Assembly (NCBI RefSeq): GCF_904846345.1
Contig: NZ_CAJHAJ010000003.1
Location: 1-64,000 of the forward strand
Length of the DNA stretch: 64,000 nt
DNA from: Psychrobacter maritimus
GTDB taxonomy: Bacteria > Pseudomonadota > Gammaproteobacteria > Pseudomonadales > Moraxellaceae
Direction: 5' to 3'
Positions 1 to 64,000 of this stretch are shown piece after piece. The notes under the pieces are model-generated. The model searched no databases. It was given only the letters and a program-made list of their open reading frames with translations, and had not been told where the DNA came from. The translations under genes were made by a program, and so were the position numbers. How positions within the stretch are numbered: the first letter of the stretch is position 1; the number at the start of each line of letters is the position of its first letter.

Positions 1-127
1 TTCATGACTATATGCATTATTATAATCATGAGCGTATTCAACTTAAATTAAAAGGACTGAGTCCTGTGCAATACAGAACTCAGTCCTTGGGGTAAACTAA
101 ACCGTCCAACATTTGGGGGTCAGTTCA
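1..127 (+). mobile_element. Right end of an IS3-family (IS150-group) insertion sequence, cut by the window edge
   Basis: The end of a transposase reading frame is followed 32 bp later by a terminus that reads, on the opposite strand, TGAACTGACCCCCAAATGTT. That TG-starting, GACCCC-containing end is typical of the IS150 group of IS3 elements. The outer boundary is placed at 127, where the terminal CA dinucleotide lies. The other end and any target duplication are outside the window, so completeness cannot be judged. The family call is from recall of terminal sequences and the transposase tail. Confidence 0.75.
3..95 (+). CDS. IS3-family transposase OrfB, C-terminal 30 residues only (partial)
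   Basis: Reading from position 3 gives a tail with the motif YYNHERIQLKLKGLSPVQYR and a TAA stop at 93-95. The pattern Y-x-N-x-x-R-x-x-x-x-L-x-G-L-S-P-V-x-Y-R is the usual end of the DDE integrase-type OrfB of IS3 (IS150 group) elements, just after the catalytic glutamate region. The last 13 codons contain an inverted repeat (AAGGACTGAGT at 52-62 against ACTCAGTCCTT at 78-88), so the transcript end can fold into a hairpin. Only the tail is in the window. Confidence 0.75.
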   Translation, partial: HDYMHYYNHERIQLKLKGLSPVQYRTQSLG

Positions 128-366
128 CTAGTTATAATTAGCTGCTGGGTTTTTTTATTATCTCCGCGCTTTAAATGCCCAATAAAAGCCATATAAACTA
201 CTTATCTATAGTCACAAGCGTTCACTCAAAGTCATTTATTTTAAAGGGATGGGCGTTATACTAAAGGACGAATTTTCATTTTATTAGCAATAAAGTGAAT
301 AAAACATATCGTTAATACGTCACTGGTTTGCTAGTGGAAGGACAGGAAAGCGGTCAAGGAAGATAA

Positions 367-1149
367 ATGAGTTTATGTCATATCGTACGCTTGGATGGGT
401 ATATTCAAAGTAGCTATCTCGCGGTTTATCCAGATAAATTGATGCTATTAGACGGCGGCTGTCGTCCTGATGTGGCGCTGGTGCTGGGTTATATTAAAAA
501 TACTCTTAAGCGCCCAATCAGCGATTTAAAAGTAGTGGTCGTCACCCATATGCATCCAGATCATGCGGGCGGCGCGCACAAACTGCGTACGGCAACTGGC
601 TGCTTGATCGTCTCTGCTGCGAAAGAGACCCAGTGGTACAGCGGTGTTGGCGGGCATGTTATGCATTTGATCGATTTGGGTCTGGCTCACTATGTGGCCA
701 AGCGTCAAGGACGTACTTTTAAAAGGCTGTGGTATCCTGCGCACTTGCAACCTGATTTGACGGTTGGCGATGGTGATACGATACCCCAGTTTGACGATTG
801 GCAAGTACTTGAGACGCCCGGGCATACGGATCGTGATTTATCTTTGTTTCATCTGCCAAGCCGTCAGGTATATACCGCTGATTTAATCATCAAGCTGCGC
901 CATAAATTTGTCGCGCCATTCCCTATTTATGATCCTAAAGTTTATATTCAGTCGCTACAAAAGGTAAAAGATTTAAAACCGTCAAATGTCATGATGGCGC
1001 ATGGTTGTGAGCTGGATATTGATGCCGCTACTTTTGACAAGCTGATTGCCCAAGCGCCTAAGCATCGGCGGACCATTAAAGATACCATTAAGCATAAATT
1101 GCTTTGGCGACAAAATGACGGTTTTAGCCTTCGTAAGCGTAAACGTTAA
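367..1149 (+). CDS. MBL-fold metallo-hydrolase
   Basis: This 260-residue protein has the metallo-beta-lactamase metal-binding motif THMHPDHAGG (His61, His63, Asp65, His66), a later ETPGHTDRD segment with the third-site histidine near 152, an Asp in TADLI near 172, and a terminal MAHG histidine near 212. Together these give a full set of zinc/iron ligands, so the enzyme is probably active. The substrate is not evident; the fold covers glyoxalase II, lactonases, RNases and quorum-quenching enzymes. There is no signal peptide, so it should be cytoplasmic. The ATG is preceded by AAGGA at about 8 nt. It stands alone between an IS end and convergent tRNA genes, without an operon partner. Confidence 0.85.
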   Translation: MSLCHIVRLDGYIQSSYLAVYPDKLMLLDGGCRPDVALVLGYIKNTLKRPISDLKVVVVTHMHPDHAGGAHKLRTATGCLIVSAAKETQWYSGVGGHVMHLIDLGLAHYVAKRQGRTFKRLWYPAHLQPDLTVGDGDTIPQFDDWQVLETPGHTDRDLSLFHLPSRQVYTADLIIKLRHKFVAPFPIYDPKVYIQSLQKVKDLKPSNVMMAHGCELDIDAATFDKLIAQAPKHRRTIKDTIKHKLLWRQNDGFSLRKRKR

Positions 1150-1210
1150 AAGCTAAAACGTTTACGCTATAAACTACAGCTTTAATAAAACATTTAGCCA
1201 AAAAAAGCAT

Positions 1211-1242
1211 AAAAAAAAGCCCAATCATTAAATGACTGGGCC
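1211..1242 (-). terminator. Rho-independent terminator after tRNA-Lys
   Basis: On the minus strand, GCCCAGTCAT (1232-1241) pairs with ATGATTGGGC (1219-1228) across a 3-nt loop and is followed by eight T residues. It lies 11 bp past the 3' end of the second tRNA-Lys and would end the tRNA transcript. Confidence 0.85.
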
Positions 1243-1252
1243 TTTCTAAATA

Positions 1253-1328
1253 TGGTGGGCCGACCGCGACTCGAACGCGGGACCAATTGATTAAAAGTCA
1301 ACTGCTCTACCAACTGAGCTATCGGCCC
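1253..1328 (-). tRNA. tRNA-Lys (UUU), downstream copy
   Basis: The 76-nt minus-strand sequence begins GGGCCGATAGCTCAGTTGGT and ends with an encoded CCA. The anticodon loop CTTTTAA carries TTT, so it reads AAA/AAG as lysine. D-arm (GCTCAGTTGGTAGAGC), T-arm (GCGTTCGAGTCGC) and a 7-bp acceptor stem are all intact. It is identical to the copy at 1490-1565 and is followed by a strong terminator. Confidence 0.97.
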
Positions 1329-1489
1329 TGAAGAGTGTATAAAAAAAGCACTGCTTTTTTAACTCTGCAAGAGAATTTACATTTTCGTAAATTCTGTAAA
1401 GCATTCTAAAAGAAAGCTTCTTAAAACGTTTAAACTTATTACGCTACTACCGGATAGGGTAGCATACATGATAAGGGTAATACTTAAGA

Positions 1490-1565
1490 TGGTGGGCCGA
1501 CCGCGACTCGAACGCGGGACCAATTGATTAAAAGTCAACTGCTCTACCAACTGAGCTATCGGCCC
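1490..1565 (-). tRNA. tRNA-Lys (UUU), upstream copy
   Basis: This is base-for-base the same 76-nt gene as the copy at 1253-1328, with anticodon TTT and encoded CCA. Only 161 bp separate the two and no terminator-like structure with a T-run is obvious between them, so they are probably processed from one transcript starting near 1755. Confidence 0.97.
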
Positions 1566-1944
1566 TGAGAAGCGTTAAAAAATTGCATGACAATTTTGGC
1601 TTCGCAAGATAAATCTCCTTAAAGGGAAATTTATTAAAACCAGACATCAAAAGCAATGTCCTAAAGCTTCATTTCTTTATCTATTCATGAATCAATATCA
1701 AAAGAGACAATAAGCTTGTTTACCCGTTTAGATTATTTGTATCTCTAAACGTGAGAGCACATTATATATATAATTATGACAATTACAACCCCGAATGTTA
1801 AAAAAAGTGCAAATCCGTGCAAATTAATCATATTTTTTTAAATTTAAGGATTAATTGGCTTTTAGAGACTTTAAAAACCTATTAATAGGGCGTTTTCAAC
1901 TTTGTTTTTTGACGTTTACCTTTAGCGTTAGTCGTAAAACTATT
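1566..1944. other. AT-rich spacer between macB and the tRNA-Lys pair
   Basis: No credible gene is seen in this 379-bp stretch. It carries the candidate tRNA promoter (1761-1788) and a short A/T-flanked stem CCTATTAATAGG at 1878-1889 followed on the minus strand by five T, which could be a weak terminator for macB. Confidence 0.5.
1761..1788 (-). promoter_or_regulatory. Candidate sigma70 promoter for the tRNA-Lys genes
   Basis: On the minus strand, TTGTAA (-35, 1783-1788) is separated by 16 bp from a perfect TATAAT (-10, 1761-1766). The tRNA genes start 195 bp downstream, which would give a long 5' leader for processing. The call rests on motif match only. Confidence 0.4.
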
Positions 1945-3939
1945 CTAATCTCTAGACAATGCTTCTACTGGATCTAACTTGGCGGCATTGCGTGCCGGCA
2001 AAAATCCAAACACAACCCCAATAAGCGTTGAGCAAACAAAGGCGGCAATAATGGACGTCGATGAGTAAATAACTTTAAAGCTATCGCCGCCGACACGGTT
2101 AATCAGCTCACCGATAGCAAATGCCAGTCCAATACCCAATAAGCCCCCTAAAATACAGACTAAAACGGCTTCAATCAGAAACTGCTGCATGATATCGCTT
2201 TGACGGGCACCGACGGCCATACGTACGCCAATCTCATTGGTGCGCTCGGTCACTGATACCAGCATGATATTCATTACGCCAATCCCGCCGACAATTAACG
2301 AGATAATAGCGATAGAAGATATTAATAACGTCATAGCAGCTGTGGTAGATTCAATGGTTTGACGGATAGAGTCGGAGTTACGGATGCGAAAATCATCGGT
2401 GCCATGACGGCCAGTCATTAGCTCAGCGATGGCAGACTCAGCGGCAGCAGAGGAGATGTTATTGTCAATCAGCGCGACAAAGCTCTCAATATAGGCACTA
2501 CCTATCAGCCGCGACATCATGGTGGTATAGGGCATATATAACGTGGGCGAATCAACGCTGCGACGAAAGCCCCCATCGTTTGGCTCTAAAACCCCAATCA
2601 CACGCCCAGGGACGCTACCTATTAGTAAGACTTCGCCAATCGGATTGGCATTGTCAGGAAAAAAGGTTTTATTGGCATTATCATCGATAATGATATCTTG
2701 GGTACGGCGCAAGATGCTTTGTTCATCGAAGCCTTGACCTAGTGCCAGCTTTTCACCGCTGACATCAAGATAATCTTTACCGACGCCGCTGATGCTAGCG
2801 GCTTCTTGGATATTACGATAGCGCACGTTCATATTGCTATTGAGCTGCGGGCTGACACTGACCACATAAGGCTGGTCAGCGACCGCTTGGGCGTCTTGTG
2901 GGGTTAGATTGTCATCGTTGTACTGCCGCCTAGGGTCGCCGTAGGGATAGCCGTCGGTAACAGTAATGGTATTAGTACCTAAGGAGCTGATATTGGATAA
3001 TATCTGCGCTTGAGAGCCTTTGCCAAGGCCAACTACTGATACCACCGAGGCAATACCAATGATAATCCCTAACATCGTCAATAAAGTGCGCATTTTATGG
3101 GCGCGCATGGCAAGTAAGGACATTTTAAAGGCTTCAAATAAGCGGTCGATAAAGCTGCTAAAGGCGCTTTTACGGTGCTTATCTATCATCGCCGCTGGCT
3201 GGGCTTCTGCTTGCTGATAATCTTCGTTTTTATAATCAGCGATGATATAACCGTCTTTGATTTCAATGACGCGCTCAGCTTGGGCAGCAAGGCTAGGGTC
3301 GTGGGTGACCATAATAATGGTATGACCTTGCGCGTTTAAATCTTTGAGGATTTGTACGACATCTTCGCCGGATTTGCTATCTAGCGCGCCTGTTGGCTCA
3401 TCGGCTAAGATGATATCACCGCCATTCATTAGCGCCCTTGCGATAGAGACACGCTGCTGCTGACCGCCTGATAACTGGCTTGGGCGATTATTGACCTTGT
3501 CCGCCAACCCTAAATCTGACAATAGCTTTTCGGCACGCTCACTGCGCGCTTGCCCATCCATCCCTGCGTAAACAGCCGGTACAGATACGTTGTCGCGGGC
3601 ATTGATATCGCCCAATAAATGATAGCGCTGAAAAATAAAACCAAAGTGCTCACGGCGCAGTTTTGCCAGCTCATCTGCATCTAGGCGGCTGACCGATTGA
3701 CCAAATATTTTATAATCGCCCGCAGTTGCTTGATCTAAGCAGCCCAAGATATTCATCAAGGTTGATTTGCCTGAGCCTGATTGTCCGATGATAGCGACCA
3801 TTTCGCCTTGATTGATGGTCAAATTGATATCGTGCAAGACGCGAATGGTCTGCTCGCCAGCTTTGAACTCTCTAATCAGTCCTTTGACTTCCATCAACGG
3901 CGTATCAGTTACATTAGAAGTTAGGTCTTGGTTGCTCAT
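1945..3939 (-). CDS. macB: MacB, ATP-binding/permease subunit of the MacAB tripartite efflux pump
   Basis: The 664-residue protein has an N-terminal ABC ATPase with Walker A GQSGSGKST (52-60), signature LSGGQQQR (156-163) and Walker B ILADEP (177-182). A first membrane helix follows near 285-305, then a large periplasmic domain, and three C-terminal helices with the MacB/FtsX motif NEIGVRMAVGAR. This is the full-length non-canonical MacB layout. Known MacAB-TolC pumps export macrolides, haem precursors, enterotoxin or lipopeptides; the substrate here is unknown. The start ATG has AGGAT 7 nt upstream. It lies 104 bp after macA on the same strand, so the two are probably co-transcribed. No tolC homologue is in the window. 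Confidence 0.93.
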   Translation of the reverse strand: MSNQDLTSNVTDTPLMEVKGLIREFKAGEQTIRVLHDINLTINQGEMVAIIGQSGSGKSTLMNILGCLDQATAGDYKIFGQSVSRLDADELAKLRREHFGFIFQRYHLLGDINARDNVSVPAVYAGMDGQARSERAEKLLSDLGLADKVNNRPSQLSGGQQQRVSIARALMNGGDIILADEPTGALDSKSGEDVVQILKDLNAQGHTIIMVTHDPSLAAQAERVIEIKDGYIIADYKNEDYQQAEAQPAAMIDKHRKSAFSSFIDRLFEAFKMSLLAMRAHKMRTLLTMLGIIIGIASVVSVVGLGKGSQAQILSNISSLGTNTITVTDGYPYGDPRRQYNDDNLTPQDAQAVADQPYVVSVSPQLNSNMNVRYRNIQEAASISGVGKDYLDVSGEKLALGQGFDEQSILRRTQDIIIDDNANKTFFPDNANPIGEVLLIGSVPGRVIGVLEPNDGGFRRSVDSPTLYMPYTTMMSRLIGSAYIESFVALIDNNISSAAAESAIAELMTGRHGTDDFRIRNSDSIRQTIESTTAAMTLLISSIAIISLIVGGIGVMNIMLVSVTERTNEIGVRMAVGARQSDIMQQFLIEAVLVCILGGLLGIGLAFAIGELINRVGGDSFKVIYSSTSIIAAFVCSTLIGVVFGFLPARNAAKLDPVEALSRD

Positions 3940-4043
3940 TTGCTATCCTGCTTATCTCAAATCTCAAGTCATTATCAAAGCCAAAGCTGATGTTTTGCTA
4001 GCGACGATTTTATTTACAGCGGTTTTCTAGCACCTTTTAAATA

Positions 4044-5429
4044 TTAAAACGGTCGACCGCCTCTGCCACCTTTACTGCCTTTGCCGCTATCCGGTCCTTC
4101 TTCGCTTAATATAACCTCATCGCCTTTATTAAGACCGCTTAAGATTTCAGCATTGACGCGGTTATTGATACCGACTTTAACGGTTTGCTCGACCACTTCG
4201 CCATCGGCTTTAAGTACACGCACCATGGCCATGGTTGCAGCCGAGTCATTGTTAGCATTCTTGTTGGCAGTATTATTAGCAGTGAGTGACTCTTTTTTAT
4301 CCTTGCTGGATTTTTTAGATTTACCGGCAGGCTGCAGGGCAGCAGAGGGGATAAGTAGCGCGTCTTTTGCTTGATTAATAACGATATACACTTGCGCGGT
4401 CATATCGATGCGAAAGCGGCGCTCGGTATTGGGCACTTCGATATAACCGACATAGTAGATGGCGGCATCGGTTGAGCTGGTATCGCTGATTTTCTCAGGA
4501 GCCGGTTCAATGGCTTTAAGGGTCGCATCATACTTTTGGTCGGGATTACCAATGATATTAAAATAGACGGGCAAGCCTGCTTTGACGTTAATGACGTCGG
4601 CTTCAGAGATTTGCGCATTGATACGCACGGTCGATAAATCGGCTAAGGTAACAATGGTCGGTGCAGTTTGATTGGCGTTGACCGTTGTCCCTTGCTCAGT
4701 GGTTACCGATACTACCGTCCCTGACATCGGCGCGCGAATGGTGGTATAGCTTAAATCCTCCTGCGCGGTGCTGACGTTGGTTTGAGACTTACGTAATGCC
4801 GCCTGTTGGCTATTGATATTCGCCTCGGTGGTCGCTATTGCGGCTTTTGCTGTCTCGATAGCAGCGCGCGCATTAGCGACCGATGCCTGAGCGGTGGTAA
4901 CCTTTGTCGCTTGCGTATCATAATCCTGCTGCGATATCGCATCGATAGCCAGTAAGCCTTGTAGGCGCGAGAAGTCTGCTTGTGCTTGTCTCAGCTCAGC
5001 TTGACGGCTGGCAAGATCTGCTTGCGCACTTTTTAGGCTCGCTTGCCGACTCAACGACTCGGCACGGGCACTTTGTAATGCCGCTTCACTTTGCTCAAGG
5101 CTCGCTTGTTCATTGCTTAAATTATTCTTTTGGGTAACCTGATCAATCTGCGCAATTAAATCGCCTTTTTGCACTTCATCACCGACTTCAACAAACAGCC
5201 GCGTCACTTCACCCGAGACCTGCGCACCCACATCTACGGTATTTAACGCCTTAACTTTACCGGAGGCCATGACGTTATTTTCGATATCGCCAATCTCAGC
5301 GGTCGCTGTTAGATAGTTAGGTGTGGTTTCTTTTGGTTTAAAGGTTTTATAGGCCAAAGCCCCTAAAGCTATGATGACGAGGGCAATAATGCCCCATTTA
5401 ATAGCAGACTTTTTGCTCATTTTGCGCAT
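4044..5429 (-). CDS. macA: MacA, periplasmic adaptor of the MacAB efflux pump
   Basis: The 461-residue protein starts with a basic segment and one membrane helix (about residues 10-28), then a biotinyl/lipoyl half-motif (VGAQVSGEVTRLFVEVGDEV), a long alpha-hairpin of Ala/Gln/Ser-rich coiled coil (about 95-215), a second lipoyl half (IRAPMSGTVVSV) and a beta-barrel. This is the RND/MacA adaptor order. A Ser/Lys/Asn-rich insert near 375-395 and a Gly-rich tail (GKGSKGGRGGRPF) are less common and may be disordered. It precedes macB, the normal order. An internal ATG at codon 4 is an equally good start; neither has a strong ribosome binding site. Confidence 0.92.
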   Translation of the reverse strand: MRKMSKKSAIKWGIIALVIIALGALAYKTFKPKETTPNYLTATAEIGDIENNVMASGKVKALNTVDVGAQVSGEVTRLFVEVGDEVQKGDLIAQIDQVTQKNNLSNEQASLEQSEAALQSARAESLSRQASLKSAQADLASRQAELRQAQADFSRLQGLLAIDAISQQDYDTQATKVTTAQASVANARAAIETAKAAIATTEANINSQQAALRKSQTNVSTAQEDLSYTTIRAPMSGTVVSVTTEQGTTVNANQTAPTIVTLADLSTVRINAQISEADVINVKAGLPVYFNIIGNPDQKYDATLKAIEPAPEKISDTSSTDAAIYYVGYIEVPNTERRFRIDMTAQVYIVINQAKDALLIPSAALQPAGKSKKSSKDKKESLTANNTANKNANNDSAATMAMVRVLKADGEVVEQTVKVGINNRVNAEILSGLNKGDEVILSEEGPDSGKGSKGGRGGRPF

Positions 5430-5788
5430 GACAACAATCCAATCACAGTTAAATCAAGTGTAGCTATAGTAGAGGCTTGCTGGACAAAAGGGAATGGCAA
5501 TTAGTTTGCGAAACGTTAAGAGGAGAAATAGTGGTAGTAATAATGCGACAAATTACAGACAAAAAAATAACCCTATAAAGAGGGCTAAATAAGAAAACGT
5601 GATGTTTTATTTTTAATAAGTTACGCCGTAGAGTTAATAATAAATAAAAGAAATACATTAGATTATGACGCGGGACAGGAATATGTTTTTTTTGCTTGCT
5701 GTGCCTACGCCGACAGAGGCTGCAAAAAACTCATTCCTATCCCGCTATCTGCTTTTTTATTGAAATCTGTATATGGTTGCCTGATCAT
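5430..5788. other. Intergenic region between holA and macA, holding a nested repeat
   Basis: Apart from the hairpin-borne repeat at 5670-5745 nothing gene-like is supported. A 64-codon open frame at 5464-5658 (minus) is hydrophobic but has no ribosome binding site and no recognisable family. Confidence 0.5.
5670..5745 (+). repeat. Dispersed 30-nt core inside a long inverted repeat (copy A)
   Basis: The core GCTTGCTGTGCCTACGCCGA plus CAGAGGCTGC (5694-5723) matches the reverse strand at 37242-37271 in 29 of 30 positions. It sits in the loop of an inverted repeat: arm 5670-5693 (GCGGGACAGGAATATG then T-run) pairs with arm 5724-5745 (A-run then CTCATTCCTATCCCGC). The arms of copy B have a different sequence but the same geometry. 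It lies 3' of holA and 5' of macA. Confidence 0.75.
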
Positions 5789-6883
5789 TTAATGTGCTTG
5801 AAATAACCTTCGCCCTGATAGTTCAAGCGCTGCTTGCAGTAATAACTCCCATGCTGGCTGGCGCACTAAGCCTTTAATCGCTTGATCACACTTATAAAGC
5901 AGAGCAGGCCATGCAGCAGTTTGAGCTTTTGAGTGGCGGCGGCAGGCTTGTTGGTATAAGCCTTGTTTGCTACGCCAAATGCCAAGCGCTTGCGGGTCTT
6001 GTCCGTCCATTAACTGCATAATCTGCCGCATGTCTTTACTAATCGCCCATAAAACCAATGTGGTTGGCTCATCAGTCGCTTTCAGCTGAAAAATAATTTT
6101 AGCAACTTGGGCGCTATTGCCAGCAAGCATCGCATCGGATAAATCAAATACACTGAACTGGGCATCACTGACCAATGCCGCTTGCAAGTCATTAATATCT
6201 AATGCCACGTTTGTCATAGGCGGGCTAGAATTATTATCAAGATTTGCACTATGGCTATTATGACTATCACTGCTACTATTTGCCATCAATTGCGGCGCAA
6301 ATAAATACGATAGCCGCCATAAGGTTTGATAAGCACTGAGCAAATGATGCTCGGTATGTGACATCAGTAGCTGCCAAGCTTCTTGCGACAGTGTTAAGCC
6401 AAACTGCTGGGCTTGTATCTGCAATAACTGCTGACGTTGTTGCTCGTTATACAAATTGCAGTCGATAACGTGACCATATTGCGCAAATGGTGCAAACCAT
6501 TTGCTGCTTTGGGCGCGTTTATCCTGCTTTGGCGTGAGCCATAACAAGCTATGACTATGAGCACCTGTCTGTGCATCGACGGCAAAACGTTCTAGCTCGG
6601 CAATAACGGCTTTATCAGGTTTATGGTTACCCGTGACAATCAACGCACTGGCATCATCGAATAAAGACTGACTGCCAAGCTCTGACAATACTTCCTGCCA
6701 GCTCTTTACTGACACCAGCTCGATACGTTTAATGGCGTAATTCTGCGCGCGCCAATGCGGACGCAGCGCATCGATAAGCCATTGACTGAGTAAAGGCTCA
6801 TCACCGTGTGCCAGCCACAAGCCTGCTACTGCAACGGAAGGTTGTAGTAGTTTTGGATAAGCTTGTATAAAAGTATCTTGCAT
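5789..6883 (-). CDS. holA: DNA polymerase III subunit delta (HolA)
   Basis: The protein resembles the delta subunit of the clamp loader, which opens the beta clamp during DnaX-complex loading. It shows an N-terminal segment with LAHGDEPLL where bacterial HolA has L-x-G-x-[DE]-P-L-L, followed by divergent helical domains and a C-terminal Leu/Ala-rich domain ending WELLLQAALELSG. With the start at 6883 (MQDTFIQAYP) it has 364 residues, near the usual length of about 340-350. An in-frame ATG at 6988 would add 35 residues unlike the family and falls in a perfect palindrome, so the shorter form is preferred, though neither start has a clear ribosome binding site. A Ser/Asn-rich insert near residue 200 is unusual. 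It follows lptE, the same neighbour as in E. coli. Confidence 0.85.
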   Translation of the reverse strand: MQDTFIQAYPKLLQPSVAVAGLWLAHGDEPLLSQWLIDALRPHWRAQNYAIKRIELVSVKSWQEVLSELGSQSLFDDASALIVTGNHKPDKAVIAELERFAVDAQTGAHSHSLLWLTPKQDKRAQSSKWFAPFAQYGHVIDCNLYNEQQRQQLLQIQAQQFGLTLSQEAWQLLMSHTEHHLLSAYQTLWRLSYLFAPQLMANSSSDSHNSHSANLDNNSSPPMTNVALDINDLQAALVSDAQFSVFDLSDAMLAGNSAQVAKIIFQLKATDEPTTLVLWAISKDMRQIMQLMDGQDPQALGIWRSKQGLYQQACRRHSKAQTAAWPALLYKCDQAIKGLVRQPAWELLLQAALELSGRRLFQAH

Positions 6884-6985
6884 AGACGAAGAAGGACACA
6901 AGGTTATGAATAGGGAAGTAAAGCTGCCTTTATCTAAAAAAGCATTTAAATCAAAGCGTTTAAATATAGCCAGCTTTAGTAAGGT

Positions 6986-7016
6986 CATGTTTTAACAATG
7001 ATATTGTTAAAACATG
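6986..7016. repeat. Perfect 14-bp palindrome between lptE and holA
   Basis: CATGTTTTAACAAT (6986-6999) is followed after 3 nt by its exact complement ATTGTTAAAACATG (7003-7016). No T-run follows on either strand, so it is not a standard terminator. It could be an operator or a processing/attenuation hairpin between the two genes. Confidence 0.6.
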
Positions 7017-7043
7017 AACGTTTAAAAATGAAAAACAGCAACC

Positions 7044-7763
7044 TTAAGATTGCGGTACGATAACAGCAGTAGATACTGAGCCTTTACCATTTTGCGTAGC
7101 GGGTTTGGCGCTATTAGGAGCAATCTTAGGCAGCGCAATCGCCACATATTGATCGGTAATACGGCGCGCTAAGCTGTCGTAAAGCCAGTCACGAATTTGC
7201 TCGCCCTGCTGATCATCAGTACTCACCGATGCCTCATTATATTGATAGCTGCGCTCAACTTGGATAGGGTTGGTCAGTGTCACAGGTTTACCATTCTCTA
7301 CGCTTTGATAGCTGACATCAGCTGACATCACCAAGCGGATTTCTGTCAAGACACCAACCAGCTCATAACGCTTAAAACGGACATTATTAACCGTAATTGC
7401 AGCAATGGTTTCTGCGCCTACTTTTTGGTTATTGCTGGCCACATCGGCCAAGGTCATATTATCAATAACCTCAACGCCCAATGATTGTAGACGCCGTGTT
7501 AGGGGGCGTTTCAATGGAAATGAGGTGCGATTGTCTTCGATAATTACCGCTGTTTTAGCAACATCAAATAGCATGGGTGCATCATAGCCGCGTAGCTGAA
7601 AACCGCAGCCACTGAGACTGGCACCTGCACCCAATACCGCAAACATTGGCAAAGCTGTCAGTAGCGCTGTTAGCAGTTTTTGGGTGCCTGATTTACGAAT
7701 CATGCTGCTTTTTCCGTCTGATTCTGCTTGATGTGCCTGCAAAGCTCGGTGCTTATACGACAT
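7044..7763 (-). CDS. lptE: LptE, LPS-assembly outer-membrane lipoprotein
   Basis: The protein carries a lipoprotein signal ending at LSGC (Cys53) followed by GFQLRGYD, the hallmark start of mature LptE (GFxLRG). LptE plugs the LptD barrel and helps insert lipopolysaccharide into the outer leaflet. Length (239) is somewhat above the usual 190-ish because of a long n-region and a C-terminal Ser/Thr/Asn-rich tail. The start at 7763 is supported by AAGGA 8 nt upstream; a second ATG at codon 21 would give a more ordinary signal peptide but has a weaker site. It lies between leuS and holA as in many gammaproteobacteria. Confidence 0.9.
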   Translation of the reverse strand: MSYKHRALQAHQAESDGKSSMIRKSGTQKLLTALLTALPMFAVLGAGASLSGCGFQLRGYDAPMLFDVAKTAVIIEDNRTSFPLKRPLTRRLQSLGVEVIDNMTLADVASNNQKVGAETIAAITVNNVRFKRYELVGVLTEIRLVMSADVSYQSVENGKPVTLTNPIQVERSYQYNEASVSTDDQQGEQIRDWLYDSLARRITDQYVAIALPKIAPNSAKPATQNGKGSVSTAVIVPQS

Positions 7764-7793
7764 AATCGCTATCCTTATTTTGATAAGAAGACC

Positions 7794-7900
7794 TAAAACG
7801 CAATGTCTAAAATGCTGGGTTTAAAACACTAGGTTTGAGAACGCCGCATTCAAAAGCGCAACGTCTAAAAACCCAGTTTTTGAAAACATAACGTTGAAAA
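7794..7900 (-). repeat. Run of degenerate 14-16-nt units starting with TTTT
   Basis: Read on the minus strand, the leuS-lptE spacer breaks into about eight units that each begin TTTT (or TTCT): for example TTTTCAACGTTATG, TTTTCAAAAACTGGG, TTTTTAGACGTTGCGC, TTTTGAATGCGGCG, TTTTAAACCCAGCA and TTTTAGACATTGCG. Units 3 and 7 share TTTTAGACrTTGCG. The run starts right after the leuS stop and ends before the lptE ribosome binding site. Confidence 0.55.
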
Positions 7901-7903
7901 GGT

Positions 7904-10621
7904 CTAGCCTGCCACCACAATATTAACCAGTTTATTCGGTACGACGATTTCTTTTTTAATCTCGCCAGTAAGGAATTTTGCCACGCCTTCAAGCGATTTT
8001 GCTTGCGCTTTCAGCTGCTCAGGATCGCTATTAGGCGCGACATCCATTTTACCGCGCATTTTACCGTTAACCTGCACCACCATCGTAATCATGTCTTGTA
8101 CTAGAGCGCTTGCATCGACTTCTGGATAGTTTAGGGTAACGGTATCCATTCCTAACTGCTCAAGCAAATGCTCACCGATGTGCGGCGCGTATACCGATAG
8201 GATAATCAATAAATCAATCAGTGCTTCATGCTGTACTTGCAGGTCTTGCTCACTGTTTGCCTTAAAGTTACTCAGCTCGTTAGCAAGCTCCATCAGGCTA
8301 GAAACTGGCGTATTAAGTGCTAGGCGCTTACCCAAATCGCTATCAATTTTGCCAATCGTTTCATGGGTTTTACGGCGTAGGGCTTTTGCTTCTTTGCTTA
8401 AGTTATCCGTATTGAGTGCTTCATTATTTAGCGTATCAAGATTTAAATTTGCGTCGGCAAGTGCTAGCATATGCTCGGTCGCAATACGCCAAACCTTTTT
8501 AACAAAGTTATAAGGACCTTTTAGTGCGTCGTCTGACCATTCTAGCGTTTGGTCGGCAGGTGCAGTAAATAAGGTATAAAGGCGCACGGTATCCGCGCCA
8601 TATTTATCAATGGTAATTTGTGGATCGACACCGTTGTTTTTTGACTTTGACATTTTCTCGATTTTACCAATCGTCACTGGCTGACCGTCTGATTTTAAAA
8701 TGGCTTTAATCGGCTGACCACGCTCGTTATAGTCGATATCGATGTCTTCGGTGAAGTAATAAGTGGTACTGCCATCGCTATTCACGCGGTAGAACGTGCC
8801 GGCAAGTACCATACCTTGGGTCATTAGATTTGCAAATGGCTCATCACCTGAGACCAAGTTTTCATCGCGCATCAGTTTATGGAAGAAGCGTGCATAAAGT
8901 AGATGCATAACTGCATGCTCGACACCGCCGATATATTGGTCAACCGGCAACCATTTATTGGCGGCAGACTTATTGACCATATTGGTTGTATCGTGTGGGC
9001 TGGCAAAGCGCGCATAGTACCAGCTCGACTCTACAAAGGTATCAAAGGTATCGGTTTCACGCTCAGCAGGATTGCCACATTTAGGACAAGTGGTATTGAC
9101 AAATTCTGGGATATTTTTTAGTGGATTACCGCGGCCGTCAGGGACGACGTCAGTTGGCAAGACCACTGGCAAATCTTGCTCTTCAACTGGTACGGTACCG
9201 CAATGCTCACAGTTGACCATTGGGATAGGGCAGCCCCAATAGCGCTGGCGCGAGACACCCCAATCGCGCAGACGGTATTGGATTTTTTTCTTTGCAAGAG
9301 ATTGTGGCTCAAGCTTAGCAAGCATCGCTTCAAACGCTTGCTCGAAGTCCATGCCGTCAAATTCGCCTGAATTGACTAGAGTATTGCGCTCGGTATAAGC
9401 ACGATTGCTCTCAGTATTATTCGCTTTGGCGTCAGCTTCTACTTGATCAAGAAAGCCAGCAGGAATGTCAATCACTTGCTTAATTGGCAAATTATATTTG
9501 GTCGCAAACTCGTAATCGCGCTCATCATGAGCAGGAACTGCCATCACCGCACCTGAGCCATAGCTCATCAATACATAGTTGGCAACCCATACAGGCACTT
9601 CTTCGCCAGTCAATGGATGGGTCACCGTCAGACCCGTATCCATACCGATTTTTTCAGCTTTAGCCAAATCAGCTTCAGCAACTGAACCTTTTTTACAAAG
9701 GGCACAGAATTGGGCAATCGCTTCATCTTGTTCAGATGCGTATTGTGCCAACGGATGCTCGGCCGCGACTGCGACATAAGTCACACCCATCAAAGTATCA
9801 GGACGGGTAGTGAACACATCTAAGGTATTGGTTTCGCCAGCCAGCTCATAAGGGAAATGGACTTCCATACCGGCACTACGACCAATCCAGTTACGCTGCA
9901 TGGTTAGCACTTCAGACGGCCAATGACCTTCTAACTGGTCTAAATCATCAAGCAGCTCATCAGCATAATCGGTGATGTTAAAATAATACATTGGGATATC
10001 GCGCTTTTCGACTGCCGCGCCACTACGCCAACCTTTACCATCAATGACTTGCTCATTGGCTAATACGGTGTTGTCGACCGGATCCCAGTTGACGGTGGCA
10101 AGCTTTTTATAAACCAAGCCTTTTTTGTATAACTGCAAAAACAACCACTGCTCCCACTGATAATACTCAGGGCTACAAGTGGCAAATTCGCGTGACCAAT
10201 CAATAGACAAGCCAAGCAATTTAAGCTGCGCGCGCATGCTATCAATATTGGCAAACGTCCATTCGGCAGGCGGTGTTTGATTGGCAATCGCGGCGTTTTC
10301 TGCTGGCAGGCCAAAACCATCCCAACCCATTGGTTGCATGACTTCATAGCCTTTTAGGCGATAATAACGGCTCAGTACATCAGAGATAGTATAGTTACGC
10401 ACGTGACCCATATGCAGCTTACCGCTTGGGTAAGGGAACATCGACAGCATATAGCGACTTGGCTTGTCGCTTGGCTCGTTACTTACTTCAAAACGCTTGT
10501 CAGTTGCCCATTTGGCTTGTTGCGCCGCTTCAATAAGTTGCGGCTGATACTGGGCGTTATCGATAGAAGTATTATTGGTATGGGTAGTATTAGCAGTTTC
10601 TGCTGTCACGGCGTTGCTCAT
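7904..10621 (-). CDS. leuS: Leucyl-tRNA synthetase
   Basis: This class I synthetase charges tRNA-Leu. It has the HIGH-type motif HMGH (in PYPSGKLHMGHVRNYT), the CP1 editing domain (TTRPDTLMGVTYVAV and GAVMAVPAHDERD), a zinc-type segment with CEHCG and CPKCG, and the KMSKS motif. The chosen start (MSNAVTAETA, 905 residues) is the ATG at 10621; an open frame continues 36 codons upstream to 10729 but adds sequence unlike the family. The N-terminus before the conserved QPQLIEAAQQ segment is an Asn/Thr-rich extension. lptE and holA follow on the same strand. Confidence 0.97.
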   Translation of the reverse strand: MSNAVTAETANTTHTNNTSIDNAQYQPQLIEAAQQAKWATDKRFEVSNEPSDKPSRYMLSMFPYPSGKLHMGHVRNYTISDVLSRYYRLKGYEVMQPMGWDGFGLPAENAAIANQTPPAEWTFANIDSMRAQLKLLGLSIDWSREFATCSPEYYQWEQWLFLQLYKKGLVYKKLATVNWDPVDNTVLANEQVIDGKGWRSGAAVEKRDIPMYYFNITDYADELLDDLDQLEGHWPSEVLTMQRNWIGRSAGMEVHFPYELAGETNTLDVFTTRPDTLMGVTYVAVAAEHPLAQYASEQDEAIAQFCALCKKGSVAEADLAKAEKIGMDTGLTVTHPLTGEEVPVWVANYVLMSYGSGAVMAVPAHDERDYEFATKYNLPIKQVIDIPAGFLDQVEADAKANNTESNRAYTERNTLVNSGEFDGMDFEQAFEAMLAKLEPQSLAKKKIQYRLRDWGVSRQRYWGCPIPMVNCEHCGTVPVEEQDLPVVLPTDVVPDGRGNPLKNIPEFVNTTCPKCGNPAERETDTFDTFVESSWYYARFASPHDTTNMVNKSAANKWLPVDQYIGGVEHAVMHLLYARFFHKLMRDENLVSGDEPFANLMTQGMVLAGTFYRVNSDGSTTYYFTEDIDIDYNERGQPIKAILKSDGQPVTIGKIEKMSKSKNNGVDPQITIDKYGADTVRLYTLFTAPADQTLEWSDDALKGPYNFVKKVWRIATEHMLALADANLNLDTLNNEALNTDNLSKEAKALRRKTHETIGKIDSDLGKRLALNTPVSSLMELANELSNFKANSEQDLQVQHEALIDLLIILSVYAPHIGEHLLEQLGMDTVTLNYPEVDASALVQDMITMVVQVNGKMRGKMDVAPNSDPEQLKAQAKSLEGVAKFLTGEIKKEIVVPNKLVNIVVAG

Positions 10622-10848
10622 AGTTGGCTCGGAATAGGTTATTACAGATAAATTGGGTAAAATTTTACAATGCCATAGCATAGCGTAATTTGGCAAAAAT
10701 TGCGACGATATGATGGGGTGTTTGCTCACCGTAAAGGCGATAAATCTGCAAAGTGAATACGCTTATGAATGTTTTCGTCGTCATAAACCAAATGCTGATG
10801 TCAGTTAGGTATAATAAACAAAATAATGATCATTGATTTGGAGTTTTT

Positions 10849-11214
10849 ATGACCATCACTATTTACGGTATCAAATCTTGTAGCACCATGAAAAAAGCTT
10901 TTACTAAACTTGATGAGCTGGGCGTTAGCTATGACTTTCACGATTATAAAAAGCAAGGCATTGATAAAAATAGCGTACAGCGTTGGGTAGAAAGTTTAGG
11001 CATTGATAAAGTATTGAATAAACGCGGCACGACTTGGCGTAAGCTGACTGATGAGCAAAAACAAGCCGCTGATGAAAACGTCAATAACGCCATCGATTTG
11101 CTGATAGAAAATACCAGTATGATTAAGCGTCCGATAGTTGAAGGTGAAATTAAAGATAAGCTTTTTTTGCTATGTGGTTATGATGAAGAAGCATTCGACA
11201 CAACTTTTTCGTAA
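10849..11214 (+). CDS. ArsC/Spx-family reductase-like protein (YffB type)
   Basis: The 121-residue protein has the thioredoxin-like start ITIYGIKSCSTMKKA, with a single Cys (C11) where arsenate reductases and Spx have their CxxC/CxxT site, followed by GVSYDFHDYKKQGID and the NKRGTTWRKL segment typical of YffB/MgsR-like ArsC-family proteins. The family binds glutathione; in vivo roles are poorly defined. ATG is preceded by GGAG at 6-7 nt. It is transcribed away from leuS and converges on a small membrane protein, with a shared terminator hairpin. Confidence 0.88.
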   Translation: MTITIYGIKSCSTMKKAFTKLDELGVSYDFHDYKKQGIDKNSVQRWVESLGIDKVLNKRGTTWRKLTDEQKQAADENVNNAIDLLIENTSMIKRPIVEGEIKDKLFLLCGYDEEAFDTTFS

Positions 11215-11236
11215 AGGAAGTTTTTGGCCAATTGCA

Positions 11237-11269
11237 AAAGCCCAAGCTTAGATTCTAAGCTCGGGCTTT
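11237..11269. terminator. Bidirectional terminator hairpin
   Basis: AAAGCCCAAGCTTAG pairs with CTAAGCTCGGGCTTT with one mismatch and a short loop. On the minus strand it is followed by TTTT (using the arm itself), on the plus strand by TTTATAAT. It sits between the converging yffB-like gene and the 76-residue membrane protein, whose stop codon lies inside the stem. Confidence 0.75.
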
Positions 11270-11478
11270 ATAATACCTACGATAAACCAGATCACACTGA
11301 AGCACCAAATAATGAGCACATAAAGACGGATTTGCTCGGCTGTCCAATCAAGTGCAAACCATTCAATCATAAAGAACGATTTCCATCCCTCTATCCAGCG
11401 CGCACCGCCATAACCAATAATCCACCAGCAATAAAGGCTCTCTAAAGCAAACAGTAGACACCATAGCCACAGCGGCAT
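11248..11478 (-). CDS. Small membrane protein of unknown function
   Basis: A 76-residue protein with two probable membrane helices (about 2-22 and 50-70), rich in Trp (ten or so) and with short charged loops. I do not recognise a family. It is judged real because GAGGAG lies 6 nt before the ATG and because it follows argB by only 18 bp on the same strand, ending at a good terminator. A 73-codon frame on the opposite strand covers the same DNA but lacks a ribosome binding site. Co-transcription with argB does not prove a link to arginine. Confidence 0.65.
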   Translation of the reverse strand: MPLWLWCLLFALESLYCWWIIGYGGARWIEGWKSFFMIEWFALDWTAEQIRLYVLIIWCFSVIWFIVGIIKPELRI

Positions 11479-11496
11479 AATTGACTCCTCAAGAAA

Positions 11497-12417
<921 letters not shown>

Positions 12418-12529
12418 CTAAAAGACAGGGTTAAGCGGTGGATTAATTGAGGGTTTCTGTTTCTGTGTGGCGTTCTCTAATAAGACGTTCTCTAATAAAA
12501 TAAATGGTAAAAAATTAGTTAAATAATAC

Positions 12530-14302
12530 CTATTCAGCAACAATAGCCAGTATTTGCGTGGCTAAATGCTCGTTAAATGGGCGGCATAAAGCGGCGAACC
12601 TTGTTTGAATATCGATAAGGTCGGCGATGCTATCACCTGCAAAGCGCACGGTCAGGTTTTGACTGGTATTTGATTGACGTAATACGCCAAACCCGCGTGC
12701 AAAATCCAAACGTACCCCATCAATACAGCTGAGCTTGGTGCCCACGGGTAATAATTTTTGCGCCTGCTCTAAAGTTATATATTGGTTTTTAGCCGAACAA
12801 GTACAAAGTAACGGCGCACAGCTAATGATTGCTTGTGGGTTAGGTTGGGTAATAGAAGCTGCTGATGTCGCATGAACCAATTGCTGTAAATACTGACAGA
12901 ATCTTGCCAGTTGCTGCACGATGGAACAGTCGGTAAGAGCGGTTGCTGGTAGCGGTAAATAATGGTCAGCCGTACTGACAATAACGGGTAAATTATCAAT
13001 GATATCGGCTAAGTTTCTCGCACAATTCGGCTTAGCAGGCAGTGGTTTAGCTAACCAATGGAGCAGTCTTAATGCAGCATACATGGCATCATCATAAAGA
13101 ATAAAGTAGCTATCATTAAAAATAAAATGCCCAGATAATTCACCGGCAAAGATAATTTGACCGCCAGACTGCTGTATTTGTTGCCGCATCAGGCTGCTAC
13201 CTGTTTTACTAATCACAGGCGTTGCGCCAAGCTCAGTAATGAGCTTTGGTAAATGATGGCAGCATTTAATATCAAAGAGTACTTGAGCGTTTGATAATGA
13301 CTCATTTAAAGGCTGAGGGCGCTGATTGACAGCTACCGTTGCCAACAGATAAAGCAGATGGTCAGGAGTAACAACTTTGCCCCGATTATCGACCACCATT
13401 AACCGATCGCCATCACCATCAAAGGCGATGCCTATATCTGCTTGATGCAGAAGTACGCTTTGCTGTAATTGCTTAAGGCGCTGCGGCTCAGTCGGGTCCG
13501 GATTGCCGGCGGGAAAGTCACCGTTTGGCGTATCATTCAGCATGATGACACTTTGGCAAAAATTGACGAATAAAGGCTTAGCAATATTGCTGGTGGCGCC
13601 ATGCATACAATCAATGACTACCACCAAATCAAGTTTGGATGAGGGTAGTTGACTATCTTCTGCAGTTTGGTTAAGAAGCTGATTATTATGTTGATAAATT
13701 TGCTTAAAGACTTGCGTAATGGCGTCGCTATAAGCGCTTGCGACTTGATTAGCAGGTAACTGCTGTTGTTTATGATAAATGGGCTTAGCAATGCTGTCCA
13801 AAGACGGGTTTTGCGCATTATCAATACCCAGCTGATGATATAGCGCCTCAATGTCTGCGCTGCTAGGCGAGATATGATTGACGAGCCATTTAACCCCTAA
13901 AATATCTTTAGCAGAATGGCTGGCAGTCACGATAATGCCATGTCCCTGATATTGCTCCGCCCAAAAAATCATCATAGGCGTGGTAACTAAGCCCAGTTGA
14001 ATGACTTGTATACCTTGCTGAGACAAAATATGAGCAAGTGTTTGCGCAATGATATTGCTATCACAGCGTACATCATAACCAATAACGATAATGGTTTTTT
14101 TGTTAGCGCTTTGGCGATCGTTATCACTGTTAATTTTGCTATTTTTTGTGCTACATTTTTTACTATCAATATTTGGTTGAGCTTGATAAAGATGAGCAAA
14201 AGCGTGCCCCAATGCTTGAATAAAGTCATTGGTAAAATGCTGGCGCGAACCACGAATATCATAAGCACGAAATAAGGATTGCTGCGCAGCAAAAGACGGC
14301 AT
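12530..14302 (-). CDS. Phosphomannomutase/phosphoglucomutase (AlgC-like), divergent active site
   Basis: An alpha-D-phosphohexomutase interconverting mannose- or glucose-6-P and 1-P for surface polysaccharide and LPS. Seen motifs: start FRAYDIRG, catalytic serine loop VTASHSAKD (Ser128), metal loop FDGDGDR, sugar-specificity loop GELSGHF and phosphate-binding RQSNTSQNLTVRF. The usual S-H-N-P of the catalytic loop is S-H-S-A here. The protein is long (590 versus about 460) owing to a Ser/Lys/Asn-rich insert at about 43-69 and other Gln/Asn-rich insertions. AAGGAG precedes the start. The position between dut and argB matches pseudomonad algC. Activity is likely but the altered loop leaves some doubt. 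Confidence 0.87.
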   Translation of the reverse strand: MPSFAAQQSLFRAYDIRGSRQHFTNDFIQALGHAFAHLYQAQPNIDSKKCSTKNSKINSDNDRQSANKKTIIVIGYDVRCDSNIIAQTLAHILSQQGIQVIQLGLVTTPMMIFWAEQYQGHGIIVTASHSAKDILGVKWLVNHISPSSADIEALYHQLGIDNAQNPSLDSIAKPIYHKQQQLPANQVASAYSDAITQVFKQIYQHNNQLLNQTAEDSQLPSSKLDLVVVIDCMHGATSNIAKPLFVNFCQSVIMLNDTPNGDFPAGNPDPTEPQRLKQLQQSVLLHQADIGIAFDGDGDRLMVVDNRGKVVTPDHLLYLLATVAVNQRPQPLNESLSNAQVLFDIKCCHHLPKLITELGATPVISKTGSSLMRQQIQQSGGQIIFAGELSGHFIFNDSYFILYDDAMYAALRLLHWLAKPLPAKPNCARNLADIIDNLPVIVSTADHYLPLPATALTDCSIVQQLARFCQYLQQLVHATSAASITQPNPQAIISCAPLLCTCSAKNQYITLEQAQKLLPVGTKLSCIDGVRLDFARGFGVLRQSNTSQNLTVRFAGDSIADLIDIQTRFAALCRPFNEHLATQILAIVAE

Positions 14303-14410
14303 CGCTTACTCTCCTTATTGTCGTGATTGTTAAGTTATTATGATTGCTAAATTAGTATGATTTTTAGATTGTCTTCATGATCAACAATTAAAATGGTAAA
14401 TCAGTACGGA

Positions 14411-14875
14411 CTACTGACGACCAGAGTGGCCAAAACCACCCGCACCGCGCGTGCTGGTATCACTAAATTCTGCCACCACTTCAAACTCAGGACGAGCAAC
14501 CGGTACAACCACATATTGCGCCATACGCTCGGCAGGATTTAGCACAAAATCTTCATTGCTGCGATTCCAAATACTGACCATCAGCTCACCTTGATAATCG
14601 GCATCAATCAAGCCGACCAAATTACCCAAGACGATACCATGCTTATGACCGAGACCTGAGCGCGGTAAAATCATACCCGCAAAATTAGGGTCTTGAATAT
14701 AAACAGCTAAACCAGTACCGATCAAATGCGTGGCACCGGCTTTAATCGTCAATGGCTCGTCAATGCAGGCACGCAAGTCGATACCTGCACTGCCATCGGT
14801 TGCACGTGTCGGTAGCGAGAACGCTTTATCTTCAGTAATTTTAGGGTTTAATACTTTAACTTGTACAGCTTGCAT
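14411..14875 (-). CDS. dut: dUTP diphosphatase (dUTPase)
   Basis: Trimeric dUTPase hydrolyses dUTP to dUMP, keeping uracil out of DNA and feeding dTMP synthesis. All five family motifs are visible: [41 protein letters not shown] and the C-terminal [13 protein letters not shown] lid. With the start at 14875 ([10 protein letters not shown]) it has 154 residues, the normal length; the frame is open 16 codons further up but those residues do not fit the family. It is upstream of the algC-like gene on the same strand. Confidence 0.95.
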
Positions 14876-15021
14876 AACGCACTCACTTAACGATTTAATG
14901 GTGTTGTAAACAGAATGAATCACATTTTTAACTGTTAGGTTTTAAATGCTTAACAACAACTATTTTTATAAATAGCTGCTGATTGTTAACTTTTAGTTTT
15001 CAGATTTTCATAGGCGATTAA

Positions 15022-16425
15022 CTAAAGAATCAACACGCTCGCCAAGCCCAAAAACGACATAAAGCCGACAATATCGGTCACGGTGGTTAAGATAACCGAG
15101 GCGGATAGCGCAGGGTCGATATTCATACGTTTGAGCATCAGCGGAATACTAATGCCTGAAACGTTGGCGGCGGTCATATTAATCGCGATAGCAAGCCCAA
15201 TGACAGCGCTGATTTTAATGTCATGAAACCACAATTGGGCAATAAACGCCATGATTATCGCCCATATGATACCGTTTATCGCCCCAACCCACAGCTCTTT
15301 ATTTAATAACCATAGGCGATTGGAGCCACCGATTTGACCCATCGCCATACCACGAATGACCACCGTTAGCGTCTGTGAGCCTGCAATACCGCCCATACTG
15401 GCAACCACTGGCATCAGTATCGCTAGCGCCACGACCTTTGCCAGTACGGCTTCAAACTGACCAATCACTGCGGCGGCTAACAGCGCGGTGCATAAATTAA
15501 TACCGAGCCAAATACTACGGCTTTTGGCACTGGTCAAAATAGGAGCAAACAGCTCTTCATCTTGGCTGACACCGGCAAGATTTTTCATGGTGCTGTCGAC
15601 ATCATCTTGGATAATCTCCATGATATCTTCGCCATTTAGTTGACCGACCAGCTCACCGTGACTGTTAATCACCGGGGCAAAGCGAATATCTTCTGAACGG
15701 AAAATCGCTGCCGCATCTTGAATATCTAAGCGGTCATTGATGGTAATGGCCGCATCAATTAATGCCGATACTAGGGTACGTTGGTCATGTTTAATCAAAT
15801 CGACCAAACTGAGCAGCCCGAGTAATTGCTGGCTTTGGTCGACGACCAATAGCTCTTGGCTCTCGTCATCGAGTAAATCGTCATTTTCTCGCAGCCAGTT
15901 TTGTACTTCTGCAAGGGTGATGTCATCCCGAATCTGAATGAGGTCAGGATCCATATAACTACCAACTTCCCAGTCGGCATAGGTATCGAGCTTATTGACC
16001 TGAATGCGAATATCTTCATCTAGAGTTGCCATCACCGAGGTGCGCACACTTTCGGTAACGGTATCTAAAATCTCGGAGATATCTTGCGCATCAAGGTCTT
16101 GGGTAAACAGCGATATCTCTTTTGAAGAAACGTTTTCTAACAGCGGCTGGCGTGTATCAAACTCCAGCTCTGCAAGCACTTCACCTTTGATATCTTCTGG
16201 CACCTGCGCCCAAATCAATAAGCGATTTTGGCTAGGAAACGATTCTAATAAGCTGGCAATCTCATATTCTGATTGCTTGGCTAAAAACTCGGTAATGGCC
16301 TCATACGCTTTATCTGCGACCAACTCTTGCAAATACAGTAGTTTATATTCGCCGTTAGATTCCGCCGGATTGTAGTCTCCCTGTCGTGTCGATGGGCGTT
16401 CAGCATTCGGCGTCGAGGTGGGCAT
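15022..16425 (-). CDS. mgtE: MgtE-type magnesium transporter
   Basis: The 467-residue protein shows the MgtE order: cytosolic N-domain with helical repeats (about 25-155), tandem CBS domains (about 155-275; DDITLAEVQNW, HGELVGQLNGED) and five membrane helices from about 310. The pore helix segment GIAGSQTLTVVIRGMAMGQI is the conserved MgtE signature. In studied MgtE proteins the N- and CBS domains sense intracellular Mg2+ and close the gate. An unstructured N-terminus (about 25 residues) comes first. It follows rep on the same strand after a strong hairpin. Confidence 0.95.
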   Translation of the reverse strand: MPTSTPNAERPSTRQGDYNPAESNGEYKLLYLQELVADKAYEAITEFLAKQSEYEIASLLESFPSQNRLLIWAQVPEDIKGEVLAELEFDTRQPLLENVSSKEISLFTQDLDAQDISEILDTVTESVRTSVMATLDEDIRIQVNKLDTYADWEVGSYMDPDLIQIRDDITLAEVQNWLRENDDLLDDESQELLVVDQSQQLLGLLSLVDLIKHDQRTLVSALIDAAITINDRLDIQDAAAIFRSEDIRFAPVINSHGELVGQLNGEDIMEIIQDDVDSTMKNLAGVSQDEELFAPILTSAKSRSIWLGINLCTALLAAAVIGQFEAVLAKVVALAILMPVVASMGGIAGSQTLTVVIRGMAMGQIGGSNRLWLLNKELWVGAINGIIWAIIMAFIAQLWFHDIKISAVIGLAIAINMTAANVSGISIPLMLKRMNIDPALSASVILTTVTDIVGFMSFLGLASVLIL

Positions 16426-16466
16426 AAAGGTTCCAAGTTTTTAAAAGGTATTGATATGAAAATTGA

Positions 16467-16495
16467 GCTTACCGCTCATGTAAAGAGCGGTAAGC
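16467..16495 (-). terminator. Hairpin between rep and mgtE
   Basis: GCTTACCGCTC and GAGCGGTAAGC form a perfect 11-bp stem with a 7-nt loop. On the minus strand it is followed by TCAATTTTC, a modest U-tract, so it may end or reduce transcription from rep into mgtE. Confidence 0.6.
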
Positions 16496-16525
16496 ATGAT
16501 ATCTTTTAAGTTTTAAGTTTTAAAC

Positions 16526-18559
16526 TTAACGATTACCTAGTAAAGCACGAATGTTAGCCAAGTATTCATCAGCAACTTTTTCAGGGTCTTTGCTGGCCTT
16601 TTTCTTTTTCGCTTTGGCTGGCCAGTCGATATGATCTTCTGGCAATTCATCTAAAAAGCGTGATTCAGATGTCACGCGCATCTGACCACCTGCGCGGCGC
16701 TGGGTGGCAAGCGTCAATGTCAGCTCACGACGGGCGCGGGTAATACCTACATACATCAAGCGTCGCTCTTCTTCGACCGTCTCGCTAAGAATAGAGTTGC
16801 GGTGCGGTAGCATTTCTTCCTCAAGCCCCATGATATAAACGAAATCAAACTCCAAACCTTTTGCCGCATGTAAGGTCATGAGGTTCACTTTATTGGTATT
16901 TTCCTCTTCTTGCTGTTGCTCGAGCATATCGAGCAATACCAGCTTACGAATGATGGTATCAATAGTGCGATCTTCGTCTTCTTCAGCGCGATTAATCAGC
17001 GATTGAATACTGGTATAAAGCATGTCGATATTATCGATACGGTTTTTTTCTTGTTGCGGCGTTTTAGAATCGCTACGGACAAAGTCGATATAACCGGTTT
17101 CATCAATCATTTGACGGACGATTGGCACGGGGTCGGGATGCTGATCGAGCTCACGGGTATAGTGCCCAATAAAATCGCCAAACTCTTTTAAGGTGCCATA
17201 CGCTTTAGACGGCAAGACGTGAGCAAGCCCGGCATGGGTACAAGACGCCAATAACGAGATGCTATGCTCTTGTGAAAATAGACCAAGCTTTTCAAGGGTT
17301 GCAGGTCCCATCCCTCGCTTCGGCGTATTGATAATCCGTAAAAATGCGCTGTCATCTTCAGGGTTCAAAATCAAACGCAAATAGCCCATGATGTCTTTAA
17401 TTTCACTACGAGCAAAGAACGACTGACCGCCGGATAATTTATAAGGCACTTGCAGCTGACGTAACTGTGCTTCTAGCATCCGCGCTTGAAAGTTACTGCG
17501 ATAAAGAACGGCGTATTGCTCCCATTCATTACCAAAACGCAGTTTATGAGTGACAATCTCTTTTGCCACGCGCTCAGATTCATCATCGTCATTACGACAA
17601 TTAATAATACGAATTTTTTCGCCCTGACCTTTATCTGACCAGAGTTTCTTTTCAAATAAATGCTCGTTATTGGTAATAACGGCGTTAGCAGAGGTCAAGA
17701 TACGCGTGGTCGAGCGATAATTTTGTTCGAGCATAACGATTTTAAGCTTAGGAAAATCTTCTTTCAATAATCCCATGTTTTCAGGTTTTGCGCCGCGCCA
17801 CGCATAGATAGATTGGTCGTCATCGCCAACGACGGTAAAGCGTCCTTGTGGTCCGACCAGATATTTAATCATCTCATACTGGGCAGTATTGGTATCTTGA
17901 TATTCATCGACGAGCAAGTAACGAATACGGTTTTGCCATTTATCACGCAGCTCTCTATTTTCACGTAAAATTTTGGTCGGTAATACAATCAAATCATCAA
18001 AATCAACGGCATTATAAGCACGCAGATTACGCTCATATAAAGCATAAAGGGTGGCAAAAATCATATCTTCTGGATCGTCCAAAGTTTCCATCGCCTTGTC
18101 CGGTTCAATCAGATCGTTTTTCCAATCAGAAATCATTTTAATGGCTTTGCCGACCAACTCACGACTTTCCGCGCCGCTTAAGTTGTCACGCATCATCAGC
18201 TCCATCAGCAGACGTTTGCTGTCGTCGCTGTCCATGATGGAGAAGTTACCTTTAAGCGGCGTATGTATCAGCTCATAACGTAAAAACTGTAGCCCGAACT
18301 GGTGAAAGGTAGACACTGTCAGTCCGCGAGTTTTTTCACTCGGCAGCAATTTACTGACCCGAGCTTTCATCTCGCGCGCCGCTTTATTGGTAAAGGTCAC
18401 CGCCGTAATGCGCTCGGCCGGCATGTTGCATTCTTCAATCAGATAAGCAATTTTACGGGTAATCACCGATGTCTTACCGGAGCCGGCACCTGCTAGCACG
18501 AGCAATGGACCAGATACGTAGAGCATCGCTTCTTGTTGTTTGGGATTAAGTTGACTCAT
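16526..18559 (-). CDS. rep: ATP-dependent DNA helicase Rep
   Basis: A superfamily 1A 3'-5' helicase that clears proteins ahead of replication forks. The 677-residue protein starts LNPKQQEAMLYVSGPLLVLA and has Walker A GAGSGKT (about 22-28), motif II DEYQDTN, motif III DDDQSIYAWRGA, motif IV LEQNYRST, motif V TLHAAKGLEF and motif VI MYVGITRAR. Length and the absence of the UvrD C-terminal extension favour Rep over UvrD/PcrA. It is divergent from the nuo operon across a 960-bp gap. Confidence 0.93.
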   Translation of the reverse strand: MSQLNPKQQEAMLYVSGPLLVLAGAGSGKTSVITRKIAYLIEECNMPAERITAVTFTNKAAREMKARVSKLLPSEKTRGLTVSTFHQFGLQFLRYELIHTPLKGNFSIMDSDDSKRLLMELMMRDNLSGAESRELVGKAIKMISDWKNDLIEPDKAMETLDDPEDMIFATLYALYERNLRAYNAVDFDDLIVLPTKILRENRELRDKWQNRIRYLLVDEYQDTNTAQYEMIKYLVGPQGRFTVVGDDDQSIYAWRGAKPENMGLLKEDFPKLKIVMLEQNYRSTTRILTSANAVITNNEHLFEKKLWSDKGQGEKIRIINCRNDDDESERVAKEIVTHKLRFGNEWEQYAVLYRSNFQARMLEAQLRQLQVPYKLSGGQSFFARSEIKDIMGYLRLILNPEDDSAFLRIINTPKRGMGPATLEKLGLFSQEHSISLLASCTHAGLAHVLPSKAYGTLKEFGDFIGHYTRELDQHPDPVPIVRQMIDETGYIDFVRSDSKTPQQEKNRIDNIDMLYTSIQSLINRAEEDEDRTIDTIIRKLVLLDMLEQQQEEENTNKVNLMTLHAAKGLEFDFVYIMGLEEEMLPHRNSILSETVEEERRLMYVGITRARRELTLTLATQRRAGGQMRVTSESRFLDELPEDHIDWPAKAKKKKASKDPEKVADEYLANIRALLGNR

Positions 18560-19109
18560 AAGGTGACCTGTAAGACAAAAGCAAAAAAAGTAAGCAAAAG
18601 GGGGCGCGCTTCGATATTAACAGCCGCTAAGTTCAATCAGTATTGCACGCATTAAGCAAATTGCTAGCGCAACATGACAACATAGCATTATAGCTTGTTG
18701 CCTCATCTTGATATCAAAACATGGCGTCAGTAAGATTATTCAATCCGTCTGTTAATTAAGCGCAGAGCAGTTAATATTTTGTGACAATTAACCATAAGTG
18801 CCGTCATTAAAATAGCTGCCGATACGACCATGGAATTCGGTGGGTCATTATAAAGCAAAAACCCTATCTTTGGGTGAGGAGTTGAAGGATGCGTGCCGAG
18901 TAAAAAAGCGTTTGGATTGCGTAACTTACACTATATATACCAGCGCCTTTTTAGAAATATGGATTTGGGCTTAATATAAGGTAACGTCTATATCATAGGT
19001 CGTAGTAAAAAAAACATATTTTTTTTGCAGAGAAAATGACCGTTCAATGCAGTTAAAAACTAGCTTTTGATTGCCGATATGCGTATAGTACGTAAATAAT
19101 TTATGCCAG

Positions 19110-19138
19110 TTGTCACGTCATTGTTGACCACGTGTAAT
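19110..19138 (+). promoter_or_regulatory. Candidate promoter for the nuo operon
   Basis: TTGTCA (19110-19115), a 17-bp spacer and TGTAAT (19133-19138) fit a sigma70 promoter. Transcription would start near 19145, leaving a leader of about 375 nt before nuoA that includes the 17-bp tandem repeat. Confidence 0.35.
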
Positions 19139-19346
19139 GAGCTATTAAATCAATTAAGTAAACACCGGATATGATATTGATTTAATACGTTGATCTTACG
19201 TTGTTACAAGATGCGTTGGGCGACCAGCCTTTTTATCCGTGTACAGAGCGGAACATCTACAGTTGGTCACGTCTGACATCGTCGTCAATAAGCTTGATAA
19301 TTGGTTATTACCAGCACAGTAGCTATAATAGTCATTGATTTATATA

Positions 19347-19380
19347 ATCACTGAGTTATTTAAATCACTGAGTTATTTAA
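19347..19380 (+). repeat. Tandem 17-bp repeat upstream of nuoA
   Basis: ATCACTGAGTTATTTAA occurs twice back to back (19347-19363 and 19364-19380), exactly. It is 140 bp before the nuoA start and could be a duplicated regulator site or a simple duplication. Confidence 0.8.
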
Positions 19381-19519
19381 ACAAATTTACTCAAATAAAG
19401 TGACTCAATGACAGTTACTTTGTGTTTTCGTCTGCGTTACGCCTGTCGCCATTACCACCATTATTTGTGAGTATTTGCGGTGCGCTTGACACTCGATTGG
19501 GTGAGGAGCACGTATTATC

Positions 19520-20143
19520 ATGTCTGCTTTTAATTGGTCAGCAATCGCTTTTATTTTAGCCGCCATTGGGCTAGTTGTATTTATGCTGGTCGTTCCGCGC
19601 TTACTTGGCGGTCGCTCTCAGGGCTCACAAAAAGAAGAGGTATTTGAAGCGGGTGTTGTCGGAGCTGGCAACGCCCGCATTCGTTTGTCTGCTAAATTCT
19701 ATTTGGTGGCCATCTTCTTCGTTATTTTTGATTTAGAGGCGCTGTATCTATATGCCTATGCGGTTTCCGTTCGTGAGGCTGGCTGGCTTGGCTTTGTCGC
19801 TGCCGCGATATTTATCACCATCTTGATTATTGGCTTGGTATACGAGCTCAGTCTGGGTGCGATGAACTGGGCACCGGCGGATAAACGCCGTAAGCAACCT
19901 CGCTTACATGCGGCTCCGGCAGGTTTCAATTTGGCAGACATCACCAAATTTGATGGCGTTGATGAGCTGATGGTTGATCCGACGGGTAAAATACCGGCGC
20001 AATCTTCAGGGCAAATTAATGTCTCGAACAACATTGAGACCAATCGTCGTCATTTGCAGAATATCGATCATATTAATACCACAGGTAATATTACCTCCGT
20101 GGATTTTGCCACCTCTGCGCAGCCCGATAAGGTCGAACGCTAA
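19520..20143 (+). CDS. nuoA: NADH-quinone oxidoreductase subunit A
   Basis: NuoA is a small membrane-arm subunit at the junction with the peripheral arm of complex I. Three helices are visible (about 7-27, 66-86, 92-112) with the conserved loop YECG-equivalent KEEVFEAGVVGAGNARIRLS and the signature KFYLVAIFFVIFDLEALYLY. The chain is 207 residues, well above the 120-150 usual for NuoA, because of a hydrophilic tail after residue 125. GAGGAG lies about 12 nt before the ATG. It is the first gene of the operon. Confidence 0.95.
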   Translation: MSAFNWSAIAFILAAIGLVVFMLVVPRLLGGRSQGSQKEEVFEAGVVGAGNARIRLSAKFYLVAIFFVIFDLEALYLYAYAVSVREAGWLGFVAAAIFITILIIGLVYELSLGAMNWAPADKRRKQPRLHAAPAGFNLADITKFDGVDELMVDPTGKIPAQSSGQINVSNNIETNRRHLQNIDHINTTGNITSVDFATSAQPDKVER

Positions 20144-20292
20144 TTGCTTATAGCTAGATTAGCTTATTATAGCTAGATTGTTTTAGCCTTATTCCCGCAT
20201 GTCAGCATGATTAATTTATTCATAATAGAAGTTATGGCGCTCGTAGTGGCAATCTGATTGCCGCATGGCGCTTAAAATAAAGGTTGTATGTT

Positions 20293-20961
20293 ATGAAATA
20301 CACATTAACAAAAGCCAACCCTGATGCAGATACCTATCCTGCACAGACTAGTCAAACGGTCAATGATCCGCTCGAAGACGAAGTCAATAAAAACGTCTTT
20401 ATGGGTCGTCTCGAAGACCTTGTCCATTCAACAGCAAACTGGGGGCGCAAGCACTCACTGTGGCCATTTAACTTTGGTACCTCATGCTGTTATGTCGAAT
20501 ATGCAACTACCTTAACTGCGGTTCACGATTTATCACGCTTTGGTGCCGAAGTTATTCGCGCCTCGCCCCGTCAGGCGGACGTGATGATTGTTGCTGGTAC
20601 TTGCTTTGTAAAAATGGCACCGGTTATTCAGCGTCTATATGAGCAAATGCTTGAGCCAAAATGGGTCATCTCAATGGGTGCTTGTGCCAACTCGGGCGGT
20701 ATGTATGACATCTACTCAGTGGTGCAAGGCGTGGATAAAATCATACCTGTCGATGTCTATGTCCCCGGTTGTCCGCCGCGTCCAGAAGCTTTGATTCAAG
20801 GCTTGATGCTGCTGCAAGAGTCGATTACTAAAGAGCGTCGTCCGCTGGGTATTCATGTCAATGAGCAGGGTATCTATCAGCCACAAATGACGCCTGAGCG
20901 TGACCGTAAGCAAGCAGATCGTATCGCTGTGAAAAACTTGCGTAGCCCAGATAGTATTTAA
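20293..20961 (+). CDS. nuoB: NADH-quinone oxidoreductase subunit B
   Basis: NuoB carries cluster N2, the last iron-sulphur centre before quinone. Ligands are visible in [12 protein letters not shown] (adjacent cysteines), [10 protein letters not shown] and VPGCPPRPE. The ATG at 20293 is chosen over the in-frame TTG at 20284, which would leave no room for the AAAGG ribosome binding site at 20279-20283; this gives 222 residues. It follows nuoA after about 150 bp containing two TATAGCTAGATT repeats. Confidence 0.96.
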
Positions 20962-21080
20962 TCAGCAAGCATGTAGCCAAACTGTATGTGAAAAAGCAAT
21001 ATTTAAGCATCAGGTATTTTATTTGCTTGTTTGGCTCAATAATTCATAATCCGTAAAAATGCTCAGTACGCATATATTCA

Positions 21081-21140
21081 TCGTAGTTCAGTTATGATCA
21101 ACATAGTTCAGTTGTGTTCAACATAGCTTAATTATGATTA
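21081..21140 (+). repeat. Three imperfect 20-bp tandem repeats before nuoCD
   Basis: TCGTAGTTCAGTTATGATCA, ACATAGTTCAGTTGTGTTCA and ACATAGCTTAATTATGATTA follow each other in exact 20-bp register and end 20 bp before the nuoCD ATG. The shared skeleton is xxxTAGyTyArTTrTGwTyA. Confidence 0.75.
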
Positions 21141-21159
21141 ATGAAGGAATACATCATTC

Positions 21160-22935
21160 ATGGTCACGGTAGTCGAAAACATAGATCCTAAGATTAAGCC
21201 TGTCCCAGCGGTTATCACCGAGCTTGAGCAGAAGTATGCCGGTAAGTTTGTCGTACAGCACACGGTGGATGAGATTCCAACGGTGTGGGTTGCGCGTGCC
21301 GACTTATTAGACGTTCTATTATACCTGCGTAAATTGCCAAAACCTTATGTCATGCTATTTGACTTATCAGCGATAGATGAGCGCTTGCGTCAACATCGTC
21401 AAGGTTTGCCTGACAGCGATTTTACAGTGTTTTATCATTTGATGTCGCTTGAGCGTAATAGCGATGTGCGTATCAAAGTCGCGCTAAGCGAAGACGATAT
21501 TAATGTACCGAGCGCGACCAAGATTTGGCCAAATGCCAACTGGTATGAGCGTGAAGTGTGGGATATGTTTGGTATTGTCTTTACAGGTCATCCGCATTTA
21601 ACCCGTATTTTATTACCTAAATATTGGGAAGGTCATCCACTGCGCAAAGAATATCATGCGCGGGCGACTGAATTTACCCCGTATTTCTTGAATACCGCCA
21701 AACAACAATACGAGCAAGAAAACCTGCGCTTTGTCCCTGAAGAGTGGGGCATGAAACGCTCGGGTCGTGATGAAGACTTTATGTTCTTGAACATCGGTCC
21801 TAACCATCCATCGGCTCACGGTGCTTTCCGTTTGGTGCTACAGCTTGATGGCGAAGAAGTCGTTGATTGTATTCCCGATATTGGCTATCACCATCGCGGC
21901 GCCGAAAAGATGGCTGAGCGTCAAACGTGGCACTCATATATTCCTTATACCGACCGTATTGACTATCTCGGCGGCGTCATGAATGAGCTACCGTATATCA
22001 TGTCGGTTGAAAAGCTTGCCGGTATCACCATTCCACCGCGCGCTGAAACCATCCGCGTGATGATGAGTGAGTTTTTCCGTATTACCAATAACTTGCTGTT
22101 CGTCGGTACCTTTATTCAGGATGCGGGCGGTATGACGCCAGTATTCTATATGTTTACCGATCGCCAAAAAGCTTATGACGTCATCGAAGCCGTGACTGGC
22201 TATCGTATGCACCCAGCATGGTTCCGTATCGGCGGTACAGCGCATGATTTACCGCGTGGCTGGCAGCGTTTGGTTCGCGAGTTCTTAGAATGGATGCCAA
22301 AACGTCTGGATGAGTATGTCAAAGCAGCGCTGCAAAACAGTGTGCTTAAAGGTCGTACCCAAGGCGTTGCGCAATATAATACCAAGCAAGCATTGGCATG
22401 GGGCGTGACTGGTGCAGGTTTACGTGCAACAGGTTTGGATTTTGATTTGCGTAAAGCACGTCCGTATATGGGCTACGAGAATTACGACTTTGAAGTTCCA
22501 GTCGGCTATAACGGCGATGCTTATGATCGCTGTATGGTAAAAGTTGAAGAGATGCGCCAGTCGTTACGTATTATCCGTCAATGTATGGATAATATGCCGC
22601 AAGGTCCTTATAAGGCGGATCATCCATTGGCAGTACCACCGCCAAAAGACCGTACCTTGAATGACATCGAAACCTTGATTAACCACTTTATCTCCGTTTC
22701 TTGGGGTCCTGTGATGCCAGCGGGTGAGTGCACCACGATTGTTGAAGCCACCAAAGGTCTAAACAGTTATTACATCACCTCAGATAAAGCGACGATGAGC
22801 TATCGTACTCGTATCCGTACGCCGACATTTGCGCACCTGCAGCAGATGCCATCGGTGATTAATGGCTCATTGGTATCCGATGCCATTATGTATTTGGCAT
22901 CGATTGATATTGTGATGGCCGATTGTGACCGCTAA
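21160..22935 (+). CDS. nuoCD: NADH-quinone oxidoreductase fused subunits C and D
   Basis: The 591-residue protein joins NuoC (about 30-190, with [21 protein letters not shown]) to NuoD (about 205-591, with [15 protein letters not shown] and the quinone-site region [13 protein letters not shown]). The fusion is normal in E. coli-type complex I. NuoD shapes the quinone pocket with NuoB; NuoC supports the peripheral arm. AAGGA lies 11 nt before the ATG. A 198-bp spacer with three 20-bp repeats separates it from nuoB. Confidence 0.97.
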
Positions 22936-23126
22936 ATGTTAGCCGTAATGCATTGATCATCATCTTTTATCAATGCTAAATGCTATTAATGTCAAATATT
23001 AGAAGTTAAGTATTAAAAGTAAGACACGTTCATTAACATGTTATCGCCAAACTGGCACACCAAAACGCTGTCGTTGCGCCATGAGCGCAACCTTAACAGT
23101 GGGCTGAGTGAGGAAAGAAAAAGATT

Positions 23127-23636
23127 ATGAGAATTGTTTCCGATAAAATGCCAAAAGTAGATGTGGCAAGTATCTTAACCGCTGAAGAAATTGCGGCTAT
23201 CCATGAGTTTATGCATCATTATCCCCATCCACGGGCAGCGTCTTTAGATGCACTAAAAATCGTACAAAAGCGTAATGGCTGGGTCGATGATGCACAAGTC
23301 AATGCCATCGCTAATATTCTAAATATTCCTGTGACCGATATGGATGGGGTGGCAACCTTCTTTAACCGTATTTATCGTCAGCCAGTCGGTCGCAATGTCA
23401 TCCTTATTTGTGATTCAGTGGCTTGTTATCTAACCGGTTACGAAGCACTGGCCGCTGAATTAAAAGCGCAGCTGGGCATCGACTATGGTCAGACTACCGC
23501 TGATAACCGCTTTACGCTATTGCCGATTTGCTGTTTGGGCAACTGTGACAAAGGTCCTGCTGTCTTAATTAATGAAGACACCTATGGTCCTGTGCAGCCC
23601 ACCGAAGTCGCCCAATTGTTGGAGCTATACGCATGA
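23127..23636 (+). CDS. nuoE: NADH-quinone oxidoreductase subunit E
   Basis: This 24-kDa-type subunit holds the [2Fe-2S] cluster N1a. Its four Cys are seen in [12 protein letters not shown] and [11 protein letters not shown], and the N-terminal helical domain has [21 protein letters not shown]. The ATG of nuoF overlaps its stop (ATGA-type overlap at 23633-23636), so the two are translationally coupled. It matches the 165-170-residue length of the family. Confidence 0.96.
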
Positions 23637-25057
23637 GTTTAACGATTTCAGAGCAGATTGCTCGTCGCGGTCAAGGCAAAGCGCCAAGCCAATTAAATGA
23701 CCAGCGCATTCCTGTTTATGGCGATAAAGCGACCGCAACTAGTGAAACCAAACCATTAACATGGCGCCTCGCCCATCACGATGCGGTATTGGATTTAGCC
23801 ACTTATGAATCACTACGCGGATTTGAAGCCTTAAAAATGGCTTTAAACCAATCGCCAGCCGACACTTTAAATACCATTAAAGAAGCAGTGGTCAAAGGTC
23901 GTGGCGGTGCAGGTTTCCCAGCCGGTATTAAATGGTCGCTCATGGCACCACCCGATGGCGGTCCACGTTATCTGGTTTGTAATGCCGATGAGATGGAGCC
24001 GGGCACTTTTAAAGACCGTCTCTTGATGGAGCGTCTACCGCTACAGCTTATCGAAGGTATGCTGATTTCTGCCTACGCGATTGGTGCAACGGCAGGCTAT
24101 ATCTTTATTCGCGGCGAGTATATCTTAGCAGCAGAGCGTCTAACGGCTGCGCTTGAAGAATTGCGTGCCAATAATTTGGTCGGCGACAATATCTTAGGCT
24201 CAGACTTTAGCTTTGATTTGCACGTCCATACCGGCGCTGGTCGTTATATTTGCGGTGAAGAAACCGCTTTGATTAACTGCCTAGAAGGTCGCCGTGCCAA
24301 TCCGCGTACCAAACCACCATTTCCGCAGGTGGCAGGTGCATGGGGTCGTCCAACCGTCGTTAATAACGTTGAAACTCTACATAACGTTTCAGCGATTATT
24401 TTGCATGGTAGTAAATGGTATCAAGACTTACCAAAAGCCAAAGGCGTGGTCGAAACTCCGGGTACTAAGCTGTTTGGTTGTTCAGGTCTGGTCAATGATC
24501 CCGGTCTATGGGAGTTACCATTTGGTTATACAGCGCGCGAAATTATCGAAGATTTCGCTGGCGGTATGCAGGAAGGTAAAAAGCTCAAGGCTTGGCTACC
24601 GGGCGGTGCATCAACCGACTTTTTAACCGCTGACCATTTAGATACCGTCGTCGATTTTGACACCATTCAAAAAGCCGGTAGCCGTATGGGTACTGGGCTA
24701 ATCATGGTCGTCGATGAAGAACAAGACATGGTGCCATTACTGCGTAACCTTGAGATTTTCTTCCAACGTGAATCGTGCGGTTGGTGTACGCCATGCCGTG
24801 ATGGTCTACCGTGGGGCGTAAAAATATTGACCGCTATCAATGATGGTCAAGGTCAAATCGGTGACGTTGAGAAATTAGAAGGCTTAACCCGTGATTTATG
24901 GATCGGTAAAACCTTCTGTGCCCATGCGCCGGGTGCGATGGAACCACTGATGAGTGCAATTAAATATTTCCGTCCTGAGTTTGATCAAAAAATTGCGCAG
25001 GCGGTTGGTGAAGATGTCATTGAGGCTGCAGCCAATCAACAGCCAGAAGTGAAATAA
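23633..25057 (+). CDS. nuoF: NADH-quinone oxidoreductase subunit F
   Basis: NuoF binds NADH and FMN and carries cluster N3. Seen are the FMN/NADH glycine-rich [14 protein letters not shown], the second loop [19 protein letters not shown], and the cluster motif [12 protein letters not shown] with the distant fourth ligand in [10 protein letters not shown]. At 474 residues it is slightly longer than E. coli NuoF through an N-terminal extension. It overlaps nuoE by 4 bp and is 10 bp before nuoG. Confidence 0.97.
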
Positions 25058-25067
25058 GGAGAGCGGC

Positions 25068-28000
25068 ATGGCAGTCATACATATTGATGGAACCACTGTC
25101 GAAGTAGATAGCGCAGATAACTTGCTGCAAGCATGTTTATCACTCGGCATTGATGTGCCGTATTTTTGTTATCACCCCGCCTTAGGTTCAGTCGGCTCTT
25201 GCCGTCAGTGTGCGGTTAAGCAATATCAGTCTAAAGAAGATATGGAAGCGGGTCGCGGTCGCCTCGTGATGTCATGTATGGTCGCTCCGGGCGATGATAT
25301 GTACATCTCGGTCACCGATGATGAAGCCAAAGCCTTTCGTAAGTCGATGGTTGAGCTGTTGATGATTAACCATCCGCATGACTGTCCAACTTGTGAAGAA
25401 GGCGGACATTGTCATTTGCAAGACATGACCTATATGTCAGGTCATAGCCGCCGTCGCTATCGCTTTACTAAGCGTACCCATCATAATCAAGAACTTGGGC
25501 CGTTTATCGCTCATGAGATGAACCGCTGTATCGCTTGCTATCGCTGCGTCCGTTTTTATAAAGACTATGCGGGCGGCGAAGATTTGGGCGTTTATGGTTC
25601 AAATGAGCGCGTTTATTTTGGTCGTGATAAAGACGGTCAGTTCGAAAGCGAGTTCTCTGGTAACTTAACCGAAGTGTGCCCAACCGGTGTGTTTACCGAT
25701 AAAACCCACTCTGAGCGCTATAACCGTAAATGGGATATGCAGTATGCGCCAAGCATCTGTCATGGTTGCTCAGCCGGTTGTAATATCTCTCCGGGCGAGC
25801 GTTATGGTGAATTACGCCGTATTGAAAACCGCTATAACGGTGAAGTAAACCGTTACTTCTTATGTGACCGCGGTCGCTTTGGTTACGGTTATGTCAATCG
25901 CGAAGACCGTCCAACGCAAGCGCTTGAGCTTATCAATGATAAGCACGTTAAAATCAATATCGATTATGCCCTCGATGAAACCATCAAACGTATCAAAGAT
26001 AAAAAAGTCATCGGTATTGGCTCACCACGTGCCAGCCTTGAGACCAACTTTGCGCTAAAAAACATGGTTGGCTTTGATAACTTTTCAACTGGTTTAAACC
26101 ATCAGCAGCAAGCACTGGTTAATAAGTGCATTGAAGTATTAAGCACCGAGGGTATTTATAACCCCGGTATGACGGATATTGAAAGCCATGATGCGGTATT
26201 GGTACTAGGTGAAGATATCACCCAAACCTCATCACGTGTGGCGCTATCGATTCGTCAAGCGGCAAAAAATGAAGCCATTAAAATGGCTGCTGCTACCAAA
26301 ACACAATCGTGGTTGGCTGAGCCAGTCAAACGTATTGGTCAAGGTGTACAAAGTCCGGTATACGTCATCGATGTTATCCAAACTAAGCTAGAAGATATCA
26401 GTAAAGTCAGCGTCGTTGCGACACCTGAAGATATTACTAAGCTTGGCTTTAAAGTCGCTGATGCGATTGCTGATTTTGCTGATGATTTAGCAGAAATCGC
26501 AGAACCAACGTCAGATGACGATGTTAATGGTGATGCTATGCAAGCGTTGGCACAGCAAATTGCTTATGACTTGATTCAAGCCGATAAGCCGTTGGTGGTT
26601 TCGGGTACTAGCTTATCATCGACTGCTTTGATAGAAGCAGCAGCACAAATTACCCAAGCATTGAGCCAAAAGCGGGCAGCGATTAAAGCGACTGAGCAGC
26701 ATCAGGTTGAGGCGCATAATGCTCTAGTTCGTGATAAACAGCTTCGTGATGAGCAGGTTGCAGCCGCTGAAGCACAAGCAACAACCCCTCAACAGAGTGA
26801 AGACAAAGACTTATCTGCTAAGCCGAACAAACCTGAAACCGGCGTTGACACAGAAGCGCAAGACGACGTCGAGCGTAAACCGGCAACCAAGCTTGAGCTA
26901 AAAGAAGTTAATAAACAATACCATGCGCAAGCTGGTATTTATTTAGCGGTTCCTGATGCCAATAGCATTGGTGTTTGTATGCTTGGCGGTCAATCAGTCG
27001 AAGAGTTATTAGCGACTGATTTCGATGTGGTCATCGTTGCTGAAAATCAGTTAACCGATGCCATTGATGCGCACAAATTAAGCCAGCTATTGACTGACAA
27101 AACCGTCATCGCCCTTGACCATCAGCTCCTTGATTGGCATAAAGACGTCGATATCGTCTTACCAGCTGCTAGTTTTGCGGAAGCGGATGGTACGCTTATC
27201 TCTGCTGAAGGTCGCGCGCAGCGCTTCTTTCAAGTTTATGATAACGAATATTATCATCCGATGAGCAGTATCAAAGAAGGCTGGCGCTGGTTACATGCGG
27301 TTCATAGCAGCTTAGAAGGTCGCGATGTCGACTGGACACAGCTTGATGATGTCATCAATGCATTGGTTGCCACCCATCCTAAACTTGCTGGTATTAAGGG
27401 CGCTGCTCCGGATGCCGATTACCGTATGACCGGTCTAAAAATTGCCCGTCAGCCGCGCCGCTACTCAGGCCGTACTTCTATGCGTGCACCGGTATCTGTG
27501 CATGAGCCGATGCAGCCAAAAGATTTGGATACCGGTTTAACCTTCTCAATGGAAGGCTATAGCGGTAAGCAAACGCCAAGCTCGATGATTCCTTTTGCCA
27601 ATGCGGCAGGTTGGAACTCACCGCAAGCATGGAATAAATACCAAGATAAAGTCGGTGGTAGCCTCAAAAATGGTGATCCAGGCGTCCGTCTGTTTGATCA
27701 ATTAGAGCGCTTAGCCACGCGTCAATATGTTGCCCCAGAAGTTACTTCGGTGACGACCACGGATATGCAGCAAGGACAAGCAAAACTGGTACCTATTTAT
27801 AACCTTTATGCCAGCTCTATGATGGCATCACGTAGCCCCGTCGTTGCTGAGCAATTACCGCTAGCCACATGGCGCGTCGGTATTGATGATGCCAAAGACT
27901 GGGGTCTTGCAGCGGGTGATTATCTGGCGATTGAGATTGATAAACAGCAAATCACCTTACCCGTTGAGCTCGTTGGTTACTTAGCAGAAGGTTGTATCGG

Positions 28001-28175
28001 CTATCCAGTTGGGCAGGTGGATATCATCCATCCGTCAATGCCAGCATCGGTACGTAAAGTTGATGCGCCGGTGACGATGATGGGCAGCATGGCGACTGAT
28101 AGTACTTTAACCGCCAATACCAATAACCGCGCAACGCCAGTAAGCAGCGCGCCGACCACCACACAGGAGGTGTAA
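25068..28175 (+). CDS. nuoG: NADH-quinone oxidoreductase subunit G, with a charged insert
   Basis: NuoG carries clusters N1b, N4, N5 and the off-pathway N7. Visible: [15 protein letters not shown] (N1b), [12 protein letters not shown] (His-ligated N5), [10 protein letters not shown] with CPTG (N4) and CHGCSAGC with a distal Cys in FLCDRG (N7, as in E. coli). The molybdopterin-type C-terminal domain follows. The protein is 1035 residues; about 100 extra residues near 520-625 are rich in Ala/Gln/Glu/Lys and look like a coiled or disordered insert within the C-terminal domain. AGGAG precedes the ATG. Confidence 0.96.
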
Positions 28176-28176
28176 T

Positions 28177-29220
28177 ATGCAAGTTACCCGTATTATCCCT
28201 GATGTGCCAAGCTTTTTGGCTGGTATGATGACCTTTGATACCTGGTCGATACTCTTTATGGTCGTGCAATCGCTGGTCATCTTTTTGGTGGTCGTCATTG
28301 TGGCGGCAATGATGATTATTTATGAGCGCCGCATGCTTGCACTCTGGCAAGACCGTTACGGTCCGAACCGTGTTGGTCCGTTTGGCTCGTTGCAGCTGGT
28401 TGCTGATATGCTCAAAATCTTCTTTAAAGAAGATTGGACGCCAAACTTTACCGATAAGTTTATGTTTACCTTGGCGCCAGCGGTTGCCATGTTTACTGCT
28501 TTGGCCTCTTTCGCCATTATCCCTATCTCGCCATCCCTTGGCGTTGCTGATTGGGATATCGGTATTTTGTTCTTCTTTGCTATGGCAGGTATTGCTGTCT
28601 ATGCGGTGATGTTCGGTGGTTGGGCATCGGCCAATAAGTTCTCTTTACTTGGCGGCTTACGTTCTGCGGCGCAAACCATCAGTTATGAAGTCTTTTTGGG
28701 CTTATCATTGATGGGTGTGGTTGCACTGACTGGCTCATTTAACCTACGTGAAATCGTTGAATCGCAAATTGACGGCTGGTATATCATTCCGCAATTCTTT
28801 GGCTTTTTAACCTTTGTGGTTGCTGGTGTTGCTGTTACCCATAGACATCCATTTGATCAGCCGGAAGCCGAGCAAGAATTGGCCGAAGGTTATCATGTCG
28901 AATATTCTGGCATGAAGTTCGGTATGTTCTTTATCGGTGAATATGTCAACGTCGTACTGATTTCTGCGTTGATGACTTGTTTGTTCTTCGGTGGTTGGCT
29001 TGCGCCGTTTAATTTAGATATTCCGTTTATTCCACCAGCTTTTTGGTTCATGATTAAGACACTATTCTTTATGACCATGTTTATTTTGGCTCGAGGCTCA
29101 CTCATGCGTCCGCGCTATGATCAGGTGATGAACTTTGGCTGGAAAGTCTGCCTGCCGGTAACCTTGATTAATCTGTTGGTTACTGCTGCAGTCATTTTGA
29201 TTTTTTCCCCAACGTTATAG
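28177..29220 (+). CDS. nuoH: NADH-quinone oxidoreductase subunit H
   Basis: NuoH links the quinone site to the proton-pumping membrane arm. The 347-residue, eight-helix protein has the family motifs [21 protein letters not shown] and [24 protein letters not shown] (the latter spans the acidic quinone-channel loop). AGGAGG lies in the end of nuoG and one base separates the genes, so coupling is likely. Confidence 0.97.
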
Positions 29221-29288
29221 TCATTACTAGTAGCCATTACTAGCCATCACTGATGAACTAGGGTAAAGCTGATAAGGATAATAATCCC

Positions 29289-29837
29289 ATGTTTACTACT
29301 ATAAAAAAGACCGTCATTGGTATGTTTACCATTGTCCGAAGTATGTGGATGGTCAATAGTCATGCAATCAGGCCACGCGACACCATTCTTTATCCAGAAG
29401 TGCCGGTACCTGTACCGCCGCGCTTTCGCGGACGTATCATTTTGTCTCGTGACCCTGATGGTGATGAGCGCTGCGTCGCTTGTAACCTATGTGCTGTGGC
29501 ATGTCCGGTCGGCTGTATCTCACTGCAAAAAGCAGAACGTGAAGATGGACGCTGGTATCCAGAGTTTTTCCGCATCAACTTTTCACGCTGTATCTTTTGT
29601 GGATTGTGTGAAGAGGCGTGTCCGACGACCGCGATTCAGATGACCCCAGACTTTGAGATGGGCGAATATGTCCGTCAAGACTTGGTTTATGAAAAAGAGC
29701 ATTTGCTGATTTCAGGACCGGGTAAATATCCCGATTATAACTATTATCGCGTGACGGGTATGGCGGTAGCAGATAAACCAAAAGGCGCGGCACAAAATGA
29801 AGCTGCACCGATTGATCTAAGGAGCTTGCTACCATGA
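29289..29837 (+). CDS. nuoI: NADH-quinone oxidoreductase subunit I
   Basis: This ferredoxin-like subunit carries clusters N6a and N6b. The two 4Fe-4S motifs [15 protein letters not shown] and [15 protein letters not shown] are intact. At 182 residues it has the usual N-terminal amphipathic segment that docks on NuoH. AAGGAT lies about 12 nt before the ATG, and its stop overlaps the nuoJ start. Confidence 0.97.
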
Positions 29838-30604
29838 TGAATATTTTAAATAGTCCTGAATTGGCAGGGTTTTATGCGCTGGCAGCGGTGGCAATATTTG
29901 CCAGCTTGCGCGTGGTGACCCTCGCCAATCCAGTGCATGCTATTTTATCGATGATTGTGTCGTTATTGGCCATCTCAGGTATTTTCTTTGTATTAGGTGC
30001 ACCTTTTGCTGGTGCGCTTGAAGTGGTCGTTTATGCCGGTGCCATTATGGTGTTGTTCGTTTTCGTTATTATGATGCTAAATCTCGGCATGAGTAATGAT
30101 GAGCGCGAAGAGCGCTGGCTTGATGCCAAAACTTGGGCGGTACCGACGGGGCTAACGATTATTATCGCGGTTGTGCTGTATGCGATGATTGGTCTTAACC
30201 ATAATGAAGCGGCGATGATTGGCGGTACGACGATTTCAGCCAAAGCAGTAGGTACGGCGCTGTTTACCAAATATATTATGCTGATAGAAGTGGCGGCATT
30301 GCTCTTATTAGCCGCTTTGGTTGCCGCTTATCATTTGGGTAAAGAGTCTATCGATGATGAGATTGTTGGTAATGCAACCCAAGGTAACGATAGCCGAGGT
30401 GCTAGCCAAGCAACCAATCCAAATGTCGCCAGTATCAAACATTACGATGATAACGGCATGCCCATAGATACTGATACGGTAAACGGGGCTGAACCATACG
30501 AATATAAAGATGTTGACCCGCATGACTATGTTGGCAAGAAAGTCGGCATGAAAGCAGGTACGCAGGTAGGTGTGAATAAAGTCACGCGCAAGGAGTCGGA
30601 CTGA
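29834..30604 (+). CDS. nuoJ: NADH-quinone oxidoreductase subunit J, long C-terminus
   Basis: NuoJ is a five-helix membrane subunit; helix 3 with [18 protein letters not shown] is the conserved stretch with the pi-bulge region. The chain is 256 residues versus about 180 in E. coli: after the last helix (about 142-165) there is a hydrophilic tail of roughly 85 residues with Asp/Asn/Lys. The ATG pair at 29834/29837 overlaps the nuoI stop, with AAGGAG just upstream. Confidence 0.95.
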
Positions 30605-31011
30605 TGGTACTAGCAGCGAGCGTGGCACAGGAGGTTGCGAATGTGCCGTTTGCCCACGAGGTAGCAGGCTTAGTGCAGCCGGTTGCTGAGGCGCAGAATG
30701 TACTGGGTATGATACCCATGAGCCATGGATTGATTTTGGCCGGTATTTTATTTGCGATAGGTCTGTGCGGTGTCATGGTAAGGCGTAATTTCTTATTTAT
30801 GCTGATGAGCCTTGAGATCATGATGAATGCGACGGCTTTGGCATTTGTGGTCGCAGGTAGCCGCTGGGTTGATCCAGATGGACAGATTATGTTTATCTTT
30901 ATTCTGACTTTAGCAGCGGCAGAGGCGGCCATTGGTTTGGCAATATTATTGCGGTTTTATCATCAGCGTGGGCATCTTGATGTCGATAGCGCCAATGAGA
31001 TGAAAGGATGA
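30604..31011 (+). CDS. nuoK: NADH-quinone oxidoreductase subunit K, with N-terminal extension
   Basis: NuoK is a three-helix proton-channel subunit; the conserved glutamates are in [10 protein letters not shown] and [13 protein letters not shown]. The family is about 100 residues and normally starts just before the IPxxHGL segment, which here is at residue 37. The ATG at 30604 is nevertheless supported by AAGGAG 8 nt upstream and by TGATG overlap with nuoJ, whereas the internal ATG at 30709 has no good site. So a 35-residue hydrophobic/neutral leader is probably real. Confidence 0.93.
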
Positions 31012-31015
31012 TGTC

Positions 31016-32890
31016 ATGAGTTTATTACCATTAACCTTTATATTCCCGCTCGTTGGCTTTTTGATTTTAGCCTTTATGCGCGACAAGTTAAGCGAGCAGG
31101 TAGCAGCGATTGTCGGTGTCGGTAGCATGCTGCTATCAGCACTTTGCACGCTGATTGTCAGCTATACCTTTTTAACAAGCAACCCTGCCGGTACGGTCAT
31201 CGAGATTCCATTATGGACTTGGTTCCAAGTCGGCGATTTTGCGCCAAGTTTTGGTCTAAGCTTTGATGGCTTAGCATTAACGATGACGGGTGTTATTACC
31301 GGTATCGGCTTTTTGATTCATCTGTTTGCCGCATGGTATATGAAAGGTGAAACAGGCTTTGCGCGCTTCTTTAGCTATATGAACTTATTCGTCGCCAGCA
31401 TGTTATTGCTGGTATTAGCGGATAACTTGTTCTTGCTCTATCTTGGCTGGGAAGGCGTCGGTATCTGTTCTTACTTGCTGATTGGTTTTTATTATCAAGA
31501 CCGCGCTAATGGTCGGGCAGCGATTAAAGCCTTTACCGTCACCCGCGTTGGTGATGTGTTTTTAGCCTTTGGTCTGTTTTTATTGTTCCGCGAATTTGGC
31601 ACGCTTAATATTCAAGAGATTATTACCCGTGCGCCGGAAATCTTTGATATTAATAATCCAACGATGATTTTGACCACCATGATGCTCGTTGGTGGAGCGA
31701 TGGGTAAATCTGCACAGTTACCACTACATACGTGGCTTGCTGATGCGATGGCAGGTCCAACGCCTGTATCGGCTTTGATTCACGCGGCGACGATGGTTAC
31801 TGCGGGTGTTTATCTGATTGCGCGTCTACATCCATTATTTCTCCTCACACCGGGCGTCTTGTTGTACTGGGTTGGGGCAGTGGGTGCATTGACGCTCGTC
31901 GTTGCTGGATTTTGTGCGCTGGTACAAACCGATATTAAACGTATCCTTGCTTATTCGACCATGAGCCAAATCGGCTATATGTTCTTAGCATTGGGCGTTG
32001 GCGCATGGCAAGGGGCTATCTTCCACTTGATGACGCATGCTTTCTTTAAAGCATTGCTATTCTTATCATCAGGTGCGGTGATTCTTGCGGTTCATCATGA
32101 GCAAAATATCTTTAAGATGGGCGGTTTGCGCAAAAAGATACCGTTAGTATTTTGGTGCTATATCGTCGGTGGCGGAGCGCTTGCGGCGATACCTTGGGTT
32201 ACCGTTGGTTTCTACTCTAAAGAAGCGATTTTGTGGGAAAGCTACGCAACCGGTCACCAAGTCTTATTCTATATGGGCGTATTCGGTGCGTTCTTAACCG
32301 CACTTTATACCTTCCGTATGATTTGGATTATCTTCTTTGGTGAAGAAAAAACCCCTGCGCACAAGCTATCTGGTGTGTCATATTGGCTACCGCTGACAGT
32401 ATTGCTGGTATTATCAACCGCCGTTGGTGCGTGGATTACGCCACCATTACAAGGCGTATTGCCAGAGAGTGTTGGGCATTTATTAGAAGTGGCTGGTCAA
32501 GCACATGACAAACATACGGCGGAATATATCGCCATGGGCGCCATGCTTGCTGGTTTGATTCTCGCAGCATTCTTATATGTCGTCGATAAAGGTCGCATGT
32601 TGACCCGCTTTAAGCGCACCTCTATAGGCGCAGCGTTATATCATTGGTGCTATCACGGTATGGGCTTTGATGCGCTATACGATATAGTTTTTGTTAAACC
32701 CTTTTTGTTCATCGGCCGCTTATTTAAAGCCGACCCTATCGATAAAACGTGGCTGTTATTACCTAAGCTGGCATCTGCTGGTAACAAGGTATTGTCTGCG
32801 ACGCAAACAGGGTCACTTCGAGGTTACGCAGCAAGCTTTGGCTTGGGTGTGGCTGTGCTGTTGGTGCTGGTAATGATGACGGTGGTATAA
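31016..32890 (+). CDS. nuoL: NADH-quinone oxidoreductase subunit L
   Basis: NuoL is the distal antiporter-like subunit with the long lateral helix. The 624-residue protein shows the Mrp/antiporter core: [21 protein letters not shown] (key Glu), [35 protein letters not shown] and the Lys/His channel residues in [14 protein letters not shown]. The lateral helix HL lies in the last 110 residues. AAGGATGATGTC precedes the ATG. Confidence 0.97.
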
Positions 32891-32891
32891 G

Positions 32892-34517
32892 ATGATTGAG
32901 TTACAACAAACGTGGATGCTACCAGCATTAATCGCAATTCCTTTTATTGCAGGGTTGCTATGTTGGTTGGTCGAACGCTTTAATAAACGTCTACCGCGCT
33001 GGATTGCTTTAATCGGTATGACGTTGACCTTTGCCTTGTCACTAGTGCTGTGGCAGTACGGTGATTATAGCGGTATGAGTCAGCAAGTGATTGCGCCAGA
33101 TGCAAATGTGCCATGGGTCGCTGAATTCAGTGTGCCGTGGATACCCAGTTTTGGTATCAGCTTTCACTTAGCGTTAGATGGCTTATCGCTATTGATGGTT
33201 GGCTTGACAGGTCTGCTTGGTATTGCTGCCGTTGCCTGTTCGTGGAATGAGATTCAACGCCGTGTTGGTTTCTTCCATCTAAACTTGCTCTGGAGCTTGG
33301 GCGGCGTTATTGGTGTTTTCTTAGCCATTGATATGTTCTTATTCTTCTTCTTTTGGGAGATGATGCTGGTTCCAATCTACTTCTTGATTGCCATTTGGGG
33401 TCATGACGTCGTTGGTAAAACCAAAGAATATGCCGCAACTAAGTTCTTTATTTATACCCAAGCATCTGGTCTTATCATGCTGGTCGGTATTTTGATATTG
33501 GTCATTATCAGCTACGCCCAAAAAGGGGTGGTGAGCTTTAATTATAATGACTTGCTCGGTACGTCACTTGGCGGCTGGGAATATCCGATTATGCTGTGCT
33601 TCTTTATTGGCTTTGCCGTGAAGTTGCCGATTATTCCATTCCACGGCTGGTTGCCTGACGCGCATGCGCAAGCACCAACCGCAGGTTCGGTGGATTTGGC
33701 CGGGGTTTTGATTAAAACTGCCGCTTATGGTTTGATTCGTTTCGTCTTACCATTATTTCCAGCAGCGTCACAAGATTTTGCCCCGATTGCCATGACCTTG
33801 GGTACCATTGGTATCTTCTATGGCGCGTGGCTGGCCTTTATGCAAACCGATATGAAGCGCTTGCTTGCTTATACCAGTATCTCGCACATGGGCTTTGTGG
33901 TATTGGCAATTTATGCAGGAACTTTACTCAGCTTACAAGGTCTGATGATTCAGATGCTCGCGCACGGTTTAAGCTCAGCGGCACTGTTTATCATGGCAGG
34001 GCAGCTATATGAGCGTCTACATACACGTGATTTGACCTTGATGGGCGGTATGTGGGGTCAGTTCCGTTATTATGCGCCGATACTGATGTTCTTCTGTGCC
34101 GCTTTATTGGGTATTCCAGGCACAGGTAACTTCATCGGTGAGTTTATGATTTTATTTGGTGCGTTTGCTGATTATCCGGTGTTTGTGGTCTTGGCGACAT
34201 TCAGCTTGGTATTGGCAGGTTTATACTCGCTTATCTTAATTCATAAAGCGCTATTCGGTACCAACAATATTAAAGAAGTGGCGTTACAAGAAACCAAGTT
34301 ACACGGTTTGCCGACGCGTCCGTTAAAAGATTTGGGCAAGCGCGAGCTGTCTTTATTATTGATGCTAGCGGCAGGCTTGGTCTGGCTCGGACTGTATCCA
34401 CAACCGTTCCTTGATACCTCAAGTCACGCGATGCAGTGGATTAATAACGCCTATATATACAGTCAAGTAACACAAGTAGATGCCTCGCAGCTGCTTGATG
34501 CAATGGAGGCACGTTAA
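32892..34517 (+). CDS. nuoM: NADH-quinone oxidoreductase subunit M
   Basis: This antiporter-like membrane subunit (541 residues, about 14 helices) has the conserved Glu in FFFWEMMLVPIYFLIAIWG, the motif VKLPIIPFHGWLPDAHAQAPTAGSV and the LLAYTSISHMGFV segment. It starts one base after the nuoL stop, and no independent promoter is seen. Confidence 0.97.
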   Translation: MIELQQTWMLPALIAIPFIAGLLCWLVERFNKRLPRWIALIGMTLTFALSLVLWQYGDYSGMSQQVIAPDANVPWVAEFSVPWIPSFGISFHLALDGLSLLMVGLTGLLGIAAVACSWNEIQRRVGFFHLNLLWSLGGVIGVFLAIDMFLFFFFWEMMLVPIYFLIAIWGHDVVGKTKEYAATKFFIYTQASGLIMLVGILILVIISYAQKGVVSFNYNDLLGTSLGGWEYPIMLCFFIGFAVKLPIIPFHGWLPDAHAQAPTAGSVDLAGVLIKTAAYGLIRFVLPLFPAASQDFAPIAMTLGTIGIFYGAWLAFMQTDMKRLLAYTSISHMGFVVLAIYAGTLLSLQGLMIQMLAHGLSSAALFIMAGQLYERLHTRDLTLMGGMWGQFRYYAPILMFFCAALLGIPGTGNFIGEFMILFGAFADYPVFVVLATFSLVLAGLYSLILIHKALFGTNNIKEVALQETKLHGLPTRPLKDLGKRELSLLLMLAAGLVWLGLYPQPFLDTSSHAMQWINNAYIYSQVTQVDASQLLDAMEAR

Positions 34518-34520
34518 GTC

Positions 34521-35999
34521 ATGAACGATTTTACGATGAATGATTTGATGGGGCTGCTGCCTTATGCACCAATCATTGCGGTAGTCATTACGGTATTGGT
34601 GGTGATGGTTGCCATCACTATTAAACGCTCACATATGATGACCGGTACTATCTCGGTCGTCGGTCTGAATGTCGGTTTGTTTACCTTGCTTGGACAAATG
34701 GCAGGCATTATCGATAGTGGGCCTTTAGTACCAACGGCGGAGCAGTTATTTGTTATTGATAACTTTGCCCAGTTTAATATGGTGGTTATCTTTATCTGTG
34801 CATTAGCCTGCTTTACGCTGTCTTATGCCTATTTAGCTGATTTAAAAGATCATAAAGAAGAGCTATATTTATTGATGCTGCTATCAACCGTTGGCGCTTT
34901 GCTCATGGTCAGTGCTCAGCATTTAGCCTCATTCTTTATGAGCCTTGAGATGCTATCGATACCGCTATACGGCATGCTGGCATATACTTATATGCGTAAA
35001 CGCTCGCTTGAGTCGGGGCTGAAGTACTTAGTGTTATCAGCGACGGCATCAGCAACACTACTAATGGGTATGGCGTTTATTTATGCAGAAGTAGGTTCGC
35101 TTGCCTTTAAACCTATCAGTATGACGTTGGTTGATCTCTTTGAGTCGCCGCTGTTGATTTTAGGGGCTGCAATGATGATGTTTGGTATTGCCTTTAAATT
35201 GTCGGCAGCACCGTTTCATATGTGGACGCCAGATGTTTATGAGGGCGCACCAGCACCTATCGCTACTTATTTAGCTTCGGTATCAAAAGTGGCAATGATG
35301 GCGTTGGCAGTTCGTTTCTTAATTGATACGTCGTTATTGGCACTGCCATCGGTACAGATGCTGCTTATGGTCATGGCAACCTTGTCGATCTTGGTGGGTA
35401 ACTTACTAGCTGTCCGTCAGACTAGCCTTAAACGTCTACTTGGTTATTCGTCTATTGCCCATATGGGTTATGTGCTTATCGTGATTGTTAGCATTGGTTC
35501 TGCCGCTGATAGTATCTCAAGCATGTATATGGCGATTTATGCCTTTACCTCTATTGGTGCCTTTGGTGTCGTAACCTTGATGTCGAGCCCTTATCGCTTG
35601 GCTGGTGAAGCCGATGAGCTGACCCATTACCAAGGGCTATTCTGGCGCCGTCCAGTATTGACCGCTGTTATGACGATTATGATGTTGTCATTAGCAGGTA
35701 TTCCATTGACCGCAGGCTTTATTACCAAGCTATTTGCGATTCTTGCCGCCGTACAAGGTACCAACTGGTTCTTGGCTGCGATGATTATCTTGGGTAGTGC
35801 CATCGGTCTATTTTATTACTTACGCGTTATGCTCACGCTATTTAAACGTCCAAAACAATTTATTGAATTTGACGTCTCGAAGCAGTGGGGTCTGCGTACC
35901 GGTGGTATTATGGTCATCGCCGTCACCGCTATCATTGTGTTCTTCGGTGTGCTACCGAACAGTATGATTGAATGGGCAAGTTTGGCTCGTATATGGTAA
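34521..35999 (+). CDS. nuoN: NADH-quinone oxidoreductase subunit N
   Basis: The third antiporter-like subunit, 492 residues. Seen are ASFFMSLEMLSIPLYGMLAY (channel Glu), KLSAAPFHMWTPDVYEGAPAP and RLLGYSSIAHMGYVL. GGAGG lies in the end of nuoM, 3 bp upstream of the gene junction. It is the last gene of the operon, followed after about 100 bp by a terminator. Confidence 0.97.
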   Translation: MNDFTMNDLMGLLPYAPIIAVVITVLVVMVAITIKRSHMMTGTISVVGLNVGLFTLLGQMAGIIDSGPLVPTAEQLFVIDNFAQFNMVVIFICALACFTLSYAYLADLKDHKEELYLLMLLSTVGALLMVSAQHLASFFMSLEMLSIPLYGMLAYTYMRKRSLESGLKYLVLSATASATLLMGMAFIYAEVGSLAFKPISMTLVDLFESPLLILGAAMMMFGIAFKLSAAPFHMWTPDVYEGAPAPIATYLASVSKVAMMALAVRFLIDTSLLALPSVQMLLMVMATLSILVGNLLAVRQTSLKRLLGYSSIAHMGYVLIVIVSIGSAADSISSMYMAIYAFTSIGAFGVVTLMSSPYRLAGEADELTHYQGLFWRRPVLTAVMTIMMLSLAGIPLTAGFITKLFAILAAVQGTNWFLAAMIILGSAIGLFYYLRVMLTLFKRPKQFIEFDVSKQWGLRTGGIMVIAVTAIIVFFGVLPNSMIEWASLARIW

Positions 36000-36099
36000 T
36001 GGCATCATAGATATGAGTTAAGTATCAGTATTAATGTCAGGTAAGACGCCGCATTCTTATGGCGCTGCTTATCTGCTGTTACGGTTAGAAAACCAAGGT

Positions 36100-36132
36100 G
36101 CGCCAGCTTTATGATAAGCTTGGCGCATCTTT
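36100..36132 (+). terminator. Terminator of the nuo operon
   Basis: GCGCCAGCTT (36100-36109) pairs with AAGCTTGGCGC (36116-36126) with one bulged base and a 6-nt loop, followed by ATCTTTTAG. It is about 100 bp past nuoN and upstream of the separately transcribed reductase gene. Confidence 0.75.
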
Positions 36133-36221
36133 TAGTTTGACCCCTTTAAAAATTCATAAAAATAGCCATCTACACTAGAGTAGCCATAATTATTAATAAA
36201 AAAAGAAGGTAAGTCATTATT

Positions 36222-37067
36222 ATGAGTGACAATATTCAAAAAGTAACGGTGCTCAGTAAAACCACGTGGACGCCCAACCTATTTAGCTTTACCGTCAGTC
36301 GTCCTGATAGTTTTAAATTTACCGCTGGGCAATTTGTGCGTTTGGGCGTTAATCCCAGTCAATTAAAATACTATAAGCAGTTGAGTGCAGTAGCTGATAC
36401 TGATGATGACGATGAAGAGCTGAACGAAACACTGAATGAGGATATCTTCCGCGCCTATTCGATTGTATCGTCACCCTTTGATGAGATATTAGAATTCTTC
36501 TCTATTGTCATCCCTGATGGCGCTTTTACTTCGCAGCTGCAACACCTAGAGGTAGGCGATGAGCTGTTATTAAACACCATGCCATTTGGCTTTTTAACCT
36601 TGGCGCGTTATCAAAAACCACTACCAAAAGACTTATGGCTGCTGGCGACGGGTACAGGCTTAGCACCTTTTTTATCGATGCTGCAAGATTTAAAAACATG
36701 GGAAGATTACGAGCATATCGTACTTGCTTATAGTGCGCGCTCAACAGAAGAATTGGCTTATATCGACAAGATTGAAAGCTTACAAGAAGACTTTGGCTCC
36801 TTGGTTGATAATCCAGCCAAGTTGATTTTTATACCTATCGTGACTCGTGAAGCTGTCGAAGGGGCTTTGACAGAACGTCTGCCAAAACTCTTATTAGATG
36901 GAACGCTACAAGAGCGCGCCGGTATTGCTTTAGATGTCGATAGCACCCACGTTATGCTCTGTGGCAACCCAGATATGGTAGAAGATACCAAAGAGACGTT
37001 AAAGCGCTTAGGACTGGTGATGAATCGCCGCGGCGAAGGCAATATCGCAGTAGAAAACTACTGGTAG
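36222..37067 (+). CDS. fpr: Ferredoxin-NADP(+) reductase, with acidic insert
   Basis: A plant-type flavoprotein moving electrons between NADPH and ferredoxin/flavodoxin, often in oxidative stress and iron-sulphur metabolism. FAD motif RAYSIVSSP (about 73-81), NADP motif GTGLAPFLSML (about 146-156) and the C-terminal CGNPDMV and the terminal aromatic (ENYW) match the family. A run of acidic residues (about 55-68, TDDDDEELNETLNED) sits just before the FAD motif and makes the protein about 20 residues longer than E. coli Fpr. AAGG lies about 13 nt before the ATG. It is monocistronic, with its own terminator. Confidence 0.92.
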   Translation: MSDNIQKVTVLSKTTWTPNLFSFTVSRPDSFKFTAGQFVRLGVNPSQLKYYKQLSAVADTDDDDEELNETLNEDIFRAYSIVSSPFDEILEFFSIVIPDGAFTSQLQHLEVGDELLLNTMPFGFLTLARYQKPLPKDLWLLATGTGLAPFLSMLQDLKTWEDYEHIVLAYSARSTEELAYIDKIESLQEDFGSLVDNPAKLIFIPIVTREAVEGALTERLPKLLLDGTLQERAGIALDVDSTHVMLCGNPDMVEDTKETLKRLGLVMNRRGEGNIAVENYW

Positions 37068-37107
37068 TCTTGTGATTGTCCTGAATCTACTATAGACGGG
37101 CTTCATT

Positions 37108-37159
37108 AAAAAAGCGCTGACCTTTAAAGACAATAATCTTTAAGGGTTAGCGCTTTTTT
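37108..37159. terminator. Strong terminator after the ferredoxin reductase gene
   Basis: AAAAAAGCGCTGACC...TTTAAAGA pairs with TCTTTAA...GGGTTAGCGCTTTTTT around a short loop (CAATAA), giving a long stem flanked by A6 and T6. It should work in both directions; the converging minus-strand gene ends at 37353. Confidence 0.9.
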
Positions 37160-37219
37160 ATGGATGGCATTTAGTTAGCTTGTATTTCAATATAGTCAAT
37201 ATTTTATAAAATGAATATA

Positions 37220-37295
37220 GTGCTACTGGTATAGATTTTGCGCAGCCTCTGTCTGCGTAGGCACAGCAAGCAAGAAAAATTTATACCAATAGCAC
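37220..37295 (-). repeat. Dispersed 30-nt core inside a long inverted repeat (copy B)
   Basis: The core at 37242-37271, read on the minus strand, is GCTTGCTGTGCCTACGCAGA plus CAGAGGCTGC and differs from copy A by one base. It is framed by GTGCTACTGGTATAGATTTT (37220-37239) and AAAAATTTATACCAATAGCAC (37275-37295), which are complementary in 17 of 19 paired positions. The arms share nothing with those of copy A beyond a T/A-rich inner end. It lies between two converging genes, past the fpr terminator. Confidence 0.75.
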
Positions 37296-37352
37296 GTTAG
37301 AATATTCGTACTTATTTTATTTGGGACTGGTTATATAAGTTTAAAATTGATT

Positions 37353-38141
37353 TTAGACCTGACTTGGCTCCGTAGCATCCGCAATCGGATTGATAGGACC
37401 TTGCATCAGCTGCGGCTCATCTTTATCACTAATGATATCTTCGTTAGCACTACTGGCTAGTAGGTCACGATAATTGATTTGCGTTTTAAGCACCAGTTGC
37501 TCTTCTTCAAGCTCGCCGTAATTGACCTGTACCTTATGTAAGGTGCTGATGATTTTCTTATTCTTTTTCAGCCAGCGATTGATATCAAGATAGATGACTT
37601 CCTCTTTGGCACGGGCAATATTGATATAAGACAAAATGAAGCCTAACGGGTCTTTTTTCAGTACGCTATGATAAAACCAGATAAAAAGCTTGATACCTTG
37701 GCGCTTGATAAAGGATTCGCAGCGTAGATTAAGGACGTCGGTATAAGTCTGCTGACCAAACACAAGGCGCTGAACGTTGCGATCAAGTTGTACATGAACC
37801 AAGCTAAAATTACTCGCCACCTCCGCATAGATACCGCCAGCATCGACGGTACAATACAGGCGAAACCAGTCATCATGTATCTCAACGCGCAGCTCTAAAA
37901 TGGCTTTGACATTGTCTGTGACAAACTTTTGTAGGGCATCGTTGACGTAGGTTTGGGCAACCGGCAAGGATATCTCATCCTCAAGCTTATCGGTGGTTTT
38001 GTTATAAATGTTTTTAATCGCTTGGGTAAGACGCTCCCAGCCATCACTAAATGACTCGTCAAAACGGTAGCCAATATTTTCAAAGAATTCATCAAAACTG
38101 TCTGAATCATTCATATTGTCCATATTATCAAAGTTACTCAA
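37353..38141 (-). CDS. Protein of unknown function
   Basis: I do not recognise this protein. It is acidic at the N-terminus (NDSDSFDEFFENIGYRFDESF), then mixed alpha/beta with a segment EIHDDWFRLYCTVDAGGIYAEV and a hydrophobic stretch (KLFIWFYHSVLKKDPLGFILSYINIA) that could be a buried helix rather than a membrane anchor. The frame is open to 38192, but the TTG at 38141 has AAGGAT 8 nt upstream and is preferred; ATG codons at 38123 and 38114 are alternatives without a site. Final length is about 262 residues. It stands alone, convergent with the ferredoxin reductase gene. Confidence 0.65.
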   Translation of the reverse strand: MSNFDNMDNMNDSDSFDEFFENIGYRFDESFSDGWERLTQAIKNIYNKTTDKLEDEISLPVAQTYVNDALQKFVTDNVKAILELRVEIHDDWFRLYCTVDAGGIYAEVASNFSLVHVQLDRNVQRLVFGQQTYTDVLNLRCESFIKRQGIKLFIWFYHSVLKKDPLGFILSYINIARAKEEVIYLDINRWLKKNKKIISTLHKVQVNYGELEEEQLVLKTQINYRDLLASSANEDIISDKDEPQLMQGPINPIADATEPSQV

Positions 38142-38192
38142 ACTTATTATCCTTATAATGATGGGGGTCGTCACGTAAGCGTGAAACTGCAC

Positions 38193-38557
38193 CTGTGTTT
38201 ATATTTCATATTATGCAGGCGTAAAATTCGTATTTGCTAATAGCTCACTTATAAAACAGTATATATGAAAAAGGTAGCGTGCAAAATGAACGTCTAGGTT
38301 TTGTCTGATTGAGCAGGCTTACTATTTACTCTAGCTGATACGAGGTAGTTAGAAAGTACGTCGCACTTAATATGCAGTAGTTAATATAAAACCGTTAACA
38401 TAAATATCAGCTGATAGATAAGCAAGTAGCAAGTTAAGAGCTGCAGTATACGGTTGTGCTAGCGACACAATTCTTTGTCATGTTATGATAGCGCCGGCAT
38501 TGGTCGACAGACGCTTATATTATCATGCTTCTTGCCGATAGCCCTTATATTCATTAG
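38193..38557. other. AT-rich intergenic region before the tonB-like gene
   Basis: A 365-bp divergent spacer. I see no RNA gene and no credible open frame. Promoters for both flanking genes must lie here but no strong -35/-10 pair stands out. Confidence 0.4.
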
Positions 38558-39457
38558 TTGAGAACAACTGTGGCCTCCATTAAAGACTCGCAAAGCTACC
38601 ATTTTTCAGCGCAAGCACCTAAGCGTGATATCGGCTTGCCGATGGCGATTGTGATTGCCGTCAGTGTCCACGCGCTGGTTATTTTTGGGATTAGCTTCTC
38701 GATGGGGCAAGACCCTGCTGGCATGATGCAAGATGTTGCGAAAGCGCTGACCGACAATATGCAACCAAATGAAGATGCACAATTTATTGCCAATGCCTCA
38801 CAAGAAGGCGGTGGCACGGTGCAGGAGCAATTGCGCCAAGAGACCGACCAGAGCAGTCCATTATCTGCCGAACAAATGAGCGAGACGCAAGATGTGATTA
38901 GCTTGCAGCGCCAAGTCCGTCAGCAGCGCTATCAAGAAAGCTATCTGCGGACGACGCTAAGTTGGCGTGAAGCAAGCGTCGAGTCTGATAACGATAGCAA
39001 GCAAGAACAAGATGATATGAAGGCGCAAGAAGAGCGTCTGCGTAAGCAAATTGCTACTTTAGAGGCGCAGCTGTCTCAGCGGCAACAGCTGTATGCGACC
39101 AAATCAAAAGTCGTGACCGTCGATAGCAATTCGACAACGCGCGGTGCGGCAGCGGACTATATCAATACCTTTCGTGAGCACGTCGAGCGCGTCGGTAACT
39201 TGCAATATCCTGCCCAAGCGCGCGCTCAAGGTATCACGGGTGAAGTACGCTTAATGGTCGTCATCGGTAATGATGGTAATATTAAAGCCATTCGTTTGCT
39301 TGAGAGTTCAAATTCGACGATATTAGATGAAGCAGCCAAACAGTCGGTTAGACAAGCGGCGCCCTTTGGTAAATTTACCGAAGACATGAATGATATCGTC
39401 GAGTTGCGTCTGATACGTACTTATCGCTATAGTGATAAAGTAGACATCACTTATTAA
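38558..39457 (+). CDS. TonB-family energy transducer, coiled-coil type
   Basis: A TonB-like protein that would pass proton-motive energy from ExbBD to outer-membrane receptors. There is one N-terminal membrane helix (about 29-47, AIVIAVSVHALVIFGISF), a Gln/Glu/Arg-rich periplasmic middle with predicted coiled coil (about 90-190), and a C-terminal TonB domain (about 210-290: YPAQARAQGITGEVRLMVVI then the APFGKF and LIRTYRY parts). The Pro-Lys/Pro-Glu spacer of classical TonB is missing. No exbB/exbD is adjacent. The start is uncertain: TTG at 38558 or GTG at 38570, which has GAGAA 7 nt upstream. Confidence 0.8.
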   Translation: MRTTVASIKDSQSYHFSAQAPKRDIGLPMAIVIAVSVHALVIFGISFSMGQDPAGMMQDVAKALTDNMQPNEDAQFIANASQEGGGTVQEQLRQETDQSSPLSAEQMSETQDVISLQRQVRQQRYQESYLRTTLSWREASVESDNDSKQEQDDMKAQEERLRKQIATLEAQLSQRQQLYATKSKVVTVDSNSTTRGAAADYINTFREHVERVGNLQYPAQARAQGITGEVRLMVVIGNDGNIKAIRLLESSNSTILDEAAKQSVRQAAPFGKFTEDMNDIVELRLIRTYRYSDKVDITY

Positions 39458-39639
39458 GCTCATTGAGAGCTAGAAATATTTTATCGGGCTTTAATTTAGC
39501 TTTAACTTCAATTTAGCGCTTAGATTAACAAACCAAGTGCAACGCTAATTAATAGTTAAATAATCATAAATATCATGTTTATGACAAAGTATTTATAAAA
39601 ATACATTTTTAAAAATCAGTAATAGAGTAAAGAGTCAGT

Positions 39640-40515
39640 ATGGAATTTTTAGGTTTTACCCTTGATATAGCAAGCTTAACAGAGAGTGCTTTGAGCATTG
39701 CGCTTAAAATTGCTTTTGCGTTATTGATATTTATTGTTGGGCGTTGGTTGGCAAAAAAAGTCGTAACCATTAGCAATCGCATTATGTTACGTAGCCGTTT
39801 AGAGGCGACAGCGGCTAACTTTTTAAGCCGATTATTATATGGTTTATTATTGGTTGTCGTGATTTTGGCAGCGCTGAGTAAAGTTGGCGTTCAGACCACG
39901 TCAGTCGTCGCTATCTTGGGCGGTGCAGCGGTGGCGATTGGTTTGTCACTGAAAGATCAGCTATCGAATTTTGCCGCTGGTATCATGATTGTGACTTTTC
40001 GCCCGTTTGTCCGCGGCGACTATGTACAGATTAGCAGTTACACCGGTACTGTGACCGAAATTACCTTGGTCAATACGCATTTAACGACCATTAATAATCA
40101 CGACATCATCATTCCAAATGGTGATATTACTACCTCAGCGGTGATTAACTATACGGCGTTGCCCAACCGCCGCGTCGATATTACGGTTGGTATTGGTTAT
40201 GATGCCGATATCAAAACCGCCAAAGATATCATGCTAAATTTGGCAAAAAATAATCCAATGGCGTTTACCGATCCTGCACCGGTGGTACGCGTGACCAACT
40301 TGGGCGACAATTCAGTCGATTTGACCTTGAATGTCTGGACCACTAACGATGATTGGTGGTCGATGCAATGCGATTTATTAGAACAATTCAAAAACGCCCT
40401 TGATGACAATGAAATTGACATTCCATTCCCGCAGCGCAGCGTACATGTCAAAGGCTTAGATCAGATGATTAACCAGATGGATCAAGCACAAAAAACCATG
40501 TTAAAAAAGAGTTAA
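39640..40515 (+). CDS. Small-conductance mechanosensitive channel (MscS family)
   Basis: The 291-residue protein has three N-terminal helices (about 12-42, 62-82, 88-105), a Gly/Ala-rich pore helix (VVAILGGAAVAIGLSLKDQLSNFAAG) and the beta domain with RPFVRGDYVQISSYTGTV and the PNG motif (IIIPNGDITTS). Length matches E. coli MscS. Such channels release osmolytes on hypo-osmotic shock. It is monocistronic, with AAAGAG just upstream of the ATG, and converges on ybeY. Confidence 0.93.
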   Translation: MEFLGFTLDIASLTESALSIALKIAFALLIFIVGRWLAKKVVTISNRIMLRSRLEATAANFLSRLLYGLLLVVVILAALSKVGVQTTSVVAILGGAAVAIGLSLKDQLSNFAAGIMIVTFRPFVRGDYVQISSYTGTVTEITLVNTHLTTINNHDIIIPNGDITTSAVINYTALPNRRVDITVGIGYDADIKTAKDIMLNLAKNNPMAFTDPAPVVRVTNLGDNSVDLTLNVWTTNDDWWSMQCDLLEQFKNALDDNEIDIPFPQRSVHVKGLDQMINQMDQAQKTMLKKS

Positions 40516-40533
40516 AAAAGGACTAAAGACAAG

Positions 40534-41178
40534 CTAGAGATAAGGATTTGGCAGCGCTAATCCTGCCAAAATATCAATCTCAAAGCTTTCCATCTCATCT
40601 TGCTCGGCTTGTCCGAGCTCATGGTCAAAGCCAAGCAAATGCAGCAGACCATGTATTAATAAATGGCTGATGTGCTGATTGACAGTCTTGTTTTGCTCAG
40701 CAGCTTCACGAACCAACACGCCATGGCAAATAACCAGCTCACCTAGCGGTAGCGTTGGCATCAAGCCAATGATTGCCGCTGGCAAGTCGCTTGGGTAGGA
40801 TAGGATATTGGTGGCATAATCTTTGCCGCGCGCCTCTAAATTAAGCTCTTGCCCTTCCACTGCATCCGTAATATAGATATCCAGCGCTTTCGATTTTTCT
40901 TGCCATACTTCAGTGTCAATATCGGCATAATAAGGCAGCGTCAGACCATTTTTAATACGCTCATCTATATTATCCAATGTCGCCATCATGACCTTCAATA
41001 AGTTTTCGCGATTATAAAAGCTCTCAAGTATATCGTCATCAATACTATCGGCGGCGCTGATATCAAGTACAGCTAAGCTGTCATCATTATCAAACGTGTT
41101 ATTCAAACTGTCATTAAAACTACTACTAAAATTATCATCAACATTATTGTCAGTATCATTTGGTTCGGCTTGGCTCAT
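40534..41178 (-). CDS. ybeY: Endoribonuclease YbeY, with acidic N-terminal extension
   Basis: YbeY is a zinc-dependent RNase used in 16S rRNA 3' maturation and ribosome quality control. The metal motif HGLLHLLGFDHE (three His) is intact and is followed by EQDEMESFEIDIL. The family is about 155 residues; here there are about 60 extra at the start, rich in Asp/Asn/Ser. The long start (41178) is supported by AAGGA 8 nt upstream, so the extension is likely translated. It lies 128 bp after phoH, with a terminator between, so the usual ybeZ-ybeY coupling may be weak here. Confidence 0.93.
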   Translation of the reverse strand: MSQAEPNDTDNNVDDNFSSSFNDSLNNTFDNDDSLAVLDISAADSIDDDILESFYNRENLLKVMMATLDNIDERIKNGLTLPYYADIDTEVWQEKSKALDIYITDAVEGQELNLEARGKDYATNILSYPSDLPAAIIGLMPTLPLGELVICHGVLVREAAEQNKTVNQHISHLLIHGLLHLLGFDHELGQAEQDEMESFEIDILAGLALPNPYL

Positions 41179-41232
41179 GCCATTATCCTTTTTTTATCAA
41201 TTTAAAATATTCAACAATAAATATCTAACGGT

Positions 41233-41260
41233 AAAAAACCGGATATCAAATCCGGTTTTC
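41233..41260 (-). terminator. Terminator between phoH and ybeY
   Basis: AAAACCGGAT (41235-41244) pairs perfectly with ATCCGGTTTT (41250-41259) across a 5-nt loop; on the minus strand the stem is followed by a run of six T. It would end or reduce phoH transcription before ybeY. Confidence 0.75.
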
Positions 41261-41306
41261 TTGCCATATTTTCTTAAGTTTTCTCATATAACTATATTAA
41301 GATAAC

Positions 41307-42407
41307 TTATAGCTTAGCGGCTGCATCGTTTATTGCTTGTTTGCGCTCTTGCTCTTTCATGCGCTCAAATTTACGTTTTTCTTGCAAGGCGAGTTGCTCT
41401 TCATCAAAGACATCGTAAGCTTCAACAATTTTTTGTACCAATTGATGGCGCACGACGTCTTTTGAATCAAACTTGGTGATATGAATCTCTTCAATCCCGC
41501 TTAAGATTTCCATCGCTTGCGCTAAACCAGATTTACTACCGCGCGGTAAATCGACCTGCGTAATGTCACCGGTAATAACCGCACGTGAACCAAAGCCTAA
41601 GCGCGTTAAAAACATCTTCATCTGTTCAGGCGTGGTATTTTGCGCTTCATCCAAAATGACAAATGAGTTATTCAAAGTACGACCACGCATATAAGCAAGC
41701 GGGGCGACCTCGATGATTTGCTTTTCAAGCATTTTACCCACTTTATCAAAGCCAAGCATCTCATATAGCGCGTCATATAAAGGGCGCAAATACGGATCGA
41801 TTTTTTGGGTTAAATCACCCGGTAAAAAGCCTAATTTCTCACCAGCTTCTACCGCAGGGCGTACCAGTAAGATACGCTCAATCTCATTGCGTTCTAGCAT
41901 ATCAACCGCACAAGCGACTGCTAGGTAGGTCTTACCAGTACCGGCAGGTCCAATACCAAACGACACATCAGACGATAAAATATCTCTCACATAACGCTGC
42001 TGATTACCACCGCGCGGAATGATTTTACCATTACGGGTGCGCAGGCTAACTGGCGTAAAGTCACTGGCAGCATCCAAGTTATCTGCATCTTCCTCATCAG
42101 CTAATTCTTCGTCGGCTGCTATATCTTCATCGCGCGAGATACTCGATTGGATGATTAAGTGCAGCTCTTCTGCGCTGATATCTTTGGTATTTTGCGCTTC
42201 ATCGACCAGCTTATAGATAATACGTTCGCCGCGCTCAACACCCAATATATCGCCGCTCAGGCAAAAGTCGCCTTGGCGTTGGCTGATTTTAATATCGAGG
42301 CGTTCTTGGATATATTTCATGTGGTTATTATATTCGCCGAGCACGGTTTTGAGCTGTGCTGGGGTCAACGATTCGAACTTTATACGGCGGCTCATGGAAT
42401 CAGTCAA
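41307..42407 (-). CDS. ybeZ: PhoH-like ATPase (YbeZ)
   Basis: PhoH-family P-loop ATPases are encoded next to ybeY and are thought to work with it on RNA. Seen are an N-terminal KH-like segment (about 25-75), Walker A GPAGTGKTYLA (about 157-167) and Walker B FVILDEAQNTT (about 252-262) with the TRLGFGSRAVITGD motif. A short acidic run (about 95-112) sits between the domains. The TTG start at 42407 is supported by AAGGAT 7 nt upstream. Confidence 0.93.
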   Translation of the reverse strand: MTDSMSRRIKFESLTPAQLKTVLGEYNNHMKYIQERLDIKISQRQGDFCLSGDILGVERGERIIYKLVDEAQNTKDISAEELHLIIQSSISRDEDIAADEELADEEDADNLDAASDFTPVSLRTRNGKIIPRGGNQQRYVRDILSSDVSFGIGPAGTGKTYLAVACAVDMLERNEIERILLVRPAVEAGEKLGFLPGDLTQKIDPYLRPLYDALYEMLGFDKVGKMLEKQIIEVAPLAYMRGRTLNNSFVILDEAQNTTPEQMKMFLTRLGFGSRAVITGDITQVDLPRGSKSGLAQAMEILSGIEEIHITKFDSKDVVRHQLVQKIVEAYDVFDEEQLALQEKRKFERMKEQERKQAINDAAAKL

Positions 42408-43044
42408 GCGATTATCCTTGTATTTGGTTGCCCGCGGCTATGGCCAATTTTCTATGGTTTAGTTAATAAATGGCGATAGATTAACGGGCTTCAGAGATAA
42501 AATAATTAATTGTGTTTCATTGCTTTTAAATAGTTTTTGTAACGTTTGTTGCTCTTATGACGGTTGCTTAGCTGATAGAAATTAAAATGACGGTAAATGG
42601 CTGATAAAAATGGTTATTCGTAAAATGACTGGTAATAAGTAACTATCCTGCCTTCATTATGGTAGATAGATTTTAAAATTCAAGCGATATAAGGGAGGTA
42701 GCGCTCTGTTTTTGTATGGCGATTGCAACTACTGACTGCGTTTTTGCTGTTTTTAATGTTGAGTCATTTTAAAAGCCAGTGTTTTGTAGGTTTGAGCTTT
42801 CTAAGATACAAGCCGTTTTTAGATAATAAGTGAAAATCAGAAATCCTATACACTCGCTGAGGATACTGTCAAGAGCACGGCATGCGCGGTAATTTGTGGT
42901 AATCTATTGCTTAGATAAGACAGCTATAAAAGCCAAGCTGAAAAGCGTCAGACAACGATAAATTTTCTAAAAAAATAACATTTTTGAGTGCGTATTCATC
43001 ACGTCTAAACGCGTGTTAAAAGGATCATATTAGGAATAATAACC
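42408..43044. other. Divergent intergenic region phoH/ubiH
   Basis: A 637-bp AT-rich gap. I looked for small genes, tRNAs and riboswitch-like stems and found none I can support. A GGGAGG-preceded ATG near 42715 opens a frame of only 18 codons. Confidence 0.4.
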
Positions 43045-44361
43045 ATGCAAAATACTGAAGCAAATTCATTAAAATCCAATCATGTTAAATCTAGCCATGT
43101 TAATAAAGCGGCTATGACTGAGCAGCAAGTGCTTATCGCAGGCGGCGGGCATGTCGGTTTGTCCTTTGCATTGTTGCTTGCTCATCATGGTATCGCCAGT
43201 ACCTTGCTAGAAAAAAACAGCTATCCAACCATCAGCCCTAATGATGATGCTAAGCGTAGCCATTATTTGGACAGCCGTAATACCGCATTGTCACGGCGTA
43301 CGGTACAGATTTACCAAGAGATTGGGCTATGGGATGAGCTACAAAGCCATGCTTGTCGCATTGATGCGGTACAGATCAGTGAGCAAGGCAGCTTTGGACG
43401 CGCACAATTAAACAAAGCTGAGGAGCAGGTCGAGTCATTTGGGCAAGTAATGGAAAATGCGTGGCTCGGACGTAAGCTGTTATTGGCTGCACAGCAAGAG
43501 CCGCTGATTACCTTGATTGATAATGCCAATGTGATAGCAGTTAGCCAACAAAGCGAAGGCGTGACGCTAAGCTTTAGCTATTACGGTGAAGAAGAGCATG
43601 AGCAGCAATTGCAAGCCAGCGTTTTGGTTGCTTGTGATGGTCGTGACTCTACCGTACGTCAGCTATTAGGTATCAGCACTACGACTTATGATTATAAGCA
43701 AACCGCTATTGTTGGTGTGGTAGAGACCGATCAGCCGCATGAACATATTGCCATTGAGCGCTTTAGTCCGGCAGGGCCGCTTGCGGTGTTGCCATTGACT
43801 GATCCAGAAGGCGACGGCAATGATGAGTACCAAAAAGGTTATAGACGCTCAGTAGTTTGGGTTTGTCCAACTGGGGAAGAGACACAATATCTAGAAGATG
43901 ATGCGCATTTCTTGGCGACCTTGCAGCAAGCCTTTGACGAGCGCGCTGGCACGTTTAAAAAAGCTGGTCGCCGCGGCGCTTATCCACTGACGCGGGTACT
44001 AGCAGACAAACAAGTAGACGGTCGCTGCGTCATCATGGGTAACGCGGCTCACACCTTACATCCGGTCGCTGGACAAGGTTTTAACCTCTGTATGCGTGAT
44101 GCCCATGTACTGGCGCAAATGATGAGTCAGCAAGTGCTCAAAGGCGAAGACATCGGCAATCCGACTTTGCTCAAGCGCTATGAAAAAGCCCGTCAAACCG
44201 ATCAAAAACGCGTCATTCGCTTCTGTGATGCCGTCGTACATGGCTTTACGCATCCAAACCCAGTAGTGAAGCTGGCACGTAACGTGGCTTTGGTTGCCTT
44301 TGATAAACTGCCAAATATTAAGCCATTGATTGCCAACTATGCGATGGGCTTAAAATCTTAG
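43045..44361 (+). CDS. ubiH: FAD-dependent hydroxylase, UbiH type
   Basis: A UbiH/UbiF/VisC-family flavin monooxygenase that would hydroxylate the ubiquinone ring. FAD motif AGGGHVGLSFALLLA (about 32-46), the DG motif VACDGRDSTVRQLLG (about 193-207) and GNAAHTLHPVAGQGFNLCMRD (about 332-352) are clear. The last motif with GNA rather than GDA is what I associate with UbiH. A 25-residue polar leader precedes the core; the start is supported by AGGAAT 8 nt upstream. A second family member follows after 107 bp. Confidence 0.85.
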   Translation: MQNTEANSLKSNHVKSSHVNKAAMTEQQVLIAGGGHVGLSFALLLAHHGIASTLLEKNSYPTISPNDDAKRSHYLDSRNTALSRRTVQIYQEIGLWDELQSHACRIDAVQISEQGSFGRAQLNKAEEQVESFGQVMENAWLGRKLLLAAQQEPLITLIDNANVIAVSQQSEGVTLSFSYYGEEEHEQQLQASVLVACDGRDSTVRQLLGISTTTYDYKQTAIVGVVETDQPHEHIAIERFSPAGPLAVLPLTDPEGDGNDEYQKGYRRSVVWVCPTGEETQYLEDDAHFLATLQQAFDERAGTFKKAGRRGAYPLTRVLADKQVDGRCVIMGNAAHTLHPVAGQGFNLCMRDAHVLAQMMSQQVLKGEDIGNPTLLKRYEKARQTDQKRVIRFCDAVVHGFTHPNPVVKLARNVALVAFDKLPNIKPLIANYAMGLKS

Positions 44362-44468
44362 TTCAACATATTGGTAAGTTATTATGCAAATAAAATCTAT
44401 AATTTCAGCTGCTGCTAAACCACATAAATATGAGCGGATAGCATGAATAACGCGACAAAGGATGTTTT

Positions 44469-45764
44469 ATGAAAAATAACCATACGCTTATTATCGGCGG
44501 CGGTATCGTCGGTGCAACCCTTGCGCTAAAACTGGCGCAAGCTGAAATGCCAGTGACCCTCATCGATGCCCGTCCTGAACGTAGCGAGGCAGATTGGCAG
44601 CAGGTTCTTGGCAAGCGGGATGCGCGCGTTTATGCATTAAGCCTTGCCAGTATTAACTTACTTAAAGATGTGGGCGCTTGGCAAAAGATAGCGGCATCAG
44701 AGCGTAAAGCCGATTATTCGCAAATGCAGGTTTGGCAGCTAAACGGTCGCGGCGAGTTACTGTTCGGCGATAGTGGCGATAACAGTAATAGCAGTAATGA
44801 CGGCAATAACAGCAAACAAAACCCTGAGCCAAAAATGCTCGGTAGTATGGTTGAGCCCGCAGTTATCGAATACGCATTGTGGCAGCGTCTATCTGCCTCT
44901 GATGTCAGTCAATATTTAACCGTTATCGATGGGCAGAAGGTTGTCGATATGGACTGGCTTGGTAGCGCGCAAGGTTACCGTGTGACCTTAGGTAATGGCA
45001 GTGTGATTGACGCGCGTTTATTGGTTGGTGCTGACGGTCGCGGCTCGTTTGTGCGTAAGCAGGCGGCAATTGAGCTGGATGTGCTTGATTATAATCAAAC
45101 GGCGATTTGCTGCGCCATTCAAACTGACAAGCCGCACCGAGCAACCGCCCGTCAAGCCATGCTGCCGACCGGTACATTGGCATTGTTGCCGCTTGCTGAT
45201 ATTACTGATGAAGATAAAGCCAACCCGCAACATTGGCAGTCGATTGTATGGACATTACCACGCAACCAAGCATTGGCATTGTTAGAAGAATCGCCGCGCT
45301 ATATCGCTGATAAATTGGCTGCTGCTAGCAATTATGAGCTGGGCGCTATTCGCGAGATTGAATCCATCGCCAGCTTTCCGTTAGCAGCGCAGCAAGCAAA
45401 AAGCTACGTCGCGGATAATCTAGTATTAATTGGGGACGCCGCGCATGGTGTGCATCCGCTGGCAGGTCAGGGGTTGAATTTGGGTATGCTCGATGTGAAA
45501 GCATTGAGTGAGCAACTCACCCATGACTATGCCCGCAGTGGCAACAAGCTGTGGGGTTCGAACCAAACCTTGCGGAGCTATGAGCGTCTGCGTCGTCCGC
45601 ATAATAGTCTGATGATGCATAGCTTTTCGGCGCTTAATTGGCTGTTTGCAGGCTCGCTTGCGCAGATGCGTCCGATTCAACAACTTCGTAATGAAGGTAT
45701 GTATCGCGTCAGCAAAATTAAACCATTGATGCGTCTGTTTGCGAAGCAGGCAAGTGGGGTCTAG
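44469..45764 (+). CDS. FAD-dependent hydroxylase, UbiI/UbiF (VisC) type
   Basis: Second ring hydroxylase of the ubiquinone family: FAD motif IIGGGIVGATLALKLAQ (about 8-24), DG motif VGADGRGSFVRKQA (about 187-200) and GDAAHGVHPLAGQGLNLGMLD (about 325-345). Together with UbiH it could supply two of the three ring hydroxylations. It may be the C5 (UbiI) or C6 (UbiF) enzyme; sequence alone does not decide. An Asn/Ser/Gly-rich loop (about 103-118) is unusual. AAAGGAT precedes the ATG. It is likely co-transcribed with ubiH. Confidence 0.83.
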   Translation: MKNNHTLIIGGGIVGATLALKLAQAEMPVTLIDARPERSEADWQQVLGKRDARVYALSLASINLLKDVGAWQKIAASERKADYSQMQVWQLNGRGELLFGDSGDNSNSSNDGNNSKQNPEPKMLGSMVEPAVIEYALWQRLSASDVSQYLTVIDGQKVVDMDWLGSAQGYRVTLGNGSVIDARLLVGADGRGSFVRKQAAIELDVLDYNQTAICCAIQTDKPHRATARQAMLPTGTLALLPLADITDEDKANPQHWQSIVWTLPRNQALALLEESPRYIADKLAAASNYELGAIREIESIASFPLAAQQAKSYVADNLVLIGDAAHGVHPLAGQGLNLGMLDVKALSEQLTHDYARSGNKLWGSNQTLRSYERLRRPHNSLMMHSFSALNWLFAGSLAQMRPIQQLRNEGMYRVSKIKPLMRLFAKQASGV

Positions 45765-45803
45765 GGTTTAAACTGAACGTTTTATATGAACTAAGGATGG
45801 CGT

Positions 45804-46439
45804 ATGAAAAATAATTCATGGATGACGATAGGCGTGGTAATAGCTAGTTTTATGTTAGCTTCCTGCCAATCTGTACCCAAAAACACCATAATCAATAAAA
45901 AGGCAGACAACACACCTAAAGTCATGATAGAGCCACATGCAGATACAGACAGTGATGGCGTCCCTGACATCATAGATAATTGCCCGAACACCCCTAAGGG
46001 TGTGGTGATGGATGAGTATGGTTGTCCTCTCACCACTATTGGAACTGGTTTACAAATGGAGTATCGTGCCTTTTTTGCTAAAGGTAGCAGTGAACTAACA
46101 TCTAAATATCAGGTTGAACTGGATAAAGTAGCCGCAAGAATGAAAGAGTATGATAGCGCTATTTTTAAAATTGAAGCGCACATTTCAGAGGATGAAATTA
46201 ATAAAGACTTAAGCTCACTACCTAAAAACAGAGCACTGATAATCAAAAACTACCTTTTATTAAAGCATAGTATAGAATCTAGTCGATTGATGACTTTAAA
46301 TTGTGACGCTAGAGCGCCCATTGCACCTAATGATACTGAGGAGGGTAGAGCTTTTAATCGTCGGGTTTATGGTTTATTAACTGAGCCTGATAGTGACTAT
46401 CCTATCAATTTAAAAGAGGGCATCTGCGTTGAATTTTAA
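45804..46439 (+). CDS. OmpA-like lipoprotein with TSP3-type calcium repeat (paralog 1)
   Basis: A lipoprotein signal ends at LASC (Cys21). A thrombospondin type 3-like calcium motif follows (DTDSDGVPDIIDNCPNTPKG, about 50-70), then a degenerate OmpA-type peptidoglycan-binding domain (about 85-205). The domain keeps the L-x-x-x-RA-x-x-I-x-x-YL helix and the NDTEEGRAFNRRV end, but the usual GHTD-x-x-G loop reads AHISEDE, so the peptidoglycan-binding Asp is missing. AAGGATGG lies before the ATG. It resembles the gene at 47875, with a TnpB element between them. Confidence 0.8.
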   Translation: MKNNSWMTIGVVIASFMLASCQSVPKNTIINKKADNTPKVMIEPHADTDSDGVPDIIDNCPNTPKGVVMDEYGCPLTTIGTGLQMEYRAFFAKGSSELTSKYQVELDKVAARMKEYDSAIFKIEAHISEDEINKDLSSLPKNRALIIKNYLLLKHSIESSRLMTLNCDARAPIAPNDTEEGRAFNRRVYGLLTEPDSDYPINLKEGICVEF

Positions 46440-46553
46440 CATCTTAGCGCAGAATTCTTCCACCTCTAAGGTGGTGAGATGAATGCGTTGTTGGTAACTA
46501 CTCTTACAACCTGTTGTATAATAATTATGCCACCAACTAACAATAAGTATTTC

Positions 46554-47708
46554 ATGCCAAAGCAGATCCTAAAAGCCCATAAAGTCAGGCTGTACCCTAA
46601 TGAAGAACAGCAAATATTCTTTGCTAAATCATTCGGCTGCACACGCTTTATTTGGAATAGGATGCTTGGCGATAAAATAGACCACTATGAGACCACAAAG
46701 ACCACCTTAAACAACACCCCTGCTCAGTATAAAAAAGAGTTTGAATGGCTCAAAGAAGTCGATAGCTTGGCATTGGCGAATGTGCAGCAAAACCTAAGAG
46801 CGGCTTATAACGCCTTCTTTAAGAACGGCACAGGCTTCCCTACGTTCAAGAAAAAGGGCATTAAAGACAGTTACACCACCAATAACCAAAAGGGTACAGT
46901 GGCGATCACAGATAGCACTGTCAAGCTGCCTAAGGTTGGTCATATCAACGCCAAGTTCCCAAGTGAAATAAACGGCTTAATAAAGAGCGCCACCATCAGC
47001 CATACCCCATCAGGTAAGTATTACGTCAGCCTACTGGTTGAAACCATCGTTAATGAATTACCAAAAACCCACTCTAACATCGGCATTGACTTAGGATTGA
47101 CAGACTTTATCGTCTTATCGGACAGCACGAAAGTTGCTAATCCTAAGTTTCTATCGAAGCTGCAAGACAAGCTTGCGCGTGAACAGAAAATTTTAGCCAA
47201 ACGCAGAGCCGTTGCCAAAGCGGATCAACGCAAGTTGTCAGAGAGCCGCAACTATCAAAAGCAAAAAATAAAAGTCGCCAAGGTCTATGAGAAAATAACC
47301 AATACTCGCAAAGACTTTCTACATAAACTCTCATTCAATCTCATCAAAAACCACGATGTTATTGCTATTGAGGACTTGAACGTCAAGGGTATGGTTAAGA
47401 ATCATAAACTTGCAAAAGCAATCAGTGATAGCTCATGGTCAGCATTCACCACCATGCTTGCCTATAAAGCAGACTGGTACGGCAAAACGCTTGTCAAAAT
47501 AGACCGATGGTTTCCATCGTCTAAGACTTGCTCAAACTGCAACCATCTACTGACTAAAGCTGAATTACCGCTGTCGGTTAGAATGTGGAATTGTCCAAGT
47601 TGCTTGCAGCAAAATGATCGCGATACCAATGCCAGTATCAATATCTTACATCAAGGATTGATACTGGCTAAACAATCAAAAACTGTCGGTGCGACAGGGT
47701 TAGCTTAG
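46554..47708 (+). CDS. tnpB: TnpB RNA-guided nuclease
   Basis: TnpB proteins of IS605 elements are RNA-guided DNA nucleases, ancestral to Cas12. Counting from the ATG at 46554 (384 residues), the RuvC-like catalytic residues are all present: Asp179 in GIDLGL, Glu273 in IAIEDLNVKGM and Asp357 in NDRDTNASINI. The zinc finger is CSNC (326-329) and CPSC (347-350). The N-terminal helix-turn-helix/WED start KAHKVRLYPNEEQQ fits the family. The frame is open 25 codons further up to 46479, but those residues look unlike TnpB; no start has a good ribosome binding site. The gene looks intact. Confidence 0.88.
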   Translation: MPKQILKAHKVRLYPNEEQQIFFAKSFGCTRFIWNRMLGDKIDHYETTKTTLNNTPAQYKKEFEWLKEVDSLALANVQQNLRAAYNAFFKNGTGFPTFKKKGIKDSYTTNNQKGTVAITDSTVKLPKVGHINAKFPSEINGLIKSATISHTPSGKYYVSLLVETIVNELPKTHSNIGIDLGLTDFIVLSDSTKVANPKFLSKLQDKLAREQKILAKRRAVAKADQRKLSESRNYQKQKIKVAKVYEKITNTRKDFLHKLSFNLIKNHDVIAIEDLNVKGMVKNHKLAKAISDSSWSAFTTMLAYKADWYGKTLVKIDRWFPSSKTCSNCNHLLTKAELPLSVRMWNCPSCLQQNDRDTNASINILHQGLILAKQSKTVGATGLA

Positions 47709-47800
47709 TTAATTCGCTTAACCGCTGATACAGAATATCGTGTCAAGTAAGAGCGTTACCTAAGAAACCCCTACCTCTAAGGTAGGGGGTAGTTCATAGA
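47600..47800 (+). ncRNA. Candidate omega (guide) RNA at the 3' end of tnpB
   Basis: In studied IS605 elements the guide scaffold covers the end of tnpB and the right end of the element, and the bases just past the right end serve as guide. Here the last 110 bp of tnpB, 60 bp of untranslated DNA and the right-end hairpin (47768-47788) occupy the equivalent place. The hairpin is clear; the rest of the scaffold is inferred from position only, and the exact guide start is unknown. Confidence 0.4.
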
Positions 47801-47874
47801 GAGTTTTTATTGATAAATAGCTGTCATCTCAACATAAAAAAAATTGTTTTTGAATGTATTCAGAGGGGGTAATG

Positions 47875-48564
47875 ATGGGAATGAAAAATTGTAGCACTTT
47901 ATTGCTGCTAGTAACATCTATAGCGTTAGCTGGCTGCCAAACCACTGTAACTGCGCCGTCTAAAGTTATATCTCAACATGAAAATATCAGGACGATGCAA
48001 GCAGAGATAGATTCAGATGGCGATGGAGTGCTTGATGATATAGACGAGTGCCCTGAAACGCCACCTAACGTAGTGGTCGATGCTAAAGGCTGTGAAATAA
48101 TAATTGAAGGAGGCGAGGCACTTGAGATGGAATTACATGGGTTTTTTGCACCGCTGAGTAGTCGATTAATTAATAGCTATGATAAAGAGTTTGCAAAAAT
48201 TGAAGAAAAGCTTAATGAATATTTAGACGCTAACATTTTTATCTTTGGGCACTTGTCATCGAATGAGCTTGCATTATCAAAGGATAATGACAACTTATCA
48301 CGCCAACGTGCACTTACTATTAAAAACAGACTTATAACCGAGCATCATATCGAATCTGACCGTATTACTACTTATGACTGCTTAGATCGGTATCCTTCTA
48401 CCAATATAGATCTGAGTTATGATGATCCTGAACAGATTGAATCCAAAGACAGAAGAGTGGTTTTTAAGGCAAGCAGACAAGTCAAGGATTTGTCGAATCT
48501 AAAATACGCAGGTGATAGAGAGAGTTATGGTAAGTACGCTAAGCACTGTGAGCCGTTTGAATAA
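47875..48564 (+). CDS. OmpA-like lipoprotein with TSP3-type calcium repeat (paralog 2)
   Basis: From the ATG at 47875 (GAGGGGG 5 nt upstream) this is a 229-residue lipoprotein with signal ending LAGC (Cys21). A TSP3-like motif (DSDGDGVLDDIDECPETPPN, about 43-62) and an OmpA-type domain (about 80-205) follow. The binding loop reads GHLSSNE instead of GHTDxxG, losing the acidic ligand; the LSRQRALTIKNRL helix with its conserved Arg and the KDRRV end are kept. In-frame ATGs at 47854 and 47872 are less well placed. It parallels the gene at 45804 in order and spacing of motifs but is quite diverged, so the duplication is old. Confidence 0.78.
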   Translation: MGMKNCSTLLLLVTSIALAGCQTTVTAPSKVISQHENIRTMQAEIDSDGDGVLDDIDECPETPPNVVVDAKGCEIIIEGGEALEMELHGFFAPLSSRLINSYDKEFAKIEEKLNEYLDANIFIFGHLSSNELALSKDNDNLSRQRALTIKNRLITEHHIESDRITTYDCLDRYPSTNIDLSYDDPEQIESKDRRVVFKASRQVKDLSNLKYAGDRESYGKYAKHCEPFE

Positions 48565-48600
48565 CAAAGACTGATTTTCATCAACCGTTAAAAGTTATCC

Positions 48601-49512
48601 TTACCCCAACGCCGAAAACAACACCATCAGCACTGGCGAGACAATATTAATAATAAAACCAAAACTAATCGCCAGTGGCACGACTTTTAGCCCGCCAGAT
48701 TGTTGAATAATAGGCAGGGTAAAGTCTAAACTGGTCGCGCCGCCAAGTCCTACCGCTGCTGATGGATATTTACGCATAAAAACAGGAATAAATAATAGCG
48801 CAAAAAACTCACGTATTAAGTCGTTAAATAGCCCCACACTGCCCCAAACGGCGCCATAAGCATCGGTCATGATAATCGCTGACAGTGAATACCAACCAAA
48901 CCCTGATGCCAGTGCCAAGCCTTTCGTCCATGATACATCGGTAAACATCAGCGCGAAAACAAGTCCGCCAACCAGAACGGCTAGTGTAAAGATGATACTC
49001 ATCTCGACGCCACGTTTATTGAGTAGTACTTCTTTAAGGGTAATTCCCGAGCCTTTTAAGCCAATGCCAACCAGTAAGATTAATACCATCAGCATTGCGG
49101 TCATGGTGTTTTCAGGTGGCATATAATCCACGGGTAAGAGATAGCCAATTACCATGCCAATCACCACACAAATCACTTGCGCCAAGCTGCCACGAATACT
49201 GACACGGTGCTCTTTGGATTTGACACTGGGCTTTTTGGCATGCCACGGGCGCAGGCGGTCAAACAGCATGAGAGCAAATAAGCCAGTGCCAATTGTCAAT
49301 ATAGACAATATCGTGACATAAAGTGCGATTTCACCTATTTGACTGCCCAGCCCTTCGACTTGTGACAGCTCAATACCGATGAGGGTTAAGATGACATAAA
49401 CCAAGTACGACAAGCCTTTATCAGCAAGCTTGGTCATGGTTGGATTGGAGGGGATGGCAAAACCAATAAACATTGGCATTAAGACCAAAACAAGGGTAAT
49501 CAGGCTTTGCAT
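48601..49512 (-). CDS. lysO: LysO-family lysine exporter
   Basis: The protein has about eight membrane helices arranged as in LysO (YbjE): short N-terminal helices (MQSLITLVLVLMPMFIGFAI), then a hydrophilic loop (about 85-100) and a C-terminal half with GYLLPVDYMPPENTMTAMLMVLILLVGIGLKGSG and the GFGWYSLSAIIM segment with the conserved Trp-Tyr-Ser. LysO in E. coli exports lysine and thialysine under Lrp/ArgP control. The ATG at 49512 is preferred to an in-frame TTG at 49539, which adds nine polar residues. It is monocistronic and divergent from the lipid locus. Confidence 0.88.
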   Translation of the reverse strand: MQSLITLVLVLMPMFIGFAIPSNPTMTKLADKGLSYLVYVILTLIGIELSQVEGLGSQIGEIALYVTILSILTIGTGLFALMLFDRLRPWHAKKPSVKSKEHRVSIRGSLAQVICVVIGMVIGYLLPVDYMPPENTMTAMLMVLILLVGIGLKGSGITLKEVLLNKRGVEMSIIFTLAVLVGGLVFALMFTDVSWTKGLALASGFGWYSLSAIIMTDAYGAVWGSVGLFNDLIREFFALLFIPVFMRKYPSAAVGLGGATSLDFTLPIIQQSGGLKVVPLAISFGFIINIVSPVLMVLFSALG

Positions 49513-49735
49513 GTCGGCAAACTCGTCATTTTTAAACAAGGCGTTTTTGGGAGGGCATTTCTAAGAAGTTGGGGATTGTATCATATTAGCTCGTAAATAC
49601 GGCTATCAGCACATCATATTCATCGCAAAATATGACGGTTGTTTGAGTAGTAAATGACCTCTAAGTGGCTGGTTATTCTTTACCTGACAAACTTTTGTTG
49701 CTACATTGAAGGCATCAAAGGTTTTGGCACGTATT

Positions 49736-52477
49736 ATGTCGCTATATCAACTCAAATCTCAATTCCAAGATCAATTGCGTCCTATAAGCGATACTCTAGC
49801 TGGGCAAGGTGTTACCGCCAACCAAGTGACGGTTTCAGCAGTATTGTTGAGTGTGGGAACGGCCTATGTGATAGCTAAGCCCGCAGCCAAAAATCAAGCG
49901 CTATGGCTGTTAATGCCGTCATCATTGTTTGTGCGTATGGCGCTCAATGCTATTGATGGCATGATGGCGCGCGAGCACGGACAGGCATCCAAACTTGGTG
50001 CAGTGCTTAATGAATTGGGCGATATTATTGCCGATACAGCATTATTGGCCAGTCTGTTGCCGCATATTGATAATCAAGAAACGCCCGCTGGGCTGATAAA
50101 TATCGCAGAAAACCTATCTCACAGTCAGCGCCATATTGTCGGTTTGATTGGTCTTAGTATTGGTAGCGAGCTACTGGGTATAGCCAGTCATACAGCTCTA
50201 GGTACTCGAGCCAACCATGGGCCATTAGGCAAAAGTGACCGTGCTTTTTTGCTGGGTATGCTTGGTACCTTGGTTGGTGTCAAAGTACCGTTATCGCTAT
50301 CACCTATAAGAATAGGGCAACTGTGCCTACTGACAGAAGCAATGCTCTTAAAGACTTGCCTCAATCGCTTGCGTTATATGGTGAATTTATACGTAATGCG
50401 TAAACCGCCAGTGCCTAAATCAACACTGAGTGCCTTAAATACTTGTCATCATTCAAACATTTCCAACCATGTTGAATTTTCTCCTAGCGTCATTGATGGT
50501 TTCATCGCTCATAACGCTTTACCTCATTCTTCTACTAATGCTTCTCTTTTGGAATCCAATATTATGTCAGCGACCTCTAATAATGCAGAAAATAAAATAA
50601 ATCTGCTTAACGATAGTAACCATAAATACCCATCCCAAAAGACTTCATCAAAGCAGCCCTCACCCAAAACTATTCATGGTGAAAGCAGTTATAACGCTTA
50701 TGATGGCACGGCAATATATTATCGTTACTGGCTGACGATGCCTTTAGAGGCTATAAAACAAACCAGTCAGCAACACACAAAACAGCGCCAAGTCATTCTG
50801 TTACATCGTGGTCATGAGCATTCAGGACGATTGGAAGAGTTAGGACGGCAGTTTGCAGCGGCGGGCTATCAAGTATTTGCATGGGATGCACGCGGTAATG
50901 GGCGCTCAGGCGGTATCAAAGATCATGCCGAGAGCGTCACTGAGCTAGAGCGTGATTTAAACGACTTTGTGCAATTGGTCGTTGCTCAAACTGGCATTGC
51001 CATTGACGATACTTTACTCATCGCCAGTAGCATCGGTGCGGTACTCGCGGCAGCATGGGTACATGATTACGCGCCCAATATTCGCGGGATGATTTTGGGT
51101 ACACCTGCATTGAAGATTCGTTTGTATCTACCCTTTGCCATACCATCGTTAAAGGTGGCACGCGGACTCGGTTTGATGTCACGCGTGAGTAGCTACGTCA
51201 AAGCACAAGTATTGACTCATGATAAAGACGCACAGCAAGCCTACAATGCCGACCCGCTTATCTCCAATAGCATCTCGACTGACTTGCTCATTGATACTCA
51301 TGCGACGGGTCAACGCTTGCTCGATGATGCTGGTGCCATTACCGTACCGACGTTTGTATTGTGTGCAGGCAAGGATTATGTGGTCGATAAGCAGGCTGAA
51401 CGTGATTTTTATGACGCCATCAATACGACTGATAAACGCTGGCAATTATATCCAGACAGTTATCATGCTATCTTTCATGAAACCAATAAGGCAGATGTCT
51501 TCGCTGATTGTATTGAGTTCACTGAGCAGGTATTCAGTACGGACGTTAAAACGCCTGATTTAAGCGCCGCTCATCTAAACAGTGCCAGTAAGGATAAGGT
51601 TGATCGCTTAGCGATTAAACCTTTTAACCCAAGCTTTGCCATTACCCGATTTGCCATGCGAAAATTTGGTCATGTCAGCGATGCCATTGCCACTGGACTT
51701 GTGCATGGCTTTGATTCGGGTCATTCGCTCGATCATGTCTATTACAATCAGCCGAGTGGTCAGAATAAATTTGGTCAGGCAGTCGATAAATTTTACTTAA
51801 ACAATATTGGTTGGCAAGGGATTCGTATCCGCCGTGAGCATATATTAGAGCTAGCACGTCAAGCTTTAGCAGATCTTGAAGATAAGAACCAAAGTAGCGC
51901 TAAGTTATACCAACCAAGATTGCTAGATATTGCTAGTGGCCATGGTTTTTATGCGTTTGATTTGTTGACAGAGTTTACAGACTTGCATGCTGAGCTACGT
52001 GATTATGAGCAGCATAATATTCAAGCTTTACAGTCAAAAGCACAGCAATTAGAAATTGCTGATCGCGTGATTGCCTGTCAAAAAGATGCCTTTGACCCTG
52101 CCAGTTACGTTAATGAGCAGAAAGAGACTGGCAGTGTCGATGAAACAAAATTCGATATCTCCATTGCCTCTGGTGTTTTTGAATTGTTTTCTGACAATAT
52201 GCTACCAACGACGGCTTTGGCGGGCATTTACGATAGTTTAAAATCTGGTGGTTATTTACTTTATACCAATCAGCCTTGGCATCCTGAACAAGAATTTATC
52301 AGTAAAACCTTAAACAATCATCGTGGCAGCAGTTGGGTGATGCGTTGTCGTTCACAAGCAGAGATGGATCAGTTGGTTGAGAATGCTGGCTTTCAAAAAA
52401 TAGCGATGCGTATTGATCGCTTTGGTATTTTTACCGTGTCACTAGCGATTAAAGTCGCCTCAACCAATCATGAATAA
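49736..52477 (+). CDS. Fusion of YnbA-like CDP-alcohol phosphatidyltransferase with YnbC-like hydrolase/methyltransferase
   Basis: Three enzyme domains lie in one 913-residue chain. Residues 1-225 are a membrane CDP-alcohol phosphatidyltransferase with NAIDGMMAREHG and GAVLNELGD; the first and third Asp of the canonical motif are Asn71 and Asn92, a change I also recall in E. coli YnbA. An Asn/Ser-rich linker (about 225-310) follows. Residues 310-570 are an alpha/beta hydrolase (nucleophile elbow ASSIG, acid in GKDYVVD, His in SYHAIFHE). Residues 640-913 are a SAM methyltransferase with DIASGHGFYAF. In E. coli, ynbA and ynbC are separate genes. The ATG at 49736 aligns with the YnbA start; a TTG lies 30 bp upstream. 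The next gene overlaps by 8 bp. Confidence 0.85.
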   Translation: MSLYQLKSQFQDQLRPISDTLAGQGVTANQVTVSAVLLSVGTAYVIAKPAAKNQALWLLMPSSLFVRMALNAIDGMMAREHGQASKLGAVLNELGDIIADTALLASLLPHIDNQETPAGLINIAENLSHSQRHIVGLIGLSIGSELLGIASHTALGTRANHGPLGKSDRAFLLGMLGTLVGVKVPLSLSPIRIGQLCLLTEAMLLKTCLNRLRYMVNLYVMRKPPVPKSTLSALNTCHHSNISNHVEFSPSVIDGFIAHNALPHSSTNASLLESNIMSATSNNAENKINLLNDSNHKYPSQKTSSKQPSPKTIHGESSYNAYDGTAIYYRYWLTMPLEAIKQTSQQHTKQRQVILLHRGHEHSGRLEELGRQFAAAGYQVFAWDARGNGRSGGIKDHAESVTELERDLNDFVQLVVAQTGIAIDDTLLIASSIGAVLAAAWVHDYAPNIRGMILGTPALKIRLYLPFAIPSLKVARGLGLMSRVSSYVKAQVLTHDKDAQQAYNADPLISNSISTDLLIDTHATGQRLLDDAGAITVPTFVLCAGKDYVVDKQAERDFYDAINTTDKRWQLYPDSYHAIFHETNKADVFADCIEFTEQVFSTDVKTPDLSAAHLNSASKDKVDRLAIKPFNPSFAITRFAMRKFGHVSDAIATGLVHGFDSGHSLDHVYYNQPSGQNKFGQAVDKFYLNNIGWQGIRIRREHILELARQALADLEDKNQSSAKLYQPRLLDIASGHGFYAFDLLTEFTDLHAELRDYEQHNIQALQSKAQQLEIADRVIACQKDAFDPASYVNEQKETGSVDETKFDISIASGVFELFSDNMLPTTALAGIYDSLKSGGYLLYTNQPWHPEQEFISKTLNNHRGSSWVMRCRSQAEMDQLVENAGFQKIAMRIDRFGIFTVSLAIKVASTNHE

Positions 52478-53672
52478 TACGCATGCCAAACCCTATGAGC
52501 GTGTACAGATTTTTTCAGGGGGCGGTTCACGTTTTGGCTATTATTTAGGTAGCTATGCAGCATTGGTGGCTCATGATTTGACGCCGGATATGATTGTTGG
52601 CACCTGCGGTGGTAGTCTATCGGCTTATTTGGTTAATTTAGCGCCCGATCCCAAGGATTTGCAGGAGCTCATGTGCAGCCGTGAGTTGTATCGTGTCATT
52701 ACTACCATCAGACATGTCGCGCCAGACGAAGCAAGTAAGCGATTAAAAATACGTTATATGGCTCAAGCTTTCAAGCGCTGGCGACTCACAAAGCAAAAAG
52801 CTAACGGACAAAGACAGCAACAAGCAGATAACTATGAGCGGATTTTGGATGAATTGCAGCAACTAGCGATGTTTCGAGTCGATAATGAGGAACAATGGCT
52901 TGACGAGTTGTCTGGTTTTTCTCTCAAGCGCAATAATAATTCGTTTAATCCTACCGCGCCAGAGATAGCCATTATCGCCAGCCGCCTGTATCCAACAGCT
53001 AATCAAGGGACTACTGCTAGTAATTCTGTTCACAATGATTTTAGGCTACAAGAATTATTATTTGCCCCGCCGCGATTGGCAGCATTAGATCTCATCGCAG
53101 AAAAACTGAATTCACCGGCTCATACATTTGCTACTGGACGTATCAATCAGTCTGTCAAAACGCTGACCAAATGGGATTTTGCCCCTGCGATTCGTGCTTC
53201 TATGGCAGATATGTATTACCTACCACCGACGCATATCGCAGCGCTTGGTTGGTGCTTAGGCGGGGTGATTAATCTCACGCCCATTGAGCTAGCGTGTCAA
53301 TTGGGTCATAGCGTATTTGCAGAGACCAAGGCGGGTTATGATTCATGGCTTGCCGCACCAGCCATTCAACGTGTTTTTGGTTTTGACCCCAACGAGCGTT
53401 TGGCACAGGTGCAGGGTTTTGATTCAACAGAAACGCTGACACGCGCTGATTCTGTTAAAACCAGTCCTCGAGTGAATCAACTACATTGGTTACCTTTTGC
53501 AGATAATGCTCAGCAGTTGGCAAGACAGCATGTACAAAAACGTTTCAATATCAAACAAATGGTCGTTGAGCTCATTCACAGTGACTATGATGGCTTTGTG
53601 CGGCAAATGCAGGCGCAATGGCAGTATGGCTATCAGCGTACAGCTGACTACATACAGCAGCATAGTCTATGA
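52470..53672 (+). CDS. Patatin-like protein lacking both catalytic residues
   Basis: The N-terminus has the patatin oxyanion loop FSGGGSRFGYYLG (15-27) and a nucleophile elbow VGTCGGSLSA, but the catalytic Ser is Cys46. The region matching the second motif (D-G-G-x-x-N-x-T-P) reads LGGVINLTP with Leu263 for Asp. The fold is therefore patatin-like, while the Ser-Asp dyad of phospholipase A activity is gone. It may be a non-catalytic lipid-binding subunit or use Cys differently. A middle region (about 85-200) is Gln/Asn-rich and variable. It overlaps the fusion gene by 8 bp and the SDR gene by 4 bp, so all three are translationally coupled. Confidence 0.85.
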   Translation: MNNTHAKPYERVQIFSGGGSRFGYYLGSYAALVAHDLTPDMIVGTCGGSLSAYLVNLAPDPKDLQELMCSRELYRVITTIRHVAPDEASKRLKIRYMAQAFKRWRLTKQKANGQRQQQADNYERILDELQQLAMFRVDNEEQWLDELSGFSLKRNNNSFNPTAPEIAIIASRLYPTANQGTTASNSVHNDFRLQELLFAPPRLAALDLIAEKLNSPAHTFATGRINQSVKTLTKWDFAPAIRASMADMYYLPPTHIAALGWCLGGVINLTPIELACQLGHSVFAETKAGYDSWLAAPAIQRVFGFDPNERLAQVQGFDSTETLTRADSVKTSPRVNQLHWLPFADNAQQLARQHVQKRFNIKQMVVELIHSDYDGFVRQMQAQWQYGYQRTADYIQQHSL

Positions 53673-54481
53673 AGAATGCCACAAAGCCCGCCTCAATAGA
53701 TAAACCACACATTATCGTCGTTGGTGGTACCAGTGGACTTGGTTTGGCATTGGCACTGCATCATCAGGCGCTTGGCTGGCAAGTGAGCGTGGTTGGTCAT
53801 AGCACGGCAAAGATAGACCGTCTCAATAGTCAGCATCCTAATATTATTACTTATTGCTGTGATTTGACTGATAACGCGCAAACACAAAGTTTGTTAGAGA
53901 GCTTGTCAAATATCAGTTTTCAAAGAGTGATTTATAGTGCGGGTAGTTATACCAATGAGCGTGTTCACCATCTGAGTCAAGCGGACAGCGATCAAATGCT
54001 AGCGATTAATCTGCAAGCGTTTGAGCAGGTTTTTAGATGGGCAAGTGAGCAATTAAAGCACCAAAGCTGTGCGTTGGATATCAACGAAAACAGCAGCCTA
54101 AGCCTAATTTGTATTGCTTCTATAGCAGGTACTATGGATTATCCTTATGCCAGTCTATATGCCAAAAGCAAACGCGCGATGATTGCCACTGCGAGCGCCT
54201 ATCGTGCAGCACTTGCGCCTTATTATATTCAAGTAAACTGCATCGCCTCGGGATATATCGACACCCAAGCATTACGTGATTTGAATAATGATGATGCTAG
54301 CCATAAGCCATTTATAATAAAGACACAAACGGCGGTTGAGAAGATTATGCAGGCAATTGATAAAGATATTGAGTTGGCCATATTTCCACGCTCCATGCGC
54401 TGTATTACTCGGGCAATCAATCATTTACCTAAGCCTTTGCTTAACTGGATATTGCGTAGTAAATTGGATAAAACCACTTGA
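53669..54481 (+). CDS. Short-chain dehydrogenase/reductase
   Basis: A classical-size SDR (270 residues) with the nucleotide motif GGTSGLG (19-25), SAG at the NAG position (about 90-92), catalytic Ser151 and YAKSK (Tyr164, Lys168). The substrate is unknown. After the YxxxK helix it has SGYIDTQALRD, where many SDRs place the substrate loop. A C-terminal segment (about 240-265, IFPRSMRCITRAINHLPKPLLNWILR) is hydrophobic/basic and could sit on the membrane, as in DltE/YdfG-like or lipid-acting SDRs. It is the third gene of the coupled lipid locus and ends 7 bp from the convergent CdsA-like gene. Confidence 0.87.
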   Translation: MKNATKPASIDKPHIIVVGGTSGLGLALALHHQALGWQVSVVGHSTAKIDRLNSQHPNIITYCCDLTDNAQTQSLLESLSNISFQRVIYSAGSYTNERVHHLSQADSDQMLAINLQAFEQVFRWASEQLKHQSCALDINENSSLSLICIASIAGTMDYPYASLYAKSKRAMIATASAYRAALAPYYIQVNCIASGYIDTQALRDLNNDDASHKPFIIKTQTAVEKIMQAIDKDIELAIFPRSMRCITRAINHLPKPLLNWILRSKLDKTT

Positions 54482-54488
54482 TAACAGC

Positions 54489-55382
54489 TTAGCCGAGCAG
54501 CCAATAAAACAAGGTAAATAATGGCACACCAATCAGCAAGCTATCTATTCTATCCAATACGCCGCCATGTCCAGCGAGCATAGTACCCGTGTCTTTTACG
54601 CCGTGCTGACGTTTAAAGGCGGATTCTAATAAATCTCCAGCGATACCACTTACCGCTAAACCATAGGCGGCCAATAAGCAAATCCACCAGCTAAAAGAAG
54701 TGAGCCAGATGCCTAATAGTGTGGCCAATATCGCTGCTAATACACTGCCAAAGAGAGCACCTTCGATACTTTTATTCGGGCTGATGGTTGGAGCAAGACC
54801 GCGCTTAAAGATTTTGTGACCAAGCAATCGTCCGCATAGATACTGTGCAATATCATTAAATTGACTGGCGAATAATACAAAAAACAAAATGCCATATTGT
54901 TCGCGTTGCCACGTTAATTGCTGTAAGGCAATCAAGCTGATAATCAATGCGATAAAGACAGAACTAAACAGCAAGTCTAAGAATTTTAAATGTGTATAGG
55001 CTTGCTTAGAATCAGAAGGATTTTTTATAAAAGGCTGAGTATTTGGTTGCAAGCCACGCGCTTGAAGCTTACTAATAAGCCTAGCTTTGCTAGGTAGGTG
55101 CCATAATCGTTTAATCTCGTAGCAGCCACGCACACCAATCAACAAGAAAAAAGCGATCAGCAACCACTGATAGGGGTATGTGCGAGAGTGTAGGTGTTGA
55201 CTATTATCAGTTATCTTAGCGATAACATAACAAGCGCAAAGCGCTGCTAACATGAGCCACCATGAGCGTGCTATTAAATAGATTTTCGGTAAGCGCTGAC
55301 GCAAGCTAGGTAGGGCAAGCATAGCCCAAACCGAACTCACGACTAGCATTAGAACCATCACAAACCGTAAGTCAGAAGCCAT
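54489..55382 (-). CDS. CdsA/YnbB-like phosphatidate cytidylyltransferase
   Basis: A multi-helix membrane protein (297 residues) that would make CDP-diacylglycerol from phosphatidate and CTP. The family signature is present near the C-terminus: SAFKRQHGVKDTGTMLAGHG followed by GVLDRIDSLL. The FLLIGVRGCYEIKRLW segment and a position next to a YnbA-like transferase fit YnbB rather than housekeeping CdsA, which normally sits with ispU and rseP. It converges on the SDR gene with 7 bp between stops. It would supply the substrate for the phosphatidyltransferase domain of the fusion protein. Confidence 0.87.
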   Translation of the reverse strand: MASDLRFVMVLMLVVSSVWAMLALPSLRQRLPKIYLIARSWWLMLAALCACYVIAKITDNSQHLHSRTYPYQWLLIAFFLLIGVRGCYEIKRLWHLPSKARLISKLQARGLQPNTQPFIKNPSDSKQAYTHLKFLDLLFSSVFIALIISLIALQQLTWQREQYGILFFVLFASQFNDIAQYLCGRLLGHKIFKRGLAPTISPNKSIEGALFGSVLAAILATLLGIWLTSFSWWICLLAAYGLAVSGIAGDLLESAFKRQHGVKDTGTMLAGHGGVLDRIDSLLIGVPLFTLFYWLLG

Positions 55383-55460
55383 GTTTTTAGCACTTTGAGG
55401 TCGATAGAGAACGGTAACCCACCGTTTTTTTATGGCTGAAGTGGCAACGCTTAATTGCTG

Positions 55461-57356
55461 TTAGACGTTAGCAACTGTATATACCGATTCAGCCTCTGTA
55501 TCATCGATTATAGGCTGAATCAACCAATCAATACCACCTTCTTTCAACTTTGATAATGGCTCAATCACACTCGTCCGAGGTGTGCTTGTTAAGTCAGGAT
55601 AATCCTTTCGATAATGCCCACCGCGGCTCTCATGACGCTGATAAGCAGATTGAATAATCAAAGTCGCTAATTGTAATTGTCTTGCTAATTGAAAGTAGGG
55701 CAGCTCATTCAAAATAGTAGCGTTGTCTTTATTGTCGATAGCTAGTTGATTAGAGTCACAACAGTTAAGCTTTTGTTGCCATTGCTGTATTTGTAAAAGT
55801 GCTTGTTCTAATTGTTTAGCATCACGGGTAATACCCATATGAGAGGTCATCAAAGCTTTTAGTTCTGCGGTTATTGCAGTGATATCAGCATCCGTATTAA
55901 CGTTGTCGTTGTGATTGCCATTAGAGTTGCTTTCATATTCAACAGACGATGGCAAAGTAATGCGCTGACTATCTTTAAGCGTTGGCGCTATCCACATGTC
56001 ATGGATTAATTTGTCTAAATTAGCATGAGGTAAAGTCGTTTCTAACGTTTCTATTGCTGCTAAATAGCGCGGCAAGTCAGCAGCGATATTGCGCCCAACG
56101 ACCACGCATTCCAACAGTGAATTACTCGCTAAACGGTTTGCTCCATGTAGACCTGTATAAGCAACCTCACCAGCAGCATAAAGCCCTGCCACATCGGTCA
56201 GACCATTGGCAGACGTCACTACACCGCCGCAGCTATAATGAGCGGTAGGGGCAACTGGAATGGGGTCGGTAGTGATATCAATACCGAGATCTAGTAGTGT
56301 TTGATAAATCTGCGGGAAATGCTCTTGCAAAAATTCCGCTGGCAAGTGACTAACATCAAGATTGACGTAGCCAAGTCCATTGTTATTAATTTGCTCAGCG
56401 ATGGCACGGGCGACGATGTCTCTTGGAGCCAGTTCTGCACGCTTATCAACATCAAGCATAAAACGCTTGCCCGTTTGTGGACAATATAGCCGCCCACCTT
56501 CACCGCGCAGTGCTTCAGATATCAAGAAGCTACTGTCATCTAAGGCTAAGCCAGTTGGGTGAAATTGAATAAATTCCAAATTAGCCAAGCGGCAACCCGC
56601 TTGCCATGCCATCATCACGCCATCGCCGACACAGACATTCGGCGCACTGGCACGCTTAAATAACTGTCCTAAACCGCCACTCGCCAATACGACAGCGCGA
56701 CTATGAAAGGTAAGTTTACGTTGATTAAGATAATCAAAAACAAGCGCACCTTGGCATTGCTTATTTGGATTAGCGCTATTTTTTAAAAGGCTCAGTGCTT
56801 CATGGTAGGGCAAGATAGTAATATTGGATGCAGCTTGTGCTTTTAGAGTCAAGGCTTCCATAATATGCCGACCAGTGGCATCATCGGCATGTGCAACTCG
56901 CCGACAGCCATGACCGCCTTCTTTGGTCAGATGCAAATTGCTAGTCTGTAATGCCGCTAAAGGATTTGCATTATTATATGGCTGTCTTTCTTGCTCGGGA
57001 ATCAAGGTAAAAGGTACGCCTTGTTCGCAGAGCCATTGCACGGCTTGCTGTCCAGCGCTGAGGATATTAGTGGTATTGTCAGTCTCACATAATCCTGCAC
57101 CCGCGACTAACGTATCAGCAATATGGTCAGCGACACGGTCATTCTTGTCTAGACTGGCTGCAATTCCGCCTTGCGCATAATGGCTTGAGCACACTTCTAT
57201 CGCGGATTTACTTAGTACTGTCACACTTAGCGATTTTGGCAAAGCGAGAGCAGTGCTTAGTCCTGCAAGACCAGCACCTATGATAAGTACATCTGTCTGG
57301 ACAGTATCCTCAGCATTATTAGTATTTACCTTATCCGCTGACCATGCCTCGTTCAT
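55461..57356 (-). CDS. nadB: L-aspartate oxidase
   Basis: NadB oxidises L-aspartate to iminoaspartate for quinolinate synthesis. From the ATG at 57356 it has 631 residues, longer than the usual 540. Seen are the FAD motif DVLIIGAGLAGLSTAL, the SSHYAQGGIAASL loop, GGHGCRRVAHADDATGRHI, and SCGGVVTSANGLTDVAGLYAAGE. The C-terminal helical domain contains two polar inserts (Asn/Asp-rich near 460 and 520). The start is one base after the nadA stop, with GGAG inside the end of nadA. The open frame continues 31 codons upstream but overlaps nadA and does not fit the family. Confidence 0.94.
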   Translation of the reverse strand: MNEAWSADKVNTNNAEDTVQTDVLIIGAGLAGLSTALALPKSLSVTVLSKSAIEVCSSHYAQGGIAASLDKNDRVADHIADTLVAGAGLCETDNTTNILSAGQQAVQWLCEQGVPFTLIPEQERQPYNNANPLAALQTSNLHLTKEGGHGCRRVAHADDATGRHIMEALTLKAQAASNITILPYHEALSLLKNSANPNKQCQGALVFDYLNQRKLTFHSRAVVLASGGLGQLFKRASAPNVCVGDGVMMAWQAGCRLANLEFIQFHPTGLALDDSSFLISEALRGEGGRLYCPQTGKRFMLDVDKRAELAPRDIVARAIAEQINNNGLGYVNLDVSHLPAEFLQEHFPQIYQTLLDLGIDITTDPIPVAPTAHYSCGGVVTSANGLTDVAGLYAAGEVAYTGLHGANRLASNSLLECVVVGRNIAADLPRYLAAIETLETTLPHANLDKLIHDMWIAPTLKDSQRITLPSSVEYESNSNGNHNDNVNTDADITAITAELKALMTSHMGITRDAKQLEQALLQIQQWQQKLNCCDSNQLAIDNKDNATILNELPYFQLARQLQLATLIIQSAYQRHESRGGHYRKDYPDLTSTPRTSVIEPLSKLKEGGIDWLIQPIIDDTEAESVYTVANV

Positions 57357-57357
57357 A

Positions 57358-58497
57358 TTACGCCGCTCCAACATTGGCAAATAATTTGCGGTCTTTGACA
57401 AGATCACCGCTCGCGGCCACCCGTTGCTTTTGCGCTTCAGCAAAATCAAGCATGCGTTGGAGTGGTTTTTTGGCAGCTGTCGCCAGCTCTTGCGTCATGA
57501 GCACTTCACCGCTGCGCTGAGTTAAACACTGTTCAATCCCTTTTAGGCCATTCATCACCATCCACGGGCAAAACGCACAGCTTTTACAACTGGCGCTTTC
57601 ACCAGCCGTCGGCGCGGCTAAGAAACGTTTATTTGGCGAGCGCTTTTGCATCTCGTGCAATATACCCAAGTCGGTAGCGACAATAAAGGTATCGGCATCC
57701 ATCTCATAAGTGGATTGCAACAGCTTACTGGTCGAGCCAACCACGTCGGCAAGCGCGACTACGCTATCAGGCGACTCAGGATGTACCAATACTTTAGCGT
57801 TTGGATGCTCTTCTTTTAATTGCAGCAGCTCAGTTGCTTTAAACTCGTTATGAACCAAGCAAGACCCTTGCCAAAGCAGCATATCGGCGCCAGTCTCTTG
57901 CGCGATGTATTTACCCAAATGACGGTCAGGGCCCCAAATGATAGGCTCGCCTTGCGCATGCAGATGACGCACGATATCGATACCAACGGACGAGGTCACA
58001 ACCCAATCAGCACGAGCTTTGACCGCAGCACTAGTGTTGGCATAAACCACCACGGTACGCTCAGGATGGGCATCACAAAATGCGGAAAACTCATCAGCAG
58101 GGCAGCCTAAATCAAGCGAACACTCAGCTTCCAAGTCTGGCATGAGTACTGTCTTTTCCATGCTTAGTATTTTTGCCGATTCGCCCATAAAGCGTACGCC
58201 AGCGACGACCAAGGTTTGCGCGCTATGCGCTTGCCCAAAGCGTGCCATCTCAAGCGAATCCCCAACACAGCCGCCTGTAGCTAATGCTAAGTCTTGGATA
58301 AATGGGTCGACGTAGTAATGAGCAACTAATACGGCATTATTATCTTTTAATAGCTGCTTAATATTATCTTCAACTGCGAGACGTTCGGCACGTGGCAGGT
58401 CTGCCGGTATTTTAGCTTTGGCATATTCGATGTTCATTTGAGTTGCAATGCGATTGTCATTGCTCATGATGGGCGCGTCATAGGGATAAGTTTTCAT
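57358..58497 (-). CDS. nadA: Quinolinate synthase
   Basis: NadA condenses iminoaspartate with dihydroxyacetone phosphate using a [4Fe-4S] cluster. The cluster cysteines fit [18 protein letters not shown] and SCAFCPWM. The conserved [14 protein letters not shown] and [18 protein letters not shown] segments are clear. The ATG at 58497 has AAAGG 9 nt upstream and gives 379 residues; the frame opens further to 58602, but that start would fall inside the operator palindrome. nadB follows directly. Confidence 0.95.
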
Positions 58498-58851
58498 AAG
58501 TGCAACCTTTAGTACATTAACGACAAATGAGGTGTCGTTAGGAATGAGACAGTTAAATATGGGAAATGAATAAAGTGTTTTAATTATGCTCATTTTGAGC
58601 ATAAATACAAGTATTTTTTATAATTAACTTAAAAATTGAACTAGATGTGTGTGGGTGTTTTCTAAATAGCGCCGTTTCTTATACTGTTGTTCTCGCATTT
58701 ATTTTCTAGTATTTATCACAGTGCCATTGGTGTATTTACAACGCCAGACTATGATAGTTTTAGATTCACGCTATACTAAGGCGTGTTATAAAAGTCATAA
58801 TTTATAGCTTTTTCACTGCATTCTTCAAGATAAAGGATATTTACTAAAGCC
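58498..58851. other. Divergent control region nadA / NAD regulator
   Basis: This 354-bp spacer holds the nadA promoter and operator (58583-58610). Toward the regulator gene I see AAAGGAT about 16 nt before the ATG but no second copy of the palindrome, so the regulator may not repress itself. Confidence 0.5.
58583..58610 (-). promoter_or_regulatory. nadA promoter with embedded operator palindrome
   Basis: A perfect palindrome, TTATGCTCA-TTT-TGAGCATAA (58584-58604), lies between TTGTAT (-35, minus strand, 58605-58610) and CATAAT (-10, 58583-58588), spacer 16 bp. Binding there would block RNA polymerase. The same sequence, with one change, precedes nadC. Confidence 0.7.
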
Positions 58852-59952
58852 ATGACGTTGTCTTACTCACATGCACATCAACAGGGTAGTGGCACCACAG
58901 AAGTGGTCGCCGTGTTAGTGGCGATTACTGAGCATACCGCTCGGGTCTTAACTGTCGATCAAGGTAAGCTATTGCCCAATGGACCCCTGATGCCATTGCA
59001 CCGCTCGTTGCAAGCTGGGGTGCGCCAGTGGGTTGAAGAACAAACCCAGCAGCCGCTCGGTTATTTAGAGCAGCTATATACCTTTGTCGATACCAATAGA
59101 CGCAATGTCGATGGCCATGCGCTGGTGTATGTCAGCTACTTAGGATTGGTGCAAGAGACGCAAACGCAGCAGCTACAAAGCCAAGCGCTCTGGCGGGATT
59201 GGTATGATTATTTTCCTTGGGAAAATCACTTAGAGGGTAGGCCAAGTATCATCATGGATTTTATTGTGCCAGCACTATTAGAGTGGGCGAATAAAACAAC
59301 AGATGCCATCGTTCAACAGCGTCGTCGTCAGCGCATTGGCTTGTGCTGGGGATTGAGTGAAGCGTTCTTAGCGGGCAATGATTTTGGAAATTGCGAAAAT
59401 AAAGATGCTGGTATTGATAAAGCTATTGATAATAATCAGGACAATCGAGAGTGGGTTGCCGAACACGTACTGCTACGTTATGAGATGCTATATGAAGCGG
59501 GGCTGATCCCTGAAGCGCCGACCTATCCACCCAGTTATTCAGCCAATGCTCAAATTAGTACCCAAACCAGTACCCAAACTAGTGCTCAGACCAGACCTTT
59601 ACCTGAAAATTGGTCGCAGCTGATAGGTGTGCCCATGTATTATGATCATCGCCGCGTGATTGCTACCGCCATTTCACGTCTGCGCGCCAAGATTGAATAT
59701 CGACCGCTTATCTTTGGTCTGATGCCAGATGTTTTCACCTTATCGCAGTTACAGCAAAGCGTTGAGGCATTGTCAGGCGTGCGCTTGCATAAGCAAAACT
59801 TCCGTCGTTTGCTAGACTCACAAAACCTTGTCATGGAGACGGGGCAGAGTAGTAGCGCTCAACGCGGTCGACCTGCCAAGCTCTATCGCTTTCGCCACGA
59901 CATTGAGCTACAAAGCCTACTCATGGATAGTAAATTGCCCAAACGCAAATAG
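58852..59952 (+). CDS. NrtR/NadQ-type NAD biosynthesis regulator
   Basis: The N-terminal 120 residues look like a Nudix-derived ligand domain (VVAVLVAITEHTARVLTV... with no intact Nudix box visible), the middle is helical, and residues 270-345 form a winged helix ending QRGRPAKLYRFRHD, the DNA-binding tail shared by NrtR and NadQ families. Its place between nadA-nadB and nadC, both with the same operator, supports a repressor of de novo NAD synthesis. Which of the two families it belongs to is not certain; NadQ (COG4111) fits best from memory. A tandem STQT repeat (236-247) and an Asn/Asp insert (about 177-200) are probably flexible. It is transcribed away from nadA. Confidence 0.78.
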   Translation: MTLSYSHAHQQGSGTTEVVAVLVAITEHTARVLTVDQGKLLPNGPLMPLHRSLQAGVRQWVEEQTQQPLGYLEQLYTFVDTNRRNVDGHALVYVSYLGLVQETQTQQLQSQALWRDWYDYFPWENHLEGRPSIIMDFIVPALLEWANKTTDAIVQQRRRQRIGLCWGLSEAFLAGNDFGNCENKDAGIDKAIDNNQDNREWVAEHVLLRYEMLYEAGLIPEAPTYPPSYSANAQISTQTSTQTSAQTRPLPENWSQLIGVPMYYDHRRVIATAISRLRAKIEYRPLIFGLMPDVFTLSQLQQSVEALSGVRLHKQNFRRLLDSQNLVMETGQSSSAQRGRPAKLYRFRHDIELQSLLMDSKLPKRK

Positions 59953-60064
59953 TGCCGATAGTATTAATGCCTGCATAACGCTTCCCCCATTAGGTTTAAA
60001 TATAAATTGTTAAATAAATAAAATAACGCCCTTTTCTTGCGAGGCTAGGCGCTTTACGTTATAT

Positions 60065-60095
60065 TTATGCTCATTTTGAGCTTAATAAAATAAAG
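60065..60095 (+). promoter_or_regulatory. nadC promoter/operator
   Basis: TTATGCTCA-TTT-TGAGCTTAA (60065-60085) repeats the nadA operator with one base changed in one half-site. TTTATG (60064-60069) and TAAAAT (60086-60091) flank it at 16 bp, so it again fills the promoter spacer. The nadC ATG is 65-70 bp downstream. Confidence 0.65.
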
Positions 60096-60155
60096 CTCGG
60101 ATTAATAATGCGCATTTACCATGTAAAAGCCATCACACAAAAATAAGGGTAAAAT

Positions 60156-61016
60156 ATGACAGTTAAACAAGAGCCAGCATTGGATGAAGTATTACTTAAG
60201 CCCTTAGTGGAAGCCGCTTTAACTGAGGATTTGGGTAGACGCGGTGATGTCACCTCGCAAGCAACCATCCCAGCTACTATGCAAGCACAACTACAAATCA
60301 AAGCGCGCCAAGCAGGTGTGATTTGCGGTATAGATTTGGCACGACTGTCTTTTGCTTTGGTTGATGCGCAGATAGAGTTTATTGCTCAGGTTGTTGATGG
60401 CGAAACGGTTGCAGCGGGTACGGTATTGGCGATTGTCAGCGGCAATGCGCGTCATCTATTGACAGCGGAACGTACCGCTCTAAACTTTATGACCCATCTC
60501 AGTGGTATTGCGACGGCAACACGGCAAATTGTCGATAGTGTGGCAGAGTATCCCGCGCAAATTACCTGCACGCGTAAGACTATCCCAGGTCTACGTACGG
60601 TACAGAAATATGCGGTACGCTGCGGCGGCGGGCGCAATCATCGTTTAGGGTTGGACGATGCGATTTTAATCAAAGACAATCACATTGCCATTGCAGGTGA
60701 TATAAAGACAGCTATTCAGCAAGCGCAAGACTTTGCAGGTCACCTGATTCCGATAGAAGTTGAAGTCGATACCTTGGAGCAATTAGAGCAAGCCTTAAAG
60801 GCTGGCGTGAGCTTGGTGCTGTTAGATAATATGTCGCCTGAGACATTATCGAAAGCGGTTACCATGTGCAAAGGTCGCGCCAAGACCGAAGCATCAGGTG
60901 GTATCACGCCTGAAACTGTGCAAGCCGTAGCAGAAACCGGTGTTGATTTTATTGCGATGGGTTATTTGACTCATAGCACAACGGCGCTAGATATCGGGCT
61001 TGATTTTAGCGCCTAA
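60156..61016 (+). CDS. nadC: Nicotinate-nucleotide pyrophosphorylase (quinolinate phosphoribosyltransferase)
   Basis: NadC converts quinolinate and PRPP to nicotinate mononucleotide, the step after NadB and NadA. Family motifs: EDLGRRGDVTSQATIP, AERTALNFMTHLSGIAT, CTRKTIPGLRTVQKYAVRCG, GGGRNHRLGLDDAILIKDNH and EVEVDTLEQLEQAL. The length of 286 is normal. AAGGG lies 6-7 nt before the ATG. Confidence 0.96.
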   Translation: MTVKQEPALDEVLLKPLVEAALTEDLGRRGDVTSQATIPATMQAQLQIKARQAGVICGIDLARLSFALVDAQIEFIAQVVDGETVAAGTVLAIVSGNARHLLTAERTALNFMTHLSGIATATRQIVDSVAEYPAQITCTRKTIPGLRTVQKYAVRCGGGRNHRLGLDDAILIKDNHIAIAGDIKTAIQQAQDFAGHLIPIEVEVDTLEQLEQALKAGVSLVLLDNMSPETLSKAVTMCKGRAKTEASGGITPETVQAVAETGVDFIAMGYLTHSTTALDIGLDFSA

Positions 61017-61168
61017 CGTCAGCGCTTAGTCTGAGTTTATATCTGCTTTTATAGGTTAAATCTCGGACTAATAGTCTATTAAAAGGGCAGATTTGTATGG
61101 ATATCCTATGGATTTGGTAAGGCGTAAGGATTAAGCGAAGTTAATGATTTAATTGGCTTATCTGCCTA

Positions 61169-61177
61169 TGCTACAAT
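61169..61177 (+). promoter_or_regulatory. Extended -10 promoter before the MarC family gene
   Basis: TGCTACAAT is an extended -10 element. A start about 7 nt later would put the stem-loop at 61194-61227 at the very 5' end of the transcript. No clear -35 is seen. Confidence 0.4.
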
Positions 61178-61193
61178 GCCGCTGCTACCGACT

Positions 61194-61227
61194 ATAAGGT
61201 CATCGTACACGCGCACGACGACCTTAT
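61194..61227 (+). terminator. Leader hairpin before the MarC family gene
   Basis: ATAAGGTCATCGT (61194-61206) pairs with ACGACGACCTTAT (61215-61227) in 12 of 13 positions around an 8-nt loop, followed by CTTTTG. It may be the nadC terminator or, given the promoter just upstream, an attenuator or stabilising 5' hairpin of the next gene. Confidence 0.55.
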
Positions 61228-61265
61228 CTTTTGCCTGATTTGCCCAATAGATAAGCGAGCGCTTA

Positions 61266-61907
61266 GTGAATACTGAAATCATCAAGATAATCTTAGCTTT
61301 TTTGGTATTGATTAATCCCTTTGGCGCATTGACGTTATTTTTGGATTCAACTCGCGGTTATTCGATGAATAATCGCCGTAAAGTGGCGCGCGTAGCTTGT
61401 TTAACCATTTTTATCACCATCAGCTTCTTCACCATAGTAGGCGAAACGCTACTAAAAGCTTTGGGTATCTCGATTGGCTCGTTCCAGTTGGCAGGCGGTA
61501 TTTTAGTATTTTTGATCGCCTTAAACATGATGAATGGTGAAGGCAATCCTGTTAAACCGGATCAAGAAAATTTCGATGTTGACCATCTGCACGGTGCACC
61601 GCCAACAATGGCAGCAGCAGTCGTGCCTATAGCCATTCCTATGATGATTGGACCTGGCGGTATCTCAACAGTTATTATTTACTCCTCGCAAGTCTCTGGT
61701 ATTTTGCAAGTCTCTGCTATTTTGATTGCGGGTTTGTTTATCAGTTTATTTTGTTATTTAGCCTTGATGGCGGCAGGTCGTATCAGTCGTTTATTAGGCG
61801 ATACAGGCTTAAACATCATGAGCCGAATCATGGGTATGTTACTCGCGGCAGTTGCTATCGAAATCATCGTTAATGGGCTACGCACCTTATTTCCTGATTT
61901 AGTGTGA
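61266..61907 (+). CDS. MarC family integral membrane protein
   Basis: The 213-residue, six-helix protein matches the MarC/UPF0056 family: LVLINPFGALTLFLDSTRGY near the start, GSFQLAGGILVFLIALNMM, and the VVPIAIPMMIGPGGISTVI signature. The family is often labelled NAAT-type transporter but a physiological role is not established. The GTG start at 61266 fits the family length. It is monocistronic with its own likely promoter. Confidence 0.9.
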   Translation: MNTEIIKIILAFLVLINPFGALTLFLDSTRGYSMNNRRKVARVACLTIFITISFFTIVGETLLKALGISIGSFQLAGGILVFLIALNMMNGEGNPVKPDQENFDVDHLHGAPPTMAAAVVPIAIPMMIGPGGISTVIIYSSQVSGILQVSAILIAGLFISLFCYLALMAAGRISRLLGDTGLNIMSRIMGMLLAAVAIEIIVNGLRTLFPDLV

Positions 61908-62152
61908 TTAATTCCTAAGTGCTCATTGCTTTTATCTGGCTTTTTAATAACGGCTATTACAAGCTATATTCTATCAAAATTACAGCCTAGCACTCGCCAA
62001 AAGATAGTATTCATCAAAAACCTCCTGTCTATTTCCTAAAAAACTGCCTCCTAAAAGCTTATCTCCTAAGCAAATTTTAAAATTAATTGCTGATTTTAAG
62101 ACCTACGATCAATTACCAAAAGTATTAGCAAAAAACGTCAATTATAAAATTA

Positions 62153-62161
62153 TGTTATAAT
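62153..62161 (+). promoter_or_regulatory. Extended -10 promoter for the tmm-like gene
   Basis: TGTTATAAT contains a perfect TATAAT preceded by TGn. It lies 31 bp before the start codon, giving a leader of about 24 nt with TAGGAG. No good -35 is visible. Confidence 0.5.
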
Positions 62162-62191
62162 AAGGGTACGATAATTTCATAGGAGTTAGTT

Positions 62192-63574
62192 TTGAGTAAG
62201 AAAAGGATTGCTATTTTAGGTGCAGGTCCAAGTGGTTTGGCGCAGTTGCGCGCTTTTGAAGCAGCTCGTTTGGCTGGGGCAAAAAACTTGCCTGAGATAG
62301 TTTGTTATGAAAAGCAAAACGCTATCGGCGGTATGTGGAATTACAGCTGGCGCACAGGTTTAGATAGAAACGGTGAGCCTGTCCACGGTAGTATGTATCG
62401 CTATTTATGGTCAAACGGCCCTAAAGAGTGCTTAGAGTTTGCCGATTATTCATTCGATGAGCATTTTGGTGAACCTATCCCATCATATCCACCCCGTGAA
62501 GTCCTAAAAGACTACATCATGGGTCGTATCGATAAGCAAGATATTCAAAAATACATCCGCTTTGAGTGCCCAGTACGTTGGGTGTCATTTGATGATGAAA
62601 CGCAAAAATTCACCGTGACGGTGATGAATCATAAAACCGATGAGCAAGAAGTGGAAGAGTTTGATTATGTCGTGGTTGCGACCGGTCATTTCTCAACGCC
62701 AAATATGCCATACTTTGAAGGTTTAGAAGCGTTCCCCGGTCGTATCCTACACGCTCATGATTTCCGTGACGCGTTAGAATTTAAAGACGAAGATATCTTA
62801 CTTATCGGTAGCAGTTATTCTGCCGAAGACATTGGCACCCAGTGCTACAAGTATGGCACCAAATCAGTCACGATTAGCTATCGCACACAAGCGCTTGGCT
62901 ACGACTGGCCAGAAGGTATTAAAGAAGTGCCATTAGTGACACATTTTGAAGATGATGTGGCACACTTTGCTGACGGTACGAGCCAAAGCTTTGACGCCAT
63001 CATCATGTGTACGGGTTACTTGTTCCATTTTCCATTTATGCCAGATGAGCTGCGTTTGCAGACGCACAACTGCTTGTATCCAGCCAACTTATATAAAGGT
63101 ATCTTTTGGCAGCCGAATCCAAAGCTGATTTACTTAGGCATGCAAGATCAGTACTTCACCTTTAATATGTTTGATGCGCAAGCGTGGTATGCACGTGATG
63201 TGATGCTGGGGGATATCGACTTGCCTGATTTGGCGACTCGTGAAGCAGATGAGCAAAAGTGGTTGGCGACTTATGCTAAGTGCGTGACGGTCAGTGATTC
63301 TATTGATTTTCAGGCTGCTTATATCCGTGACTTGACCAATGGCACCGATTACCCAGAGTTCGCGGTAGAAGAGCAGGGCGAAATCTTAAAAGAATGGCAA
63401 AAAGATAAAGCCGAGAATATCATGACCTTTAGAGAAAAGGCTTATCGTTCTACTTTAACTGGAACGCTATCTCCTGAGCTACCAGAGCCATGGTTGGATA
63501 TTCTTGATGATTCGCTAGAGCACTTTTTAAACTTAACCTTTGTGAAGCCTAAAAAGCGCAAAAAAGCGTCCTAA
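62192..63574 (+). CDS. tmm: Flavin-containing monooxygenase, probable trimethylamine monooxygenase
   Basis: A class B FMO with FAD motif ILGAGPSGLAQL (8-19), the FMO identity motif FPGRILHAHDF and NADP motif GSSYSAEDIG. Several stretches match bacterial trimethylamine monooxygenase (Tmm) as I recall it: VHGSMYRYLWSNGPKECLEF, EEHFG-type DEHFGEPIPSYPPREVL, GHFSTPNMPYFEG and LGMQDQYFTFNMFDAQAW. Tmm oxidises trimethylamine to its N-oxide, used as osmolyte or nitrogen source. The start is TTG, supported by TAGGAG 6 nt upstream. 460 residues is the normal length. A strong terminator follows. Confidence 0.85.
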   Translation: MSKKRIAILGAGPSGLAQLRAFEAARLAGAKNLPEIVCYEKQNAIGGMWNYSWRTGLDRNGEPVHGSMYRYLWSNGPKECLEFADYSFDEHFGEPIPSYPPREVLKDYIMGRIDKQDIQKYIRFECPVRWVSFDDETQKFTVTVMNHKTDEQEVEEFDYVVVATGHFSTPNMPYFEGLEAFPGRILHAHDFRDALEFKDEDILLIGSSYSAEDIGTQCYKYGTKSVTISYRTQALGYDWPEGIKEVPLVTHFEDDVAHFADGTSQSFDAIIMCTGYLFHFPFMPDELRLQTHNCLYPANLYKGIFWQPNPKLIYLGMQDQYFTFNMFDAQAWYARDVMLGDIDLPDLATREADEQKWLATYAKCVTVSDSIDFQAAYIRDLTNGTDYPEFAVEEQGEILKEWQKDKAENIMTFREKAYRSTLTGTLSPELPEPWLDILDDSLEHFLNLTFVKPKKRKKAS

Positions 63575-63600
63575 TAAGAAGTCATTAGTTTCAAAGTAAT

Positions 63601-63633
63601 AAAAAACCAAACACGTAATGTGTTTGGTTTTTT
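63601..63633. terminator. Bidirectional terminator
   Basis: AAAAAACCAAACAC pairs perfectly with GTGTTTGGTTTTTT around a 5-nt loop, with A6 and T6 at the ends. It separates the converging tmm-like and LysE-type genes. Confidence 0.93.
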
Positions 63634-63667
63634 CGTTTTATAAGCTGCGTTTATTTATTACGCTTCA

Positions 63668-64000
63668 TTAACTTTGATATAGATGCCAAGCCAAATACAG
63701 CATTAAAATACCGACCAAGGCATCGAGTATATTCCACGCTTTTGGTTTGGCAAATAAGGGTCGAAGTAATCGCGCACCATAACCAAGCGCAAAGAAGAAA
63801 AAGAATGAAGCGCTTACCGCACCAGCGGCAAATACGACTTTGCTAGTTGCTCCTGTTGAAACCATGCCGACGAGCACCAATGTATCTAGGTAGACGTGCG
63901 GATTGAGCCAAGTAAAGCCAAAGCATAATAACAGTGCTTTTTTTAAGCTGGTGACGACTTGTCCATCGACGGTAAGCGCATGCGATACGCGTACACTGGC
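63668..64000 (-). CDS. LysE/ArgO-family amino-acid exporter, C-terminal part (N-terminus outside window)
   Basis: Reading the minus strand from the window edge gives 110 residues ending at 63668. The motif LCFGFTWLNPHVYLDTLVLVG and the Phe/Ala-rich helix after it are typical of ArgO/LysE (the conserved NPxxYLDT). The last helix (ILDALVGILMLYLAWHLYQ) ends the protein. The family exports arginine or lysine, usually under an ArgP-type regulator. The start is beyond position 64000. Confidence 0.88.
   Translation of the reverse strand, partial: ASVRVSHALTVDGQVVTSLKKALLLCFGFTWLNPHVYLDTLVLVGMVSTGATSKVVFAAGAVSASFFFFFALGYGARLLRPLFAKPKAWNILDALVGILMLYLAWHLYQS

Follow-up and report, generated by a model that had tools for sequence, protein, structure and literature searches.

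The ynbABCD gene set is carried by E. coli K-12 and recurs in several bacterial phyla, and a locus of Psychrobacter maritimus raises the question of what such a set might make and how two of its enzymes came to share one gene. No function for ynbABCD was found in the literature searched, nor were assayed enzymes of the set, with the indirect exception of YnbB; ynbC and ynbA appear in screens or gene lists in the available text of three papers (PMC2435150, PMC13031359, PMC13313352). The window analyzed here is the whole 64,000-nucleotide stretch of P. maritimus contig NZ_CAJHAJ010000003.1, to which all coordinates refer.

Organization of the locus

A single forward-strand ORF, running from an ATG at 49736 to a stop at 52477 (49736..52477; 913 aa from this ATG), unites YnbA with YnbC. 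Its YnbA part (49736..50410) is a CDP-alcohol phosphatidyltransferase-like membrane domain. A variable linker (50411..50665) follows, predicted to be disordered, with model residues 227-303 at pLDDT <50. The YnbC part comprises an alpha/beta hydrolase domain with a monoacylglycerol-lipase fold (50783..51487; placed by Pfam, alignment and fold search) and a Methyltransf_20 domain (51515..52450) in which the SAM-type motif DIASGHG is intact. On the same strand, the gene for a patatin-like protein (52470..53672) has its ATG 8 nt within the 3' end of the fusion gene, and that for a short-chain dehydrogenase/reductase (SDR; 53669..54481) begins in a 4-nt overlap with the patatin stop. The convergent gene on the reverse strand (54489..55382) encodes YnbB, a CdsA-like phosphatidate cytidylyltransferase paralogue, and 7 bp (54482-54488) separate its stop from that of the SDR gene.

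In Pfam searches the fusion chain matched CDP-OH_P_transf (PF01066; 25.9 bits, cut-off 22), Hydrolase_4 (196 bits) and Methyltransf_20 (290 bits), and the three genes 3' to it matched Patatin (58 bits), adh_short (96 bits) and CTP_transf_1 (148 bits). The domain search and the coordinates thus agree with the original prediction of a phosphatidyltransferase, a hydrolase and a methyltransferase in one chain, followed by overlapping patatin and SDR genes that face a CdsA-like gene across 7 bp. The locus had also been called ynbABCD-like, and homologues of YnbA, YnbB and YnbC do lie together in it; YnbD does not. The view that E. coli keeps the ynbA, ynbB and ynbC functions separate needs amendment in one respect: E. 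coli YnbC already consists of hydrolase and methyltransferase, so that the new join is that of YnbA to YnbC only.

Recurrence of the fusion and choice of its start codon

In a draw of 199 family genomes, all 38 genomes of the same genus that have YnbC, the P. maritimus genome included, carry the fusion, and four of these are assembled in one or two contigs. Because the fusion recurs in this way, chance and a sequencing join are excluded, and the concern that it might be unique to one assembly is removed. Its neighbors are conserved with it, as the original prediction required: of 37 loci fetched from the genus, 35 hold fusion, patatin, SDR and YnbB together. P. coccoides (G070) has kept the fusion without the patatin, and neither SDR nor YnbB is nearby.

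The longest start proposed by the ORF finder for the fusion gene is a TTG at 49706. Many relatives that match the first residues of this reading carry one stop inside it, and their ORFs start a few codons downstream (in L050, for example, the match begins at 7001 and the ORF at 7019). The TTG is disfavored on these grounds, which make the ATG at 49736, the start used in the original prediction, the likelier one.

An internal start in the linker

A Shine-Dalgarno-like GGAA is retained within the linker (50551..50554, forward strand), and the in-frame ATG 3' to it (50564..50566; residue 277) is a predicted second start, from which a free YnbC of 637 aa would be made. Such an in-frame ATG, preceded at 6-10 nt by GGA, stands in the linker of 39 of 39 distinct fused genes, although these counts are not independent, since all 39 come from one genus and 14 have an identical site sequence. 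As ATG and GGA are kept throughout, free YnbC is probably made too, from the internal start at 50551-50566. Among the 14 Met columns common to at least 20 genes, only the column of the internal ATG is Shine-Dalgarno-like for the most part, with 33 of 36 reaching -4 kcal/mol or lower, against 18% in the next column. The GGA persists whether the codon reads Leu, Ser or Gln.

The alternative is a plain fusion of two enzymes, in which the linker ATG and GGA are functionless leftovers. The old ynbC start was there when the two genes were joined, since ynbA and ynbC adjoin in unfused relatives. Leftovers would not readily account for the linker pattern: between the profile ends its length varies from 36 to 169 residues and its sequence diverges, whereas the surroundings of the ATG are kept (major-residue frequency 0.60, against 0.36 and 0.29 elsewhere in the linker), and Leu at the Shine-Dalgarno-like site is encoded by TTG in 29 of 29 cases, against 22% of Leu codons overall. 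On the other side, the internal site is the top-scoring in-frame ATG in just 17 of 39 genes, another being better in 22, and in P. maritimus it is weak (-3.3 kcal/mol, against a median of -5.9): it does no better than the start of the gene itself (-3.4), which it equals, and is outscored by another in-frame ATG (-4.3). We regard a plain fusion as somewhat unlikely. If the internal start is used, one fused gene may yield two proteins in Psychrobacter, which suggests how adjoining enzymes can fuse while the second remains separately available.

The YnbA domain

YnbA matches the CDP-alcohol phosphotransferase profile, but it departs from the family signature D1xxD2GxxAR..GxxxD3xxxD4 in having Asn for D1 and D3 (N71-xx-D74-G-xx-A-R-x8-G-xxx-N92-xxx-D96). 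Asn is found at each of these positions in 130 of 131 aligned YnbA sequences, which include the query and four second, diverged copies from Xanthomonas-type loci. In a control of nine genomes, 24 of 24 other family members had Asp at both positions and 9 of 9 YnbA had Asn at both; one sequence labelled 'other' in this control, L228, reads as YnbA. The signature Asp residues normally ligate metals, according to the available text of PMC6506517 and PMC4634129, and from its sequence YnbA could be inactive or could carry out other chemistry.

If inactive, YnbA would be a dead CDP-alcohol transferase fold, limited to binding CDP-diacylglycerol or lipid and anchoring YnbC to the membrane, and the loss of two of the four signature Asp residues is what speaks for this. 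The remaining residues argue otherwise: Asp74, Asp96 (the presumed catalytic base) and both signature glycines are invariant in the alignment (n=131), and an acidic residue directly follows Asn92 in 130 of 131 sequences. Dead enzymes usually drift more than this. The YnbA profile matches M. tuberculosis PgsA1 at E 2.6e-16, and PgsA1 R155 and R195 align with YnbA R169 (130/131) and R211 (131/131); the available text of PMC4634129 and PMC6506517 describes arginines of this type as binding the acceptor phosphate in phosphatidylinositol-phosphate synthase. A dead fold therefore seems unlikely to us. As for the acceptor itself, just 12 of 131 YnbA sequences have Arg at the position of R94, a residue reportedly conserved among enzymes that use inositol phosphate, and YnbA does not reach the cut-off of the NCBIfam phosphatidylinositol-phosphate synthase equivalog NF045883 (43.8 against 170 bits).

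YnbC, YnbB and YnbD

The YnbC part combines its hydrolase and Methyltransf_20 domains with a triad of Ser432, Asp547 and His577, from which none of the 131 aligned sequences, the query included, departs. Fold-search matches for YnbC were filled up with hydrolases, of which monoacylglycerol lipases were closest to its hydrolase domain. Among 369 genomes of the class, 10 have full-length YnbC and six more match its hydrolase half only. YnbB remains below the cut-off of the NCBIfam CdsA equivalog NF008635 (92.8 against 385 bits).

YnbD, which combines PAP2 and dual-specificity phosphatase domains, has no match in the P. maritimus genome. The predicted lack of ynbD thus holds for this genome, but most relatives have an unlinked copy: YnbD without stops was found in 25 of the 38 same-genus YnbC genomes, in 24 of the 25 outside the fetched 7 kb flanks, and L062 is the sole fetched fused locus of the genus that holds it. 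Of at least 23 listed same-genus genomes negative for YnbC, just three have YnbD matches, all with stop codons. Outside the genus, YnbD is matched in part in two genomes that lack YnbC (G020 and G038), and each of the Moraxella copies in L067 and L069 is split into two pieces. The active-site residues of YnbD are intact in 9 of 9 aligned sequences. Since YnbD is absent here and in 13 of the 38 genomes overall, a phosphatase step would need another enzyme in these.

The patatin-like protein and the SDR

The patatin-like protein has the patatin fold without the Ser-Asp catalytic dyad: Cys46 replaces the nucleophilic Ser in 43 of 43 sequences, query included, and the dyad Asp is replaced by Leu (Leu263 in P. 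maritimus), Phe, Met or Ile in the same 43. No Cys patatin of this kind was found in the titles and abstract openings of the matching papers listed, 15 of 43. In the SDR, Ser151, Tyr164, Lys168 and the glycine motif are intact in 41 of 41 sequences; no PDB chain matched it at E 1e-15 or better.

The patatin occurs in 37 of the 38 same-genus YnbC genomes, and 41 of 41 patatin genomes among the 199 of the family also have YnbC. A PlsC-like acyltransferase gene is present in 61 of 144 full-YnbC loci (129 distinct YnbC sequences) and in none of the 56 patatin loci, which include duplicates (42 distinct); in 27 of the 144, E. coli included, the fetched flanks hold neither. The exclusion and co-occurrence figures are raw counts, kin included. 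Spread of the patatin through Gammaproteobacteria was not seen at E 1e-15, where one of 369 class genomes matched, that of P. maritimus itself, against the 10 with full-length YnbC; mobile spread was rejected, with the patatin/SDR form in one of 72,556 plasmid records, from Moraxella osloensis.

Proposed pathway

Gene content, co-occurrence, residue changes and the internal start signal are read directly from the sequences. From these we infer a catalytic pathway, with its substrates and product, and the second protein. YnbB would provide a local supply of CDP-diacylglycerol, and the YnbA domain would pass the phosphatidyl group on to an alcohol that carries a phosphate, an acceptor suggested by the conserved pair of arginines, whose counterparts in phosphatidylinositol-phosphate synthases bind the phosphate of the acceptor. 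The original prediction had CDP-diacylglycerol from the CdsA-like enzyme feeding the transferase, and a lipid pathway that uses it is the natural reading. YnbD, where present, would remove the acceptor phosphate; the YnbC hydrolase may trim an acyl chain and its methyltransferase methylate the product. The original prediction proposed these two steps as well, with a putative oxidation beside them. In the place that a PlsC-like acyltransferase takes in many other loci stand the Cys-type patatin and the SDR, which therefore probably provide the acyl part in a different way. The fused gene would probably give a membrane-anchored YnbA-YnbC and a free YnbC. That the Psychrobacter locus is a form of a widespread ynb phospholipid gene set, with this pathway, acyl route and pair of proteins, stands in our judgement about evenly between right and wrong.

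The same genes might instead serve the recycling or degradation of phospholipids, with hydrolase, patatin and phosphatase stripping lipids and the cytidylyltransferase re-activating phosphatidate. The kinship of the hydrolase with monoacylglycerol lipases, the patatin fold and the PAP2-type YnbD would fit such a role, which is nevertheless quite improbable, given that the PlsC-like acyltransferase of many loci, YnbA and the methyltransferase indicate synthesis and that the patatin has lost its dyad. A reading in which YnbB is the key enzyme and the end product a pyrophospholipid (GlcNAc-PP-DAG, for instance) or a glycolipid akin to MPIase is very unlikely: in the available text of PMC6362211, overproduction of E. 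coli YnbB raises MPIase and YnbB could not substitute for CdsA in bulk synthesis, but MPIase was not significantly changed in a ynbB knockout, and the scheme leaves YnbC, YnbD and the patatin without a role.

Returning to the synthetic pathway, a bolder combination is offered tentatively, as doubtful in its entirety: YnbA would found a catalytically separate class of CDP-alcohol transferases with two Asn at the metal site, in which the acidic residue 93 perhaps takes over; many phyla would make an undescribed methylated phospholipid; the Cys patatin and SDR would replace the PlsC step in Psychrobacter and relatives; and nested starts would give two proteins. The range of likely chemistry is narrowed by the two-Asn signature, the acceptor-phosphate arginines, the co-inherited unlinked YnbD and the alternative patatin/SDR module, which bring it within reach of experiments in a laboratory E. 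coli strain.

Comparison with known systems

The best PDB profile match of YnbA is the phosphatidylinositol-phosphate synthase PgsA1 (6h53). The acceptor-phosphate arginines are common to both, but YnbA has Asn for Asp68 and Asp89 of PgsA1 and mostly lacks R94. The patatin-like protein of P. maritimus differs from the patatin-like lipases PlpD and CapE/CapV in its Cys for the Ser nucleophile and in the lack of the dyad Asp.

At the level of the locus, ynb genes were found in Gammaproteobacteria and in other phyla, and YnbA, YnbB, YnbC and YnbD are all present in 75 of 151 loci, 73 of them unfused. The YnbC tree separates the Psychrobacter-type group both from E. coli and from the other YnbC-bearing genus of Moraxellaceae. 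E. coli ynbABCD (b1408-b1411) likewise holds YnbA, YnbB and a two-domain YnbC in one locus, whereas the Psychrobacter locus joins YnbA to YnbC, adds the patatin and SDR, has a convergent YnbB and lies in a genome without YnbD. The suggestion that it was rearranged from the E. coli order is not upheld, as the loci of Moraxella lacunata and Vibrio xiamenensis share its order of YnbA, YnbC, patatin and SDR facing YnbB, but with YnbA and YnbC separate and with YnbD adjoining YnbB.

Organization and distribution of the fused gene

The ynbA-ynbC fusion is an ORF of 913 residues on the forward strand (ATG at 49736, end at 52477), which contains, in order, a CDP-alcohol phosphatidyltransferase domain (YnbA), a linker predicted to be disordered, and the alpha/beta hydrolase and Methyltransf_20 domains of YnbC. 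The AlphaFold2 model of the fusion has a mean pLDDT of 86, falling under 50 in the linker (227-303). The fusion overlaps the downstream patatin-like gene by 8 nt, which in turn overlaps the SDR gene by 4 nt; the CdsA-like gene (ynbB) is convergent with the SDR gene, with 7 bp between. A lysine exporter gene adjoins the locus, and upstream of it lies what we read as an OmpA-like lipoprotein gene (47854-48564); such genes, often several in tandem, also precede the exporter gene in other Psychrobacter loci. From its sequence, an ORF at 46479-47708 resembles a TnpB-type transposon protein.

The original prediction would have been refuted by a fusion confined to one assembly, or by neighbours not conserved with it. 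Neither was the case. In a draw of 199 genomes of the family Moraxellaceae, the fusion was found only in Psychrobacter, in 38 genomes including the source of the window; 35 of 37 fetched Psychrobacter loci also have patatin, SDR and a convergent YnbB. Of the other two, L061 retains patatin only and L063 has none of the three. Separate neighbouring YnbA and YnbC genes occurred in 4 genomes of one genus (that of M. lacunata) and 14 of another; in one of those 14 (locus L083), YnbC is itself split in two pieces.

Origin of the locus

Seven loci without the fusion, with five distinct YnbC sequences between them, likewise have patatin, SDR and a facing YnbB; those of M. lacunata and V. xiamenensis are among them. 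Each of the seven also contains a YnbD match, which is split in two in L067 and L069. The tree of YnbC places the patatin loci in one group (100/99), together with Marinobacterium lutimaris and the fused, patatin-less L063, apart from E. coli and from the other Moraxellaceae genus. The best reading is thus that the Psychrobacter locus descends from this six-gene form, through fusion and departure of YnbD from the locus. Another fusion, in one Acetobacteraceae metagenome contig (L190), falls outside the patatin clade, so the joining of YnbA to YnbC probably happened at least twice. In locus L118, a 600 aa ORF at 7962-9761 has a YnbC-like hydrolase domain as its C-terminal part; its first ~320 residues match no Pfam family.

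One plasmid carries the patatin/SDR form: mobilizable Moraxella osloensis pNP7-2 (NZ_CP024445.1), with a transposase gene separating its CdsA-like and PAP2 genes. The annotation there includes just the methyltransferase half of YnbC, although the YnbC match covers 98%. An E. coli IncF colicin plasmid (NZ_CP045714.1) has CdsA-like, PlsC-like and YnbC genes close to those for colicins V and M; neither YnbA nor YnbD is annotated within the stretch. A 19 kb Burkholderia ambifaria plasmid (NZ_CP066768.1) has a ynb set that includes PlsC-like and CdsA-like genes, adjoining the cellulose genes bcsB and bcsZ.

A putative inner start in the linker

Thirty-nine distinct fused genes were compared: that of the window, 37 from the fetched Psychrobacter loci and one from L130, all of one genus. 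All have an in-frame linker ATG with GGA upstream, at 10 nt (35 genes), 9 nt (3) or 6 nt (1). Pairing with the 16S tail reached -4 kcal/mol or lower for 35/39 linker ATGs versus 7% of 691 other in-frame ATGs, and among 14 Met columns common to at least 20 genes only that of the linker was mostly Shine-Dalgarno-like (33/36; next, 18%). However, the linker ATG was the top-scoring in-frame ATG of its gene in only 17/39, and in the window's gene the site is weaker (-3.3 kcal/mol), about equal to the gene's own ATG (-3.4) and below another in-frame ATG (-4.3).

Residue conservation in the linker is low (0.36, 0.29), versus 0.60 around the ATG. The site codons are TTG GAG (25), TCG GAG (6), TTG GAA (3, including the window's gene), CAA GGA (3), TTG GAT (1) and TCG CAA preceding GGA (1). 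Leu at the site is always TTG, versus 22% of Leu codons overall; Glu is GAG in 31/34, only somewhat above its 65% background. By sequence comparison, the nucleotides of the site are conserved and its amino acids vary. A free YnbC made from the inner start is predicted.

The YnbA signature and YnbD

The YnbA profile aligns with M. tuberculosis PgsA1, a phosphatidylinositol-phosphate synthase in which D68, D71, D89 and D93 hold two metals and D93 is the presumed base (PMC6506517). Positions 2 and 4 of the signature are Asp in 131/131 YnbA sequences, and positions 1 and 3 are Asn in 130/131 each; Asn92 is followed by Glu or Asp in 130/131. In nine control genomes, Asp occupied both positions 1 and 3 in 24/24 other family members and Asn did so in 9/9 YnbA. 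In primary sequence, YnbA breaks the CDP-alcohol family signature. A second YnbA-like gene is present in the Xanthomonas-type loci L165, L166, L192 and L201; L165 and L166 each deviate at one of the two Asn positions (His, Ser).

Two arginines of phosphatidylinositol-phosphate synthases bind the acceptor phosphate (PMC4634129). Their conservation in YnbA favours a phosphorylated acceptor, which would fit a partnership with a phosphatase; R94, an arginine of inositol-phosphate users, is retained in only 12/131.

The phosphatase YnbD (PAP2 plus dual-specificity phosphatase), reported missing from the window, has no match anywhere in the source genome. It occurs without stops in 25/38 Psychrobacter genomes with YnbC, adjoining the locus in only L062 among the fetched loci. 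Among the YnbC-negative Psychrobacter genomes listed, only three have a YnbD match, and all three copies contain stop codons. In Psychrobacter, YnbD is unlinked, not simply lost. Its co-inheritance with YnbC, in counts uncorrected for kinship, supports a shared pathway.

Pathway and comparison with other ynb loci

The simplest reading of the ynb set is a dedicated phospholipid pathway: YnbB would supply CDP-DAG, YnbA would transfer the head group, YnbD, where present, would dephosphorylate the product, and YnbC would trim and methylate it. Overproduction of E. coli YnbB is reported to raise the glycolipid MPIase, yet YnbB did not replace CdsA (PMC6362211), and its output thus seems specialised. 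In a ynbC transposon mutant, localisation of an intron protein to the cell poles was reportedly affected (PMC2435150); no described function for the ynb genes was found in the literature searched.

All four ynb genes were present in 75 of 151 loci examined, unfused in 73 of the 75, and such loci occur in Proteobacteria, Verrucomicrobia, Acidobacteria and others. Among 144 loci with a full YnbC, 61 have a PlsC-like acyltransferase, 55 have a small membrane protein gene, and 27 have neither a PlsC-like gene nor patatin; none of 56 patatin loci has the acyltransferase or the small membrane protein. In E. coli, ynbA, ynbB, ynbC and ynbD are four genes. The original prediction was right that E. coli keeps the first three separate, but the joining of hydrolase and methyltransferase is not peculiar to the Psychrobacter chain: E. 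coli YnbC already has both.
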